58,001 bases of DNA from Candidatus Omnitrophota bacterium (GTDB lineage: Bacteria > Omnitrophota > Gorgyraeia > S143-82): assembly GCA_015494465.1 (NCBI GenBank), contig WGBD01000009.1, positions 1 to 58,001 of the forward strand, in the 5' to 3' direction. The translations under genes and the position numbers were made by a program. The first letter of the stretch is position 1. Each line of letters begins with the position of its first letter. The notes under the pieces were generated by a model that had not been told where the DNA came from, ran no database searches, and worked only from the letters and a program-made list of their open reading frames with translations. Of this stretch, positions 1 to 58,001 are shown piece after piece.

Positions 1-26
1 GGCTCGGAGATGTGTATAAGAGACAG
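1..26. other. Nextera (Tn5) adapter remnant at contig end
   Basis: Bases 8-26 are exactly the 19-bp Tn5 mosaic end AGATGTGTATAAGAGACAG, and bases 1-7 (GGCTCGG) match the preceding part of the Illumina Nextera read-2 adapter. This is library-preparation sequence left on the contig, not genome. Peptides beginning MCIRDS or MYKRQ read from here are artefacts. True genomic sequence begins at about base 27. Confidence 0.97.
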
Positions 27-1259
27 TATCAACACCCCCAACCTCCCCGGTGGCACCCCCAGTTCATCCGCCCGCCTCTTGGCCCCCTCCTCATCAAACC
101 AGGCCACCGCCCCGGGCACGGATACAGCGTTTTTACCCCGCAGTCCGTCGTGCTCCGGGGCCAGTATCAGGTCAAAACCACCCCTCAGGCCCCAGCCCGG
201 ATCCATAACGCAGACCGCCCGGGCCAGATTATACCTCTTAAGGAATAAACTGAGCCCCTTTGCCGAGGACCCCGTGCTCACCACCACCTCCCAATAGCGT
301 CCCAAGACCTGTCTGGTTTTAGGCCCAAACAGGAGCCTAACCACCTGTTCCCCAAGCAGTAGAGGTAAAAACGGCAGAAGGTAGGAAAGAAATCGCTTCC
401 ACTTGCTTCCCTCCAGCTCCGATACCTCCACCTCATCTACCTCCACCGCCTTACCCGGGAAGGCCTGTCTAAGGGCAGAGACCACCGCCCGGGACTGGCG
501 GAAGTGTCCGGGCTTGGAGTCCTTGAGGACCAAAACCCGGAGGTCCCAAGAGAACTTCCAGCGCTTGAAGGTCCAGAGGTACTGCTCCGGGTAACGCTTC
601 ACTACTGCCTCCAGTTGGGAGGTCATTCTCTGGGCAACCTCCTCGTCCGAAACATCGGGGCGCCAAGGCGGGCCCAAGAGGGTAAGGACAAACCGCCTTC
701 CCTCGTAGCAGACCATCGCCCCCAGCAACCTCGCCCCCAGTTTGCGGGCGAACCAGATCGGTCCTTTCGGGAAGTAACAGCCCTTGGAGAAGAACCGCAC
801 CGGTATCCCATCCCTCACCCCGTGGTCTATCACTATACCCACCGCAGTCGTTTTCCCCTGCCTGAGGGCCTTCCGCTCGTCCCTGCCAACCTCCCACAAG
901 CGTATCCCAAGTCCCTCTCTTCGCCGGGCCAACCAACGGGCCAACCACCTCTTCTGCGGGCGCACGAACACCCCGTACGAACCCACGATTACCTTCGCGT
1001 ACACATTCGCCATCTCCCAATTCCCAATGTGCCCGGTGAAGAGGATGACCGGTATCTGATTGGCCCACTCCCGTACTGCAGACGGGGAGGGAACGAATCG
1101 GGTACGGGAGAACAGGGCCTCCTCATCCCAAGAAGCCAGTCTCAACCAGTCCCGAAAGAGCCTAAACAGGTGCAAGTAAAACCGCAACCTTATCCAGTTG
1201 AGGGCAAGAACTCCCTTTTCCGGGAAGGCGATCCTCAGGTTGCGCCATACCGTGTCCAC
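1..1259 (-). CDS. LpxL/HtrB-type lipid A acyltransferase fused to ELM1-like domain (3' end cut by contig end)
   Basis: The frame is open from a GTG at 1259 to the contig edge, about 411 genomic codons. An in-frame TAA lies just upstream of the GTG, which fixes the start. The N-terminal half is a late lipid A acyltransferase: it begins with a VWRNLRIAFPEK segment and carries the HX4E catalytic motif in TGHIGNWEM. Such enzymes add secondary acyl chains to Kdo-lipid A at the inner membrane. After WTFKRWKFSW a second domain begins (VLVLKDSKPGHFRQS, then VMDPGWGLRGGFDLILAPEHD), which matches the ELM1/DUF1022 family of glycosyltransferase-like fold. It overlaps lpxK by 25 nt. The C-terminus is lost in the adapter junction. 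The acyltransferase call is firm; the role of the ELM1 domain is unknown. Confidence 0.85.
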   Translation of the reverse strand, partial: MDTVWRNLRIAFPEKGVLALNWIRLRFYLHLFRLFRDWLRLASWDEEALFSRTRFVPSPSAVREWANQIPVILFTGHIGNWEMANVYAKVIVGSYGVFVRPQKRWLARWLARRREGLGIRLWEVGRDERKALRQGKTTAVGIVIDHGVRDGIPVRFFSKGCYFPKGPIWFARKLGARLLGAMVCYEGRRFVLTLLGPPWRPDVSDEEVAQRMTSQLEAVVKRYPEQYLWTFKRWKFSWDLRVLVLKDSKPGHFRQSRAVVSALRQAFPGKAVEVDEVEVSELEGSKWKRFLSYLLPFLPLLLGEQVVRLLFGPKTRQVLGRYWEVVVSTGSSAKGLSLFLKRYNLARAVCVMDPGWGLRGGFDLILAPEHDGLRGKNAVSVPGAVAWFDEEGAKRRADELGVPPGRLGVLILSLIHISE

Positions 1260-2194
1260 CGCACCACCCCCATCACCTTATCCCAGAAGGCCTCCTGCCC
1301 CCAGAGGAACCTTATCTCCACCTCCACCTTCACCAGCCTCACCCCTGCCCGGGAGAACTCCTGGGAAAACCGCTTCAGCTTCACCCAGTCCTTCAGCGTC
1401 GTCAACACCGGCGTGCCCGCTCCCTTGGCAAGGGATATTATCCTCCTTACATCCCGACTGGAATAGCGGTGATGGTCCCCAAAAGGCACTCTCTCTTTCA
1501 CCTCTATCCCCTTCCTCTCCAGATCGCGGAAGAAGGTCTCCGGCCGGGCAATCCCGCAGACCGCAACCCCTGAAGAGATCCCCTCCGGGATCCGCAAGTC
1601 GTACCTGCTGGCCACCACCAGGGGGCAGTATCTCTTTACCTCTTGGGCAAGGTCCTTTGCCAGATCCTCGTCTTCTACCTTGTTTATCACCACCACACCT
1701 GCCCGGCGCAGACTGGACAGGGGCTCCCTCGTCCATCCCCGCTCGGGGGTAATCAGGACTATGTCCAGATCCCTCTTTAGACGCCGGTACTGGAATCCGT
1801 CGTCCAAGACGACCACCTTGATCCCTCGCTTTTCCTTCAGGGCCCGCCGTATGACCTCCTCCCGCCGTCTGCCGATGTACACCGGCACCCCGGGGAGGGC
1901 CGTCTTCAGCATGGCGGGCTCGTCGCAACCCCAGTCCTCGGCAGAGACCTCTCTTATCCCATTTCCTTTGCACCTGTATCCCCGGCTGACCACCAGAGGG
2001 GAAAGGTTGTTCGTCTGGAGGTGACGGGCAATCAACTTCACGAACTCCGTCTTCCCCGTCCCGCCCCAAGACAGGTTCCCGACGCTGATGACAGGCACAG
2101 GCAATCGCTCGGTCTTAAAGACCCCCAGATCGTAGAGGAGGTTCCGCGCACCCGCACCCAACCAATAGAGTCTCTGGACCCACTCGCTATACAC
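1235..2194 (-). CDS. lpxK: Tetraacyldisaccharide 4'-kinase LpxK
   Basis: LpxK phosphorylates the 4' position of the lipid A disaccharide at the inner membrane. The protein has the P-loop typical of LpxK (VGNLSWGGTGKTEFV) near its N-terminus, then a VVSRGY motif and the VLDDGFQYRRL motif. An ATG at 2272 would give a longer frame, but its first residues lie inside waaA and look like antisense junk. The GTG at 2194 (GTGTATAG overlapping the waaA stop by 8 nt) gives 319 aa, close to the family size. It is part of the waaA-lpxK-lpxL operon with overlapping stops and starts. Confidence 0.93.
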   Translation of the reverse strand: MYSEWVQRLYWLGAGARNLLYDLGVFKTERLPVPVISVGNLSWGGTGKTEFVKLIARHLQTNNLSPLVVSRGYRCKGNGIREVSAEDWGCDEPAMLKTALPGVPVYIGRRREEVIRRALKEKRGIKVVVLDDGFQYRRLKRDLDIVLITPERGWTREPLSSLRRAGVVVINKVEDEDLAKDLAQEVKRYCPLVVASRYDLRIPEGISSGVAVCGIARPETFFRDLERKGIEVKERVPFGDHHRYSSRDVRRIISLAKGAGTPVLTTLKDWVKLKRFSQEFSRAGVRLVKVEVEIRFLWGQEAFWDKVMGVVRWTRYGAT

Positions 2195-3407
2195 CCAACA
2201 CCTCCTTGGCCACCCGCCGGGCCACTCCCCTATGCCGATCCACCACCTCTCTTGCCCTCCTTCCCATCTCATTCAGATCCGAGTTCCTTATCTCCTTCAT
2301 CAGATCCTCCGGAGAGAGTACCACCTTCGCACCGCCCCTTTCCAGAAGCTCCTCACTTATCTGACGGAAGTTCCCCATATTCGCTCCGAAAAACACCGCC
2401 TTGGCCCAGTAGGCGGGCTCGAGGGGATTCTGCCCTCCCCGCGCAACCAGCGAGCCCCCGACGAACACCACGCTGGCCAACCGGTACAGTTGGGCCAACA
2501 CCCCAACCCTGTCCACCACCAAGACATCCACACCCTTCGGATCCCCTTGCGAGTACATAGCCACCCGCCATCCCCGCATGCGCGCCTCCTCGGCCACCTC
2601 CCTAGCCCGTTCCACATGCCGGGGCGCAAGGATCAAGAAAGCCTGCGAGTTTTCCTCCCGGAGAGCAGCAAAAACCTCCAACAAAAAGGCCTCTTCACCG
2701 GGATGGGTGCTCCCCCCCATCAACACGAATCGCCCCTTAGCGATCTCCTCGACCTGCCCCAGATCCTGCACCGGGATCTCCAGATCGTACTTTAGGTTCC
2801 CTACCACCCTCACCTTCCTCGGATCTGCCCCCAGGCCCAAGAATCTCTCCCTGGCAATCTCGTCCTGACACAGCACCGCATCCACGAACCTGAGGACTCT
2901 ATCCCGGATAAATCCCCGTATCCAGCGGTACCTCCGGAAGGCCCGGTCGGATATCCGGGCGTTGACTATCAGGATCCGCACACCCCTTTCCTTGGAGAGG
3001 CTTATCAGGTTGGGCCACAACTCCGTCTCCAGGAGGACCAATACCTCCGGCCTTACCGCATCCAGAAAGGCCCGCACCACCTGGGCAGAATCCCACGGGG
3101 CGTAGAAACTCACTCCGTCCCACCGTCGGGAGAGGTTCTCCATCCCCGTAGGCGTGGAGGAAGAAAAGACCACCGACCGCTCCGGATCCAGAGAGCGCAC
3201 GGCCCTGGCCAATATCAGGCCCACATTCGTCTCGCCCAGGCTCACCGCGTGTATCCAGACCCTGCCCTCCTCTGGAGGCAGTTGAGGAGGCACCGACCTT
3301 CCCCGAAAGTACTCCTCTCCCCGGCCCCGCACCCACCTCAGATAGGGATAGGCCAAGATCCGCCCTGCGGAGTATATTCCGTCATAGAGTGCGTCCGCCC
3401 AAGACAT
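2187..3407 (-). CDS. waaA: 3-deoxy-D-manno-octulosonic acid transferase
   Basis: WaaA (KdtA) transfers Kdo from CMP-Kdo to lipid A precursor at the inner membrane. It shows the GT-B hallmarks of this family: WIHAVSLGETNVG (the catalytic Glu region), a FYAPWDS segment, LLETELWPN, and near the C-terminus FVGGSLVARGGQNPLEPAYW, which contains the CMP-Kdo binding motif. It is about 406 aa from the ATG at 3407 (MSWADALYD); an upstream ATG at 3425 is possible but overlaps the permease gene further. It overlaps lpxK downstream, so LPS core and lipid A steps are co-transcribed. Confidence 0.93.
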   Translation of the reverse strand: MSWADALYDGIYSAGRILAYPYLRWVRGRGEEYFRGRSVPPQLPPEEGRVWIHAVSLGETNVGLILARAVRSLDPERSVVFSSSTPTGMENLSRRWDGVSFYAPWDSAQVVRAFLDAVRPEVLVLLETELWPNLISLSKERGVRILIVNARISDRAFRRYRWIRGFIRDRVLRFVDAVLCQDEIARERFLGLGADPRKVRVVGNLKYDLEIPVQDLGQVEEIAKGRFVLMGGSTHPGEEAFLLEVFAALREENSQAFLILAPRHVERAREVAEEARMRGWRVAMYSQGDPKGVDVLVVDRVGVLAQLYRLASVVFVGGSLVARGGQNPLEPAYWAKAVFFGANMGNFRQISEELLERGGAKVVLSPEDLMKEIRNSDLNEMGRRAREVVDRHRGVARRVAKEVLGV

Positions 3408-4368
3408 CGCGCAGACCGTCCCCAAACAGGTTATAGCACATCACCACCCAGAAGATAACCACACCCGGAGAAAGTACCCACGGATACAGGTATATGTAAG
3501 TGATGTTCATCGCGGTGGAGAGCATGTTCCCCCAACTCACGAACGGCTCCTGTATCCCCAATCCCAGCATACTCAACGCGGACTCACCAAGTATGTATCC
3601 CGGGATAGACAGCGTCACCGCAACCACCACGTAGGAAAGGGTGTGGGGCAGGACGTGCCTTATCAATATCCCCAGATGGGACATCCCCAGCGCCTTGGCG
3701 GACAATACGAACGGCTGTTGAGAGATGTACAGCACCTGCCCCCGTATCACCCGCGAAAGAGAGGCCCATCCCAGAAACGACATGATTACCACTATCATAA
3801 TGTACACCGCCCGGGAATCCATATCCAGCGGAAACACCGCCCGCAGACCCAACATCAGATAAAACCCCGGCACCAGCATCACCACCTCGCAGGCCCGCAT
3901 CAGGATGGTATCCACCCACCCACCAAAATAACCCGCTACCGCCCCGATCAACATCCCCAGCAGAAACGATATCCCCGCGCCTATCAATCCCACCGAGAGG
4001 GATATCCTGCCCCCGTAGAGAAGCCGGGACAGGTAATCCCGCCCCCGGGCATCCGCACCGAGGAGGTACACCATCCCCTCCCCGTCGAAACCAAAGAGGT
4101 GCCCGTCCTTGAACCAGCGCAAGAACCACTTCCGCGAACGGTCCTCGGCGTAAACCGTCATACCGTCCTCTCCGACCTCCTTAACATAGGGATAAACGAA
4201 CGGCCTCAGATACAGCCTCTTGCCGTCGGAGAACCTCAAACGGTGCGGTGGGCAGAAGGCCATCGTGCGGTCTTCCCGACGATAATCGTAAGGGGCAAAG
4301 AACGGGGCAAAAGCGCTCAGCAGATAAAAAAGAAGCAGGCCCATCCCGCCGATCCACAACCTCTTCAC
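3382..4368 (-). CDS. Peptide/oligopeptide ABC transporter permease, DppC/YejE-like
   Basis: A 328-aa integral membrane protein with an N-terminal membrane segment (LLLFYLLSAFAPFFAPYDYRRED), an OppC-type extracytoplasmic region, and a BPD_transp_1 core starting near GADARGRDYLSRLLYGGRISL. The EAA-loop region (AKALGMSHLGILIRHVLPH) that contacts the ATPase is present. This is the second permease of a Dpp/Opp/Yej-type importer. It starts at an ATGA overlap with the partner permease and overlaps waaA. No ATP-binding or solute-binding subunit is encoded nearby, so the rest of the transporter must lie elsewhere. The substrate cannot be deduced. Confidence 0.88.
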   Translation of the reverse strand: MKRLWIGGMGLLLFYLLSAFAPFFAPYDYRREDRTMAFCPPHRLRFSDGKRLYLRPFVYPYVKEVGEDGMTVYAEDRSRKWFLRWFKDGHLFGFDGEGMVYLLGADARGRDYLSRLLYGGRISLSVGLIGAGISFLLGMLIGAVAGYFGGWVDTILMRACEVVMLVPGFYLMLGLRAVFPLDMDSRAVYIMIVVIMSFLGWASLSRVIRGQVLYISQQPFVLSAKALGMSHLGILIRHVLPHTLSYVVVAVTLSIPGYILGESALSMLGLGIQEPFVSWGNMLSTAMNITYIYLYPWVLSPGVVIFWVVMCYNLFGDGLRDVLGGRTL

Positions 4369-5336
4369 GCCACCACCCCCTCCCGCACCCGGGGATCCAG
4401 CCAGTAGAGCAGGATGTCGCTCACCAGATTACCGAATATAAGCATCACCGCGGACAGCATCAACCCTGCCATCACCAGATACACATCCTGAGACTGGACC
4501 GCGGAAAGGAACATAGTCCCCATCCCCGGCCAGTTGCAGATGATCTCCGTCAATGCCGCCCCGGACAATACATCCGCCAGTTGATAACCAAATATCACGA
4601 TGAGCGGATGCAGGGCATTGGGCAGGGCGTGGTGCCAGAGGATGTAATCCTCGGGGAAACCCTTGGCCCGGGCGTTGAGGATAAACTTGGCGGACATCAC
4701 GGCCTTAAGACTGCCCCGCACTATGCGAAACAGCCCTCCAATCGCCGGCAGGGATATTACCAGTGCAGGGATTATCAGGTGCCGGGCCAGGTCCACCCAC
4801 CGCCAGAGAGTCGGAAGGTCCTCGTGCAGGAGAGAGTACATCCCGCCCAAGGGCAGGGCACCCGTCAGCATCGCCAGAAAAAGCAACACGAAGGCCAAGA
4901 AGAAGGTGGGAAGACACATAAACACGAACGCAGTTACGCTTATCACCGGATCCAACGGCCTGTACCTCACCGCGTACACCCCCGCCGGCAGGACCACCAC
5001 CCACACCAGCACGAGCGAGACCAAGGACAGGACGAGCGTCGCCTTCACCCGACTGGCAATCACCTTGCCCACCGGGGCGTGGTAATAGAAGGAATATCCC
5101 AGATCCCCGTGGAGGAGGTTCCAGACCCACCACAGATACTGCTTGTAGACCGGCTCGTTCAGGTGATACTTCCTCTCCATCTCCTTTATCGTCTCCTCCG
5201 ATATCTGGGGATTCAGCCGTAGAGAGGCAAAATAACTTCCGGGCAGGGCCCTCAACAACACGAACGACAGGATAGACACACCAAACAACAGGGGCAAAGC
5301 CCATAAGATCCGGGCAAGGATAATCCTCACAAGCAT
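4365..5336 (-). CDS. Peptide/oligopeptide ABC transporter permease, DppB/YejB-like
   Basis: A 323-aa permease of the DppB/OppB/YejB family. The N-terminus (MLVRIILARILWALPLLFG) carries the typical first membrane helix, followed by the periplasmic EMERKYHLNEPVYKQYLWW region and LLHGDLGYSF, both characteristic of DppB-type proteins. The EAA loop is NARAKGFPEDYILWHHALPNA. The ATG at 5336 is preferred over one at 5408, because the extra N-terminal residues fall inside the upstream gene. It overlaps the upstream coiled-coil ATPase gene by 10 nt and its partner permease by 4 nt. Confidence 0.88.
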   Translation of the reverse strand: MLVRIILARILWALPLLFGVSILSFVLLRALPGSYFASLRLNPQISEETIKEMERKYHLNEPVYKQYLWWVWNLLHGDLGYSFYYHAPVGKVIASRVKATLVLSLVSLVLVWVVVLPAGVYAVRYRPLDPVISVTAFVFMCLPTFFLAFVLLFLAMLTGALPLGGMYSLLHEDLPTLWRWVDLARHLIIPALVISLPAIGGLFRIVRGSLKAVMSAKFILNARAKGFPEDYILWHHALPNALHPLIVIFGYQLADVLSGAALTEIICNWPGMGTMFLSAVQSQDVYLVMAGLMLSAVMLIFGNLVSDILLYWLDPRVREGVVA

Positions 5337-7294
5337 ATCAATCTCGCCCCCGCCGATTCGAGGAGTTCCCGGGTGGCCCGATCGCAGGAGAAGTATATCA
5401 CCTGCCACCCCTCCGACGATACCTGCCTCAGGAACTCCACCTCCGCCTTGAGCCTCTCCCAGTCAGAAAAGACAAAGGCATCGTCCATGATGATGAATCC
5501 CGGCTCATCGTAAACCCTCTCCAACAAGGCAAACTTAAACGCCAACAGGACCTGATGCCGTACCCCGGAACTCAACAGAGAGAAACGATATTCCCTTCCG
5601 TCCGCAAGGTGGAAGACGATGTCCCCACCCTCCACTATCACCCGTCGGACCTCCATCGCCCCCGCAGTGATCCTGCGCAGATAAGCGGTGAACTCCTCCG
5701 AACTCACGATCTGGGAGACCTCTCGAAACTGCTCCTTCCGAAACCTATCCAACACCCGCTTCCAGGCTACTCCGGAGACGAACCTCACCGAAAGGTCCTT
5801 TAACTCCTCCTCCACCGCCTCCAGTCTCTTCCTCAGGGCAACGAACAACCGCTTCAACGAGGTCTCCTCTACCCCGAGCCCGGCACTCAACGCCACCAGC
5901 GTCCTCTGGAGGCGATCCTTCAAGGAGGTCCTCTTCTGGTAGAGGTCCTCCAGGGCCTCCCTCAATCGCCTCTCCTTCTCGGGATCATAAGGTAGGTCCG
6001 TCGCCACATCCCCTGCCTCCTCCCGGGCAACACCCAAGCGGGAAAGTTCCTCCTGAATCTCCCTCGCAGATCTCTCCAACTCCCCTCTGCGCTCCTTCAA
6101 CTCCTCGAGGTATCGCACCGGATCCCCCTCCACCAGAGAGGACAACTCCGCCTCACAGGCCTTGAGTCTCGTGCGGAGCCTCTCCTTTTCCTCCCGCACC
6201 GCCTGCTGGCGATGGTAAAGGCCCTCCAGTTCCTTTACGAACTCCCGCAGTTGCTCCCGAGACCCAAAGGACCTGCCGGTCTTCTCCTCTATCCAACGGG
6301 CGAACGAACCCCAACCCCGTCGGGACAGGACCTCCATCCCGACCCCCACCAATATCAACACCACGCCCAGCCAATCCCAGATCCCCCACATAACCGCCAC
6401 TATCCCCACACCCAATCCCAAACCTACCCAACCCAGCCAGTCCAGGCCCTTTAGCGCAGGGATCCATCCCGGCAAGGACTCCGCCCGGGAGAGGACACTG
6501 CGCCACCACAACCAGTCCTCTTCCCTTATCTCCTCTTCCTCCCTCCTCCCCGAGCGCAGGAGCTCCTCCAACTGCCTCCTCTGAGAGAGCAACTGGGAGA
6601 TCCTTTCCATCCTCTCCGTCGGTATAGAGGCGATTTCCCTCTGCACCTCTTCCAGGCGCAAGTAAAGTTGTCCCGCCAAGGCCCTCTTTGCCTCCTGTTG
6701 TGCAGACAACTCCCTCTCCAAGGCCGATATCTCCTCCTCCAGACCCATCAACTCCACGCCAGAAAAAGAAAAAATCTCCCTCTCCAGGGCAAGCAACCTC
6801 TCCCTCTCATCGAGGAGTTCCAGCCAGCGCCGGAAGGCACCCCTGCGGGCCCCCTTTATCCTCCCCCCGACGACATCCTCAACCCCCGTTCCCTGAAGGG
6901 GATTCCAATTCAACAGTTCCTGCGGAAGTAGCAGACCGGTAAGCATCTCCGAAAGAAGACCCTCTCGATAAGCCTCCCCCGGCCAGGAAAAGAGCAGGCG
7001 CAACCGCTGGGTATGCCCCCCTTTACTGGAGCGACCCTTAGACGGATAGGACCTGCGCACCAGCCTACCGTTCGCCTCCAACTCCACCCAGGCCGAGCCC
7101 ACGAACTCCGGATCCCTGCGCAGATAGGCGAAGACTTCGTCCGGATCCTTTGCCAAGGACATCAACAGGGCCTCAAGGATGGTGGACTTCCCCGCGGAGT
7201 TCTCTCCCCACACCAGGGTCAAGCCTTCCGGGAACTCCAACTCCCGCGCCCCGATCGGTCCCCAGTTGTGTATCCCGATCCGCCTTATCCTCAC
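5327..7294 (-). CDS. YhaN/Rad50-like AAA ATPase with coiled coils and central membrane hairpin
   Basis: The 655-aa protein begins with an SMC/Rad50-type ATPase half: IHNWGPIGARELEFPEG, then Walker A GENSAGKST at residues 30-38. Long Glu/Arg-rich coiled coils follow, interrupted around residue 280-320 by two adjacent hydrophobic segments (GWVGLGLGVGIVAVMWGIW, WLGVVLILVGVGM). The C-terminus has an ABC-type signature (LLSSGVRHQ) and a Walker B (FIIMDDAF). The central hydrophobic hairpin is characteristic of YhaN rather than SbcC. It overlaps the metallophosphoesterase gene by 4 nt (ATGA), the usual YhaO-YhaN pairing, so a DNA-end processing or repair role at the membrane is inferred. The substrate is unknown. 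Confidence 0.82.
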   Translation of the reverse strand: MRIRRIGIHNWGPIGARELEFPEGLTLVWGENSAGKSTILEALLMSLAKDPDEVFAYLRRDPEFVGSAWVELEANGRLVRRSYPSKGRSSKGGHTQRLRLLFSWPGEAYREGLLSEMLTGLLLPQELLNWNPLQGTGVEDVVGGRIKGARRGAFRRWLELLDERERLLALEREIFSFSGVELMGLEEEISALERELSAQQEAKRALAGQLYLRLEEVQREIASIPTERMERISQLLSQRRQLEELLRSGRREEEEIREEDWLWWRSVLSRAESLPGWIPALKGLDWLGWVGLGLGVGIVAVMWGIWDWLGVVLILVGVGMEVLSRRGWGSFARWIEEKTGRSFGSREQLREFVKELEGLYHRQQAVREEKERLRTRLKACEAELSSLVEGDPVRYLEELKERRGELERSAREIQEELSRLGVAREEAGDVATDLPYDPEKERRLREALEDLYQKRTSLKDRLQRTLVALSAGLGVEETSLKRLFVALRKRLEAVEEELKDLSVRFVSGVAWKRVLDRFRKEQFREVSQIVSSEEFTAYLRRITAGAMEVRRVIVEGGDIVFHLADGREYRFSLLSSGVRHQVLLAFKFALLERVYDEPGFIIMDDAFVFSDWERLKAEVEFLRQVSSEGWQVIYFSCDRATRELLESAGARLICL

Positions 7295-8361
7295 CTCAAC
7301 CTCGCCAAGGTATCGCGCAGGTCCATCATTCCTCGCAATACGATTTCTCCCTTATAGGCACCCCAGTGGACCGCGTCGTTCTCCTCCCCACACAGGCGAT
7401 CCACCTCCTCCAGGAAGGCAGAGACCAGCGGGGCCACCCTCTCCGGGATGTCCACCGCAACCGCCGAGATCTCCACATCGGAGATCCCCTTTTCAGCAAA
7501 GAACCTCTCCGCCTCCTCACGCACCACCGCCTCGTCCGCAGAAACGCACTCCAAGACCACCTGCAAGTGTAGATCCCTCACCCAACCCCTTCGAGAAGAG
7601 AAGACCTTCTCCGTATCCCCCCATAGCCTCTTCAGGGCCTCCTCCAGTCGATCCATCCCCAAAACCAGAGCCCGATCCCTCCAGTAGAGCGGACCCACCT
7701 GCACCGGGACCCACTCGATCGCCCCGGACACAGGCTCCACCACCCCGTACCGCCTTGGCCCCAACTCGTTGCTGGTGAGAGGAAAGAGCGATCCGCAATA
7801 GAAAAGGTTCAGGTCGGGGTACTCCGGCCCGGAATGGATGTGTCCCAGGATGGATAACCTCGGACCCAAGGCCCTCACCTCCGCCGGAGTAATCGGGAAG
7901 TAGCCCTCGTCGTCGTAATAATCACCGGTATAGAGGACCTCCCCGTGGGAGATGAGGAGGTAATCCGAATCGATACCCAGCGAGCGCTTGGCCTCGTATA
8001 GGGCCTGGCTCATGCTCACCTGCGGACGATAAGGAAGAAGAAGAACTGGCACCTCCCAGCCCGGCAACAGGGTCGGACTATCCACCACCCGCACGTGCTC
8101 CAGACCGATAAACCGATCGGAAAGCACCCCACCCTTCAGGTCGTGGTTACCGATAAGGATCCAGATGCGCACATCCGGGAACTCGCCGAGGAGCTGCCTT
8201 ATCCCCTCATACGGGAAGGGGGCAGAATCGCAGAAGTCCCCGGCAACGACCACCGTATCCAGCCCCCGCTCGCGAACGTCCTGCAGGGCCCACCGCAGGA
8301 CAGAAAAAGGCCGGGCATCGTCTTGGGAGAGATGGGTATCAGCGAAGACGGCGAAACGCAT
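7291..8361 (-). CDS. SbcD/YhaO-like metallophosphoesterase (DNA exonuclease family)
   Basis: A 356-aa calcineurin-like phosphoesterase with all metal-binding motifs in order: FADTHL (DxH), VVAGDFCDS (GDxxD), IGNHD, ISHGEV and GHIHSGPEY (GHxH). This is the Mre11/SbcD/YhaO layout, with a C-terminal region that would bind the ATPase partner. It begins with ATG at 8361 and heads the seven-gene overlapping operon that ends with the lipid A genes. Together with the YhaN-like ATPase it probably forms a two-subunit nuclease. The nuclease assignment rests on family membership. Confidence 0.85.
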   Translation of the reverse strand: MRFAVFADTHLSQDDARPFSVLRWALQDVRERGLDTVVVAGDFCDSAPFPYEGIRQLLGEFPDVRIWILIGNHDLKGGVLSDRFIGLEHVRVVDSPTLLPGWEVPVLLLPYRPQVSMSQALYEAKRSLGIDSDYLLISHGEVLYTGDYYDDEGYFPITPAEVRALGPRLSILGHIHSGPEYPDLNLFYCGSLFPLTSNELGPRRYGVVEPVSGAIEWVPVQVGPLYWRDRALVLGMDRLEEALKRLWGDTEKVFSSRRGWVRDLHLQVVLECVSADEAVVREEAERFFAEKGISDVEISAVAVDIPERVAPLVSAFLEEVDRLCGEENDAVHWGAYKGEIVLRGMMDLRDTLARLR

Positions 8362-8382
8362 CTACCGACTCATACAAAAACA

Positions 8383-8457
8383 TCGGGGCGGCCGGATTTG
8401 AACCGGCGACCTCCTGAACCCCATTCAGGTGCGCTATCCAAGCTACGCCACGCCCCG
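8383..8457 (-). tRNA. tRNA-Pro(GGG)
   Basis: Read on the minus strand the acceptor stem is CGGGGCG paired with CGCCCCG, followed by discriminator A. The anticodon arm is CCTGA / ATGGGGT / TCAGG, giving anticodon GGG, and the T arm contains GGTTCAAATCC. CCA is not encoded (ATG follows the stem). It lies just upstream of the YhaO/YhaN operon on the same strand and marks the left edge of the accessory island. Confidence 0.95.
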
Positions 8458-8472
8458 ATCCGCTAACTGAAG

Positions 8473-8481
8473 ATTATACCA
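8473..8481 (-). promoter_or_regulatory. Extended -10 promoter of tRNA-Pro(GGG)
   Basis: On the minus strand TGGTATAAT (extended -10, TGN-TATAAT) lies about 16 nt upstream of the mature tRNA 5' end. No good -35 box is seen, as is common for extended -10 promoters. Confidence 0.55.
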
Positions 8482-8741
8482 CAAAATTGGTGCTTGAAAG
8501 ACCTTCTGATGGCCCCCTCATACCGCGCTTCTCAGTCTAAGGGAAGCGCAACAAGACTAATCCGTCAGGATCGCCTTGGGCAAAGCCTTGCTTATCCCAG
8601 CCCGGCCAATAATATTACAAACGGTAACTTAGGCCTTGACTGAGACTCCCATAAAAGGCAAAACCACCGCACATCCCGGCCCACACCACAAACCTCGAAA
8701 CTTCGCTTGTCAGCGCAGAGATTTCAAGGTACCATCCAGTT

Positions 8742-8957
8742 GTGAGAGAAAAAGCGAAAGAGAAGGACACGGAAATTCCCTTACTCAAGAAGTTCCCCGT
8801 CGTGAGGCTTATAGTAGCCCGGCAGGTGGGAAAGACCACACTCGCCCGCCAACTCGCAAAGGATGTCCCTTGGAAGGCCCACATGTTCGACCCTGAAAGT
8901 CCGCATGACCTTTCCCGTCTGGCAGGCCCAATGCTCGCCCTCAAAGGATTAAACGCC
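8742..8957 (+). pseudogene. Truncated AAA_14/DUF4143-type ATPase remnant
   Basis: About 70 codons resemble the N-terminus of the AAA_14/DUF4143 ATPases often found in mobile regions: FPVVRLIVARQVGKTTLARQ, then FDPESPHDLSRLAGPMLAL. The Walker A is degenerate, with the first glycine of GPRQVGKT replaced (VARQVGKT). The match ends at LKGLN, where the frame runs into the antisense of the neighbouring AbiEii gene, so Walker B, the sensor and the whole DUF4143 domain are missing. It is a decayed fragment, presumably not functional. Confidence 0.6.
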
Positions 8958-8963
8958 GCACCT

Positions 8964-9644
8964 TCATTTCACCAGCGCCTCATTGATCTTGGCCAACAGA
9001 AAATCAAATCCGTTCCTTACATAATAATCACGCAAATCCTTTTCCAAAAGAGAACCCAACGAAACCTTGTAATCCCTCTTTTTGAAAGACCTTGCAATCC
9101 TATCTAACTTTTGCAATACATCTTTATCGTCGGGAAGAGACAAACCTTGTCGCAACAAAAATTCTATGTCAAAAAAATCCCGTATCTCCTTTCTATCCAC
9201 CGCAGCAGCGATCTTATTCTCTAAAGTCTGCTTCAATGTATGCACCTTGAGCGCAACCTGCCTTGTCGAATACGGGGAATACGCTATCCTCTGCTCAAAA
9301 TCCCACGCCTTAGTCTCTTTCCGTATCTCTATCTTCAATCTATTTGGATAATTAGGACTCCGTACCTCTATAAGGAGTGAATAATGCTTATTTTTGCTAT
9401 CCGTAATCTCAAAATCCCGAGATAGCCCCATTTTCATCTTCCTAAAGTAATCTCTAACATCCATAGGCTCTAAGGACCAGAAATCAAGGTCGATGGAATA
9501 CCTTTTAAGCCCCCAACAAACCCTTAGCATCGTTCCGCCACCAAAGATTAATGGGCCAAGAAGTCTCAAACTATTTAATCTATCCAGAACCTCCATCTCA
9601 AACATCTCATGCTTGCGAAGATTGTACATATCTCTCAACTTCAC
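8964..9644 (-). CDS. AbiEii-like nucleotidyltransferase toxin
   Basis: A 226-aa protein of the AbiEii/MenT nucleotidyltransferase family. The signature is present near the N-terminus: FGGGTMLRVCWGLKRYSIDL, followed by DFWS, giving the GG-T-L-R-S-DLDF motif. A later conserved helix contains ALKVHTLKQTLENKIAAAVDRKE and RDFFDIEFLL. Toxins of this family stop growth, in the studied mycobacterial members by modifying tRNA. It overlaps the upstream AbiEi-like gene by 38 nt, the usual antitoxin-toxin order. Base composition is AT-richer than the core genes, which indicates transfer. Confidence 0.82.
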   Translation of the reverse strand: MKLRDMYNLRKHEMFEMEVLDRLNSLRLLGPLIFGGGTMLRVCWGLKRYSIDLDFWSLEPMDVRDYFRKMKMGLSRDFEITDSKNKHYSLLIEVRSPNYPNRLKIEIRKETKAWDFEQRIAYSPYSTRQVALKVHTLKQTLENKIAAAVDRKEIRDFFDIEFLLRQGLSLPDDKDVLQKLDRIARSFKKRDYKVSLGSLLEKDLRDYYVRNGFDFLLAKINEALVK

Positions 9645-10203
9645 CCCTTACCTTTTTGGGATACCTGCGACTGAAGCCCCTTAATTTTTTAATGTCAAAT
9701 TTATCAAAATCAATAGAAGAGATGTCGAACCTGTATCTGCCCAGTAATGCCATATAGAGACTGTCCAAAAAGGCCTTCTCCGGCTCTGCTATAAAAAAAT
9801 CACCTTTTCTGACAAACCCAAAATACAATTCACTCTTTATCTTGGTATAAATAAAAACGAAACCATCTATAGAGACCTCTTTTGTCCGCTTTTGGCTCAC
9901 GGACTCTATAAAATCACGCAATACCTGCGTCGTAATTCCGTAGTACTCAAGAGCAGACATGAAAGACACATAAGAAGGAACCTGTATAATATTGGCAATA
10001 GCAAACCGCTCCTCCTGAGAAAGGCCCTGCCACACAGACCGCAGAATATAGAGATTCCTCTTTATCCGCAACAGGATTCCATACTTAACAAAACGATGCG
10101 CCTCAACCCTTGCAGAGGCAAGACTAATCCCTAACACCTTGGCTATATCCTCATAACCAAAATAAAGTTTACCAATCTTGTTTAACTTGTCATAATTAAC
10201 CAT
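9607..10203 (-). CDS. AbiEi-like antitoxin / transcriptional regulator
   Basis: About 198 aa. The N-terminal winged-helix region (FGYEDIAKVLGISLASAR, then HRFVKYGILLRIKRNLYIL) is the DNA-binding part, followed by the AbiEi C-terminal antitoxin domain (VSFMSALEYYGI, FFIAEPEKAFLDSLYMALL). AbiEi proteins repress their own promoter and neutralise AbiEii. The ATG at 10203 (MVNYDKLNKIG) is chosen; a TTG at 10215 is an alternative, and neither has a strong Shine-Dalgarno. A promoter and a 16-bp inverted repeat lie directly upstream. Confidence 0.8.
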   Translation of the reverse strand: MVNYDKLNKIGKLYFGYEDIAKVLGISLASARVEAHRFVKYGILLRIKRNLYILRSVWQGLSQEERFAIANIIQVPSYVSFMSALEYYGITTQVLRDFIESVSQKRTKEVSIDGFVFIYTKIKSELYFGFVRKGDFFIAEPEKAFLDSLYMALLGRYRFDISSIDFDKFDIKKLRGFSRRYPKKVRGEVERYVQSSQA

Positions 10204-10225
10204 GGCTATTGCCAAGCATATTTAA

Positions 10226-10273
10226 TTAACAGTTTTGTTAACTAAGTATACCTTGCGTGAAATAAAACATCAA
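10226..10273 (-). promoter_or_regulatory. abiE promoter with palindromic operator
   Basis: On the minus strand TTGATG (10273-10268), a 17-nt spacer and TATACT (10250-10245) form a sigma70-type promoter. Immediately downstream, at the expected transcription start, lies TTAACA-AAAC-TGTTAA (10241-10226), a perfect 6+6 inverted repeat. Its position fits repression by the AbiEi-like protein. The operator role is inferred. Confidence 0.6.
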
Positions 10274-10648
10274 CCCAAATTCCGTAGATAAAGTCCAGCA
10301 ACAACCCAGAAAATCTTACCATTCGAAGAAGGATCTGGAAGAGACCTTGACGAAAAAAATTACATAGCGATATCGTTTAATCCACCTATCAGGGCACAGG
10401 TGAGACGGAAAAAGCTACTCACAAATTTTGGAGAAAACCGGGCGGCATAATGGAACTGCTAAAGTGCCTTGGCCACAAACCCGTCCATAAAGAAGTAAAT
10501 GTGAAATGGACAGAGAGTGTGCCGGCAGGATTGTTTTTCCAGAAAAAAATGGACTTGACCGGGTATAATTTATCTAGAAGATGAATATACTGGAGGTGGG
10601 TAACATGTAAAGCATCAATGCATCTATGAAATGAGAAGGAGGTAAAAA
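10274..10648. other. Intergenic region, AT-rich, no intact gene
   Basis: No gene with a start is seen. A short plus-strand stretch at about 10293-10447 stays open (it contains KNYIAISFNPPIRAQVRRKK in translation) but has no start and no family I recognise; it may be a gene remnant. A copy of the ATGGACTTGACC repeat lies at 10549-10560, and TATAAT at 10564-10569 could serve the downstream lipoprotein gene, although no matching -35 is visible. Confidence 0.5.
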
Positions 10649-11779
10649 ATGAAGAAATTCCTCTTATTGGCGTTTGTGTTGATGTTACCAGGATGCGCAA
10701 CGATGTTCCCACCAAGGCTCAAAGCAGGTAGAATATGGATGTACACACAGCCTTTAGCAAATTACGAAAAAGATCCGGACGTCAATTTCAACGACTACAA
10801 AAAGTTTTCTGTGCTCCCGCAAGCGGAAATTAATACAGAAATCAAAATGAATCCCATTATAGAGAAACAACTCTTATTTATGTTACGCAACTACTTCGAA
10901 TCGCTGGGTTATTGTTATGTCAGTAATGTAAAAGACGCAGATTTTCTAATCGCTGTATATTATTCCAATGAATATAAATCTCAATATATTCCCCCTTCCT
11001 CCTATACTATACCTTGGTATATACCCACACAAACACAAACAACAGTTATTAATAGTTATAATACCTTTTCAGGAACAATGGGTTGCGATTATTTTTATGG
11101 GAGTGGCTCTGGATGGGCCACAGTTACAACTACAACACCGGGACACTATGTGCCAATGACAGTTACAAGACCTGGCCAATACATAGGGTCTTATTACCCC
11201 TATTTTTTCGTAGCTGTCATTGACAAGAATTCAAAGAAAATCGTATGGTCTGGTTCAGTAGTAGGTGCAACTTCCAATCCCGACATTCGGCTCTCAGCTC
11301 AGGTCCTATTCTCGTATTTATTTGGAATAAGAGAATCTAATTTCCCAACAAGTAATAGTCACAGAAATATGGACGATTCAAAAGACGGAGTCTTTGGTAT
11401 GTTTGCTTACCCTTATACAATCGATGGAAACCATTTCTATCCCCAAATTCTTGCTGTTGCAGTAGGATCACCCGCTTATAAAGAAGGTCTAAAACCGGGA
11501 GACTTCATAATAAAAATAGATGAAGAAAGCACTTTAAATTGGCCTCTATCTCGGATACTAAATGCTGTGGACAAAAGCACAGGCGAATCTCTTGCTGTTA
11601 CAGTTAAAAGACGAGATAACATACTTAATATCAATTTGATTGCGGAAAACGAGGCAACAGCGAGAAACCAATGGAAAGAGATAATAACATTTGACCAAAA
11701 ATTTAACATAAGAAGAATAAAAATTCCAACAAGTAAACAAAGCAATAAAAATGTATACTCTCACTCTCCTATGTTGTAA
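10649..11779 (+). CDS. Outer-membrane-type lipoprotein with DUF4136-like and PDZ domains
   Basis: A 376-aa protein with a lipoprotein signal peptide (MKKFLLLAFVLMLPGC; lipobox LPGC with Cys16). The middle region (FNDYKKFSVLPQAEI, KDADFLIAVYYSNEY, FFVAVIDKNSKKIVWSGS) matches DUF4136-type lipoproteins. The region from about residue 245 (ILAVAVGSPAYKEGLKPGDF, then IIKIDE) is a PDZ-like domain. A strong ribosome site (GGAGG) precedes the ATG. A Gly/Thr/Tyr-rich low-complexity section (residues about 130-175) lies between. It sits alone in the AT-rich island. Role unknown; envelope location is inferred from the lipobox. Confidence 0.75.
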   Translation: MKKFLLLAFVLMLPGCATMFPPRLKAGRIWMYTQPLANYEKDPDVNFNDYKKFSVLPQAEINTEIKMNPIIEKQLLFMLRNYFESLGYCYVSNVKDADFLIAVYYSNEYKSQYIPPSSYTIPWYIPTQTQTTVINSYNTFSGTMGCDYFYGSGSGWATVTTTTPGHYVPMTVTRPGQYIGSYYPYFFVAVIDKNSKKIVWSGSVVGATSNPDIRLSAQVLFSYLFGIRESNFPTSNSHRNMDDSKDGVFGMFAYPYTIDGNHFYPQILAVAVGSPAYKEGLKPGDFIIKIDEESTLNWPLSRILNAVDKSTGESLAVTVKRRDNILNINLIAENEATARNQWKEIITFDQKFNIRRIKIPTSKQSNKNVYSHSPML

Positions 11780-12307
11780 ATATTTCATAGCAATAACAAG
11801 AAAAACATCGGCTTCTCAATGCAAAATAAATTGTGCACTTTTGAATTGAAAAAAAGACCAATTCCCTATATTTTCAGGAAGAGTTTGCTAGCAACGAAGC
11901 ATATTATCGATAACATTTACGATAATACCTTACTATTTGGTCCTGTATGAACATGTCCTAAAAATAAGTGGCATGATTCACTCCACTCACCCCAGCAGAA
12001 ACCGACAGAAAGGAGAATCATCGTATTGAGAAAGGCATCTCACGCACTCAGCACACAATCAAGAAAAGTTGAAAATGGAGATAACTCCATGGATAGCCAT
12101 AAGGGATACGGATAGATTCTCGTTTTCCCGGAGAAATGGACTTGACCAGCAAAACCCTTCCAAGTCCAAAAACTCCTATTACAAAAAAAAGACAATTTTG
12201 AACTTGTAACCGGATAGTAGTTGTATTCAAATCATGTGTTGCCTTGACCGTACGATCTCATATACTTATAGGTTTATGCTCTTGCTAAAACAAACACCAA
12301 ATATTTT
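11780..12307. other. Non-coding AT-rich region with repeats and palindromes
   Basis: No gene is supported over about 530 bases. It contains one copy of a degenerate repeat (11955-12022), the perfect palindrome ATGGAG-ATAA-CTCCAT (12075-12090), and a second copy of an ATGGACTTGACC element (about 12121-12148) whose TGGACTTG pairs with CAAGTCCA shortly downstream. Nothing else is recognisable. Confidence 0.5.
11955..12022. repeat. Degenerate intergenic repeat, copy 1
   Basis: It begins GTCCTAA and contains CCACTCACCCCAGCA followed by ACCGACAGAAAGGAGAATCA. A related copy occurs at 12988-13070 in the same orientation, so the pair brackets the HEPN-like gene. Identity by eye is roughly three quarters over the best 44 bases. 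Confidence 0.5.
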
Positions 12308-12871
12308 TCAGTTGCGAGCACATTTCCCGCAATATTTTAAGCAAAACGGCCTCATCAAGTTCTCAGCCAAAAGATTTCTCACACAGGATATCGTATCCTC
12401 GCTCAACTGGGCTAGGCTTTTATATTTCTCCTCTGAAAAATCCTGCATCTCCTTATGTAAATTGCCAAAGTATGGATCTGGCTTTAACCACCTTGCGAGG
12501 TGCACAAGATTTCTACTTTCCTGCAACCATTTGACCCAATCTTTCACAATGCCAAAATCTCCTACCCTCTCCTTAATTGGAATCCAATCCAACTCTTCCG
12601 CTATCTTTATTAGATCAGAAAAAGTAAATTCCAAAAAAATCCCTCGTTTTCGTTTCTTCCCACCTCTTCGTCCTTTGCTACCCTTATACTTTCTATATGT
12701 TTCGGTCCTTCTAACCTCCGACGCACGGACAAAACACATGCACAAAAGTGCTGCTTCTAAAAGCGCCCCGTATAGAATTAGCGAGGCAATATAACATTTA
12801 TGTTTAGAACAGATTCTTGCTTCTTTCTGAAACCTATCCATAATGTCCATGGCTAAATCGAGATTGTACAT
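12308..12871 (-). CDS. Uncharacterised HEPN-like protein
   Basis: A 187-aa helical protein. The N-terminal helices (AMDIMDRFQKEARICSKHKC, YIASLILYGALLEAALLCMC) and the later segment KWLQESRNLVHLARWLKP resemble HEPN-fold proteins, many of which carry an Arg-...-His motif for RNA cleavage; here the pair is R-N-L-V-H, shorter than the classical RX4-6H. A strongly basic linker (KGSKGRRGGKKRKRG) lies in the middle. No nucleotidyltransferase (MNT) partner is adjacent. The start is ATG at 12871 with a weak GGTGAGG site. The HEPN assignment is tentative; function unknown. Confidence 0.5.
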   Translation of the reverse strand: MYNLDLAMDIMDRFQKEARICSKHKCYIASLILYGALLEAALLCMCFVRASEVRRTETYRKYKGSKGRRGGKKRKRGIFLEFTFSDLIKIAEELDWIPIKERVGDFGIVKDWVKWLQESRNLVHLARWLKPDPYFGNLHKEMQDFSEEKYKSLAQLSEDTISCVRNLLAENLMRPFCLKYCGKCARN

Positions 12872-13308
12872 CTCTAATCCTCACCGCGACGGCCTAATAG
12901 GGTCATAATTAGTTTAATCTGTCTAAATTTGTTTCTAATCACCAAATCTTCTGTATTTAGACCATTCTTCCTATCTGCTTAGGCACTGTCCTAACACGCT
13001 CAGGGCAAATCAAGCCATACGATCTCCCCACTCACCTCAACAAGAGCCAACAGAAAGAAAAGTCATCAGGGCTAAGACAATGCTAGCACGCAGGTAGCTG
13101 GTTTACAAGCATTCGAATTGGGTGTTATAAAAAATTGCGGCTACGAGAAGAAGATGCCTGTTTATTTACCTTGAAATTGCTGATGACAAGTTGCAGTAGT
13201 TCATCCATTTCTCTCGCACCTATCCCTCCGAACTTATTATCCCTTTTGCCCCCCCTCCGTAGTTCCCAATAATACACTAACACCCAACAAATGCAGGTTC
13301 AAGGAGGT
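12872..13308. other. Non-coding region between island and hydrogenase operon
   Basis: No intact gene is supported. It contains the second copy of the degenerate repeat (12988-13070). Downstream of the hydrogenase operon end I see no clear rho-independent terminator. Confidence 0.45.
12988..13070. repeat. Degenerate intergenic repeat, copy 2
   Basis: It starts GTCCTAA and contains CCACTCACCTCAACA followed by GCCAACAGAAAGAAAAGTCA, aligning with the copy at 11955-12022. The origin is unknown; it may be the remains of a small mobile element or the end of an insertion sequence. Confidence 0.5.
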
Positions 13309-14607
13309 TCAGGTTTTCACCCCTAAGTCGGTGGGGGCGCGGCCGAGGGATTGGAGCAGGGATATGGCCTCGTCTATCTGGGTCTCCAGTTTCTCATCGC
13401 GCCACGCACGGTTGGGGTATATGGCGTAGGACCTGCGCTGGTGTATGGGGGTGATGTTCAGCATTATGGAATTCGCCCCGGCCATCAGCCCGCGTTCCCG
13501 GGCCTTGGAATCCAAGGTCTCGAATGCGGTGGTGACCAGTATCCTGCCTTGGCGGTAGTCTGCCATGCGCATCACTGCCAGGGTCTTCAACATCAACTCT
13601 GGATCAGGGGGTCTGGCCTCTGCAAGTGGGGTGTCTTGATGGGGTATAAACGGTCCGAACGAATACATCTCCGCGGACAACTCCCGGGCGAGGAGGATGT
13701 CGTTGACGATGTCCTCCAAGGTCTGTCCGGGCAGGCCCACCAGGGCCCCGGTGAAGACGAGGAAGCCTATCTCCCGGGCGTGGCGGATGTGCTCCAGCCG
13801 ACTGGACAGTTCCTTTCCGGGGTGGAGTTCCCGGTACAGGGCGGGATTGGAGGTCTCAAAGCGCATCAACAGGCCCCTTGCCCCTGCCGCAAAGAGGGCC
13901 TCTAATCCCTCCAATCCCACCTCTCCGAAACTCACGCAGAGAAAGACGCTGCGCTCCTCCAATATCGCCCTTACCAGAGAGACATAATAATCCAAGGGCA
14001 GGCCTTCTCCGGACTGGAGCACCAGGGCCTTGAAGCCATAACGGTCTATTGCCGAGAGCGCCAAGTCCTTTACCTCTTCGACGCTCATCTGATAGCGAGG
14101 CAGTCTTCGGTTGTGCACGGAGATCCCGCAGTACTTGCAGGCGCAGGTGCACCGGTTGGAGACCTCTATTATGCCGTGGACGCAGCAGGAGTTACCGGTG
14201 TACTTGTGTCTGAGGAAGTTCGCGGAGCGGTAGAGGTATTCCAGATCCTGCGGATCTTCCAGGTGGATGAGGTACAGGAGGTCGTCCCTATCCAGGTCCT
14301 TGCCGTAAAATGCCTTGTCTAATATCCTCAAGAGGCGCTGGTTCTGGGTGTGGGCCTCAGGGGCGCGGGACAAACTAAGGTCCAGCTCCTGAAGGCGGAA
14401 GAAGCTCTCCTTCCACAGGTCCAGAACGGACTCCGCGTAATCCGGAGGGAGTGTCTCTATGACGTACCCGCCCTGGGCGTATACGTAATCTCCTATGCGG
14501 ACCTCGTCGAGTTCGTTGATCGCTAGTTTCTTTTCTCCGAAGTAATCTATGAGGACCCGGTTCTCTCCTACGAAGGCCTCAACCTTACCGGGTATGGCAT
14601 AACACAT
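13309..14607 (-). CDS. HypC domain fused to HydE-like radical SAM enzyme
   Basis: A 432-aa fusion. Residues 1 to about 75 are a HypC/HupF-type hydrogenase chaperone: it starts MCYAIPGKV with the essential Cys2, followed by VRIGDYVYAQGGYVIETL. Canonical HypC has His in the VHxGFA position; here it is Gln45. After a linker, residues from about 90 match HydE: radical SAM motif C153-x3-C157-x2-C160 (CTCACKYC), VLQSGEG, GALVGLPGQTLEDIV and FGPFIPHQDTPLAE. HydE works on the organometallic precursor in [FeFe]-hydrogenase assembly, whereas HypC carries the Fe(CN)2CO unit for NiFe enzymes. It is the last gene of a NiFe hydrogenase operon, 11 nt after hypA. Both domain calls are firm; the combined function is unknown. 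Confidence 0.88.
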   Translation of the reverse strand: MCYAIPGKVEAFVGENRVLIDYFGEKKLAINELDEVRIGDYVYAQGGYVIETLPPDYAESVLDLWKESFFRLQELDLSLSRAPEAHTQNQRLLRILDKAFYGKDLDRDDLLYLIHLEDPQDLEYLYRSANFLRHKYTGNSCCVHGIIEVSNRCTCACKYCGISVHNRRLPRYQMSVEEVKDLALSAIDRYGFKALVLQSGEGLPLDYYVSLVRAILEERSVFLCVSFGEVGLEGLEALFAAGARGLLMRFETSNPALYRELHPGKELSSRLEHIRHAREIGFLVFTGALVGLPGQTLEDIVNDILLARELSAEMYSFGPFIPHQDTPLAEARPPDPELMLKTLAVMRMADYRQGRILVTTAFETLDSKARERGLMAGANSIMLNITPIHQRRSYAIYPNRAWRDEKLETQIDEAISLLQSLGRAPTDLGVKT

Positions 14608-14618
14608 GGACCTTCTCC

Positions 14619-14864
14619 TTACTCCTCGTATTCAAAGGAGTCCAATATCAAGGTCTGACCTTGCGCGGGCTCTATCTCCACCCCGCAACCTTCAAAGAGG
14701 TCCTTCTCGTCGCAGTTCTGAAGATAAAACCTGACCACCTCGGGATCTATCTCGGAAAACTCCCCCATCTTTATCCGCACCCGGGTAATCCTCCTTGCCC
14801 CCAGCTCCCTTGCCCGCTTCACCAAGTCCTCAACCAGCGCCTTAACGAACTTGATCTCGTGCAT
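14619..14864 (-). CDS. HypA-like nickel protein lacking the zinc domain
   Basis: An 81-aa protein that begins MHEIKFVKALVEDLV, with the conserved His2-Glu3 nickel site, and continues with ITRVRIKMGEFSEIDPE as in HypA. Normal HypA is about 113 aa and carries two CxxC pairs binding structural zinc. Here the chain passes from GCGVEIEPAQ straight to QTLILDSFEYEE, which aligns with the very C-terminus of HypA, so the zinc-finger segment (about 35-40 residues) is cleanly absent and both ends are kept. It overlaps the protease gene by 23 nt. HypA delivers nickel to the hydrogenase large subunit, usually with HypB, which is not encoded here. Confidence 0.85.
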   Translation of the reverse strand: MHEIKFVKALVEDLVKRARELGARRITRVRIKMGEFSEIDPEVVRFYLQNCDEKDLFEGCGVEIEPAQGQTLILDSFEYEE

Positions 14865-15348
14865 CTCTTTCCCTCCTTGTTCTTGCTATGCTCTCGGCAA
14901 TGCGCCTGCCCGCAGAGACCACCTCGGATGATATCTCTTCACCGAAGCCCATCTTGGCAACTTGTACCCCTAAAAAGCGGACCTCCATGTCCGGACGATC
15001 CAACTTTACCATAGATATTACCACTGGCAGGGGGATGCTGTGGGTGCTAAGGGTGAACAGGGACAACTCCTCCTCGGATACAAACTGCACCTCTCCTGCC
15101 TCTCCACCGAAGTCGGCTGCGTCTATCACGAGCAGTAAAGAGGCGTCGCTGTTTACTATTGGATCAATGAAGTTCTCGGGGGTGGTCCCTGCGGAGAATA
15201 CTGAGAGCCCCTCTTCCTCTTTCAGCAGGTCGGCGACGTAACAACCTATACCGTCGTCCATCCTATAGGGATTGCCTATTCCCAGGACGGCGACGGATCT
15301 GTGGCGGTTGAGCAGGTCAACGAGATCTCTTTCCCACGAACTTGACAT
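14842..15348 (-). CDS. Hydrogenase maturation protease (HycI/HyaD family)
   Basis: A 168-aa endopeptidase that trims the C-terminus of the large subunit after nickel insertion. It shows the family motif GIGNPYRMDDGIG, the second acidic site in VIDAADFGG, and the STHSIPL motif. The gene overlaps the large-subunit gene by 32 nt, and the large subunit ends with a removable tail after its last motif, so this protease very likely acts on that product. Confidence 0.92.
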   Translation of the reverse strand: MSSSWERDLVDLLNRHRSVAVLGIGNPYRMDDGIGCYVADLLKEEEGLSVFSAGTTPENFIDPIVNSDASLLLVIDAADFGGEAGEVQFVSEEELSLFTLSTHSIPLPVVISMVKLDRPDMEVRFLGVQVAKMGFGEEISSEVVSAGRRIAESIARTRRERDARDQVR

Positions 15349-16651
15349 CTAAGAAGTGGGTTGAGCAGGATATGCAGGGATCGTAGGCGCGAACGAGCAT
15401 CTCCAACAGGAGGGTTATCTCCTCCTCGCTGTTGTCCAGTATCTCGGGAATGAGTTTCTTCATGTCGTGTTCGATGTTGTTGAGGTTCTGGTTGGTGGGG
15501 ATTATGCAGTTTGCCCCTACGATCTTACCCTGATCGTCTATCTCGTACTCGTGGAAAAGGACACCTCTGGGGGCCTCTACCGCACCTACCCCCCGGCCTG
15601 CCTTTACCGGGATGGTGCCCCTCTCGTTCAAACCGACGGAGACCTCCTCACTGTAGTCTATACCGTTCTCGAGAAAGTTCTTTACTATCGCTATCGAATC
15701 CTCAACGCAGTGCACGCACTCTATCAATTGGGCAACAGTATTCAAGTAGGGATTGTGATTCGGCACCTTGAAGCCCAAGGCCTCGGCAGCCTCCTTTGCC
15801 CGGGGATGGAGTTTGTCGAAGTTGAGGTTCAGGCGGGCCAGGGCCCCCACCATGTAACTTTCCCGGGAAAGGCGGGTGTGCTTGGCAGTGGAGTGGGGGA
15901 CGATGAACTCGTTGGTTATCTTTCGGTATTGGTGCTTGTGCTTTCTCACCCCGTCGGTGGAGCCGATGTCTCCGTCCAGCAACGGATACTCCTCGTCGTC
16001 CCTCACCAAGGCAACGTATTCGGTCTCTCTCTCGAACTCAGGGAACTTTATCCCCTTGAACAATTCAACGGTGGCGTCTACATCCAGTTTGAGGTCTTCC
16101 AGCATCCGGAGCATCGACTCCAGCTCGTGTCTTCTCGGGAGTTTCGTAAAGCCCCCTATCACGGTGGTGATGGGGTGAATGTGCCGTCCGGCTATCAGCT
16201 CGCAGACGTCGTTGACGCACTTCTTCATCTTCAGGGCCCTGCGGACTACCTTCTCGTGAGTCTCCAAGAGGGGAACGAAGCTCTTTACCCGCATCAGATC
16301 CGGCAGGACCAGGATGTAGATGTGGAGTATGTGGCTGTCGAGCATCTCCTGATGTAGCAAGAGGCGCCGGAGTTCCCTCGTCTGGTGAGACGGGGTTATC
16401 CCCAAGGCGTCCTCTGCTGCCTGTATGGAGACCAGACTGTGGGCACAGGAGCATATACCACAGATGCGAGAGGTGATGTGCTGGGCCTCAAATATGGAAC
16501 GCCCCCGCAACATCGCCTCAAAGAACCTCGGCGATTCTATTATCTCCAGTTTGCACTCCTTTATGGTGCCTTCTTCCACGTCCACGACGATGTTGCCGTG
16601 GCCTTCCACTCGGGTGAGGTACTCGACGTTTACCTTTACGCTCTTGGGCAT
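15317..16651 (-). CDS. hydA: NiFe hydrogenase large subunit, group 3 (HydA/sulfhydrogenase alpha-like)
   Basis: A 444-aa catalytic subunit. The four nickel-iron ligands are present: RICGIC near residue 63 and DPCISCSTH near the C-terminus. A 12-residue tail (FLDVKFVGKRSR) follows the final His and would be cleaved by the neighbouring protease. The other conserved group 3 features include the start region TRVEGHGNIVVDV and IGGFTKLPRRHEL. With three further subunits it should form an NAD(P)H-linked cytoplasmic enzyme that interconverts H2 and protons, or reduces sulfur, as in Pyrococcus. The redox partner preference cannot be read from sequence. Confidence 0.94.
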   Translation of the reverse strand: MPKSVKVNVEYLTRVEGHGNIVVDVEEGTIKECKLEIIESPRFFEAMLRGRSIFEAQHITSRICGICSCAHSLVSIQAAEDALGITPSHQTRELRRLLLHQEMLDSHILHIYILVLPDLMRVKSFVPLLETHEKVVRRALKMKKCVNDVCELIAGRHIHPITTVIGGFTKLPRRHELESMLRMLEDLKLDVDATVELFKGIKFPEFERETEYVALVRDDEEYPLLDGDIGSTDGVRKHKHQYRKITNEFIVPHSTAKHTRLSRESYMVGALARLNLNFDKLHPRAKEAAEALGFKVPNHNPYLNTVAQLIECVHCVEDSIAIVKNFLENGIDYSEEVSVGLNERGTIPVKAGRGVGAVEAPRGVLFHEYEIDDQGKIVGANCIIPTNQNLNNIEHDMKKLIPEILDNSEEEITLLLEMLVRAYDPCISCSTHFLDVKFVGKRSR

Positions 16652-16652
16652 A

Positions 16653-17405
16653 TCACTCCTTCTCCTGCGGTTGGATCTCCTTGGCCCGATTGTACATGTT
16701 AAACTTGTTTATTATCCACTCCAAAGGAATCCCGTATCTCTTTAACACCTCCATCTGGGCGTTCTTGTTGGGGTTGGATACCATCCCCCGACAGCCATAG
16801 CATATGTTCCCGTTGTTCGTGCACCAGCTGTTGCACCCCGCCCGGGTTATGGGGCCAAGACAGGTTATACCCTTATCGTACATGCACTCGTTCTCGTTGA
16901 ATTTGCATTCCACACACACTGCATAATCCGGGACCTTGTAGGGCAACCCCTGCAGGACGCACTTCAAGACCCTCACGAATTCGGGGATGTACACCGGACA
17001 GCCCGGCACATAATAGTCCACCTTCACCACCTGATCCACTGCCATGGTGGGTACGGTGTCGAACCAATCCGCCTTGTCCTGATACACGTACCGTTTCACG
17101 TCCTCCAGATCAAAGTCGTTCTTCATCCCGTTTACTCCACCGGTGCAGGCACAGGCCCCGTAGGCGATGAGGATCTTGGCCTTCTCCCGGATTTTCTTTA
17201 TCCTCTCTATGTCGTGGTGGGTGGTGATGCTTCCTTCTACTACTGCAACCTCGTAATCGCCACCCCTCTCGGACATCACCTCGCGGAACTCCACCAGTTC
17301 TATCCGATCCAGTAGGTCTACCAAAAGGTCCCCCATGTTGGCCACCTGCAATTGGCAGCCTTCGCAACAGGCGAAGTCGAAGAATGCAACCTTTACCTTT
17401 TTCAT
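16653..17405 (-). CDS. hydD: NiFe hydrogenase small subunit, group 3 (HydD/sulfhydrogenase delta-like)
   Basis: A 250-aa electron-transfer subunit. The proximal cluster ligands are visible (CCEGCQLQVANMGD, IAYGACACTGGVNG, YVPGCPVYIPEFV), and a Cys-rich C-terminal region (CVECKFNENECMYDKGITC, then NSWCTNNGNICYGCRG) supplies two further Fe-S clusters. It has no Tat signal peptide, which agrees with a cytoplasmic group 3 enzyme. It starts at an ATGA overlap with the upstream flavoprotein gene and ends 1 nt before hydA. Confidence 0.94.
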   Translation of the reverse strand: MKKVKVAFFDFACCEGCQLQVANMGDLLVDLLDRIELVEFREVMSERGGDYEVAVVEGSITTHHDIERIKKIREKAKILIAYGACACTGGVNGMKNDFDLEDVKRYVYQDKADWFDTVPTMAVDQVVKVDYYVPGCPVYIPEFVRVLKCVLQGLPYKVPDYAVCVECKFNENECMYDKGITCLGPITRAGCNSWCTNNGNICYGCRGMVSNPNKNAQMEVLKRYGIPLEWIINKFNMYNRAKEIQPQEKE

Positions 17406-18238
17406 AGCGCCTCTAGGTTATCCTTTATCTCGTCGTAAGAAAAGACCGGTCCGTCCTGACAGCAGTAGTAATTGCCTATCTGGCAGTGTCCGCACTTGCC
17501 GATCCCGCACTTCATGTGCCTTTCCAACGAGACGATGATCTGCTTCTCGGGGATCCCCTTCTTGAGTAACTCTTTTATTACGAAGCGGTACATAATCGGC
17601 GGTCCCACCACCACCGCAAAGGTGCGCGTGGGATCCAGATCCACCCCGGGTATCAACGAGGTAATCAAGCCTACATTTCCTTTCCAGTCGGGATCGGCCC
17701 GGTCTACAGTACAGGAGAAGTCCACGTCTATCCTCCGGGCCCAACTCTCCACCTCGTCTTTGAAGAGGATGTCCTTCGGACTACGACATCCCAAGAGGAT
17801 GTGCACCCGCCCGAAGTCCCTACGGTTGTCTATCACGAAGTCCACTAAGGACCTCAGGGGGACCAGACCCAAACCACCGGCCACAAACAAGAGGTCATTA
17901 CCCTCAAGGATCCTCACTGGAAAGCCCCTGCCAAACGGACCGCGTATGCCGACGGTGTCTCCCACTTCCAGACGGTGGATCGCACTGGTGACCTTACCCA
18001 CCTTCCTCACCACCAGTTCAAAGTATCCCTTCTTGGTGGGAGAAGAGCATATGGATATCGGGGCCTCGCCCACCCCGAATATGGAGACCATCACGAACTG
18101 GCCGGGCTCGTGGTCGAGGTCCGGCTCGTCCCTCAACATCAACTTAAAGTACTTTTCGTGCTCGGTCATCTGTCGGACCTCGCACACCTTTGCCTCTTTC
18201 ACCAGATACGGGGAATCTACCAGCTGCAACCGCTTCAT
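17402..18238 (-). CDS. hydG: Hydrogenase diaphorase subunit (HydG/sulfhydrogenase gamma-like)
   Basis: A 278-aa ferredoxin-NADP reductase-type protein: an FAD-binding section (EPGQFVMVSIFGVGEAPISI), an NAD(P)-binding section (LLFVAGGLGLVPLRSLVDF) and a C-terminal [2Fe-2S] motif (HMKCGIGKCGHCQIG, then YYCCQDGPVF), as in dihydroorotate dehydrogenase PyrK and sulfhydrogenase gamma. It passes electrons between NAD(P)H and the Fe-S chain. The ATG at 18238 overlaps the upstream stop (ATGA); a longer frame upstream lies inside hydB. The symbol follows the Pyrococcus hydBGDA naming, not the [FeFe] maturase HydG. Confidence 0.92.
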   Translation of the reverse strand: MKRLQLVDSPYLVKEAKVCEVRQMTEHEKYFKLMLRDEPDLDHEPGQFVMVSIFGVGEAPISICSSPTKKGYFELVVRKVGKVTSAIHRLEVGDTVGIRGPFGRGFPVRILEGNDLLFVAGGLGLVPLRSLVDFVIDNRRDFGRVHILLGCRSPKDILFKDEVESWARRIDVDFSCTVDRADPDWKGNVGLITSLIPGVDLDPTRTFAVVVGPPIMYRFVIKELLKKGIPEKQIIVSLERHMKCGIGKCGHCQIGNYYCCQDGPVFSYDEIKDNLEAL

Positions 18239-19281
18239 ACCCCAGCCCTTTCGGCTATCAAGGCCTTTATCGTCTCCTTTATGTGGATCTGGGCCATGCA
18301 GGCCCGGGAACACCTCCCGCAACCGGTACAGAAGAACCTGCTGTACTTGGCAAGGGGATACTTGAACTTGCGCAGGTACCTGTGCCTCTGCCGGCCACTG
18401 CGCTCCTCGCGAAAGCTCTCTCCTCCCGCCACCTTGGCGAAGTCCTCGTTCTGACAGGAATCCCAGATGCGGAACCTCTCACCAGTGCGCAGGTCCAGGT
18501 TTATCTCGTCTATCACGTCGAAACAATAACAGGTGGGACAGACCGTGGTGCAGTTCCCACAGGAGAGACACCGCTCTCCCAGCTCCTCCCAGACCCGGGC
18601 ATCCTCGCAATTGGCGAACAGATCCATCAGCTCCGGATGGGAAAGGTCTATGCCTGTGTCAAATGCGGACCTTTTCTTTTCCCTGAACTCCTGCAAGCGT
18701 TTCAGGTCCTCTCCTGTGGCCTCAGTGAAGACGCCTATGGAACGGACGATCTCCTCCCCAACCTCTGTGTTCACATGAATCAGGTGATAATCTCCCAGAT
18801 CGCTAAAGAAAAGGTCGTAACCTCCCTTAGGGAGGTGATTGTCCATCAGGGCACAAAGGGCGTGCTCGTCGCAGTAGTCCCAGCACTCCATGCCGATGAT
18901 TATGAGTTTGTTCTTTCGAATCAGGTAATTCACGTCCCGGGGCCTTTCGGAGAAGACCATGTTTAGGCACTGTATCCCCGCCAGGTCGCAGGTCCTGACG
19001 CCAAAGATGACTACCTTCTCGTACTCCATCACCGCCTTCTGGCGCTGAGCAACCGCGTCGTATTCCAGTATTGTCTCCCTTTGAGGGAAGAAGTACTTTT
19101 TCGGTGGGATTATCGTAGGGATGTACTCCTCTGGGGAGGCGATCTCGTCGGGAGAAGAGATGCGAGCGAAGACGAAGCTTTTTTCTCCCCGCTTCACTGG
19201 AGCGACCACCTGATAACGCGAGGTCAGGGCCCCGACGAACTCCCTACACTCGGTCTTGTTAAGACGATAGTACTGATCCAT
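18235..19281 (-). CDS. hydB: Hydrogenase 4Fe-4S subunit (HydB/sulfhydrogenase beta-like)
   Basis: A 348-aa iron-sulfur protein of the sulfhydrogenase beta/anaerobic sulfite reductase A family. Two C-terminal 4Fe-4S ferredoxin motifs are present: CLSCGNCTTVCPTCYCFD and FFCTGCGRCSRACMAQIHI. Cys residues in VRTCDLAGIQCLNM and MECWDYCDEHALC are also typical. It relays electrons within the four-subunit complex. The ATG at 19281 makes a TGATG overlap with the preceding membrane protein gene; a GTG at 19284 is an alternative. Confidence 0.93.
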   Translation of the reverse strand: MDQYYRLNKTECREFVGALTSRYQVVAPVKRGEKSFVFARISSPDEIASPEEYIPTIIPPKKYFFPQRETILEYDAVAQRQKAVMEYEKVVIFGVRTCDLAGIQCLNMVFSERPRDVNYLIRKNKLIIIGMECWDYCDEHALCALMDNHLPKGGYDLFFSDLGDYHLIHVNTEVGEEIVRSIGVFTEATGEDLKRLQEFREKKRSAFDTGIDLSHPELMDLFANCEDARVWEELGERCLSCGNCTTVCPTCYCFDVIDEINLDLRTGERFRIWDSCQNEDFAKVAGGESFREERSGRQRHRYLRKFKYPLAKYSRFFCTGCGRCSRACMAQIHIKETIKALIAERAGV

Positions 19282-19565
19282 CACTGCTCCAACAAATACC
19301 TTCCTATGCTAGGGCTTCGCTTGGCCAAGGCCAAGAGGCCGGCCCAGAAGCCGATAACTCCAGCGGTGATGAGAAAGCCCAAGAGTATGTCCTTCTGCCA
19401 CTCATCCGAGACGAGGAGCAGCTCCCCGTTGTAGAGGTGGTCTATCACCCCGAATGCGCTTGCCCCGTAGAGCATCAACACCAGCCACCACAACCTTGCG
19501 GTCTTCTTCTTGCGCCACTTGGCGGTGGCTATCACCGAAGCGATCAACGGGACCGTATAGCACAT
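19281..19565 (-). CDS. Small membrane protein, first gene of the hydrogenase operon
   Basis: A 94-aa protein with about three hydrophobic segments: MCYTVPLIASVIATAKW, LWWLVLMLYGASAFGVI and ILLGFLITAGVIGFWAGLLA, separated by a basic loop (KWRKKKTAR) and a short acidic loop. I do not recognise a family. It has a strong ribosome site (AAGGAGGTCGAGG before ATG) and leads directly into hydB with an overlapping stop/start, so it is co-expressed with a hydrogenase otherwise expected to be soluble. A membrane-anchoring or assembly role is conceivable but not shown. Confidence 0.72.
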   Translation of the reverse strand: MCYTVPLIASVIATAKWRKKKTARLWWLVLMLYGASAFGVIDHLYNGELLLVSDEWQKDILLGFLITAGVIGFWAGLLALAKRSPSIGRYLLEQ

Positions 19566-19601
19566 CCTCGACCTCCTTATTTGTTACTGTTTTCACAAAG
19601 T

Positions 19602-19632
19602 ATATTAGCAAATCCTGCGCTCTTGTCAAGAG
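19602..19632 (-). promoter_or_regulatory. Hydrogenase operon promoter with palindrome over the -35 box
   Basis: On the minus strand TTGACA (19629-19624), a 16-nt spacer and TAATAT (19607-19602) form a near-consensus sigma70 promoter about 40 nt upstream of the first start codon. The -35 box is embedded in CTCTTG-A-CAAGAG (19632-19620), a perfect 6+6 inverted repeat that could be a repressor site. The operator role is inferred. Confidence 0.7.
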
Positions 19633-19721
19633 AAAATACAATCTTTTCGTTCGCCCCCTAACCGCAGGTCTTCTCAAAAGGTTATTTACCCCAGCCGAAG
19701 AGCTCGTTTATCGACCAGGGA

Positions 19722-20612
19722 CTATATCGCCAGCCCGTACTTTTCTATATTCGCCTGAGCGACCTTGCGGACCTCTTCCAAGACCTCGGGCTCCTTTAGC
19801 AGGTGTCTGAAGCGCCCCTGCAGTTTCAGGTACTCCTCAACGGGCTTTACCTTCACCTTCCTAACGGAGACGACCTTGCCGTTCTCGTACTCCACCAAGG
19901 GATAGAGGCCGGTCTCCACTGCCAGTCGGGCAATCTCCACGGTGAGACTTGGATCGTGTCTCCAACCCAACGGGCAGGGTACGTGTATCTGCAGGAACTT
20001 TGGCCCTTTATACTCTAAGGCCTTCTTCACCTTTCTCTCAATGTCTGCCGGATAGGCGACCGATGCACTGGCTGCGTAGGGTATGTTGTGGGCAACCGCT
20101 ATCTCCAACAACGGCTTCTTGGGCCGGGGATTCCCGTGTGAGCGTTTACCTACCGGTGAGGTGGTAGTATTGGAATCCAATGGGGTCAACCCACTCCTCT
20201 GGACACCAGTGTTCATGTAGGCCTCGTTGTCGTAGCAGACGTAAAGGATGCCGTGTCCTCGCTCCAACATCCCAGAAAGGGCCCCCATGCCGATGTCCGC
20301 GGTGCCTCCGTCACCACCCTGGGCAATGACCTTCACTTCGTCTATCCTGCCGAGGTATCTCAACGCTGCCTCTATACCCGAGGCAACCGCTGCGGCGTTC
20401 TCAAACAAGGAATGGATCCAGGCCACCCTCCAGGCACTCTGCGGGGCCTTAGTGGTAAAGACTTCCAGACAACCCGTGGCGTTGGATATGATCGTCTTCG
20501 GCCCGGCTGCGTTCGCTACTATTCTCGCTGCGATCGCCTGACCACAACCTGCACAGGCGGTGTGTCCCGAAGCCAATAAGTGCCTTTTCGGATCCGCTAC
20601 TACTCCTGCCAT
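19722..20612 (-). CDS. porB: Pyruvate:ferredoxin oxidoreductase beta subunit
   Basis: A 296-aa TPP-binding subunit. Cys residues near the N-terminus (GHTACAGCGQA) bind a 4Fe-4S cluster, and the TPP/Mg motif is GDGGTADIGMGALSG, followed by VCYDNEAYMNTGVQRSG. It is the last gene of porGDAB, 1 nt after porA. PorGDAB oxidises pyruvate to acetyl-CoA and CO2 with reduction of ferredoxin; the related 2-ketoisovalerate enzyme is the main alternative. Confidence 0.92.
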   Translation of the reverse strand: MAGVVADPKRHLLASGHTACAGCGQAIAARIVANAAGPKTIISNATGCLEVFTTKAPQSAWRVAWIHSLFENAAAVASGIEAALRYLGRIDEVKVIAQGGDGGTADIGMGALSGMLERGHGILYVCYDNEAYMNTGVQRSGLTPLDSNTTTSPVGKRSHGNPRPKKPLLEIAVAHNIPYAASASVAYPADIERKVKKALEYKGPKFLQIHVPCPLGWRHDPSLTVEIARLAVETGLYPLVEYENGKVVSVRKVKVKPVEEYLKLQGRFRHLLKEPEVLEEVRKVAQANIEKYGLAI

Positions 20613-20613
20613 A

Positions 20614-21783
20614 TTATGCCTCCAAGAGTTTCTCGTTGAGTCCGATAAACCGGCTCTCTCCTTCGTCCTTCTCCACTTCCTGGAATATTTGCCTTATCTG
20701 AGCAGGGGATATGTCTCTACCTCCCAATCCGACGGTGAAACTGTTCACTTTGGCATCTGCTCCCTTCTTATAAAGCAGGGATGCCACCTCGGAGAACAAC
20801 GGGCTGTCCGCACCCAAGGAAACCGCCTTCTCTACCACGCCTACGTACTTGGCCCCTTTGAGTGCCTCGTATATCTCGTCCTTGGGGAAGGGACGGTAGG
20901 TTATGATCTTTAACACGCCGACCTTCTCACCCTTTTCCCTTAGTTCGTCAACCACATCCTTTATGGTGCCTACCAACGATCCCATGGCCACGAGCACCTT
21001 CTCCGCATCTTCGACGCGATAGGCCTCTACCAAGCCCCCAACCTTACGACCAACCACCTGAGAGTAGGCCTCGGAGGCCTCCTTTATCACCCCCAAGGCG
21101 TCCTCCATCGTCTTGGCTATGGCGTAGCGGGTCTCCATGTACACATCGGGTGCGCCCAAGAGCCCCATGCTCTTGGGGTCGTCCGGATCCAGTTTCACCA
21201 CCGGATCCAGTGGTGGCAGGAACGACTGCACCTGATCCTCTTCGGGCATGTCCACGACCTCAAAGGCGTGGGTAAGGACATAGCCGTCTATCCCGACCAG
21301 GGCCGGCAGGGAGATCCGCTTGTCCTCGGCCACTTTATAGGCGATCACGTGGAGGTCTATGGCCTCCTGTATGTTCTCAGCGTAAAACTGGATCCACCCG
21401 CTGTCCCTTACGGTCATGGAGTCCTGATGGTCGTTCCATATGTTTATCGGGGCGGACACCGCACGGTTGGCACAGGTCAGGACCACTGGCAGGCGCATTC
21501 CCGCTATGTTGAACAGGACCTCCGCCATCAACAGGAGCCCCTGCGAACTGGTCGCGGTGTAGACGCGCACACCGGTTGCGGAGGCACCCAGGACCACTGA
21601 GGCTGCGGAGTGCTCGCTCTCCACATTGATGAACTCCGCATCTAATTCCCCATCCGCAATCAGTTTTGCCAGGCCCTCCACGATGTGGGTCTGGGGGGTA
21701 ATGGGGTAGGCAGAAATCACACCTGGTCTGCACTTGGCGATTATCTCAGCGATCGCGTGAGATCCCTCTACGAACTTTTTCAT
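20614..21783 (-). CDS. porA: Pyruvate:ferredoxin oxidoreductase alpha subunit
   Basis: A 389-aa subunit with the pyrimidine-binding domain of the POR family: VISAYPITPQTHIVEGLA, FINVESEHSAASVVLGA, GVRVYTATSSQGLLLMAEVL, and NIWNDHQDSM close to the substrate site. It starts at an ATGA overlap with porD. Together with the beta subunit it forms the catalytic pair. Confidence 0.93.
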   Translation of the reverse strand: MKKFVEGSHAIAEIIAKCRPGVISAYPITPQTHIVEGLAKLIADGELDAEFINVESEHSAASVVLGASATGVRVYTATSSQGLLLMAEVLFNIAGMRLPVVLTCANRAVSAPINIWNDHQDSMTVRDSGWIQFYAENIQEAIDLHVIAYKVAEDKRISLPALVGIDGYVLTHAFEVVDMPEEDQVQSFLPPLDPVVKLDPDDPKSMGLLGAPDVYMETRYAIAKTMEDALGVIKEASEAYSQVVGRKVGGLVEAYRVEDAEKVLVAMGSLVGTIKDVVDELREKGEKVGVLKIITYRPFPKDEIYEALKGAKYVGVVEKAVSLGADSPLFSEVASLLYKKGADAKVNSFTVGLGGRDISPAQIRQIFQEVEKDEGESRFIGLNEKLLEA

Positions 21784-22049
21784 ATCTGTTCTCCTTCATC
21801 TACCATCTCTATATCCTTCTTAGGGCAAACATAAGCGCAAAGACCACACCCTTTGCAGAAATCGTAATCCGCTATGTAGGTGTTCGGTCCATTACCGGAG
21901 ATACACCCTTCTGGGCAGATGATAAAACACATATTGCAGGCAATGCAGTTCTGCTGTAAGAACTTTGGTTTTTTAATGCTCCTCCAAGATCCCGTCTTGT
22001 TCTCTTCACTGGATCCCGGAAGACCTACCAGGATATTTACCGGATACAT
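21780..22049 (-). CDS. porD: Pyruvate:ferredoxin oxidoreductase delta (ferredoxin) subunit
   Basis: An 89-aa protein with two 4Fe-4S motifs: CIACNMCFIICPEGCI and CKGCGLCAYVCPKKDI. It transfers electrons from the TPP site to external ferredoxin. It lies between porG and porA, in the gamma-delta-alpha-beta order seen in Thermotoga and Pyrococcus. Confidence 0.93.
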   Translation of the reverse strand: MYPVNILVGLPGSSEENKTGSWRSIKKPKFLQQNCIACNMCFIICPEGCISGNGPNTYIADYDFCKGCGLCAYVCPKKDIEMVDEGEQI

Positions 22050-22067
22050 GTCCTCCTCCTATCCCCT

Positions 22068-22625
22068 TCAATAATTCTCTTTTACGTAATCGAATCCCTT
22101 CTTAACCGCCTCTTTGTTCTTCTCGGCCACCTCTCCCTTGCCGGCAAACCTCTCCTCTATTGCCTGCAGGAGGTGATCCAGTTCCACCTCACCGGTGGCA
22201 GCAGCAAACGCCCCCAGGATCACCGTATTTCCCAAGGGCCGTCCGATCACCTCTTGGGCTATACGGCTGGCGGGGACCCCGAATATCCTTTGGTTCTCTC
22301 CTGGGAGGGAATAATTGGAAAGGTTCTCTTTGGAATCGTCGATGATAACGACCCCCTCCGGCTTCAGCCCGTAAAAACAGTCGTAGCCGTAGGTGAGGGT
22401 CTTATCGACGATCAACACATAGTCCGGTTCGTAGATCTGACAGCGGAGGCGTATCTGTTTGTCGTCATACCTCAGGAACGCGTTCATCGGCGCACCCATG
22501 CGGGCAGCACCAAAGTAAGGGAATGCGTAAGCGAATCTCCCCGAGCGGAAGATAGCACTACCTAATATACCAGCGGTGGTGATTGCACCTTGACCTGCTC
22601 GGGCGTGGACGCGGACCTCTTTCAT
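22068..22625 (-). CDS. porG: Pyruvate:ferredoxin oxidoreductase gamma subunit
   Basis: A 185-aa POR gamma domain. The N-terminus (EVRVHARAGQGAITTAGIL) and FGAARMGAPMNAFLRYDD are characteristic, as is TVILGAFAAATGEVELDHLL. It is the first gene of porGDAB, with a clear ribosome site (AGGAGG) before the ATG. The 93-nt gap to rubrerythrin likely holds its promoter, but I find only a weak -10-like box. Confidence 0.92.
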   Translation of the reverse strand: MKEVRVHARAGQGAITTAGILGSAIFRSGRFAYAFPYFGAARMGAPMNAFLRYDDKQIRLRCQIYEPDYVLIVDKTLTYGYDCFYGLKPEGVVIIDDSKENLSNYSLPGENQRIFGVPASRIAQEVIGRPLGNTVILGAFAAATGEVELDHLLQAIEERFAGKGEVAEKNKEAVKKGFDYVKENY

Positions 22626-22718
22626 TTGTATCCTCCTATTCTAAGGTCTACCACCTAAAAGCGGGAAGTTATATTCTACAACTAATGTCCGCCTTCGGCA
22701 AGCAAAGAGGTTTCGTCA

Positions 22719-23222
22719 TTAGAATACCTTGAACACCTCCTTCTTGGCCCCGCAGACCGGACAGAAGTCCGGGGCCTCACCCTCGACGGTATATCCGCAC
22801 ACCGGACAGACGTAGACCTTACCCAATTCCACATCCTTTCCTTCCTCTGCGACCGCCTTCGCCTTCTTGTACATCTCGGCGTGGATCTTCTCCGCCTCCA
22901 GGGCATAGAGAGTGCTCCGTTCGGCCCCCTTTTCTTCTTGAAACCTCGCCACCTCGTGATAAACAGGATACATCTCTTCCACCTCAAAGGTCTCCCCGTC
23001 GATGGCCGTCTGGAGGTTCTTGACGGTGTCCCCGATACCGGCCAGCTCCTGAAGGTGGTTGCGGGCGTGCACCAATTCCGCATAGGCGATGGCCTTGAAT
23101 AGACGGGAGATGTTAGCCTTGCCCTCCTTCTCGGCTATCTCGGAGAAGATGAGGTACTTCATGTGGGCCTGCGATTCACCGGCAAAGGCAGAAGACAGGT
23201 TGGCTGAAGTCATCTTGTGCAT
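22719..23222 (-). CDS. Rubrerythrin
   Basis: A 167-aa peroxide-reducing diiron protein. The ferritin-like domain carries the Glu/His ligands (SAFAGESQAHMKYL, YAELVHARNHL, ALEAEKIHAEMY), and the C-terminal rubredoxin domain has the two CxxC pairs (YVCPVCGYTVEG, DFCPVCGAKKEVF). The ATG at 23222 follows AAGGAGG and sits 2 nt after the coaC stop. It protects anaerobes from peroxide, which fits the oxygen-sensitive POR and hydrogenase nearby. Confidence 0.94.
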   Translation of the reverse strand: MHKMTSANLSSAFAGESQAHMKYLIFSEIAEKEGKANISRLFKAIAYAELVHARNHLQELAGIGDTVKNLQTAIDGETFEVEEMYPVYHEVARFQEEKGAERSTLYALEAEKIHAEMYKKAKAVAEEGKDVELGKVYVCPVCGYTVEGEAPDFCPVCGAKKEVFKVF

Positions 23223-23224
23223 AA

Positions 23225-23764
23225 TCAACCTCCTTGTTTTAATATTACCTGCGCTATCTCCTCAGGGTCCACCATCCTACCCAGACCGCTATCCCCGCTG
23301 GCAAGGGCACCGGTCGTCGGGCCTATGAACTGCACGCCCCACGAGCTCAACCGCTGAACCGCGGACTGCACCTGGGGAGATCCCCACATCTGGGAGTGCA
23401 TCGCCGGGGCAATCCAGCGGGGTTTATCGCTCATCGCCAAGAACAGGGTAGTAAGGAGATTATCCGCGATCCCCCAGGCCAGTTTGCAAAGGGTATTCGC
23501 GGTGCAGGGTGCAACCACCAAGGCCTCCCCCCACTTCGCCAGGGGTATGTGGTACCCATCATTGACAAGGGCCTCGGGGAAGAGGTCCACATAGACCCCA
23601 TCCGCCCCTAGGGCGGAAAATAGCTGAGGAGAAATCAGTTTCGTCGCTGCGGGAGTAAAGACGACCTTCACCCTGCAACCGCTGGAGAGCAGGGCTCGAA
23701 GCAGGTGTGCAGACTTGTACACCGCCACCGACGAGGTGAGGCCCAATATTATCTTTGCAGACAT
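23225..23764 (-). CDS. Stand-alone flavoprotein decarboxylase, CoaC (Dfp N-terminal)-like
   Basis: A 179-aa HFCD-family flavoprotein. GLTSSVAVYKSAHLLRAL, HIPLAKWGEALVVAPCTANT and GIADNLLTT are as in the CoaC half of CoaBC, which decarboxylates phosphopantothenoylcysteine for coenzyme A synthesis. The CoaB synthetase half is missing and no coaB follows. The PAMNxxMW motif reads PAMHSQMW (Asn to His) and the substrate-clamp Cys region reads LASGDSGLGRM (Ser for Cys) relative to E. coli. I believe some other bacterial CoaBC proteins share these residues, so activity is not excluded. It overlaps rpoZ (TGATG). Confidence 0.8.
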   Translation of the reverse strand: MSAKIILGLTSSVAVYKSAHLLRALLSSGCRVKVVFTPAATKLISPQLFSALGADGVYVDLFPEALVNDGYHIPLAKWGEALVVAPCTANTLCKLAWGIADNLLTTLFLAMSDKPRWIAPAMHSQMWGSPQVQSAVQRLSSWGVQFIGPTTGALASGDSGLGRMVDPEEIAQVILKQGG

Positions 23765-23934
23765 CAGTGAATGCTCTTTTCGACCATACGGTGCAAGGCC
23801 TCGGTGGTTGCTGGTCTGGCCAGCGGACGACCGGTGTTGCGAGACTCCTCGGAAAGGATGAGCGCCAGTTTACTGGCCTTCACCACCGTCTTGTAGATCT
23901 CTCTAGTAGCCTCCCAGATCTTGGCCTCTATCAT
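23764..23934 (-). CDS. rpoZ: RNA polymerase omega subunit, short
   Basis: A 56-aa frame from ATG at 23934 with a good ribosome site (GAGGAGGTG). The sequence IYKTVVKASKLALILSEE followed by RPLARPATTEAL resembles the conserved core of omega, which helps assemble beta'. Position supports it: gmk-rpoZ-coaC is a common bacterial order. It is shorter than usual (about 70-90 aa), so the assignment leans partly on context. Confidence 0.68.
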   Translation of the reverse strand: MIEAKIWEATREIYKTVVKASKLALILSEESRNTGRPLARPATTEALHRMVEKSIH

Positions 23935-23964
23935 AACCCACACCTCCTCACCTGGACGCTTTTC

Positions 23965-24039
23965 TCGGGGAGGTGGGACTTGAACCCACGACCTCCTGCT
24001 CCCAAAGCAGGCGCTCTAGCCAAGCTGAGCCACTCCCCG
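23965..24039 (-). tRNA. tRNA-Pro(TGG)
   Basis: On the minus strand the acceptor stem is CGGGGAG/CTCCCCG with discriminator A. The anticodon arm is CCTGC / TTTGGGA / GCAGG, giving anticodon TGG, and the T arm has GGGTTCAAGTCCC. It lies between gmk and rpoZ in the same direction. CCA is not encoded. Confidence 0.95.
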
Positions 24040-24060
24040 GAGCAGTTGCTTCATCCCGGT

Positions 24061-24092
24061 AAACAATAATGATACCATAGATGCCCAACTAT
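24061..24092 (-). promoter_or_regulatory. Promoter of tRNA-Pro(TGG)
   Basis: On the minus strand TTGCTA, an 18-nt spacer and TATCAT with an upstream TG (TGGTATCAT) form an extended -10 promoter just after the gmk stop. It would give the tRNA, and perhaps rpoZ-coaC-rubrerythrin, independent transcription. Confidence 0.5.
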
Positions 24093-24685
24093 TAGCAACT
24101 GACCCCTACCTTCTCCAGAAACCCCACGACTGCGGACCTGACCTCCTCCACCGCCTTGTCCAGATCGTCGTTCACGATCACCACATCGTATTCTTTTGCC
24201 GATTCCATCTCTTCGTGGGCGATCCCTAAGCGCAATTCCAGGTCCTCTCGGGTTATTCCCGGGCGCTGAGAGAGACGCCGTTTCAGCTCCTCCTCGGACG
24301 GGGGCATCACGAATATGGTAAAGCTGTCCTGAGGGTACAGGTTCTTTATGTACCTGGCCCCCCTCACGTCTATTATCAACAATGCCACTTTCCCCTTTTC
24401 CCATATCTTCTCCAGCTCCCGGCGGGAAGTGCCGTAGAAATTGCCAAATATCTCCACCCATTCCAAGAAGTTTCCTGCGGAGAGCTCCCAGGCGAACTCG
24501 GTCTTGCTTACGAAGATGTAGTCCTCCCCCTCCACCTCCCCCGGACGAGGAGGACGGGTGGTATAGGTGGGCACGCGCTCCACGCACCTGCGTATCTCGG
24601 GGAACTCCAGCAGTTTCTTGCCTATGGTCGTCTTACCCACGCCCGAAGGCCCTGATATTATGATGAGTTTACCCTTACTCGACAT
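24092..24685 (-). CDS. gmk: Guanylate kinase
   Basis: A 197-aa kinase converting GMP to GDP. The P-loop is SGPSGVGKTTIG at residues 10-21, followed by the GMP-binding region (YTTRPPRPGEVEGEDYIFVS), EWVEIFGNFYGTS, and LLIIDVRGARYIK. It overlaps yicC by 11 nt, the conserved yicC-gmk-rpoZ arrangement. Confidence 0.95.
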   Translation of the reverse strand: MSSKGKLIIISGPSGVGKTTIGKKLLEFPEIRRCVERVPTYTTRPPRPGEVEGEDYIFVSKTEFAWELSAGNFLEWVEIFGNFYGTSRRELEKIWEKGKVALLIIDVRGARYIKNLYPQDSFTIFVMPPSEEELKRRLSQRPGITREDLELRLGIAHEEMESAKEYDVVIVNDDLDKAVEEVRSAVVGFLEKVGVSC

Positions 24686-25490
24686 TCTGTACGACCTCCC
24701 TTATCCTGTCCACCACCATCCGCAACTCCAGGGCGTACTTTGCCACCCTGGCATCGGCGATCTTTGCCAGCATAGTATTGGCCTCTCTCATTATCTCCTG
24801 GGATATAAAGTCCAGGCGCTTGCCCTTGGCCCCAGTTTTTTTCATTTCAATTAAAAACATATCTATATTCATTTTCAATCGTTTAAGTTCTTCGTGCACG
24901 TCCTTTCTTTTGTAACCGCTTTCTTGATCCTGCAGAAAGAAACCCTGTTTATCCAGCGCAGAGATCCTCCTTGCTATGCGGGAAAAGAGGACCTCTACCT
25001 TGGAGATCAATCTGCGCACCACCTTCTCCATCCGAATCCCTTCTTTATGCCGAAAAACGTGGAGTCCACGTAGAGCCTTTTGGAGGGCCCTCTTTAGATC
25101 GGGGACGATCTGGGAGGGATTCTTTAGCGAGGTAGAGATGAGTCCGGGGACCGCCATAGCATCTGCTACAGAAAGGGTCCCTCCTACCCCTATCTTGGTC
25201 AATTCCCTCTGCAGGCTCCTCCACAGACCGTAGTTTATGATAACAGCGTAATCCACCTGCCGGGGTCGAACGAAGACGTCCACCCGGATATTGCCCCTTT
25301 GAACACCCGAGCGGTGGACCTCTTCCCTTACAACCGCCTCCCACTCAGGGAGCAAAAACCCACCCCTGACGCTGATGTCCAGCCCCTTGGAATTCCAAGA
25401 GCGTACCTCTATCCTTATGGAGGCACGGGGGCTTTCTACCTCTCCTACCCCGTATCCGGTCATCCCTACAAATACCGCCTTGCTTCCCAT
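24675..25490 (-). CDS. yicC: YicC family endoribonuclease
   Basis: A 271-aa protein with the family start GMTGYGVGEVE, IEVRSWNSKGLDISVR, and the C-terminal signature KRLDFISQEIMREANTMLAK. YicC proteins are RNases acting in sRNA turnover or stress. The ATG at 25490 has AGGAGG five bases upstream, preferred over a GTG at 25496. A parS site sits just ahead of the ribosome site. Confidence 0.9.
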   Translation of the reverse strand: MGSKAVFVGMTGYGVGEVESPRASIRIEVRSWNSKGLDISVRGGFLLPEWEAVVREEVHRSGVQRGNIRVDVFVRPRQVDYAVIINYGLWRSLQRELTKIGVGGTLSVADAMAVPGLISTSLKNPSQIVPDLKRALQKALRGLHVFRHKEGIRMEKVVRRLISKVEVLFSRIARRISALDKQGFFLQDQESGYKRKDVHEELKRLKMNIDMFLIEMKKTGAKGKRLDFISQEIMREANTMLAKIADARVAKYALELRMVVDRIREVVQNVE

Positions 25491-25502
25491 CTCCACCTCC
25501 TA

Positions 25503-25563
25503 TGTTCCACGTGGAACATCGCCCCCCATTCCATGGGCCTGAAAAAATGTTCCACGTGGAACA
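25503..25563. promoter_or_regulatory. Two parS sites between ndk and yicC
   Basis: Two exact 16-bp palindromes TGTTCCACGTGGAACA occur at 25503-25518 and 25548-25563, spaced 45 bp start to start. They match the bacterial parS consensus (TGTTNCACGTGNAACA) and are outliers of the main array between parB and parA. The second site ends just before the ndk stop codon. Confidence 0.9.
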
Positions 25564-25564
25564 T

Positions 25565-26068
25565 TCAGGCCCAGACCTTATGGACCCGGCTACCCTCCAC
25601 CTGCGTCCGGGTCGGATACAGGTCTATTATCAATTCTTCCGGGGAAAACCAGAGTTTTATCTCCTTCTCCGCGTTCTCCGGGCTGTCGGAGACGTGAACA
25701 ACGTTCTCGTAGACGCCTTTCGTGGTGATCCTCCCGTAGGCCCCCCGGATAGTGGTGGGGTCTGCCTCCTCGGGGTTGGTCTTGCCCGCCAAGGCCCGGA
25801 GTTTGGATATCGCGTCCTCCCCGTAGTACACCAAGGCGATCACCTTGTTCCTGCCGTGCTGTTTTCCGCAGATGTAGTCTATTACATCCTCAAAGAATGG
25901 CTTGTCCCTCAGGTGGGCGTAGTGGGTCTCGGCCAACTCCCGTGATACCTTCACCACCTTGGCCCCAATTATCTCCAGCCCGGTGGAGGATATCCGGCTG
26001 AGTATGTCCCCGGTCAGGTTCTTCTGCAGGGCATCCGGCTTAATTAGGACTAACACCGCCTCTTCCAT
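25565..26068 (-). CDS. ndk: Nucleoside diphosphate kinase
   Basis: A 167-aa enzyme exchanging gamma phosphates among NTPs. The start VLVLIKPDALQKNLTG is typical and the active-site His lies in VYENVVHVSDSPENA. It is longer than the usual 135-150 aa, with inserts around the KQHGRNKVIAL region and a C-terminal extension. It overlaps the 3' end of parB by 29 nt. Confidence 0.92.
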   Translation of the reverse strand: MEEAVLVLIKPDALQKNLTGDILSRISSTGLEIIGAKVVKVSRELAETHYAHLRDKPFFEDVIDYICGKQHGRNKVIALVYYGEDAISKLRALAGKTNPEEADPTTIRGAYGRITTKGVYENVVHVSDSPENAEKEIKLWFSPEELIIDLYPTRTQVEGSRVHKVWA

Positions 26069-26906
26069 TGCTATGCCTCCTTCCTTCCCTCAACATATCC
26101 ACCAACCTGTCGAGGTCCGCCAGAGAATAATACTCTATTATCAGCCGGCCCCGATTCTTCTTAGCATTGTGGTCCAACTGCACCTTTGTCCCGAGGAGGA
26201 CCTGTAGGCTCTCCTCCAAGCGCTTCACAAACGGATCAGGGCCGTTTATCTCCCGCTTTATCTCCCTCACGCTGACCCTCTTCTCTACCACCAACTCCGC
26301 TCGCTTGCGGATCTCCTCTGGAGAAGGTGCACCGCTCATTATCTCCCTTGCCTGGGAGAAGGTGATCTTCCCCTCCGCTATCCGACTCTTCACATCTTCG
26401 GGCAAGGTCAAGAGGCGAAGGACATTGGCAATGTGGGAGCGAGAGAGACCTAACAGGCGGGCCAGATCCTCTTGGGAGAGCCCAAACCTGTCCATTATCG
26501 CCCTGTACCCCTCGGCCTCCTCTATCGGGGACAACTCCTCCCTTTGGAGGTTCTCCACCAAGGCCAACAGGGCCATATCCCTATCTTCCACCTCCCTGAC
26601 AAGGGCCGGACAGGTATCCCAACCGAGACGCCTTATCGCCCGGAGCCGTCTCTCCCCAGCGATCAACTCAAAACAATCCTTTTCCCGATTGTGTCTCACC
26701 ACCAAGGGCTGAAGTAGCCCGTTCCGGGAGATAGACTCGGCCAGGGAGGTGATCTCTTCTTCCGGAAAGGTCTTTCTGGGTTGATAAGGATTGGGAACTA
26801 TCTTCTCAACGGGGATGGATCGGGTTATACTCCCCGCAGGAACCTCGTCTCCCGACATCTCCCCCAACAAGGACGCAAGCCCCCTCCCTAAGACTCTTTT
26901 TGCCAT
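26040..26906 (-). CDS. parB: Chromosome partitioning protein ParB (CTPase, parS-binding)
   Basis: A 288-aa ParB/Spo0J. Conserved parts: LGRGLASLLG at the start, VEKIVPNPYQPRKTF, the CTP-binding box ELIAGERRLRA, ENLQREELSPIEEA, and the HTH (GLSQEDLARLLGLSRSHIAN) that recognises parS. The C-terminal dimerisation segment follows. It loads at parS as a CTP-dependent sliding clamp and works with ParA. It is separated from parA by the parS array rather than being directly adjacent. Confidence 0.95.
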   Translation of the reverse strand: MAKRVLGRGLASLLGEMSGDEVPAGSITRSIPVEKIVPNPYQPRKTFPEEEITSLAESISRNGLLQPLVVRHNREKDCFELIAGERRLRAIRRLGWDTCPALVREVEDRDMALLALVENLQREELSPIEEAEGYRAIMDRFGLSQEDLARLLGLSRSHIANVLRLLTLPEDVKSRIAEGKITFSQAREIMSGAPSPEEIRKRAELVVEKRVSVREIKREINGPDPFVKRLEESLQVLLGTKVQLDHNAKKNRGRLIIEYYSLADLDRLVDMLREGRRHSNGRGGVSPN

Positions 26907-26924
26907 ACTTACCCCCCTTCTTAA

Positions 26925-27666
26925 TGTTCCACGTGGAACATTCTACACCTTAACCACCGGTCAAATTGGGAGCTGGTTTCCGATCCGGGCAGTGTTCCAC
27001 GTGGAACATCTAAACACGCCTCACCTCCCATACACAAATGTTCCACGTGGAACATCCGCCAAAACCCCTATGACTGATTGTAGCACAGTTTCTCCCCGAA
27101 ATGAAGATGTTCCACGTGGAACATAGACTATCACGACGGACCTACTCCGAGCATTGTTCCACGTGGAACACTCGATCCGAGCATGGTTTCTATCTTTCCC
27201 AACCCGTTCCACGTGGAACACCCGCGCTGTTCATAAAGTTTACACTTCGGCCGTACTCTCGTATGCCCCACATGTTCCACGTGGAACATACCTATGCATT
27301 AATGCGCATCAACACGGCAATCTACATATATGTTCCACGTGGAACACCTCCATAGGCCATCCGTAGAAACGCGACACGATCGTTCCACGTGGAACACTGT
27401 CAAGAAAGTTTACACATGAAAGGTCCGTACCCGTGTGGCATTACATGTTCCACGTGGAACATGTGGATCGCACCGCTTTTCCCTAGGACGGCATCATGAG
27501 CCTCTATCATCTTGGTCCAGGATGTATGTTCCACATGGAACAGTATCAAAAAGCTTTACACCCCTAGTCCAGCGTCAACAAGTCTCCCAGCCCATCGAAT
27601 GTTCCACGTGGAACATCTCAGCAAGCGTGCTAGGAAGTTGCACCCAGGAATGTTCCACGTGGAACA
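26925..27666. repeat. Dense parS array of 13 sites (centromere-like)
   Basis: Thirteen 16-bp palindromes lie between parB and parA, starting at 26925, 26993, 27039, 27108, 27155, 27205, 27273, 27331, 27381, 27446, 27527, 27600 and 27651. Ten are exactly TGTTCCACGTGGAACA; those at 27205 and 27381 begin with C, and the one at 27527 has CATG in the centre. Spacing is 46-81 bp (mean about 60). The DNA between sites is unique and non-coding. Apparent reading frames here (MFHVEH, VPRGT) are translations of the repeat. Confidence 0.95.
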
Positions 27667-27672
27667 TCCACT

Positions 27673-28449
27673 TCAGGCAAGTTCTGTCTTTAGGCCGAGC
27701 CGACCGCAGACCTCTAAGGCAAGTGACCGGTAGGCCGTAGCACCTGCAGACTTGGGATCGTAGGCCAGTATAGGCAGGCCATAACTGGGGGCCTCCCCTA
27801 ACCGGACATTCCTGGGTATCAGGGTGTGAAAGACCTTATCTTTAAAGAACCGTTTGACCTCGTCGACCACCGATGCGGACAAATTCGTCCGGGCGTCCAC
27901 CATGGTAAGCACCACCCCCAACAGGTCCAGATCGGGATTAAGCCTCTCTCTCACCAACTTTATAGTATTCATCAACTGCGCCAATCCCTCCAAGGCAAAG
28001 AACTCCGCCTGCACCGGCACCAATACCTTGTCCGCACACACCAGGGCCATGACCGTCAGCAGGCTCAAAGAGGGTGGACAGTCCAGTACTATGAGATCAA
28101 AGGCCTCATTCAAGGGCCTTATCCTCTCCGCCAACCTGTACTCCCGCCGGGGTACACCCACTAACTCCACCTCTATCCCGGTGAGGTTATTATTTGATGG
28201 AATTAAAAACATTTTTTTATCTCCCGCAACAACCTCCCTGATTGCGTTCTTAGCGGGAATCACATCGCTTAGGACCTCGTAGAGCGTAGGGGGATCCTTC
28301 TCCTGTCCCAGCCCGCTGGTGGCATTCCCTTGGGGATCCACATCCACGAGGAGGACTCGGTTGCCGAACACCGCAGAGTAGACCGCCACATTTATGGCGG
28401 TGGTGGTCTTTCCCGTACCACCCTTTTGGTTAGCGATCGCCACTATCAT
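27673..28449 (-). CDS. parA: Chromosome partitioning ATPase ParA/Soj
   Basis: A 258-aa Walker-type ATPase. The deviant Walker A is ANQKGGTGKTTTAINVA, with LLVDVDPQGNATSG and LIVLDCPPSLSLLTVMAL following. It moves ParB-parS complexes along the nucleoid. It starts 12 nt after the yidC stop; its 3' end lies 6 bp from the last parS site. Confidence 0.95.
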   Translation of the reverse strand: MIVAIANQKGGTGKTTTAINVAVYSAVFGNRVLLVDVDPQGNATSGLGQEKDPPTLYEVLSDVIPAKNAIREVVAGDKKMFLIPSNNNLTGIEVELVGVPRREYRLAERIRPLNEAFDLIVLDCPPSLSLLTVMALVCADKVLVPVQAEFFALEGLAQLMNTIKLVRERLNPDLDLLGVVLTMVDARTNLSASVVDEVKRFFKDKVFHTLIPRNVRLGEAPSYGLPILAYDPKSAGATAYRSLALEVCGRLGLKTELA

Positions 28450-28461
28450 CCGAGCAAAACC

Positions 28462-29865
28462 TCATCCCATACGGGAGATGATAACCTGCTGACCTGCGTT
28501 AAACAGGCTCATTACCAACCAGAACAGGACTAGCCCCGAGGGCAGATTGTAGAAGATGAAGAGAAAGAGGACCGGGAACAGCCACAGCATCGTCTGGTTG
28601 CCCTGGGCACTAGCGGTGCTCGTCCTCTGTTGGATCACCATCAGAAGGGCTACCAGGATCGGCAATAAGTGGATCTCCAGTTTCCCCACGGAAAACAGGA
28701 CGTCCGGCCGAGAGAGGTCCTTTATCCACAAAAACCCCGCCCCCTTCAACTCGTAGGTGTTCAGCAACAGCGGGTACAAGGCGAATATCACCGGCAATTG
28801 CAAAAGCAGTGGCAGACACCCAGAGAGCGGATTCACCTTGTACTTGGCGTACAACATGATGAGTTCCTGATTTAGCCTCTGGGGATCGTCTCTATACCTC
28901 TCCTGCAGGGCCTTCATCTCCGGCTGCATCGCCTGTAAGCGCTTCATCGCGGTATAACTCTTCAGGGTCAGAGGCATGAAGACCAGGGAGAATGCGACCG
29001 CCAACAACACGATCGCCAATCCCCAGTTCCTGGTTACCCTGTAGAAACCCTTCAGGGTCCACCAGAGAAGGTTGGTAATACCTGAGAGGATGGAGCCCTT
29101 TACCAGCCTACCGGCCTCTGGAAGCCCTTTCATAAACTCCTTGCGGAAGAGCCCGGCGTAAAAGAGGAGCCTAACCGGTTGACTCACCTCATCGGGGATC
29201 AAATGGAGGTAGGTCCGGATCCAGCCGTCCTCCTGTCTCGCTACTACCTGATCTATCACCCCCCTATCCACCCTCACATAGGCCAGGTAGTACTTGCTGT
29301 AGACCCCTACGCCCTCCAGCGTGTCGTTCAAATTCAACTTCTTGTCTTTCAATCGGATGCGTCTAACACGGGTTCCATAGTTCACCACCAGCCCCTGATA
29401 GAGCCTGGCATATCTCCTAGGCAGCTCTGCATCTTGGGGTACAGCCGGACCGCTGACCCATACCCCCTTCGTGCCCAACTCCCCCTCCAGCCTCAGCACC
29501 CCGTCTGTCACAGCCACCCTCCACGACCTTGCATCCTGGCGCACTAGAGCAGGCGGGTGGAACTCCAACTCCACGGGAGCCTTAGCCCCCTCCACCTCCT
29601 GGTGGCACCCAAACACACCCAGATCGCTGACCCTGTACCTCGTCTCCTCCCCTATCCACCCAGCCTCTTCATCCGATACGGCGGGCATCTCCGCGGGCAG
29701 GCCCATCCCCTTGTCCTGCCTCATATCCCCTTTGGAGGCTACATCCTCGTATGCGGGTTGGGGTGCTCCCGGTTTATCATTACGTATCTTCTTGAGCACC
29801 AATGTATTATAAAAAGAGATCAGAACCATCGATATAACGAACGCCAGTATAATCCTCTTCTCCAT
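28462..29865 (-). CDS. yidC: Membrane protein insertase YidC
   Basis: A 467-aa insertase of the Gram-negative type: an N-terminal membrane anchor (IILAFVISMVLISFYNTLVL), a large periplasmic domain, and the conserved C-terminal core starting near RNWGLAIVLLAVAFSLVFMP, with YAKYKVNPLSGCLPLLLQLP and the final helices. It inserts proteins into the inner membrane alone or with Sec. It lies in the universal rpmH-rnpA-yidD-yidC order. Confidence 0.95.
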   Translation of the reverse strand: MEKRIILAFVISMVLISFYNTLVLKKIRNDKPGAPQPAYEDVASKGDMRQDKGMGLPAEMPAVSDEEAGWIGEETRYRVSDLGVFGCHQEVEGAKAPVELEFHPPALVRQDARSWRVAVTDGVLRLEGELGTKGVWVSGPAVPQDAELPRRYARLYQGLVVNYGTRVRRIRLKDKKLNLNDTLEGVGVYSKYYLAYVRVDRGVIDQVVARQEDGWIRTYLHLIPDEVSQPVRLLFYAGLFRKEFMKGLPEAGRLVKGSILSGITNLLWWTLKGFYRVTRNWGLAIVLLAVAFSLVFMPLTLKSYTAMKRLQAMQPEMKALQERYRDDPQRLNQELIMLYAKYKVNPLSGCLPLLLQLPVIFALYPLLLNTYELKGAGFLWIKDLSRPDVLFSVGKLEIHLLPILVALLMVIQQRTSTASAQGNQTMLWLFPVLFLFIFYNLPSGLVLFWLVMSLFNAGQQVIISRMG

Positions 29866-29872
29866 AGACCTA

Positions 29873-30082
29873 TCACCTCACCGGATCGTAACCACCTTTG
29901 CTACCGGGATGGCACCTTAACACCCTATGGGCTGCCATCACCACGCCCTTAAAACCGTAGCGCTCTATCGCCTCTTTGGCGTACTCAGAGCAGGTGGGCA
30001 CGAAACGACAATGCCTACCAAGATAGGGGGAGATCGCCCTCTGATAAAGGACTATGAGCCCCAACAGGATCCTCTTAACCAC
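29873..30082 (-). CDS. yidD: Membrane protein insertion efficiency factor YidD
   Basis: A 69-aa protein with the YidD signature: [35 protein letters not shown] and [16 protein letters not shown]. It overlaps rnpA by 8 nt. It is thought to assist YidC at the membrane. Confidence 0.94.
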
Positions 30083-30440
30083 CTGCTACTTCCACCTGTC
30101 CCAAAAGATCCCCCAATGTCCCGCGTATCCAGTGAAAATCCACCGATCCCCCTCTTACACAAACGGTTATCAGGAGAAGGAGCCTCTTTCCTTCGGGTAT
30201 CTGCCTCGCCTTGAACCACTCCCTCAAGGCCTCCCGCACCCACCTCCTGATGCGGTTCCTTTCCACCGAACCCCGGTGACACCGCTTGCTGACGCGGATC
30301 GCCACCCCCACTGCGGGCCCTTCCTGACCTTCCCGGGGCAGATAGAGATAGCGAATGCGCACACCAGAGGTGCCTACCAGAGGCCCTTGCCTCAGCCTGG
30401 CGACCTCTCTATCCTTCTTTATAGGCCTGATCAGAGCCAA
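30075..30440 (-). CDS. rnpA: Ribonuclease P protein component
   Basis: A 121-aa basic protein with the RNR motif ([20 protein letters not shown]) and the preceding GVAIRVSKR strand. It binds RNase P RNA for tRNA 5' processing. The most likely start is TTG at 30440, five bases after GAGG and 6 nt after the rpmH stop. Confidence 0.92.
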
Positions 30441-30446
30441 AGTCCC

Positions 30447-30584
30447 TCAAACCGTGAGGCGCTTACGGCCCTTTGCCCTTCTCCTCTTGAGGACCTTCTG
30501 TCCCGCCCGGGTGGACATCCTCTTGAGGAAGCCGTGCGTGCGCTTCCGCTTAAGGTTGCTTATGGGTCTCAGGTTCTTTTTCAT
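30447..30584 (-). CDS. rpmH: Ribosomal protein L34
   Basis: A 45-aa highly basic protein: [20 protein letters not shown], then [20 protein letters not shown]. This is L34 with a slightly unusual N-terminus (commonly MKRTYQPS). It is the first gene of the leftward operon and lies divergent from dnaA across a 159-bp intergenic region. Confidence 0.93.
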
Positions 30585-30743
30585 AGTTGCCCATTATATA
30601 TGCAAAACCGACATCCGGTCAATCCGAAGTTTAGATTAGATATTTCCCACCCGAATATGTGTGATATAATATTTCTCCACATCGCTGTGGAAAACTTGTT
30701 GATTTTGTGTAAAACTCGGTGGATTTTCTTTGTATAAATTGAT
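30585..30743. promoter_or_regulatory. rpmH-dnaA intergenic region with DnaA boxes
   Basis: This AT-rich divergent intergenic region holds two near-consensus DnaA boxes in reverse orientation: TGTGGAAAA at 30686-30694 (complement TTTTCCACA) and TGTGTAAAA at 30706-30714 (complement TTTTACACA), both fitting TTWTNCACA. A TATAAT-like box occurs near 30664-30670. It is probably part of oriC and the dnaA autoregulatory region. Confidence 0.7.
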
Positions 30744-32054
30744 ATGTCTTTGTGGGACAAGGTATTACAAAACCTGCAGACCAGACTGGAACCCCAGCAG
30801 TTCAAGACCTGGATCCAGCCAATAAAGGTGGTATCAGAATCCGAAGGGCAGATAAGTCTCGCGGTGCCGGACAACTTTTTCAAGTCCTGGATAGAGGAGC
30901 ACTTTCAATCCGAGATAAATCAGGCACTGTATCAGGTATCCGGTGTGCCAGTCCGTACCGAGATACGGGTCCACCCCGAGATGTTCCAGCGCGAAGAAGA
31001 GATGCCTCCCGACGAAAGGGTGATAACCTCATCTGCACTCAGACTCAACCCAAAGTACCGCTTCGAGAACTTCGTCATAGGCCCGTCCAATAGGTTCGCC
31101 TTCGCCGCTGCCACCGCGGTGGCCCAGAGCCCGGCAAAGGCCTACAACCCGCTGTTCATATACGGCGGGGTGGGGTTGGGCAAGACCCACCTCATGCAGG
31201 CGATCGCCCACTACGCCATAGAACACCACCCGGGTATAAAGGTCTGTTACATATCCAGTGAGCAGTTCACCAACGAACTCATCGACGCAATCCAACACCG
31301 CTCCACCAAGACCTTTCGGGAGAGATACCGCAATGTGGACATCCTCCTCATCGACGACATACAATTCATCGGCGGAAAGGAATCAACGCAGGAGGAGTTC
31401 TTCCACACCTTCAACGCCCTATACGACGCACACAAACAGATAATAATTTCCTCCGACCGGCACCCGAAGGAGATATCCACGCTTGAAGAGAGGCTGATCT
31501 CCAGATTCGGTTGGGGTCTGATAACTGACATCCAGCCACCCGACCTGGAGACCAGAATAGCGATACTGAAGAAAAAATTAGAGCACGAACAGGTGAAGGT
31601 GGAAGAGGATGTAATCCTGTTCATCGCGGAGAACATAAAGACCAACATCAGGGAACTGGAGGGGGCCCTGGTGAGGGTGATAGCGTTTTCAATAATAGAG
31701 CGCAAACCGGTGACCCTGGACTTCGCTAAAGAGGTGCTGAAGGACATGGTCAGCTCGGTGAAAAAGAAGGTCACCATAGACGACATACTAAGAGAGGTCT
31801 CCGACTTCTTCGGGATAACCGCGCAGGACATAAAGGCCAAGAAGCGCAGTCGCACCTACCTATTACCCCGACAGATAGCGATATACCTGGCAAGGGAACT
31901 GACCGAGATGTCCCTGCCGGAGTTGGGACTTGCCTTTGGAGGAAAGGACCACACCACGATCTTGCATTCTTACAACAAGATAAAAAGGGCAATAAAGGAA
32001 GACAGGGCCCTTGCAGGCACATTGGAGGCGATACAAAAGAGGTTGGAGAGGTGA
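30744..32054 (+). CDS. dnaA: Chromosomal replication initiator DnaA
   Basis: A 436-aa initiator. Domain I (MSLWDKVLQNLQTRLEPQQF), the AAA+ Walker A (YGGVGLGKTHLMQAI), Walker B (ILLIDDIQFIGGKES) and the domain IV DNA-binding signature (FGGKDHTTILHSY) are all present. It opens the rightward gene cluster. No strong Shine-Dalgarno precedes the ATG. Confidence 0.97.
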   Translation: MSLWDKVLQNLQTRLEPQQFKTWIQPIKVVSESEGQISLAVPDNFFKSWIEEHFQSEINQALYQVSGVPVRTEIRVHPEMFQREEEMPPDERVITSSALRLNPKYRFENFVIGPSNRFAFAAATAVAQSPAKAYNPLFIYGGVGLGKTHLMQAIAHYAIEHHPGIKVCYISSEQFTNELIDAIQHRSTKTFRERYRNVDILLIDDIQFIGGKESTQEEFFHTFNALYDAHKQIIISSDRHPKEISTLEERLISRFGWGLITDIQPPDLETRIAILKKKLEHEQVKVEEDVILFIAENIKTNIRELEGALVRVIAFSIIERKPVTLDFAKEVLKDMVSSVKKKVTIDDILREVSDFFGITAQDIKAKKRSRTYLLPRQIAIYLARELTEMSLPELGLAFGGKDHTTILHSYNKIKRAIKEDRALAGTLEAIQKRLER

Positions 32055-32208
32055 TGTGGATTTCCCGTGGGTTTTCCACAACTTATTCAGGGACAAAACC
32101 TGAAGTCTTACATATAGAAAACAAAAGGGTTAAGGAGTTTTCCACAAATACACAGGCCCTAATACTTGTGCGTCTGGACATTGTCGTAAAAAGAGAAGGA
32201 GGAGTAAT
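32055..32208. promoter_or_regulatory. dnaA-dnaN intergenic region, candidate oriC
   Basis: Two exact TTTTCCACA DnaA boxes lie at 32072-32080 and 32138-32146 in the same orientation, with an AT-rich stretch between them (about 32107-32132). With the boxes upstream of dnaA this suggests a bipartite origin flanking dnaA. The dnaN ribosome site (AAGGAGGAG) is at its right end. Confidence 0.65.
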
Positions 32209-33318
32209 ATGAAGTTCTCTGTGGAAAAGGACCAACTGTTAAGGGCCTTGACCATTGCCCAAGGGATAATTTCCTCGCGCACGAATTTACCTATACTAGC
32301 CAATGTCTTGATAAGGTCAAACGGAAAGAAGGAGATCACCCTTACCTCAACCGATCTGGACATAGGAGTAAAGGTGTCCATCCCTGCAGATGTCAGCGCG
32401 GAAGGGGGGATATCGGTAAACAGCAGGAAGCTATTTGACTTCGTGCGGGAGATGGAGACAGATACCTTGGAATTCGTAGTAAAGAGAAACTACCACGTCC
32501 ACCTGAGCTCGGGAGCGGTCAGTGCGCGCTTCTACGGTATCCCCGAGGAAGAATTTCCTGCCTTACCCAGCGTAAAGGCCAGCGCTTCCTTGGAGATGCC
32601 CGCAGACGTCCTAAAGAACCTGCTCCAGCTCACCCTGTTTTCCGCATCCAAAGACACTATAAGGTACGAATTGAACGGTGTCCTCTTCGAGCTGGAGCCG
32701 GGGAGGATCCGGGCGGTTGCCAGCGACGGAAAAAGGCTCTCGCTTGCGGAAGTTGAATTCGATCACGACATCACGCACAGCGTTATACTTCCTCTCAAGG
32801 CAGGGCAGGAGCTTATGCGGTTCCTCTCTGACGCGGATGTCGTGAGTGCGGTCTTTGGTGACAACATGGTTGGATTTTCCTGGAACGGTGTGGAGTTGGT
32901 CTCTCGGGTGATAGAGGGTGAGTATCCCCAGTATCGGCGGGTGATCCCGGAGGAAAAAGAGGAAAAGGCCATAGTCCCTAGGGCCAATTTTCTCTCCGCT
33001 TTGAAGAGGGCCAGCATATTCACCAGCACCGATTCCCATGCGGTTAAATTGGACTTTTATCGTAACAAGTTGGTGATCACCAAGGATTCTCAGGAGGTTG
33101 GATCCTCTCGGGAGGAACTCCCCATAGCTTACGACGGGGAGGAGATAAGCATAGGGGTGAATCCGGACTTTCTTATAGACATGCTCCGCACGGTCCCGGT
33201 GGAGGAGGTAAAGATAGAGGTCACCGCTCCGGATGTGCCTATAGTGATCCGGGATACCTTGTCTCTGGACGGGATTGATTACAACTACATGTACCTGGTC
33301 TCGCTGATGAGGATGTGA
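32209..33318 (+). CDS. dnaN: DNA polymerase III beta sliding clamp
   Basis: A 369-aa clamp of the usual length. Typical segments: MKFSVEKDQLLRALTIAQGI, RTNLPILANVLI, FYGIPEEEFPALP, YELNGVLFEL, VASDGKRLSLAEVEF, and the C-terminal YNYMYLVSLMRM. It encircles DNA and tethers polymerase III. A strong ribosome site precedes the ATG. Confidence 0.96.
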   Translation: MKFSVEKDQLLRALTIAQGIISSRTNLPILANVLIRSNGKKEITLTSTDLDIGVKVSIPADVSAEGGISVNSRKLFDFVREMETDTLEFVVKRNYHVHLSSGAVSARFYGIPEEEFPALPSVKASASLEMPADVLKNLLQLTLFSASKDTIRYELNGVLFELEPGRIRAVASDGKRLSLAEVEFDHDITHSVILPLKAGQELMRFLSDADVVSAVFGDNMVGFSWNGVELVSRVIEGEYPQYRRVIPEEKEEKAIVPRANFLSALKRASIFTSTDSHAVKLDFYRNKLVITKDSQEVGSSREELPIAYDGEEISIGVNPDFLIDMLRTVPVEEVKIEVTAPDVPIVIRDTLSLDGIDYNYMYLVSLMRM

Positions 33319-33548
33319 TGGGTGCCAAGAAGGTGGATAAGATATGCCGTTCCTTCTTGGAGGGGGTAAAGACGGTGGATCTTTCCCCTCTGGGGGATCT
33401 GGCGGGGTATGTATCTTCGGTGGAAGTGAGGGGATCAGTTGGTATAATAAGGGCCAAGGATCCGACCTCGCGGTACCTGCTCAGGAGGGCGAGCGAGGTT
33501 ATTAAGGACCTATTGGGGGTAGATGAAGTCAAGATAGAATTGGAGTGA
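33318..33548 (+). CDS. Small protein between dnaN and gyrB, possibly DUF721/DciA-like
   Basis: A 76-aa protein (ATG at 33318, TGATG overlap with dnaN). The N-terminal half contains VDKICRSFLEGVKTV; the C-terminal half (SVEVRGSVGIIRAKDPTSRY, then ASEVIKDLLGVDEVKIELE) resembles the KH-like DUF721/DciA domain, whose members occur near dnaA/gyrB and can load the replicative helicase. The similarity is weak and short. RecF, usual at this spot, is absent. The real function is unknown. Confidence 0.6.
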   Translation: MGAKKVDKICRSFLEGVKTVDLSPLGDLAGYVSSVEVRGSVGIIRAKDPTSRYLLRRASEVIKDLLGVDEVKIELE

Positions 33549-35978
<2,430 letters not shown>

Positions 35979-35992
35979 AGGAGGACGATTAG

Positions 35993-38419
35993 ATGTACAC
36001 GCGCAACGAGAGGATTATACCTAGACCGATAGAAGAGGAGATGAAGACCTCCTACCTCAACTACGCGATGAGCGTGATCATCGGCAGGGCCTTGCCCGAC
36101 GTCAGAGACGGGTTAAAACCGGTCCAGAGACGCATCCTCTACGCTATGCACGAACTGGGCCTGCAGCACGGCAAGCCCTTTAAGAAGAGCGCGAGGATCG
36201 TCGGTGAGGTCTTGGGCAAGTATCATCCCCACGGGGACAGTGCGGTATACGATGCCTTAGTGAGGATGGTCCAGCCGTTCTCGCTGCGCTATCCCTTGGT
36301 GGAAGGGCAGGGGAACTTTGGATCCATAGACGGGGACGCCGCAGCTGCGATGCGTTATACCGAGGCCCGCCTGGCCAAGATCAGTCAGGAGATGTTGAGA
36401 GATATAGACAAGGACACGGTGGACTTCGTCCCCAACTTCGACGAGAGTCTACAGGAACCGACGGTCTTGCCGGCAGCGATCCCCAACCTCCTTATCAACG
36501 GTGCCAGCGGTATTGCGGTGGGTATGGCCACGAACATACCTCCCCACAATCTGGGGGAGGTGATATCCGCCTTGGTAGCGATGATAGACGATCCCAACAT
36601 CGATGTGAAAGGACTGATGAGGCACATAAAGGGTCCGGACTTCCCCACCGGTGCCCTCATCTGCGGGAGGTCGGGGATAAAGCAGGCCTACGAGACCGGG
36701 CGGGGCAAGATAACCCTGCGGGCCAAGGCAGTCACCGAGAAACACCCCCGCACCGGTAGGCAGTCCCTGGTAATCACCGAGATACCCTACCAGGTCAACA
36801 AGTCAAACCTGCTGGCCACCATAGCCTCTTATGTCCAGTCCAAGAAGATAGAGGGCATATCCGATATCCGGGATGAGTCGGACAAGGAAGGCTTGAGGAT
36901 CGTCCTCGAGCTCAAGAGGGACGCCCAGCCGGAGATCGTCTTGAATCAATTGTACAAGTACACCCAGTTGGAAACTACCTTTGGGATTATACTCCTGGCC
37001 ATCGTCCACGGCAGACCGCAGGTCCTGACCTTGAAGGAGATGCTACAGCAGTTCATCCAGCACCGCAGGGAGGTGGTCACCCGCAGGACCAGGTTTGAAC
37101 TCGCCAAGGCCAAGAGGCGTGCCCACATCCTGGAGGGGTTAAAGATTGCCTTGGACAACATAGACGCGGTCATAGAGACGATAAAGAAGTCCCGGACCAC
37201 CCAGGATGCCAAAGAAAAGTTGATTAAGAGGTTTTCCCTCACCGAGGTGCAGGCCCAGGCCATCTTGGAGATGCAACTCCAGAGGTTGGTGAGTTTGGAG
37301 AGGAAGAAACTGGAAGAGGAATATCTGGAACTCATCAAGAGGATAGAATTCCTCGAGTCCGTCCTGGCCTCGGATGCCAAGTTGATGGGTATCATCCGGG
37401 AGGAACTTCTGGAGATCAAAGAGAAGTACGCAGATCCCCGCCGGACGGACATAACCGCCGAGACCAAGGAACTCAACATAGAGGACCTCATCCAGGAAGA
37501 GGACATGGTGATCACCATAAGCCACCGCGGTTACATAAAGCGGCTTGCGGTGAGCAGTTATAGGAAGCAGGCAAGGGGCGGAAAAGGGGTAAGCACCGCT
37601 GCAGCCAAGGAAGGAGACTTTATAGAGCACCTGTTCGTGGCAAAGACCTTGGATTACCTGTTGTTCTTCACCAACAAGGGCAAGGCCTACTGGCTTAAGG
37701 TGTACGAGATCCCCGAGGCCTCCCGTACCAGCAGGGGACGGGCGATAGTGAACCTATTGTCTTTGTCTCAAGGGGAGCACATAAGCACCGTTCTGGCCCT
37801 GAGGAGCTTTGGGGAGGAAGAGAGGATGTGCCTGATTACCCGCAACGGTATTATCAAGCGGGTGGAGGCCCGGGCCTTCAGCCATGTGAGAAAGGGCGGG
37901 ATTATTGCCATTACCCTGGACAAGGGCGACGAGTTGGTGCGGGCACTCCTTACCAGCGGGGAGGACGAACTGGTCATCGCCACCGCCAAGGGTATTGCGA
38001 TAAGATTCAAGGAGACCGACGTGCGGGAAATGGGCAGACAGGCCCGCGGGGTAAAGGCGATATCCCTGCGCAAGGGAGATTACGTCGTGGGGGCGGTTAT
38101 AGTGGAAAAAGGTAAGGACTTGCTCACCATAACCAGCGATGGGATAGCCAAGAGGTCGGGTTTCGAGGAATACCGGCTTCAAAACCGGGGAGGCACGGGA
38201 TTGATCAACATAAAGTTGAGGCCTGGCGCAGAGGTGGTCTTTGCCATGGCCGTGGACGACGAAACCGAGGTGATGGTGATCACTCAGAAGGGAATGACTG
38301 TGCGCTGTCCGGTCAAGGACATCCGCCGGACCTCCCGGAACACCCAAGGCGTGCGCCTTATAAAGATGGAGGAGGGGGACAGGGTGGTCACTGCAGCAAA
38401 GGTGGAGAAAGATGAGTGA
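35993..38419 (+). CDS. gyrA: DNA gyrase subunit A
   Basis: An 808-aa breakage-reunion subunit. The catalytic Tyr lies in [14 protein letters not shown], and the quinolone-resistance region reads [17 protein letters not shown], with the usual Ser position. The GyrA box ([11 protein letters not shown], consensus QRRGGKG) marks it as gyrase rather than topoisomerase IV. It overlaps mgtE by 8 nt. Confidence 0.97.
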
Positions 38420-39782
38420 TGAACAGAGAAGACAAGATCGCGTCCCGTTGGCCGGACCGGACATCCAGGAAATACTTTCGGACCCCGACTATCCAAAAAA
38501 ACTTCGGGAGCTCTTCGACGACCTGCACCCTTACGACGTATTCTCCCTCATAGAAGACCTCCCCCCTGAGGACATAGCCAAGATTATCTCCGCACTGGGG
38601 AAGAAAGGAATAGAGGTCTTTGAGTACTTTCCCGATGAGGAGAAGAAGGACATCTTCTACTGTTTCTCCCGGAAGAAGATGGTCGAGCTTTTGGAGGAGA
38701 TGGCGCCGGACGATAGAGTGGACTTCGTGAAGAAACTACCCGAGGACCTGGTGGAAGACATCTTGCCTCTCCTCGCCCAGGCGGAGCGAAACGACATAAA
38801 ACGCCTTCTCCAATACGAAGAAGGCACTGCCGGGGCGATAATGACCACTGAATACGCGACCATCCCTCCGGACATCACCGTGGACAAGGCCTTGGAATAC
38901 CTCCGGCGGGTGGCCCCGGATAGGGAGACGATATATTACGTGTACGTGACGGATAGGGATAGGAAGCTGCTGGGCTTGGTCACCCTGCGCGATCTTATAG
39001 TTGCCCGCAGGACGGCCAAGATAGAGGACATAATGCACAGAGACTTGATAGTGGTGAGGGTGGACGATCCGGTGGAAGAGGTTGCCAAGAAGGTGCGGGA
39101 TTACGACTTTTTGGCGATTCCAGTAGTGGATCACGAGAACAGACTCGTAGGTATCGTCACCGTTGACGACGTCATCGATGTCATAGAGGAGGAAGATACC
39201 GAGGACATGTTTGCCTACGGTGCATCTGGCGTGGTCCACAATTACACCGAGGAAAGCGTCTGGAACATCGCCCGCAAGAGGATCACCTGGCTTCTGGTGT
39301 TGGTCTTCGTGCAGTTTATCTCCGGGGCAGTCCTGCAGATGCATTCGGCGGAATTGCAGGCGATGATTGCCCTTGCCTTTTTCCTCCCGGTGTTGTCGGG
39401 GATGGGGGGAAATGCGGGTTCGCAGTCTTCTACGACCATCATCCGCGGGTTGGCCACGGGGGAGATAGAGGAAGCGGACATGTGGCGCATATTCTACAAA
39501 GAACTCAGGGTCGGCCTGTTGGTGGGGAGCATATTGGGTATTATAGGATTCGCCCGGGCGATGTTTATCCAGCAAGATGTGCGGTTGGGTTTGACGGTCT
39601 TTCTCTCCATGGTCGCGACGGTGACCGCTGCAACAACCGCGGGGGCTATGTTGCCGATATTCTTCAAGAAAATCGGTCTAGATCCTGCCCTAATGTCCGG
39701 ACCGTTTATTGCCAGTGTGGTGGACATCGTCTCCATACTCATATACTTTGAGATCGCCCGGATAATTATTATGGGTTTTTGA
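38412..39782 (+). CDS. mgtE: Magnesium transporter MgtE
   Basis: A 456-aa Mg2+ channel: N-terminal superhelical domain with [13 protein letters not shown] repeats, two CBS domains (from [20 protein letters not shown] to [15 protein letters not shown]), then about five membrane helices with [20 protein letters not shown] as the pore signature. The start ATGAGTGA overlaps the gyrA stop, so magnesium uptake is co-transcribed with gyrase, an unusual pairing. Confidence 0.95.
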
Positions 39783-39783
39783 T

Positions 39784-39811
39784 TTGATCTTGGGCTGGTC
39801 TGTGTTATACT
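39784..39811 (+). promoter_or_regulatory. Promoter overlapping the mgtE stop
   Basis: TTGATC (39784-39789), a 16-nt spacer and TATACT (39806-39811) form a good sigma70 promoter. The predicted start (about 39818) is only about 30 nt upstream of a strong terminator hairpin. Confidence 0.6.
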
Positions 39812-39847
39812 CTATCGGTGCTTGTGAGTGTTTAGTTTGCGTGTCCG

Positions 39848-39884
39848 AGCCACCGGGCTAAATGCTCGGTGGCTTTGTTTTTTG
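39848..39884 (+). terminator. Rho-independent terminator upstream of the FKBP gene
   Basis: The hairpin AGCCACCG / CGGTGGCT (8 bp, loop about 11) is followed by TTGTTTTTT. It ends the gyrA-mgtE transcript and, because a promoter precedes it, may also act as an attenuator for the next gene. Confidence 0.8.
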
Positions 39885-39919
39885 TCAGTGGGCCTGCAAA
39901 GAGAGAGGAGGAACGGAAG

Positions 39920-40435
39920 ATGCAGGTACAGGTTCTGGCGCTGCTGATAGCAGGCGTGCTCATCTTCGCCCCGCGCTTGTTCGCTGCCAACGAGGGCGAA
40001 CAGTCCGCGGGCGAGGTGAAAGAGGGCTCCACGGTGACGCTGGAGTACACCCTCAAGGACGAGACCGGGAAGGTGGTGGAGTCCAATGTGGGCAAGAAGC
40101 CCCTTACTGTCCACCTGAACGGGAAGGAAATCATCCCGGGTCTGGAGAAACGGATGATCGGGATGAAAGAGGGCGAGAGCAAGGAGATAACGGTCCCGGC
40201 CAAGGAGGCCTACGGAGAGGTCCAGAAGGAGCTGATGCTAGAGGTCCCTCTGGAGAAGTTGCCTCCTAATACCAAGGTCGGGGACCAGCTCCAGTTGCAG
40301 GCGCCCGACGGGAAGGTCTTTCCCTGTCGAGTGAAGAGCATCGACGAGGAGAAGAAGGTCGCCATTATAGACCTGAACCACCCGTTGGCAGGAAAGGATC
40401 TGACGTTTGACATCAAGATCCTTAAAGTTGAGTGA
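39920..40435 (+). CDS. Exported FKBP/SlyD-type peptidyl-prolyl isomerase
   Basis: A 171-aa protein. The N-terminus (VLALLIAGVLIFAPRLFA, then ANEG) is a signal peptide with a likely cut after LFA. The FKBP core of SlyD type follows (VTLEYTLKDETGKVVESN, IIPGLEKRMIGMKEGESKEI), with the insert-in-flap region and the NHPLAGKDLTFDI motif. It catalyses proline isomerisation, probably in the periplasm. The ATG at 39920 is chosen because it follows GAGGAGGAACGG and begins the signal peptide. Confidence 0.9.
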   Translation: MQVQVLALLIAGVLIFAPRLFAANEGEQSAGEVKEGSTVTLEYTLKDETGKVVESNVGKKPLTVHLNGKEIIPGLEKRMIGMKEGESKEITVPAKEAYGEVQKELMLEVPLEKLPPNTKVGDQLQLQAPDGKVFPCRVKSIDEEKKVAIIDLNHPLAGKDLTFDIKILKVE

Positions 40436-40466
40436 GTTAGTGCTTAGAAAGGAGAGGTTCGTGGAA

Positions 40467-40769
40467 ATGGGAAAGAGACTGTATGTTGGGAATCTACCTT
40501 ATGCGGTTAACGACGAGAGACTTCTGGAAATCTTTTCCGAAGTTGGCACTGTCAGTAGCGCACAGGTAATATTGGACAGGAACACTGGTAGGTCCAAGGG
40601 GTTCGGATTCGTGGAGATGTCCACGGAGGAAGAGGCCCAGGCTGCGATAGAGAAACTGAATCAGCAGGAGATCGACGGGAGAAACATCGTGGTGAACGAG
40701 GCCCGTCCGAGCACGGGGAGGACGAGGTCCTTTTCCGATCGATCCCGGGGATTCAGGTCCTATCGGTAG
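40467..40769 (+). CDS. RRM-type RNA-binding protein
   Basis: A 100-aa single-RRM protein: RNP2 is LYVGNLPY and RNP1 is KGFGFVEM, followed by an Arg/Ser-rich tail (RTRSFSDRSRGFRSYR). Such small glycine/arginine-tailed RRM proteins act as RNA chaperones, often cold-induced. The ATG at 40467 gives the standard MGKRLYVGN start. It lies 31 nt after the FKBP gene and is followed by a strong terminator. Confidence 0.92.
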   Translation: MGKRLYVGNLPYAVNDERLLEIFSEVGTVSSAQVILDRNTGRSKGFGFVEMSTEEEAQAAIEKLNQQEIDGRNIVVNEARPSTGRTRSFSDRSRGFRSYR

Positions 40770-40804
40770 GATGAAGAGATAGTCTGTTTGCAGGTCCACT
40801 GAGA

Positions 40805-40837
40805 TTTACCCGGTCATCGTGGCCGGGTAAATTTTTT
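40805..40837 (+). terminator. Rho-independent terminator after the RRM gene
   Basis: A perfect 9-bp hairpin TTTACCCGG / CCGGGTAAA with a 9-nt loop, followed by TTTTTT. It separates the FKBP-RRM unit from the PadR efflux operon. Confidence 0.9.
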
Positions 40838-40845
40838 CTTCACAC

Positions 40846-40867
40846 ATATGTTTTTTACATATATACT
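40846..40867 (+). promoter_or_regulatory. PadR-type operator and -10 box
   Basis: ATATGTTTTTTACATAT (40846-40862) is a perfect dyad with ATGT/ACAT half-sites, the pattern bound by PadR-family repressors. TATACT at 40862-40867 can serve as -10 box, so the dyad overlaps the core promoter of the operon whose first gene is a PadR regulator. Autoregulation is inferred. Confidence 0.6.
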
Positions 40868-40908
40868 ATTAGCAGATATTAATTATCAACCCTTCGCAAG
40901 GAGAGGGT

Positions 40909-41280
40909 ATGGGAAGGAAGTTGGACACGGAACGCGGTTGTATCTATTCCCTGAAGCGTATATCGCGATTCATAGAGCCGAGCCTCCTGCTCTTCCTGTC
41001 CAGAGAGCCAGGTCATGGATACGAGTTGCTGGAGAAGGTCAGGTCTCTGGGTTTTGACGAGGATCAGGTGGATGTGGGTGGTGTTTACAGGACCCTGCGC
41101 AGGATGGAGAGGGAGGGCCTGGTGCGCTCGCGTTGGGAGAGGGTAGGCGGTCGGAGGAGGAGGGTCTATTTGATTACCGAAAAGGGGAAGGGTGCTCTTG
41201 AAGAGTGGGTCCAGCGCATAGAGGAACGCAGGCGAGCACTGGGCAGGTTCTTAAAGGTCTATTACAGGAGGAGGAGATGA
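40909..41280 (+). CDS. PadR family transcriptional regulator
   Basis: A 123-aa winged-helix repressor: SLLLFLSREPGHGYELLEKV, GGVYRTLRRMEREGLVRSRW, and RRRRVYLITEKGKGALEEWV are the PadR hallmarks. It is the first gene of the RND efflux operon and presumably represses it until a toxic ligand binds. A strong GGAGAGGGT ribosome site precedes the ATG. Confidence 0.9.
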   Translation: MGRKLDTERGCIYSLKRISRFIEPSLLLFLSREPGHGYELLEKVRSLGFDEDQVDVGGVYRTLRRMEREGLVRSRWERVGGRRRRVYLITEKGKGALEEWVQRIEERRRALGRFLKVYYRRRR

Positions 41281-42356
41281 GGAAGTTCGTCCTGGTCTTG
41301 TTGTTGATCTTGGCGGTGGCGGGGGTCTTGGTGGTGCGCAGGAAGGTGGAGTTGGCAAAGGCACCCCGGCAGGGCGGGATCAAAGTGGTGCAGGTCGTCC
41401 GGGCCCGTAGCGGGAAGTTAGAGAAAAAAAGGCATTACCTTGCCCGGGTGGAGTCCCGACACAGGATTGGGGTTATGGCCAGAGGCGCCCTAAGGGTGGA
41501 GGAGGTGCCGGTGGATGAGGGCGATAGGATCAAGAAGGGGCAGGTTATTCTCCAACTGGATGCCTCTCAGGCGAAAGCGGCACTGGAAAGGGCCAAGGCA
41601 AACCTCGAGTCCGCTAAGGAAAACCTCGCCTTCTGGGAGAAGGAACTGAAGCGGGCGGAGTACCTGTTCTCCCAAGGGGCCATCCCCGAGGCCGAGAGGG
41701 ACAAGGTGAAGAACAGTTATGCCCAGGCCAAGGCAAGGATGGCCTCCGCGCAGAAGGAGGTGGAGCGCCAGGAGGCGGAGATGCGCTATCTCACGATCCG
41801 CTCGCCGATAACCGGCGTGGTCATCAAGCGGTTGGCGGATCCCGGGGACATGGTGGGGCCTGGGAAACCCATCGTGATATTGGCGGACGATTCTCGCCTA
41901 AGGCTGGTCTTTGAGGCCCCGCAGGAAGACCTCCCGGACCTGAGGGAGGGTGAGGATGTGTCGTTTAGGCTTAAGGATGAGGAGCACAAGGCAAAGGTCT
42001 CGCGGGTCTTCCCGGCGTTGGAACCCTCACGCACCGTTCGGGTGGAGGTGGATCTGGAGGAAGATCCCGGTCTGAGGTTGGGGCAGACGGTGCCCGTGGA
42101 TGTGGTGGTGGAAAAGAAGGACTCCGCCGTGCTCCTGCCCCGCAGTTCCCTGATGCGCACTACAGAGGGTGGATGGCAGGTATTCCTGGTGAAGGAGGGA
42201 GTCGTGCACAGGAGGCCGGTGGAACTGGGGATAGAGGGCGACGGTTGGGTGGAGGTGAAGGGGGTCTCTCCCGGGGAGATGGTGATAAGGGCCCCGTTCC
42301 TCTCCTTGGTGAGGTTGAACGATGGGGATAAGGTAAGGGTGGCGGGTAAGAGATGA
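41277..42356 (+). CDS. RND efflux membrane fusion (periplasmic adaptor) protein
   Basis: A 359-aa HlyD/AcrA-type adaptor. N-terminal anchor (FVLVLLLILAVAGVLVV), the lipoyl halves (ALRVEEVPVDEGDRIKKGQV and YLTIRSPITGVVIKRLADPG) flanking an alpha-helical hairpin rich in Ala/Lys/Glu, then the beta-barrel domain. It links the pump with the outer-membrane channel. The ATG at 41277 overlaps the padR stop (ATGA); a longer upstream frame lies inside padR. Confidence 0.92.
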   Translation: MRKFVLVLLLILAVAGVLVVRRKVELAKAPRQGGIKVVQVVRARSGKLEKKRHYLARVESRHRIGVMARGALRVEEVPVDEGDRIKKGQVILQLDASQAKAALERAKANLESAKENLAFWEKELKRAEYLFSQGAIPEAERDKVKNSYAQAKARMASAQKEVERQEAEMRYLTIRSPITGVVIKRLADPGDMVGPGKPIVILADDSRLRLVFEAPQEDLPDLREGEDVSFRLKDEEHKAKVSRVFPALEPSRTVRVEVDLEEDPGLRLGQTVPVDVVVEKKDSAVLLPRSSLMRTTEGGWQVFLVKEGVVHRRPVELGIEGDGWVEVKGVSPGEMVIRAPFLSLVRLNDGDKVRVAGKR

Positions 42357-45300
42357 ACCTTACGGAGGTATCAGTAAAGAATCCCTATCTGGTCCTGGCG
42401 GCGAGTCTGCTGGTCGCGGTCTTGGGGACGATTTCTTTCTTCCGCACGCCGGTTGATCTCTTTCCCGACACTTCTCCTCCTCAGGTCCTGGTCTTGACCG
42501 TGGAGCCAGGGGCCTCGGCAGACGACGTCGCAGACAAGATAACCGAGGTGCTGGAGAAGGAACTCAACACCCTCCCCGGTCTGAAGCGGATTCGCTCCAT
42601 CTCCCGGGATGAGGTCTCTGCCATAACCGTGGAATTCCGCTACAGTAGGGACATAGACACCGCATTGATTGACGTGGTGAATGCGGTCTCCCGGGTGAAG
42701 GCCCAACTGCCCAAGGACATTCTCCCGATAAGGATATACCGAATAACCGATGCGACCCGGCCCACCCTCACTTTGGCCCTCTCCCCGAAGGCAGACAGCG
42801 GTAAGACCTTGGAGGACATCCGCCTCCTGGCCGAGAACCAGATAAAGGACGAGTTGCTCTCTCTGCCAGAGGTGGGGGATGTGGATGTCTTCGGGGGGTA
42901 CCTGCCGGAGGTGAGGATACGCCTGGATAGGGATAGATTGAGATCCTACGGGATAGGCCTTCCCGAGGTCCTGTCCGCTGTGAGCAAGAGGAATATCACC
43001 GTCCCCGGTGGCTATCTCTATTCCCGGGGCGGGGAGTATCTGGTCAAGACATCTGGAGAAGTGGACGACCTTGAGGGTTTACGAAACCTGCCGATAAAGA
43101 GGCAGGGCGGGGGGTATGTACTGCTCAGAGATGTTGCCAGAGTAGAACTGTCCCATGCAGACCAGCGCAGTCTCTTCCACGGCAACGGCCACAGGGCAAT
43201 AGCCCTGAACGTCCTTCGTCCCGACGACGGGCACACCTTAGAGACGATCCGCGCGGTGAAGAGGTTTCTTCCCAGACTAAGGAAGAAGTATCCCGACATC
43301 CAGTTTGAGATCGTGGACGATCAGGAGGGGATAATCACCATAAACCTAAAAGGGATGCGGTCTTCGCTGTGGCAGGCGGTCATCCTGACGGTCCTGGTGG
43401 TCTTTCTGTTTCTGGCAGACAGGCGGACTGCAGGAGTGATAGCCCTGAGCATACCGATGTCCTTCCTGTTCAGTTTGATGGTCCTGAAGTTCAGCCCCTA
43501 TACGATGAATATGGTGACCCTCTCGGGATTGATCATCGCGGTGGGTATGGTGGTGGACGCCTCTATAGTGGTCTTGGAGAACATCTACCGCCACTATCAC
43601 CTCGCCCAGGGGAGGAAGTCCATATTCGAGGTGGTCTTGGAGGGGACGAAGGAGGTGGCTCTCGCCAACACCGCAGGGGCCTTTACCACCATCGTGGTCC
43701 TTATCCCGGTGATGTTCGTGGGGGGCTATCCCCAGACGGTCCTTCGCCCGCTGAGTATAATGATAGGGTCCACTATATTTGCCTCGCTTATCGTGTCCCT
43801 GACCATAGTCCCGCTCCTGTCTTCTCGCCTGTTGGCCAAACCCACCAAACCTTCCCTGATAGAGGTCTGGACCCGGGCCTTTGGAAAGGTTGTGGATCGC
43901 CTTGCAGATTTTTACGTCTCCTTATTGGAGGTGGCCCTGCGCCATCGCTTCAAGGTGATACCGATCGTGATGGCCAGTTTCGTCCTGACGATAAGGGTGG
44001 TTCTTCCCCTTTTGGTGGGAGAACTTATGCCTCCAATGGATACGGGGATCGTGAAGATAACCCTGGACATGCCCGCCTCTTTCGGGATAGAGAAGGTGGA
44101 GCGGGTGCTCAATCAGGTGGAACGGGTGATTAAGTCCACCCCTGGGTTCATATCCATGTCATCAGTGGTGGGTTCCGAGCCGGGTCAGATCAGTTTCGGT
44201 GGGGGAGGGGCGACGACGCAGACGGTCCACATGACCGTGAACCTAGTCACCCGGGACCGCAGGAAAAAGACGATATGGGAGATAGAGGACGAGTGGAGGG
44301 AGGCCCTCAGGAAGATAGAGGGACTGCGGTCCTTCTCGGTGATGGAGTACGGTGCTACCCCTATCTCAACCACCAAGGCCCCTCTGGATCTGGTCCTATA
44401 CGGCGATGATGTGAATCTGTTGGACAAGATGGCCGACGGGGTGGTGAGGAGGATAGTGGGTATCCCGGGCCTGTTGGACGTCCGGAGGAGTTGGTACAGG
44501 GATAAACCCCAGTTGGAGATAGTTCCCGACGAGAGACTGTGCAAACTTTACGGTGTCTCCACTGAGGATGTGGCCCGTCTGGTCCGGCTGGCGGTGGGAG
44601 GAGGGATCGTATCCTACATGCGACTGAAAGACTTTCTGGATATCCCCATCCGTCTGGATTACGCGGAAGGGGATGTCGGGTCCCCGGATGCCCTGGGGCT
44701 GATATACATCCCCACCCGATATGGTCAGATCCCGTTGAGGGCCTTGGTGAAGACGGTGGAGCGGACCTATATCCCTCCCTTTATCTCCCGTGAGGACATG
44801 AAAAAGACCATCGACATCACCGGTATAAACCGAACCGCGACGATAATTCAGGTGGCCAAGCAGGTGGGAAGAAGGCTCCGTCAGGCCCATCAGGTCGTTC
44901 CTGCAGGCTACGGGATGAAGATGTCGGGCACACCCGCGGACATGAAGGAGGCAAGAGACAGGCTCCGCAAGGCCCTGTTATTGGGCCTGCTCCTGCTGTA
45001 CCTCTTGCTGGTGCCGATGTACCGCTCCCTTACCCACCCGGTGGTTATAATGGTTGCCATCCCCCTCGCAGCGGTGGGGGCGGTGTGGGGTCTGCTTGTG
45101 TTTGACAAGCCGATGTGTATGCCCGCAATAATGGGCATAATCCTGTTGGGCGGGACGATAGTCAACAACTCCATTCTCCTCTTGGACTTCATCCTCCAGG
45201 CCCGGGCCCGGGGCAAGAGCAGGGAAGAGGCGATTATAGATTCGGTGCGCATACGGACCCGCCCTATACTGATGACCGCCTCTTCCACCATAATAGGCCT

Positions 45301-46816
45301 TACCCCCTTGGTCTTCGAGATGGCGGTGGGTCTGGAGAGGTTAAGCCCGATTGGAATCGTGGCAGCGAGCGGACTCCTCTTGGGCACATTCTTGACGATG
45401 ATAGTGGTGCCGGTGGTCTATACCCTCGTAGACGATATAGTCGCCCGGTTCCGTCCGAATCGCAGGGCCTTGGCAGGGGTGATGGTTGCCTTGTTCCTGT
45501 TTGCCTCCTATGGTTTCGCTGGAGAGGATAAGGGCCCGGTGCTGATGTCTTTCCGGGATGTGATAACCCATGCAGAGGAGCACGCTCCGGATGTAAAGAT
45601 CGCTTTTCTGGAGGCGGAGATCGCCCGGACGGAGAGGGATGCGCTCCACGCCAGATTACTGCCCAATTTGGACCTGGAGGGGGGATACATCCACTATCAG
45701 GAGGATCACGGAATCCTGCCGGGAGTAGGCGGCCCTGCCCAGCGGTTCGACGACGAGGTGCTGTCCGCAAGGGCGGTCCTGTCCTGGTTGATAACCGACT
45801 TTGGGGCGACGGGATATCAGTACAGGGCCTTGGACAGCCTTTACCTCTCCAAGAAGGAGTTGGCGCAGTGGAAGAGGGATCTCGTCGTGTTCGCCAGCGC
45901 CTGTCTGTACGCCAGAGCGGTGGCCCTTAGGGAGGAAAAGGTTGCCCTGCGCTATCGCAAGAAGGCCTTGGAGGAGTTGTTAAGGCGGATGGAGGATTTC
46001 CTGTCCCAGGGCAAGATCGCCCGGGTAGACCTGTTGCGGGTCAGGGCCCGGCTGGCGGAGGTGGAATCCGCTATAGCCAAGGTAGAAACCGCCTATCGGT
46101 CCTCTTCGGCCCGGTTGGAGGAGGTCATAGGCTGGCAGGGACGGGAGATAGAGTTGGCGGGGTTGCCGGACCTATCCGGTTGCGGGTTGGAACTGGATGG
46201 GGATCGGGCTATGGAGGTTGCCTTGCAGAACCGAAAGGACCTTATGTCCTTGTACAAAAGCCGGGAGGCGGGAGAGTGGAGGGTCCGGTCCGCAGAGCGC
46301 AGGTATCTTCCCCAGATGTTTCTCGTGGCCGGGGTAGGCGAGTTCTCGGGCAGGGATTCGTCCGCCCGCTTTTCAGGGGGTGATCGCTGGGAGGACGATA
46401 ATTGGATTGGGGTGAAGGTGAATCTCCCGATATTGGACGGGGGAAAGAGGAAGGCCGAGAAGGAGATGGCCCGAATCGCGTATCGCCGGCAGTTGGTCGA
46501 GGTCCAGAAGAGGATCCTGCAGATTTCCCGCCAGATAAAGACCGCCTTGGCGCAGGTAAAGTCTGCCCGCAAGCGGATGGAACTGGCCTCCATTGAGGTG
46601 GAGCAGGCGAGGGAGTCGTTTCGCTTGGAGAGGTTGAAGTACGCCACTGGCAAGGGTGTGATAGACGATGTCCTCTCCGCGGAGGCCCAACTGCGCTCCG
46701 CAGAGGCGGACCTCATCCACGCCCGCCGAGACCTGTTGTGCGCACGGTTGCAACTGTATCTGGCTGAGGGCGTTTTGCTCGAGAGGTTGGCGGGCAAGTG
46801 CAGGGATTTGCCTTGA
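42353..46816 (+). CDS. RND efflux pump fused to TolC-type outer-membrane channel
   Basis: A continuous 1487-aa frame. Residues 1 to about 1035 are an AcrB/HAE-type RND transporter (MNLTEVSVKNPYLVLAASLL; TM4 GMVVDASIVVLENIYRH with one Asp of the proton relay; TM10 GGTIVNNSILLLDFIL). Residues from about 1060 are a TolC/OEP protein with two coiled-coil repeats (SFRDVITHAEEHAPDVKIAF through QAKYATG-type helices near the end). The junction, residues 1044-1060, reads MVALFLFASYGFAGEDKG, which looks like a signal peptide with a possible signal peptidase site after GFA. There is no stop or frameshift. It overlaps the adaptor gene by 4 nt, so one operon supplies the whole tripartite pump. Substrate unknown. 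Confidence 0.9.
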   Translation: MNLTEVSVKNPYLVLAASLLVAVLGTISFFRTPVDLFPDTSPPQVLVLTVEPGASADDVADKITEVLEKELNTLPGLKRIRSISRDEVSAITVEFRYSRDIDTALIDVVNAVSRVKAQLPKDILPIRIYRITDATRPTLTLALSPKADSGKTLEDIRLLAENQIKDELLSLPEVGDVDVFGGYLPEVRIRLDRDRLRSYGIGLPEVLSAVSKRNITVPGGYLYSRGGEYLVKTSGEVDDLEGLRNLPIKRQGGGYVLLRDVARVELSHADQRSLFHGNGHRAIALNVLRPDDGHTLETIRAVKRFLPRLRKKYPDIQFEIVDDQEGIITINLKGMRSSLWQAVILTVLVVFLFLADRRTAGVIALSIPMSFLFSLMVLKFSPYTMNMVTLSGLIIAVGMVVDASIVVLENIYRHYHLAQGRKSIFEVVLEGTKEVALANTAGAFTTIVVLIPVMFVGGYPQTVLRPLSIMIGSTIFASLIVSLTIVPLLSSRLLAKPTKPSLIEVWTRAFGKVVDRLADFYVSLLEVALRHRFKVIPIVMASFVLTIRVVLPLLVGELMPPMDTGIVKITLDMPASFGIEKVERVLNQVERVIKSTPGFISMSSVVGSEPGQISFGGGGATTQTVHMTVNLVTRDRRKKTIWEIEDEWREALRKIEGLRSFSVMEYGATPISTTKAPLDLVLYGDDVNLLDKMADGVVRRIVGIPGLLDVRRSWYRDKPQLEIVPDERLCKLYGVSTEDVARLVRLAVGGGIVSYMRLKDFLDIPIRLDYAEGDVGSPDALGLIYIPTRYGQIPLRALVKTVERTYIPPFISREDMKKTIDITGINRTATIIQVAKQVGRRLRQAHQVVPAGYGMKMSGTPADMKEARDRLRKALLLGLLLLYLLLVPMYRSLTHPVVIMVAIPLAAVGAVWGLLVFDKPMCMPAIMGIILLGGTIVNNSILLLDFILQARARGKSREEAIIDSVRIRTRPILMTASSTIIGLTPLVFEMAVGLERLSPIGIVAASGLLLGTFLTMIVVPVVYTLVDDIVARFRPNRRALAGVMVALFLFASYGFAGEDKGPVLMSFRDVITHAEEHAPDVKIAFLEAEIARTERDALHARLLPNLDLEGGYIHYQEDHGILPGVGGPAQRFDDEVLSARAVLSWLITDFGATGYQYRALDSLYLSKKELAQWKRDLVVFASACLYARAVALREEKVALRYRKKALEELLRRMEDFLSQGKIARVDLLRVRARLAEVESAIAKVETAYRSSSARLEEVIGWQGREIELAGLPDLSGCGLELDGDRAMEVALQNRKDLMSLYKSREAGEWRVRSAERRYLPQMFLVAGVGEFSGRDSSARFSGGDRWEDDNWIGVKVNLPILDGGKRKAEKEMARIAYRRQLVEVQKRILQISRQIKTALAQVKSARKRMELASIEVEQARESFRLERLKYATGKGVIDDVLSAEAQLRSAEADLIHARRDLLCARLQLYLAEGVLLERLAGKCRDLP

Positions 46817-46842
46817 CAAGCGATTTGGTTGTGTGTTATTTT
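46813..46842 (+). promoter_or_regulatory. amtB operon promoter
   Basis: TTGACA (46813-46818), an 18-nt spacer and TATTTT (46837-46842) form a sigma70-type promoter overlapping the stop codon of the RND-TolC gene. It would start a leader of about 150 nt before amtB. Confidence 0.65.
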
Positions 46843-46848
46843 GAGTCC

Positions 46849-46998
46849 ACTCGGGCAAAGGGGCCCGTGTAAATAGACTGGCACGCTGGTGTGCTCGATT
46901 AGATAGGAAGCGAGGACGCTCCACATGTAGACGGGGTTCGTCTATGTGTGGGGCGTTTTCGTTTTTGGGGTAGGGTGCTCATAAGAAGGAGGTATGAG
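46849..46998 (+). ncRNA. Structured 5' leader of amtB with terminator, candidate riboswitch or attenuator
   Basis: The region between the predicted start and the amtB ATG folds into several hairpins: CGGGC/GCCCG (about 46851-46868), GCAC/GTGC near 46881-46893, CTCG/CGAG enclosing ATTAGATAGGAAG, and finally an 18-bp terminator. I match it to no family with certainty. The position suggests control by nitrogen status, for example a glutamine-type riboswitch, but that is inference. Confidence 0.5.
46916..46966 (+). terminator. Intrinsic terminator in the amtB leader
   Basis: An 18-bp hairpin, arms 46916-46933 and 46939-46956 with loop GGGTT, three G-T pairs, followed by TTTCGTTTTT. It lies about 35 bases upstream of the amtB start codon, so it must be read through for amtB expression from the upstream promoter. 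Confidence 0.85.
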
Positions 46999-48231
46999 AT
47001 GGACGTAGGGGCTTTGTCTCAGGCTCTGCGGGATCTGACCAACAGTGGGAATGTGTTCTTCCTGCTGATGGGCGCGATCCTGGTCTTCTCTATGCACGCG
47101 GGATTCGCCTTTCTGGAGGTAGGTTCCGTCAGGAAAAAGAATCAGGTCAACGCCCTGGTGAAGATCCTCGTGGATTGGGGGGCGTCTACGGTGATGTACT
47201 TCTTCATCGGATACTTTATCGCCTACGGTATTCGCTTCTTCTCTCCTGCCCAGGTCCTGCTGGGTGACGATCACGGTTATCAGTTGATTAGGTTCTTCTT
47301 CTTGCTCACCTTTGCTGCCTGTATCCCGGCAATAATCTCCGGCGGGATAGCGGAGAGGGCGAAGTTCTGGCCCCAGTTCTTTGCCGGCGCCTTCTTCGTG
47401 GGTTTCGTTTACCCGTTCTTTGAGTCCTTGGTATGGGGGAAGACCCCGCTTCTGGGACAGCCTGGCTCCTGGCTGGCGAAACTGGCAGGGGTGCCGTTCC
47501 ACGACTTTGCGGGTTCGGTGGTGGTGCACTCCTTGGGTGGTTGGTTGGCCTTGCCGGCGATAATCCTCTTGGGGCCGAGGTTGAAACGCTACGTCAACGG
47601 CAAGAGCCAGGTAATCAAGGTCAGCAGCATACCGTTTCTCGCCCTGGGCAGTTGGCTGCTGTGCGTAGGTTGGTTCGGGTTTAACGTGATGAGCGCGGGA
47701 GAACTCACCAACATATCCGCCTTGGTAGCGGTGAATTCCCTCCTGGCGATGGTGGGCGGTATACTGGTTGCCCTGTTCGTCTCCAAGAACGACGCCGCGT
47801 TTATCCACAACGGTGCCTTGGCCGGGCTCATCGCCATATGCTCGGGCTCGGATGTGGTCCACCCGATAGGGGCATTGATAATCGGCGGGATCGGTGCCCT
47901 TATCTTCATAAAGTTGTTCGAATTTGAGACCGAGGTGTTGAAGATAGACGACGTCTTGGGCGTCTGGCCCCTTCACGGGGTGGCAGGTACCTGGGGTGGT
48001 GTTGCCTGCGGTATCTTCGGACAGAAGGCCCTTGGGGGGCTCGGGGGCGTGAGCCTGCTGGCACAGGTGATAGGTAGCCTTGCTGCGGTGGTCTACGCTC
48101 TTGTGCTGGGATTCGTGGTCTACGGAATCTTGAAGTCCACGGTGGGGATCCGCCTCTCTGAGCACGAGGAGATACTGGGTGCGGATCTCAGCATCCACAA
48201 CATAGAGGCTTATCCGGAAGAGGCACTGTGA
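46999..48231 (+). CDS. amtB: Ammonium transporter AmtB
   Basis: A 410-aa channel with about 11 membrane helices. The pore twin histidines lie in [18 protein letters not shown] and [17 protein letters not shown], and the Amt signature region near [20 protein letters not shown] is present. It conducts ammonium/ammonia across the inner membrane. The ATG at 46999 follows AGAAGGAGGT; a longer upstream frame runs back into the leader terminator. A PII gene follows, as is usual. Confidence 0.94.
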
Positions 48232-48265
48232 TAGTGGCGCAGGCGATAAAGAGGAGGATGTGGCG

Positions 48266-48607
48266 ATGAAGAAGATAGAGGCGATAATACAGCCGGAGAA
48301 ACTCGACGACGTCAAGGAGGAATTGTTCAAGGCGGACATACACAAGATGACCGTCAGCCGGGTGAAGGGCTGCGGACAGCAGAAGGGATACGTGGAGAGT
48401 TATAGGGGTAAGATATACAAGGTGAACCTCCTTCCCAAGATAAAACTGGAGATCGTGGTAAACGAAGAATTCGTGAAGCCCACGGTAGATGCGATAATAA
48501 GGGGAGCCAGGACCGGGAACATCGGTGACGGCAAGATATTCATCAGCGATCTGGTGGAGTGTATCCGCATCCGCACCGGTGAGACCGGGGAAAAGGCAGT
48601 AGGGTGA
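48266..48607 (+). CDS. glnK: Nitrogen regulatory protein PII (GlnK/GlnB)
   Basis: A 113-aa trimeric signalling protein. [20 protein letters not shown], the T-loop ([20 protein letters not shown]) with the Tyr near the position uridylylated in enterics, and the ATP-binding [13 protein letters not shown] segment are present. Linked to amtB, it most likely plugs the channel when nitrogen is plentiful, so GlnK is the better name. The ATG at 48266 follows GAGGAGG. Confidence 0.93.
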
Positions 48608-49314
48608 TGGATCCCGTATTGGTGATAAAGCACGTGGAGAGCGAAGGCCCGGGTCTGTTGGGTGAGTTCCTGCAGGCCCGGGGCCTTGCCCTTTCCGTAG
48701 TGGAACTGGAGAAGGGTGAAGGCCTGCCGGACAGACCGGAGGGCTTTTCTGCGGTGATAAGCATGGGCGGGCCGATGGGGGTTTACGACGAAGAGGATTA
48801 TCCCTTCCTCCGAAAGGAGCTCCCGTTGCTGCAGGCGGTGATAGAGAGGGACATCCCCTTTATCGGCGTGTGTCTGGGGGCCCAGATGCTGGCCCGGGCA
48901 GGAAATGCAAGGGTCCTATCCAAGGCCTGCACCGAGATCGGGTTCTACCCGATCAGGTTGACGAAAGAGGGGCAGGAGGATCCCCTCTTTGCCGGGGTAC
49001 CGGAGGAGTTCGTGGTATTCCAGTGGCACAACGACGTCTTTGAGATCCCCGAGGGGGCGGTTTGGCTTGCGGAGTCTGCGAAGTGTCCCAATCAGGCCTT
49101 TCGGTTGGGCGGGAGGGTGTATGCCCTGCAGTTCCACGTGGAAGCAACCCCAGAGATGGTAGAGGACTGGTTTTCCGAGGATCTGGAGAGTTCGGATCCT
49201 ACGGCGCGCGCCCGGGCAGAAGAGATGATCCGCATGGCCCCTAAGGTAGTGGAGGCCAACAGGGCCACATACGACAGGATATTCGAGAACTTCCTTTCTA
49301 TCCTCCGCGGTTAG
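48607..49314 (+). CDS. Class I glutamine amidotransferase-like protein
   Basis: A 235-aa protein with the catalytic triad of class I amidotransferases: nucleophile Cys in FIGVCLGAQMLA, and His/Glu in ALQFHVEATPEM. VISMGGPMGVYDEE near the N-terminus is the oxyanion region. It resembles the stand-alone GuaA-N-like family (as in YfeJ/Gat1-like proteins) rather than a synthetase. It overlaps glnK (TGATG) and so is co-expressed with ammonium uptake. It may hydrolyse glutamine or a gamma-glutamyl compound; substrate unknown. Confidence 0.85.
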   Translation: MDPVLVIKHVESEGPGLLGEFLQARGLALSVVELEKGEGLPDRPEGFSAVISMGGPMGVYDEEDYPFLRKELPLLQAVIERDIPFIGVCLGAQMLARAGNARVLSKACTEIGFYPIRLTKEGQEDPLFAGVPEEFVVFQWHNDVFEIPEGAVWLAESAKCPNQAFRLGGRVYALQFHVEATPEMVEDWFSEDLESSDPTARARAEEMIRMAPKVVEANRATYDRIFENFLSILRG

Positions 49315-49385
49315 GGATTGAATCTCCGCTTTGGATTTATAAACTGGGTTGGTTTCTACCCCGATGCTTATCCTTGTGCGGTTTT

Positions 49386-50057
49386 TTAGTTCCCTTTTGT
49401 CTCCTCTTCCCCGTGGTGGTGTTTGATGATCTTGCCTTCCACCACGAATATGACGTCCTCGGCGATGTTGGTTGAGAGGTCGGCGATGCGTTCCAGATTG
49501 CGGGATATCTTTATCAGGTGGATTGCCCGCTCTATGGTGGTGGGATCCGAGGTCATGTAGGTGATAAGTTCCCGCAGGACCTGATCCCTTAGGTTGTCCA
49601 CTATCTCGTCCCGTTCGCATACCCGTTTGGCCTTCTCTGCGTCGGAGTTGATGAAGGCGTCTATTGCGTCCTTCAGCATACCGGTGGTCTCCTCGGCCAT
49701 CTTGGGTATGTCTATGAGGGGTTTGACCTGCGGTCTCTCTATGAGGTATTGTGCGCTAGTGGATATGTTTACTGCCAGATCGCCGATGCGCTCCAGGTCG
49801 TTGTTCATCTTGAGGACCATAAGGACGGTGCGTAGTTGGGCTGCCCGGGGCTCGTAGAGGGCGATGAAGTTTGTGCACATCTCGTCCAATTCCACCTCGG
49901 TTTCGTTCATGCGGGGCTCCATCTCGTTTATGACCTTATCCAAAAGGTCTGCCCGCCTTTCCAAGAGTCCTTGGATAGAGTACTTTACCATGGTCTCCGC
50001 GAGGCTGGCCTCTTCCACCAAGCGCCTCTTTATCTCGTTCAACTTCTCTTCGAACAT
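49386..50057 (-). CDS. phoU: Phosphate transport regulator PhoU
   Basis: A 223-aa helical protein with two PhoU repeats, each with the metal-binding E/D motif (LKMNNDLERIGDLAVNIS and IKISRNLERIADLSTNIAED). It signals phosphate sufficiency to PhoR and restrains PstSCAB. The ATG at 50057 has GGAGG at proper spacing; an ATG at 50063 is too close. It is the last gene of the pst operon. Confidence 0.94.
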   Translation of the reverse strand: MFEEKLNEIKRRLVEEASLAETMVKYSIQGLLERRADLLDKVINEMEPRMNETEVELDEMCTNFIALYEPRAAQLRTVLMVLKMNNDLERIGDLAVNISTSAQYLIERPQVKPLIDIPKMAEETTGMLKDAIDAFINSDAEKAKRVCERDEIVDNLRDQVLRELITYMTSDPTTIERAIHLIKISRNLERIADLSTNIAEDVIFVVEGKIIKHHHGEEETKGN

Positions 50058-50069
50058 AACCATCCCTCC

Positions 50070-50831
50070 TTATCCGAATTTCCCAGTCAGGTATTCCTCG
50101 GTGCGAGGATCCTTAGGAGCGGTGAACATCTGAGGCGTGGGCCCGATCTCCACGATCTCTCCGAGGTACATAAACGCGGTGTAATCGGAGACGCGCGCCG
50201 CCTGGGCCCGGTTGTGGGTGACGAGCACGATACTAACCGTCTCTTTTAATTGGGTTATGAGCTCCTCTATCATTGCCTGGGCCTTAGGGTCCAGGGCAGA
50301 GGTTGGCTCGTCTAACAGGAGTATGTCCGGCCTCATGGCCAGGGCCCGGGCTATGCACAGCCTCTGCTGCTGCCCCCCGGACAGGAAGGTGCCTCGCTTG
50401 TGGAGGGAATCTTTTACCTCGTCCCAGAGGAATGCCTTTTTGAGGCTGGTCTCCACTATCTCGTCTCTCTCTGCCCGACTGAGTTTTTCTCCCCGTAGTA
50501 TGTACCCCGCCAGGACGTTGTCGTAAATGCTCATCGTTGGGAAGGGATTTGGCCGCTGGAAGACCATCCCTATCCTCCTGCGCACGGTGGTGGGGGGGAG
50601 GTCGAATATGTTTTCCCCTTCCAAGAGGACCTGGCCCTTTATCTTCGTCCCGGGCAGGAGCTCGTGCATGCGATTGAGACAGCGGATAAAGGTGGACTTG
50701 CCACAGCCGGACGGCCCCATTATGGCGATGACCTTGTTGTAGGGGACCGCCAAATTCACACTTTTTACTACCCAGTTGTCGCCGTAGGCAGCGCTTAGGT
50801 CTATAGTTTCCAGTATTATCTCCTTTTCCAT
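50070..50831 (-). CDS. pstB: Phosphate ABC transporter ATP-binding protein PstB
   Basis: A 253-aa ATPase: Walker A IMGPSGCGKSTFIRCLNRM, Q-loop MVFQRPNPFPTMSIYDNV, signature LSGGQQQRLCIARALAM, Walker B ILLLDEPTSALD. It powers high-affinity phosphate import. It overlaps pstA by 16 nt. Confidence 0.96.
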   Translation of the reverse strand: MEKEIILETIDLSAAYGDNWVVKSVNLAVPYNKVIAIMGPSGCGKSTFIRCLNRMHELLPGTKIKGQVLLEGENIFDLPPTTVRRRIGMVFQRPNPFPTMSIYDNVLAGYILRGEKLSRAERDEIVETSLKKAFLWDEVKDSLHKRGTFLSGGQQQRLCIARALAMRPDILLLDEPTSALDPKAQAMIEELITQLKETVSIVLVTHNRAQAARVSDYTAFMYLGEIVEIGPTPQMFTAPKDPRTEEYLTGKFG

Positions 50832-51643
50832 GGTCCCTTCCTGATGGTTATGTTAATACCCAATATGAATACCATCAACACCAGAGATGCTCCCCAGGCC
50901 TTTTGGTGCCAGTCGGAATAGGGGCTCATGGCGTAGTTAAACACCAGCAGTGGCACCGCGTCCACGGGTTTGAGCGGGTTGAGGTTGAGGTATGGGTTCC
51001 CAAAGGCGGTGAACAACAGCGGTGCGGTCTCCCCGGCGATCCTCGCCACGCCGAGAAGGACTCCCGAGAGTATCCCGGGCATGGCAGAAGGCAGTATCAC
51101 CTTCCATATCGTGCGGGTATAACTGGCACCGAGGGACAGCCCTGCCTCTTTTAGGGAGGTGGGCAGGCGAATCAGTGTCTCCTGCGTGGCCCGGGCCACG
51201 GTGGGGAGCATGATAATCGCCAAGGCCACCCCTCCGCTCAGGGCAGAAAACCCCCCGAGAGGTTTTACTATCCACAGGTAAGCGAGGATCCCCACGACGA
51301 TGGAAGGGATCCCTTGGAGGGTATTTATCAGTATCTCTACCAGGGAGGCCCAAGGACCCCGAGTCTCCGAGAGATACAAGCCCAATCCCACCCCGGTAGG
51401 CACGGATATAACCACCGCTATCGCTATCAAGAGCAGACTCCCTACGATGCTATTTAGGATACCTCCTCCCGGGTCTCCCGGAGGGGTGGGGAGTTTGGTG
51501 AAGAAGTCAAGGGATATGGCAGAGTAGCCCTTGCTGATTATGGTAATGAGTATCAGTAGAAGGGGCAGGAGAGTCAACAAGGAGAGAGAGAGAATCGTTG
51601 CCTTGAAGATCCTGTCCTTTATCCTGCGTGCGCGCGTGCTCAT
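50816..51643 (-). CDS. pstA: Phosphate ABC transporter permease PstA
   Basis: A 275-aa permease with six predicted membrane helices. It begins MSTRARRIKDRIFKATILSL and contains LSETRGPWASLVEILINTLQ, GIPSIVVGILAYL and the EAA-like SLKEAGLSLGASYTRTIWKV. The ATG at 51643 overlaps the pstC stop (ATGA). The same frame stays open upstream through pstC, but that part is an out-of-frame reading. Confidence 0.94.
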   Translation of the reverse strand: MSTRARRIKDRIFKATILSLSLLTLLPLLLILITIISKGYSAISLDFFTKLPTPPGDPGGGILNSIVGSLLLIAIAVVISVPTGVGLGLYLSETRGPWASLVEILINTLQGIPSIVVGILAYLWIVKPLGGFSALSGGVALAIIMLPTVARATQETLIRLPTSLKEAGLSLGASYTRTIWKVILPSAMPGILSGVLLGVARIAGETAPLLFTAFGNPYLNLNPLKPVDAVPLLVFNYAMSPYSDWHQKAWGASLVLMVFILGINITIRKGPWKRR

Positions 51644-52512
51644 CTTCGGATAGAGACCTTCCTTACTATCACTTGCCCTACGAGGTTCACTATCACGTTT
51701 ACCAGGAACAGCCACAGGCCTATCTGGATCAGAGAGCTCAGGTGCAGGTCCCCGACCGCCTCGGCGAATTCGTTGGCTATCACCGAGGCCATGGTGTTGC
51801 CCGGAGAGAAGAGGTCCTTGGGCATGCCGTTGAAGTTGCCTATCACCATCGTCACCGCCATGGTCTCGCCCAGCGCCCTTCCAAGGCCCAGGAGTATCCC
51901 TGCGTAAAACCCGGAGAGGCAGTAAGGGACGATGATGTTCTTTACCACCTCCCAGTCGGTTGCCCCTAAGGCCATACCCGCCTCTAACAGGTCCTGCGGC
52001 ACCATGGCAACCATCTCCTTGGAGATGGAGGAGATGTAGGGGATTATCATTATCGCAAGGACCAGGCTTGCAGTGAATATGCCCACTCCGAAGGGGGTGA
52101 TGTTCATTTTTATCTCCATCCAGCGCACTACCGGTACCAGAAAGAACAGGGCCCATAGTCCGTATATCACCGAAGGGATACCCGCCAGTAAATCTACTGC
52201 ATAGTCGAGGATATAGGCAAATCGTAGACCCTTTCGCGAATAGATGCCGAGGAATAAAGCTAAAGAGAAGGCCAAAGGCGTGGACATCAGCAGGGCAAGA
52301 AACGAGGTCAATAGTGTGCCGGTCAGAAAGGGCAGGGCCCCGAACTTGCCTGCGGTAGGATCCCATTCGGTAGATATAACGAACTTCCAGCCAAAGGCCT
52401 TTATCGAGGGCCCACTCGCTATGATTAGGGAAAGGAAGGTTATCCCGACGAACAGGATAAACAGAAAGGCGGTCAGGTTAAGGCCAATCCGAAACGCTTT
52501 ATCGCCGTCCAT
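51640..52512 (-). CDS. pstC: Phosphate ABC transporter permease PstC
   Basis: A 290-aa permease: FVGITFLSLIIASGPSIKAF, FVISTEWDPTAGKFGALPFL, LAGIPSVIYGLWALF and the EAA-like LLEAGMALGATDWEVVKNII motif are typical of PstC. It pairs with PstA to form the membrane channel. Confidence 0.95.
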   Translation of the reverse strand: MDGDKAFRIGLNLTAFLFILFVGITFLSLIIASGPSIKAFGWKFVISTEWDPTAGKFGALPFLTGTLLTSFLALLMSTPLAFSLALFLGIYSRKGLRFAYILDYAVDLLAGIPSVIYGLWALFFLVPVVRWMEIKMNITPFGVGIFTASLVLAIMIIPYISSISKEMVAMVPQDLLEAGMALGATDWEVVKNIIVPYCLSGFYAGILLGLGRALGETMAVTMVIGNFNGMPKDLFSPGNTMASVIANEFAEAVGDLHLSSLIQIGLWLFLVNVIVNLVGQVIVRKVSIRR

Positions 52513-52584
52513 CTGTGCGACCTCGTCGGATCGTTGGGATAGCCCTTAAATTTTATCATCGTTTCCTTGTCTTGTGTGGTATTT

Positions 52585-53664
52585 TCAGGGCCGGCTCTCT
52601 GGTTGCAATAATACCTTACCTTTGAAGGTGAGTTTCTTCAACAGGGCCTCCACCTTTCTCTTGGCGGTGTCGGATAAGGGAGAGAAGTGTAGGGGCTTGG
52701 TGTACTTTTGTCCCTCGTGGGTCATCCACCAGAGAAGGTCCGCCAAGGCCTGGGCCTTTTCTTCGGATAGGCCTCCTTGAGATAGGTCCTGATAGACGAG
52801 TATCCAGGTAAATCCGGATATGGGATAGCCGTTAGGGGCAGAGGTGTCGCAGAGGGAGACACGCATGTCGTCGGGGAGTTCTATGTTGGCCGATTCGGTG
52901 ACGCTCTCTATAGAAGGCAGGACGAAGTTCCCGCTCTTGTTCTTTATGGCAGCGAAGGGCATATCGTTGGTGAGACAGTAGACCAGTTCTACGTACCCTA
53001 TTGCCCCGGGGAGCTGTTTTATCAGCCCCGCCACTCCTGCGTTGCCCTTGCCCCCCAATCCGGTTGGCCACTTTACTGCCTTGCCCTTGCCGACCCGCTG
53101 GGCCCATTCCTTGCTCACCTTGGAGAGGTAGTCGGTAAAGATAAAGGTGGTCCCACTTCCGTCGGAGCGGTGTACTACTATGATCTTCATAGGCGGGAGT
53201 TTGGTGCTGAGGTTTATCTGCTGTATTCGGGGATCGTCCCAACGGGTGATCTTGCCCAAAAATATGTCTGCTAACACCTCGGGCGTAAGGCGCAGAGAGG
53301 GATTACCCGGCAGGTTGTAGGAGATGGCCACTGCCCCTGCGGTAATGGGGATGTGGAGTACCGGTGCGGGGAACTTAGCCAATTCCTCGTCGCTAAGGTA
53401 GGCGTCGGATGCCCCGAAGTCCACCACCTTTGCCCTCAACTGTCTTATCCCCCCGCCCGATCCGATGGCCTGATAATTTACCTTTACCTTGTAGACTCTG
53501 TAGTACTCGCTGAACATCTTGGAGTAGAGGGGATAGGGGAAGGTGGCCCCTGCACCTACCAGTTCCTTTTCTTTGGCCAAGGCGTTAGATGTGAACGAGG
53601 GAGATGTAAACCCGAGAAAGGCCAGCAGGCTTACGAAGAGATAGAGGCCCCTAATCCTATTCAT
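52585..53664 (-). CDS. pstS: Phosphate-binding periplasmic protein PstS
   Basis: A 359-aa protein with a signal peptide (LYLFVSLLAFLGFTSPSFTS). Phosphate-binding loops are visible: LVGAGATFPYPLYSKMF, YQAIGSGGGIRQLRAKVVDF, GASDAYLSDEEL and VHRSDGSGTTFIFTDYLS. It starts the pstSCAB-phoU operon; upstream I see no clear Pho box. High-affinity phosphate uptake suggests phosphate-poor surroundings. Confidence 0.95.
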   Translation of the reverse strand: MNRIRGLYLFVSLLAFLGFTSPSFTSNALAKEKELVGAGATFPYPLYSKMFSEYYRVYKVKVNYQAIGSGGGIRQLRAKVVDFGASDAYLSDEELAKFPAPVLHIPITAGAVAISYNLPGNPSLRLTPEVLADIFLGKITRWDDPRIQQINLSTKLPPMKIIVVHRSDGSGTTFIFTDYLSKVSKEWAQRVGKGKAVKWPTGLGGKGNAGVAGLIKQLPGAIGYVELVYCLTNDMPFAAIKNKSGNFVLPSIESVTESANIELPDDMRVSLCDTSAPNGYPISGFTWILVYQDLSQGGLSEEKAQALADLLWWMTHEGQKYTKPLHFSPLSDTAKRKVEALLKKLTFKGKVLLQPESRP

Positions 53665-53760
53665 GGATACCTCCTGCTTTGTTTGTATTGGCTGAAAGGA
53701 CTTATTCGCATCGGATTTTCCTGCACGATGATATCGTAAAAAGCACGGTTTGTATAGAGA

Positions 53761-54066
53761 CTAATTTTCTTTCTGTTTTGTCCCATCCTTGCGGTAGATG
53801 TAGGCCAGTATGGTGGCAACCGCCCGGTATAGTTTCTCGGGGATCTCTTCCCCCACTTCTAGGGAAAACAACGCTTCTGCCAGGCGTTCGTCCTCGTGGA
53901 TGGCGATGTCCATCTCCCGGGCGATCTCTAAGATGCGTTCTGCGGTCAGGCGCTCTCCCTTGGCCAGCACCTTGGGTGCGCTGGCGGTTATCTTTCCGTA
54001 GCCCAAGGCCACCGCCTTTTTGGGCTTGGCCTTTTTGTCTATGCCTTTGCGTTTATCTTCATCCAT
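53761..54066 (-). CDS. FlhB C-terminal-domain-like protein (YlqH type)
   Basis: A 101-aa cytoplasmic protein: KKAVALGYGKITASAPKVLA, ERILEIAREMDIAIHEDERL, AEALFSLEVGEEIPEKLYRA and VATILAYIYR match the C-terminal half of FlhB-type export switch proteins after the NPTH cleavage site. The membrane domain and the NPTH motif are missing. It overlaps the upstream FliK-like gene. Such stand-alone FlhB_C proteins occur beside FliK-like proteins in various bacteria, some without flagella. Function unknown. Confidence 0.82.
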   Translation of the reverse strand: MDEDKRKGIDKKAKPKKAVALGYGKITASAPKVLAKGERLTAERILEIAREMDIAIHEDERLAEALFSLEVGEEIPEKLYRAVATILAYIYRKDGTKQKEN

Positions 54067-54782
54067 AGTGGTTGGGCCTTTGCAGGGACCAGTCTTCGGG
54101 TGCGTATGCGGGCGTTGAGTTCCCGGGCTATACGGGATAGTTCCGGGTCCTGGTTCATTGCCTTACGGTTTTTCTCGGTGGAGATGGTGATTTGGAGGGT
54201 ATCTTCCGGCCCAAGGAGGAATTCTATCTGCACGGCGCCAAAGCTCCTGGTCTGGGTCAGGCAAATAATCCTGCGCAGGCCGGTGCGAAAATGGTATCTG
54301 CTCTTGTTCCCTTCGTAGCGAAGGATGAGAGGAGCTTGCGTATTCTGTGATTGAAAAGAGAAAAAAGAGAGGATCGCGCCTTCCTCTAGGGCCCGCATGC
54401 CTAGGATCCGGATCTGCAGTAGGGTTTGCATGGCCTTCAATATCTGCTGGCGGGTGAAAGTCCCTCTTCGTCCAGCATCGGTGAGAAGTTGGCGTAGTGT
54501 CTTCAGGGGATCGTTTTTTCCTCCAGCGAGGAGGTACCACAGGGGTTTGTCTAGCCTGCCGGGTAGGATACGGAGATTCTCATTGAACGAAGGGACGATC
54601 TTTAGATGAGAGAGGACAGCTAACAGCTCCTTGATCTCCACGAGTCCGGGAAGGGCCTCTAGGGAGGCTTCGGCTTGCGCAGACTGAGGAGTGGAGACCA
54701 ATATATCCTCAGCGATGGATTGCAGTCTTCCTAGCAAGATGCCCAGCTGGGCAAAAGCCTTGCTCGAAGAAATCTCGTTCAT
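54039..54782 (-). CDS. FliK (hook-length control) C-terminal-like protein
   Basis: A 247-aa protein. The C-terminal part (FGAVQIEFLLGPEDTLQITI, then NQDPELSRIARELNARI) resembles the Flg_hook domain of FliK; the N-terminal part is helical and Leu-rich (QLGILLGRLQSIAEDILVS). The ATG at 54782 (MNEISSSKAFAQL) is preferred; a longer frame upstream crosses the divergent copB promoter. Paired with an FlhB_C-like gene, it may be a remnant or repurposed export-substrate switch. Confidence 0.65.
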   Translation of the reverse strand: MNEISSSKAFAQLGILLGRLQSIAEDILVSTPQSAQAEASLEALPGLVEIKELLAVLSHLKIVPSFNENLRILPGRLDKPLWYLLAGGKNDPLKTLRQLLTDAGRRGTFTRQQILKAMQTLLQIRILGMRALEEGAILSFFSFQSQNTQAPLILRYEGNKSRYHFRTGLRRIICLTQTRSFGAVQIEFLLGPEDTLQITISTEKNRKAMNQDPELSRIARELNARIRTRRLVPAKAQPLWMKINAKA

Positions 54783-54893
54783 GGCTAGATTATACCACCC
54801 GTTAGCGAAGGGAGGCGAACCGACAAAGAGGGTTTTGGTGTTGACACCAGGGACTGACGGTGGGATAAGAACATAGGAGATTAGGGTGAGAGA
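54783..54893. promoter_or_regulatory. Divergent intergenic region upstream of the copper ATPase
   Basis: It contains GGTGTTGACACC (54837-54848), an imperfect palindrome that includes a TTGACA -35-like box reading towards the ATPase gene, followed by a weak TAAGAA. It could be the metal-responsive control site; no regulator gene is adjacent. Confidence 0.4.
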
Positions 54894-56924
54894 GTGAATC
54901 ATACGCACCATCACGGCCATCCCACGGATAAAGGGGATCGTACTCCTCCGGCGTGTGGTGATTGCCATACCAGCCACCATTCGCATCACGAGGAGATGTT
55001 ACATGACTTTCGAAAACGGTTTATCGTCTCCACCGCATTGACGGTGCCCGTCCTCCTGCTATCACCTATGGTGCAAAGGTTGTTCCGATTTTCTATTGCC
55101 TTCCCCGGGGACAATTACCTGTTGTTTCTGCTTTCCAGTGCGATCTTTTTCTGGGGCGGATCCCCATTCCTGCGAGGCTTTTGGGAGGAGATGAGGCAAA
55201 GGCGTCCAGGGATGATGACCTTGGTAGCGATAGCGATCACGGTTGCCTACGTTTACAGCAGTGCTGTAGTCTTTGGTTTAAAGGGCAGGTACTTTTTCTG
55301 GGAGCTGGTTACCCTTATAGACCTGATGCTCTTCGGACACTGGATCGAGATGCGCTCGGTCCTGAGTGCCTCTCGTGCTTTGCAAAGACTGGCGGAACTG
55401 ATGCCGGATAAGGCCCTTCTGATAAAAAAAGACGCGGCCTTGGTGGAGGTCAGGGTCGCGGACCTTAAAAAAGGGGACCGCGTGTTGGTCAGGCCCGGGG
55501 AGAGGATACCGGCCGATGGCGTGGTGGTGAAGGGATCTAGTTATGTCGACGAATCGATCCTCACCGGTGAGTCACGGCCGGTTAGGAAAGAAGCAGGGGC
55601 AAAGGTGGTAGGCGGGTCCGTCAATGGGGAAGGGGCGTTGGAAGTAGAGGTCACGGGCACGGGAGAGGAGTCTTACCTTGCCAAGGTCTTGCGCTTGGTG
55701 AGGCAGGCCCAGGAGACCAAGTCCCGTACGGAAAGATTGGCAGATCGCTCCGCAAGGTGGCTCACGCTCCTAGCTATAAGTGTGGCCGTCCCTACCTTTG
55801 TTTTTTGGTTCTACTTCGGCCCGGATCTGGTTTTCGCTGTGGAACGCTTCGTCACGGTTATGGTCATCGCCTGTCCCCACGCCTTAGGCCTGGCCATCCC
55901 CTTGGTGAGCGCGGTTTCTACCTCCATAGCAGGCCAGCACGGCATATTGATCCGCAACCGGGTTGCCTTTGAGAACGCCAGAAAGGTAAATGCAGTCGTC
56001 TTTGACAAGACGGGGACCTTGACGAGAGGGACCTTCGAGGTAACGGGGGTCTTCGTCTTCGATGATCATTACGACGAGGAAGGGATATTGCGGATCGCCT
56101 ATTCACTGGAAAGACAATCGGAGCATCCCATTGCTCGCGGGATCGTGAAAAAGGCAGAAGGGTTGGGATTGAGCCCTCTGGATGTAAGAGAGTTTGAATC
56201 CGTGAGGGGGAAGGGGATAAAGGGGAAGGTAGAGGGCAAACTCGTTCATCTGTTGAGCAGACGGGCCCTAGAGGATAAAGGGATTGGCCTGCCCGGGAGA
56301 GGGGAGCTCCCTGACGTAGGGACGGAGGTTTTCGTCCTGGTGGAGGACAGGCCTGTGGGGGTTATCGTATTGGGAGACCAGGTCCGGAAGCAGGCAAAAG
56401 AGGCAGTTGATGCCTTAAAGGGTCTGGGTATAAAGTGCTACATGTTGACCGGCGATAACGAGGATATTGCTAAGTGGGTGGCAGATCAGTTAGGCCTTGA
56501 CGGGTATTTTGCCGAGCTCATGCCCCATCAAAAGCAAGAGAAGTTGGAGGCGTTAAAACGAGAGAGGAAGTTCGTCGCTATGGTAGGTGATGGGGTAAAC
56601 GATGCCCCTGCCCTTGCCACCGCAGATGTGGGTATTGCAATAGGGGCAGGGACCGACGTTGCGGTAGAGACCGCAGACGTCGTGTTGGTGAATAGCAACC
56701 CAATGGATGTTGTCACTCTGATCCGCTTGGCGCGAGCTACTTATAGCAAAATGGTGCAGAACCTATTTTGGGCGGTGGGATATAATGTCTTTACGATCCC
56801 TCTAGCTGCAGGGGTCTTGATGAAGTATGGGATCGTCGTTTCCCCTGCGATTGGGGCCTTGTTGATGTCCTTAAGTACCGTGATAGTGGCGGTAAACGCC
56901 CGCACCCTCAGGTTGCCTAAGTAG
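54894..56924 (+). CDS. copB: CopB-type P1B-ATPase (Cu/Ag exporter)
   Basis: A 676-aa heavy-metal ATPase. The N-terminus is His-rich ([14 protein letters not shown], then TSHHSHHEE). The metal site is CPH ([15 protein letters not shown]) rather than CPC, marking subgroup P1B-3 (CopB). Phosphorylation site is [10 protein letters not shown], the actuator loop is [11 protein letters not shown], and the hinge is [11 protein letters not shown]. It uses ATP to export copper or silver from the cytoplasm. The start is GTG at 54894. Followed 33 nt later by an arsenate-reductase-like gene. Confidence 0.93.
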
Positions 56925-56957
56925 CTCCTCGGGTTTTGTGATAAAAGGAGACCCAGG

Positions 56958-57404
56958 GTGGAGAGGAAGAGGAGGATAAAAATCTTATTCCTGTGTACGG
57001 GGAACTCCTGTCGCAGTCAAATGGCCGAGGGTTGGGCTCGGCATCTGTGGGGAGAGGTAATGGAGGTCTATTCTGCTGGTGTGAAGGCAGGTTCGCTGGA
57101 TCCTCTCGCAGTAGTTGTTATGCAAGAAGCGGGAGTGGACATCTCCTCACAGTATTCCAAGCATGTATCCGAGGTCCTGCACATAGATTTCGATTGGGTC
57201 ATTACCGTCTGCGACCACGCCCGGGAGACCTGCCCTAATTTTCCGCGCAAGACCAAGAAACTGCATCGGGGCTTTGACGATCCTCCCCACCTTGCCAAGA
57301 CCGCCAGCAGTCCAGAAGAGGCCTTACAGCACTACCGACGGGTGCGGGACGAGATAAGATGCTTCGTTGAACGATTGCCAGAGGTGTTAGGAACAGTGGA
57401 ATGA
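56958..57404 (+). CDS. arsC: Arsenate reductase, thioredoxin-linked (LMW phosphatase fold)
   Basis: A 148-aa protein with the P-loop CTGNSCRSQMAEGW (CX5R), and two further Cys in VCDHARETCPNFP spaced as in ArsC of the thioredoxin-coupled class. It reduces arsenate to arsenite through a three-Cys cascade. Start is GTG at 56958 with AAAAGGAG upstream. No arsenite pump is in view, so a general phosphatase role is the alternative, less likely given the extra cysteines. Confidence 0.88.
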   Translation: MERKRRIKILFLCTGNSCRSQMAEGWARHLWGEVMEVYSAGVKAGSLDPLAVVVMQEAGVDISSQYSKHVSEVLHIDFDWVITVCDHARETCPNFPRKTKKLHRGFDDPPHLAKTASSPEEALQHYRRVRDEIRCFVERLPEVLGTVE

Positions 57405-57806
57405 ATGTGGCTCTCGTCATCCGGACCGAGCACTGAGCTCTGGGTGGAGAGTGATGCCTGTTCTCAACTCGGAAGATAAAAGGAGATTCCACTTTATTTT
57501 TCCTGCTTTCTTCCTTGTGCGGACGAGTCGGAAGGACACCTTAAAAGAGTTTGAAACAGCAATTAAAATGGCTCCGCTCGTGTGAGGCTTTGCGAACCTT
57601 CAAGGACGAATTGAAAATAGAGGTGATAAGGGGCAAGGGACACCCTCAAGAAATTAAAGTCGTTGCCTCGTGAAATTATTCTTTTGAAGATGAAACTCCT
57701 ACGAACTTGACTTTCTTTGAATTTTTCCATATAATTATGGACGATGTTAAACTATTGTGTACTTGACTGTGACCTTCTGATTGCGAACTGTGGAGGCACA
57801 TAGGGT
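57405..57806 (+). promoter_or_regulatory. Non-coding region with a strong promoter
   Basis: No gene is seen in this 402-bp AT-rich stretch. Near its right end TTGACT (57707-57712), an exact 17-nt spacer and TATAAT (57730-57735) form a near-perfect sigma70 promoter driving the downstream HTH gene. Confidence 0.75.
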
Positions 57807-58001
57807 ATGAGAAACAGCGAAGAAAAGTTGATGACCGTAAAGGAAGTAGCAGAATACTTGCGACTTGACGAGCATACGATTTACAGAATGGCGAGAAAGG
57901 GAGAGATACCCGCTTTTAAGATTGCTGGACAGTGGCGGTTTAAAAGAGACCTAATAGAAAAGTGGCTCAAAACTAAAACGAAGGGAAAACACTATGAGTG
58001 A
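57807..58001 (+). CDS. Excisionase/AlpA-type helix-turn-helix DNA-binding protein
   Basis: A 64-aa protein of the HTH_17 family: MTVKEVAEYLRLDEHTIYRM, ARKGEIPAFKIAGQWRF, KRDLIEKWL. These are excisionase-like winged-helix proteins found in mobile elements, toxin systems and many regulators. The stop is the last codon of the window, and an ATGAGTGA overlap suggests a following gene begins within it. AT-rich composition suggests the start of another accessory region. Confidence 0.8.
   Translation: MRNSEEKLMTVKEVAEYLRLDEHTIYRMARKGEIPAFKIAGQWRFKRDLIEKWLKTKTKGKHYE

Follow-up and report, generated by a model that had tools for sequence, protein, structure and literature searches.

The assembly of [NiFe] hydrogenases in anaerobes is said to need six Hyp proteins, and the anaerobic source of the CO ligand is regarded as the most pressing open question (PMC12134894). 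In the known HypC, Cys2 binds the Fe(CN)2CO unit, and further ligands come from Cys41 of HypD and possibly from His51 of HypC (PMC12134894). A HypC-family protein has also been described that carries Fe(CN)2CO on Cys2 and forms a complex with the large subunit (PMC8692609). For the [FeFe] enzymes, HydG converts two tyrosines into a mononuclear Fe(Cys)(CO)2(CN) synthon that is handed directly to HydE. HydE adenosylates and reduces this synthon and presumably also turns it into a dimer for HydF (PMC12752695, PMC11736057). HydG makes CO and CN for the [FeFe] enzymes, and 'different machinery' has been assigned to the [NiFe] enzymes (PMC6802093). Here, we describe a gene of an Omnitrophota bacterium in which parts of the two systems are joined. 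It lies in a stretch of 58,001 nucleotides that was analysed as a whole (the window).

The HypC-HydE gene and its hydrogenase operon

A single uninterrupted reading frame of 432 residues joins HypC to a HydE-type radical-SAM enzyme (Table 1). In the Pfam search, residues 1-65 matched HypC (PF01455) with 39.1 bits over a cut-off of 28.5 bits, residues 147-304 matched the radical-SAM family (PF04055) over the curated cut-off, and a BATS domain was found at residues 320-402. The top NCBIfam match was HydE (TIGR03956, E 3e-65) with 220.5 bits, which is under the equivalog cut-off of 254.6 bits; some other fusions exceed this cut-off with 267 and 276 bits. PylB, BioB and HmdB scored far under HydE, and the HypC model TIGR00074 gave a score of 34.1, under its cut-off of 48. 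When the solved structures were searched with phmmer, HydE of Thermotoga maritima was found with 2e-57 and HypC with 1e-4. The motifs MCYAIPGK, CTCACKYC, QSGEG and GPFIPHQDTPL were all located in the frame. An earlier note on this DNA had read the gene as a fusion of HypC with a HydE-like enzyme in one frame, and the profile matches and motifs bear this out. Its coordinates were exact, with no mention of the minus strand.

The structure prediction proposed in the same note gave a confident two-domain model. AlphaFold2 returned a mean pLDDT of 94.4 and a pTM of 0.93 for the window fusion, and a pLDDT of 90.3 and a pTM of 0.90 for a fusion with a short linker. From these pTM values the HypC domain is predicted to have a defined place on the barrel. 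With Foldseek, the model of the window fusion was matched best by T. maritima HydE (TMt 0.90-0.95), and the best match was a HydE structure with a bound Fe(CO)2CN species.

Table 1. Positions in the window of the fusion gene, its domains and motifs, and the other genes of the operon.
Feature	Position	Strand	Evidence or remark
HypC-HydE fusion gene	13309..14607	minus	432 aa, stop codon 13309-13311
HydE-like radical-SAM domain, about residues 127-432	13312..14229	minus	TIGR03956 E 3e-65; Foldseek
Radical-SAM CxxxCxxC (Cys153, 157, 160)	14128..14151	minus	invariant in fusions and HydE
Cys141-Cys142-Val-His144, fusion-specific motif, barrel strand 1	14176..14187	minus	alignment of 82 fusions
HypC domain, residues 1-78, long terminal helix 55-79	14374..14607	minus	PF01455 over cut-off
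Gln45 codon, replaces conserved HypC His51	14473..14475	minus	Gln in 79/79 fusions
Cys2 codon of HypC domain	14602..14604	minus	invariant among fusions
HypA-like gene, 81 aa, without zinc-finger half	14619..14864	minus	PF01155 positions 1-70 of 112
Hydrogenase maturation protease	14842..15348	minus	TIGR00072 over cut-off
[NiFe] hydrogenase large (alpha) subunit	15317..16651	minus	four Cys ligands, APRG, PT, C-terminal extension
Hydrogenase small (delta) subunit	16653..17405	minus	NF040836/NF040831 best matches, under equivalog cut-offs
FAD/NAD(P)-binding gamma subunit	17402..18322	minus	profile matches
4Fe-4S beta subunit	18235..19284	minus	profile matches

The fusion is the last gene of the operon, as had been stated before, and follows the genes for the beta, gamma, delta (small) and alpha (large) subunits, the protease and HypA. 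With four subunits and the Ni-Fe ligand cysteines, which sit in RICGICxxxH and DPCISC of the large subunit, the hydrogenase is a group-3b-like [NiFe] enzyme. The sulfhydrogenase subunits scored best, though below the equivalog cut-offs. Like the HypA gene of the window, those found at other fusion loci lack the zinc motif (8 of 8: L116, L117, L122, L126, L129, L138, L141, L148), and the HypA-like proteins at fusion loci, including the window, have 77-101 residues. Their sequences suggest a simplified nickel-insertion step. Directly upstream of the hydrogenase operon and on the same strand, subunits of a pyruvate/2-oxoacid:ferredoxin oxidoreductase are encoded (19722-21783, minus). Elsewhere in the window, a frame of 1487 residues (42353-46816, plus) combines an AcrB-type efflux pump with an outer-membrane efflux protein, an unusual fusion of inner and outer membrane components. 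At 8964-10215 (minus) an AbiEii-like nucleotidyltransferase with an upstream regulator-like reading frame resembles a type IV toxin-antitoxin pair.

The alignment of the fusions showed that Cys2 of HypC is retained by all of them. His51, which belongs to the motif GDYVxVHxGF and is present in those HypC proteins with a HypD partner that were taken from relatives, is Gln in every one of the 79 fusions compared. In the HydE domain, the residues common to HydE are retained, including CxxxCxxC. Just before the radical-SAM loop stands the motif Cys141-Cys142-Val-His144, with C141 conserved in 99% and both C142 and H144 in 100% of the 82 fusions. At the equivalent positions, stand-alone HydE proteins have V or I, a variable residue and Arg (17 of 17). 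By this comparison, Cys142 and His144 may replace the two lost ligands, Cys41 of HypD and His51 of HypC.

The group-3b-like large subunits at the fusion loci keep all four metal-binding cysteines as well as APRG and PT. The Arg and Thr of these two motifs we take to be the residues that contact the two cyanides in the known enzymes. Since both motifs are kept, the product is more likely to be a standard Fe(CN)2CO site.

Maturation genes in the genome and its class

The window comes from a genome (G000) of 1.41 Mb on 12 contigs that is rated 96.7% complete. When this genome was searched, its sole HypC was found to be the HypC domain of the fusion. HypD, HypE and HypF were all missing from the genome, which answers the earlier proposal to look for them beyond the window. 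For HypE, there were weak partial matches, each with less than one fifth of the cut-off. Two HypF candidates with 28 and 22 bits were rejected, as they match only short stretches of the model (positions 3-55 and 664-735) and resemble acylphosphatase- and TsaD-like proteins. The same genome search detected no [FeFe] hydrogenase, no stand-alone HydE and no HydG. The arrangement which the earlier note had named as speaking against its reading, an [FeFe] hydrogenase with HydF or HydG and a separate HypC, was not encountered, as the genome has neither an [FeFe] hydrogenase nor HydG nor a second HypC. With HypD, HypE, HypF, HydG and stand-alone HydE absent, the fusion is the only one of the searched genes for making or assembling the ligands that this genome has, and the hydrogenase operon is intact.

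In the genus-mates G002 and G003, HydG lies on a different contig from the fusion, and the [FeFe] hydrogenase and a stand-alone HydE are on further contigs. Since all three are missing from the genome of the window, a single assembly gap hardly explains their absence. HydG in this genus may have belonged to the [FeFe] hydrogenase. In the genome of the window, either HydG alone was missed or another source of CO and CN serves.

At the level of the class, 59 genomes were compared, 11 of which have the fusion. HypD was found in 23 genomes, none of the 11 with the fusion versus 23 of the 48 others (Fisher p=0.004, an optimistic value that treats related genomes as independent). HydG exceeded the TIGR03955 cut-off in 10 of the 11 fusion genomes, the genome of the window being the exception, and two of the 11 have an [FeFe] hydrogenase. 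Eight genomes of the class combine HydG and the fusion without [FeFe] hydrogenase and without HypD; only one other genome, which is 60% complete, has HydG but no [FeFe] hydrogenase. Among the [FeFe]-negative genomes, HydG occurs in 8 of 9 with the fusion versus 1 of 31 without it (p=1e-6, optimistic for the same reason). Most genomes are metagenome-assembled, and co-occurrence in related and incomplete genomes of this kind overstates independence.

Distribution and evolution of the fusion

With the fusion-specific N-terminal half, 84,980 species genomes were scanned, which yielded 189 relatives, the best 80 of which were kept. These 80 span at least 13 named phyla, among them archaeal ones. 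The hosts are Omnitrophota, Planctomycetota (including the anammox Scalindua), Elusimicrobiota, Margulisiibacteriota, Spirochaetota, Lentisphaerota, Caldifarciminota, Firestonebacteria, Bdellovibrionota, Myxococcota, Chlamydiota, a Falkowbacterium and DPANN archaea. Several loci of the anammox Scalindua/Brocadiaceae (L124, L128, L132, L136, L137, L140, L145) carry the fusion, and HydG adjoins it in all except L137, which ends with the contig. In a few Omnitrophota operons a gene for a ThiF/MoeB-like adenylyltransferase stands between the protease and HydG (L079 7577-8356, plus; L086).

Together with the 11 genomes of the class, 50 wider genomes made up a survey of 61 fusion genomes. In the wider set, HypD was found in one genome, HypF in the same one and an [FeFe] hydrogenase in 8; for all 61 the numbers are one, the same one and 10. 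In the same run, 7 of 8 HypD-bearing genomes of the class gave a HypF match, which shows that the search method works. HypF matches in G086 and G097 covered only the C-terminal half with 125-128 bits and were counted as carbamoyltransferase relatives. The only genome with the fusion and HypD/HypF, G092 (L120/L150), consists of many contigs and also has a fragment of an [FeFe] hydrogenase; it could genuinely harbour both systems or be a mixed bin.

Among the neighbourhoods of the best 80 of the 189 relatives, HydG was the commonest neighbour (48-49 of 80), and in 47 loci it is at most 600 nt away, on either side of the fusion. The HydG neighbours that were tested are full-length and over the cut-off. 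Hydrogenase subunits and the maturation protease (27 of 80 loci) are the next commonest functional neighbours. A [NiFe] large subunit is encoded in 33 of these 80 loci and is of the group-3b-like or the group-4-like type. HydF was found in none of the 80 neighbourhoods, and it sits beside HydE/HydG in three [FeFe] loci examined. Of the 50 wider genomes, 31 have HydG adjoining the fusion and no [FeFe] hydrogenase, and in 18, by a count at the level of the locus, no HydG is encoded at the fusion. The earlier note had expected the fusion to accompany group 3b hydrogenases and to occur without HydG and [FeFe] hydrogenase. Group-3b-like loci were indeed found, but the fusion is not restricted to them, as operons of group-4 membrane hydrogenases also carry it. 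The expectation for the [FeFe] hydrogenase held in 51 of the 61 fusion genomes and failed in 10, whereas HydG turned out to be the commonest neighbour of the fusion.

In the tree of the radical-SAM domains, the 82 fusions fall together in a single clade (SH-aLRT 96) that is sister to 17 stand-alone HydE proteins, and the window fusion groups with those of its genus-mates. Judged from this tree, the fusion arose once. There are two classes of linker length, and the HypC and HydE parts are about equally conserved (58% and 55%). The source sequence is an assembled contig, and a frameshift or assembly join of neighbouring genes, suspected at about codon 80-90, had been named as a possible artefact. 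This explanation is refuted by the 82 distinct homologous fusions with their two linker classes and single clade, and by the similar conservation of both parts. In the tree of HydG, three changes are needed between fusion-linked proteins and those of [FeFe] genomes, at least two of them forced by well supported branches, which indicates that HydG lineages were swapped but the fusion kept HydG as its partner. The C-terminal cluster motif of HydG has two forms, FCTACYR (CxxC) and FCTAGYRC (CTAGYRC; L052, L118, L119 and others), and both occur among the [FeFe]-linked and the fusion-linked HydG proteins.

A proposed pathway and its relation to known systems

We conclude that the HypC-HydE protein is probably the scaffold of an alternative [NiFe] maturation route that does without HypD, HypE and HypF and has HydG as its partner. 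It is supported by the observed fusion and its conservation, the exclusion of HypD and HypF, the linkage to HydG and hydrogenase genes and the altered ligand residues. For the chemistry, we infer the following steps. HydG would cleave tyrosine and build a mononuclear synthon with iron, CO, CN and cysteine. This synthon would enter the barrel of the HydE domain, where SAM radical chemistry would strip or reduce it. Cys2 of the HypC domain, which is rigidly docked, would then take over the mononuclear iron, which would not be dimerised to the di-iron unit for HydF; Cys142 and His144 may here stand in for Cys41 of HypD and His51 of HypC. Finally, the HypC domain would deliver the iron unit to the apo large subunit, and nickel insertion of the HypA type and the protease would complete the enzyme. 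Two observations speak against this pathway. The genome of the window has no detectable HydG, and the HydG product Fe(CO)2(CN) carries two CO and one CN, whereas the [NiFe] sites, Fe(CN)2CO, carry one CO and two CN. To get from the one ratio to the other, HydG would have to turn over once more and ligands would have to be exchanged, or the enzyme may have an unusual ligand set.

The fusion might also replace the HypC-HypD scaffold with CO and CN from elsewhere, either in free form or from an enzyme not yet known, and HydG would then be a mere frequent helper. The intact hydrogenase operon in a genome without HydG fits this explanation, as do the 18 wider genomes in which HydG is not adjacent. 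We regard it as rather unlikely, since HydG is the commonest neighbour in the best 80 loci and accompanies the fusion in all but one of the class members, and since the genomes with HydG but without [FeFe] hydrogenase are almost exactly those with the fusion. A smaller chance is given to a variant of our own proposal, in which the HydG synthon would be used as it is and give a non-canonical Ni-Fe(CO)2(CN) site. The synthon has just this composition (PMC12752695, PMC11736057), and a second cyanide source is missing, with HypF absent from all but one of the 61 fusion genomes and HypE absent from the genome of the window. Against it, the large subunits keep the APRG Arg and the PT Thr, presumably the cyanide contacts.

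That the fusion and HydG still work for an [FeFe] hydrogenase, or for another cofactor like the H-cluster, with an incidental [NiFe] linkage, is highly improbable. [FeFe] maturation is the only setting in which HydE and HydG are known (PMC12752695), and 10 of the 61 fusion genomes do have an [FeFe] hydrogenase. However, the other 51 have none, HydF never stands near the fusion in the 80 neighbourhoods, and in the [FeFe]-bearing genus-mates G002 and G003 a stand-alone HydE accompanies the fusion.

The route with HydG as partner thus remains our preferred reading. The suggestion of the earlier note that the fusion has a part in making, remodelling or loading the iron-diatomic unit is strongly supported by the exclusion of HypD and HypF, the operon linkage and the absence of [FeFe] hydrogenase. 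It had also considered the fusion as an anaerobic route to CO; here, to judge from gene neighbourhoods, CO and CN probably come from the adjoining HydG and not from the fusion itself. Taken further, there would be a second complete [NiFe] pathway in several bacterial phyla and some archaea, in which tyrosine-derived CO and CN pass from HydG over HypC-HydE to the large subunits without HypD, HypE and HypF. We favour this wider claim with somewhat less confidence; it includes an enzymatic origin of CO in anaerobes and possibly a non-canonical set of iron ligands.

In the CC-licensed text of PMC, we found no report of a HypC-HydE fusion or of HydG in [NiFe] maturation, and none on hydrogenase maturation of this kind for Omnitrophota, Margulisbacteria or Scalindua. 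Neither hypC nor hydE nor hydG is mentioned in the genome papers on Margulisbacteria (PMC6349859) and Omnitrophota (PMC10066038). The protein families are known; as far as could be found, it is new that they are combined in this way, serve this client and replace HypD, HypE and HypF, and the claim of a pathway would surprise specialists. If it is true, many anaerobes build their [NiFe] sites with the toolkit of the H-cluster, and tyrosine is the anaerobic CO source in the organisms with the fusion. Hydrogenase surveys with hypD or hydG as markers would then misassign these organisms. For heterologous expression, hydG and one fused scaffold would be a compact cassette.

HypX is comparable in that it offers a different supply of CO from the one sought in anaerobes, but it provides CO only, from formyl-THF and under oxic conditions (PMC12134894), and works alongside HypCDEF without replacing them. 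HmdB, the maturase of [Fe]-hydrogenase, is likewise a HydE-like radical-SAM enzyme in cofactor assembly. The fusion matches it with 61 bits, far below the 220 bits for HydE and the HmdB cut-off of 321, and the cofactor is another one. With HydE, HydG and HydF the fusion shares a HydE-fold domain with the common invariant residues, and a true HydG adjoins in most genomes. In contrast to that system, there is no HydF in the neighbourhood and usually no [FeFe] hydrogenase, HydE is fused to HypC, CCxH replaces the Arg of HydE and the client is a [NiFe] enzyme. The HypC/HypD scaffold system is resembled in the HypC domain with Cys2 and in the large-subunit client with CGxC/DPCxxC and a C-terminal extension, and standard [NiFe] maturation in the protease and HypA-like gene of the operon. 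Unlike HypC/HypD with HypE/HypF, the fusion has none of HypD, HypE and HypF, His51 is Gln, no carbamoyl-phosphate route provides cyanide, and the partner of the scaffold is a radical-SAM barrel fused in cis.
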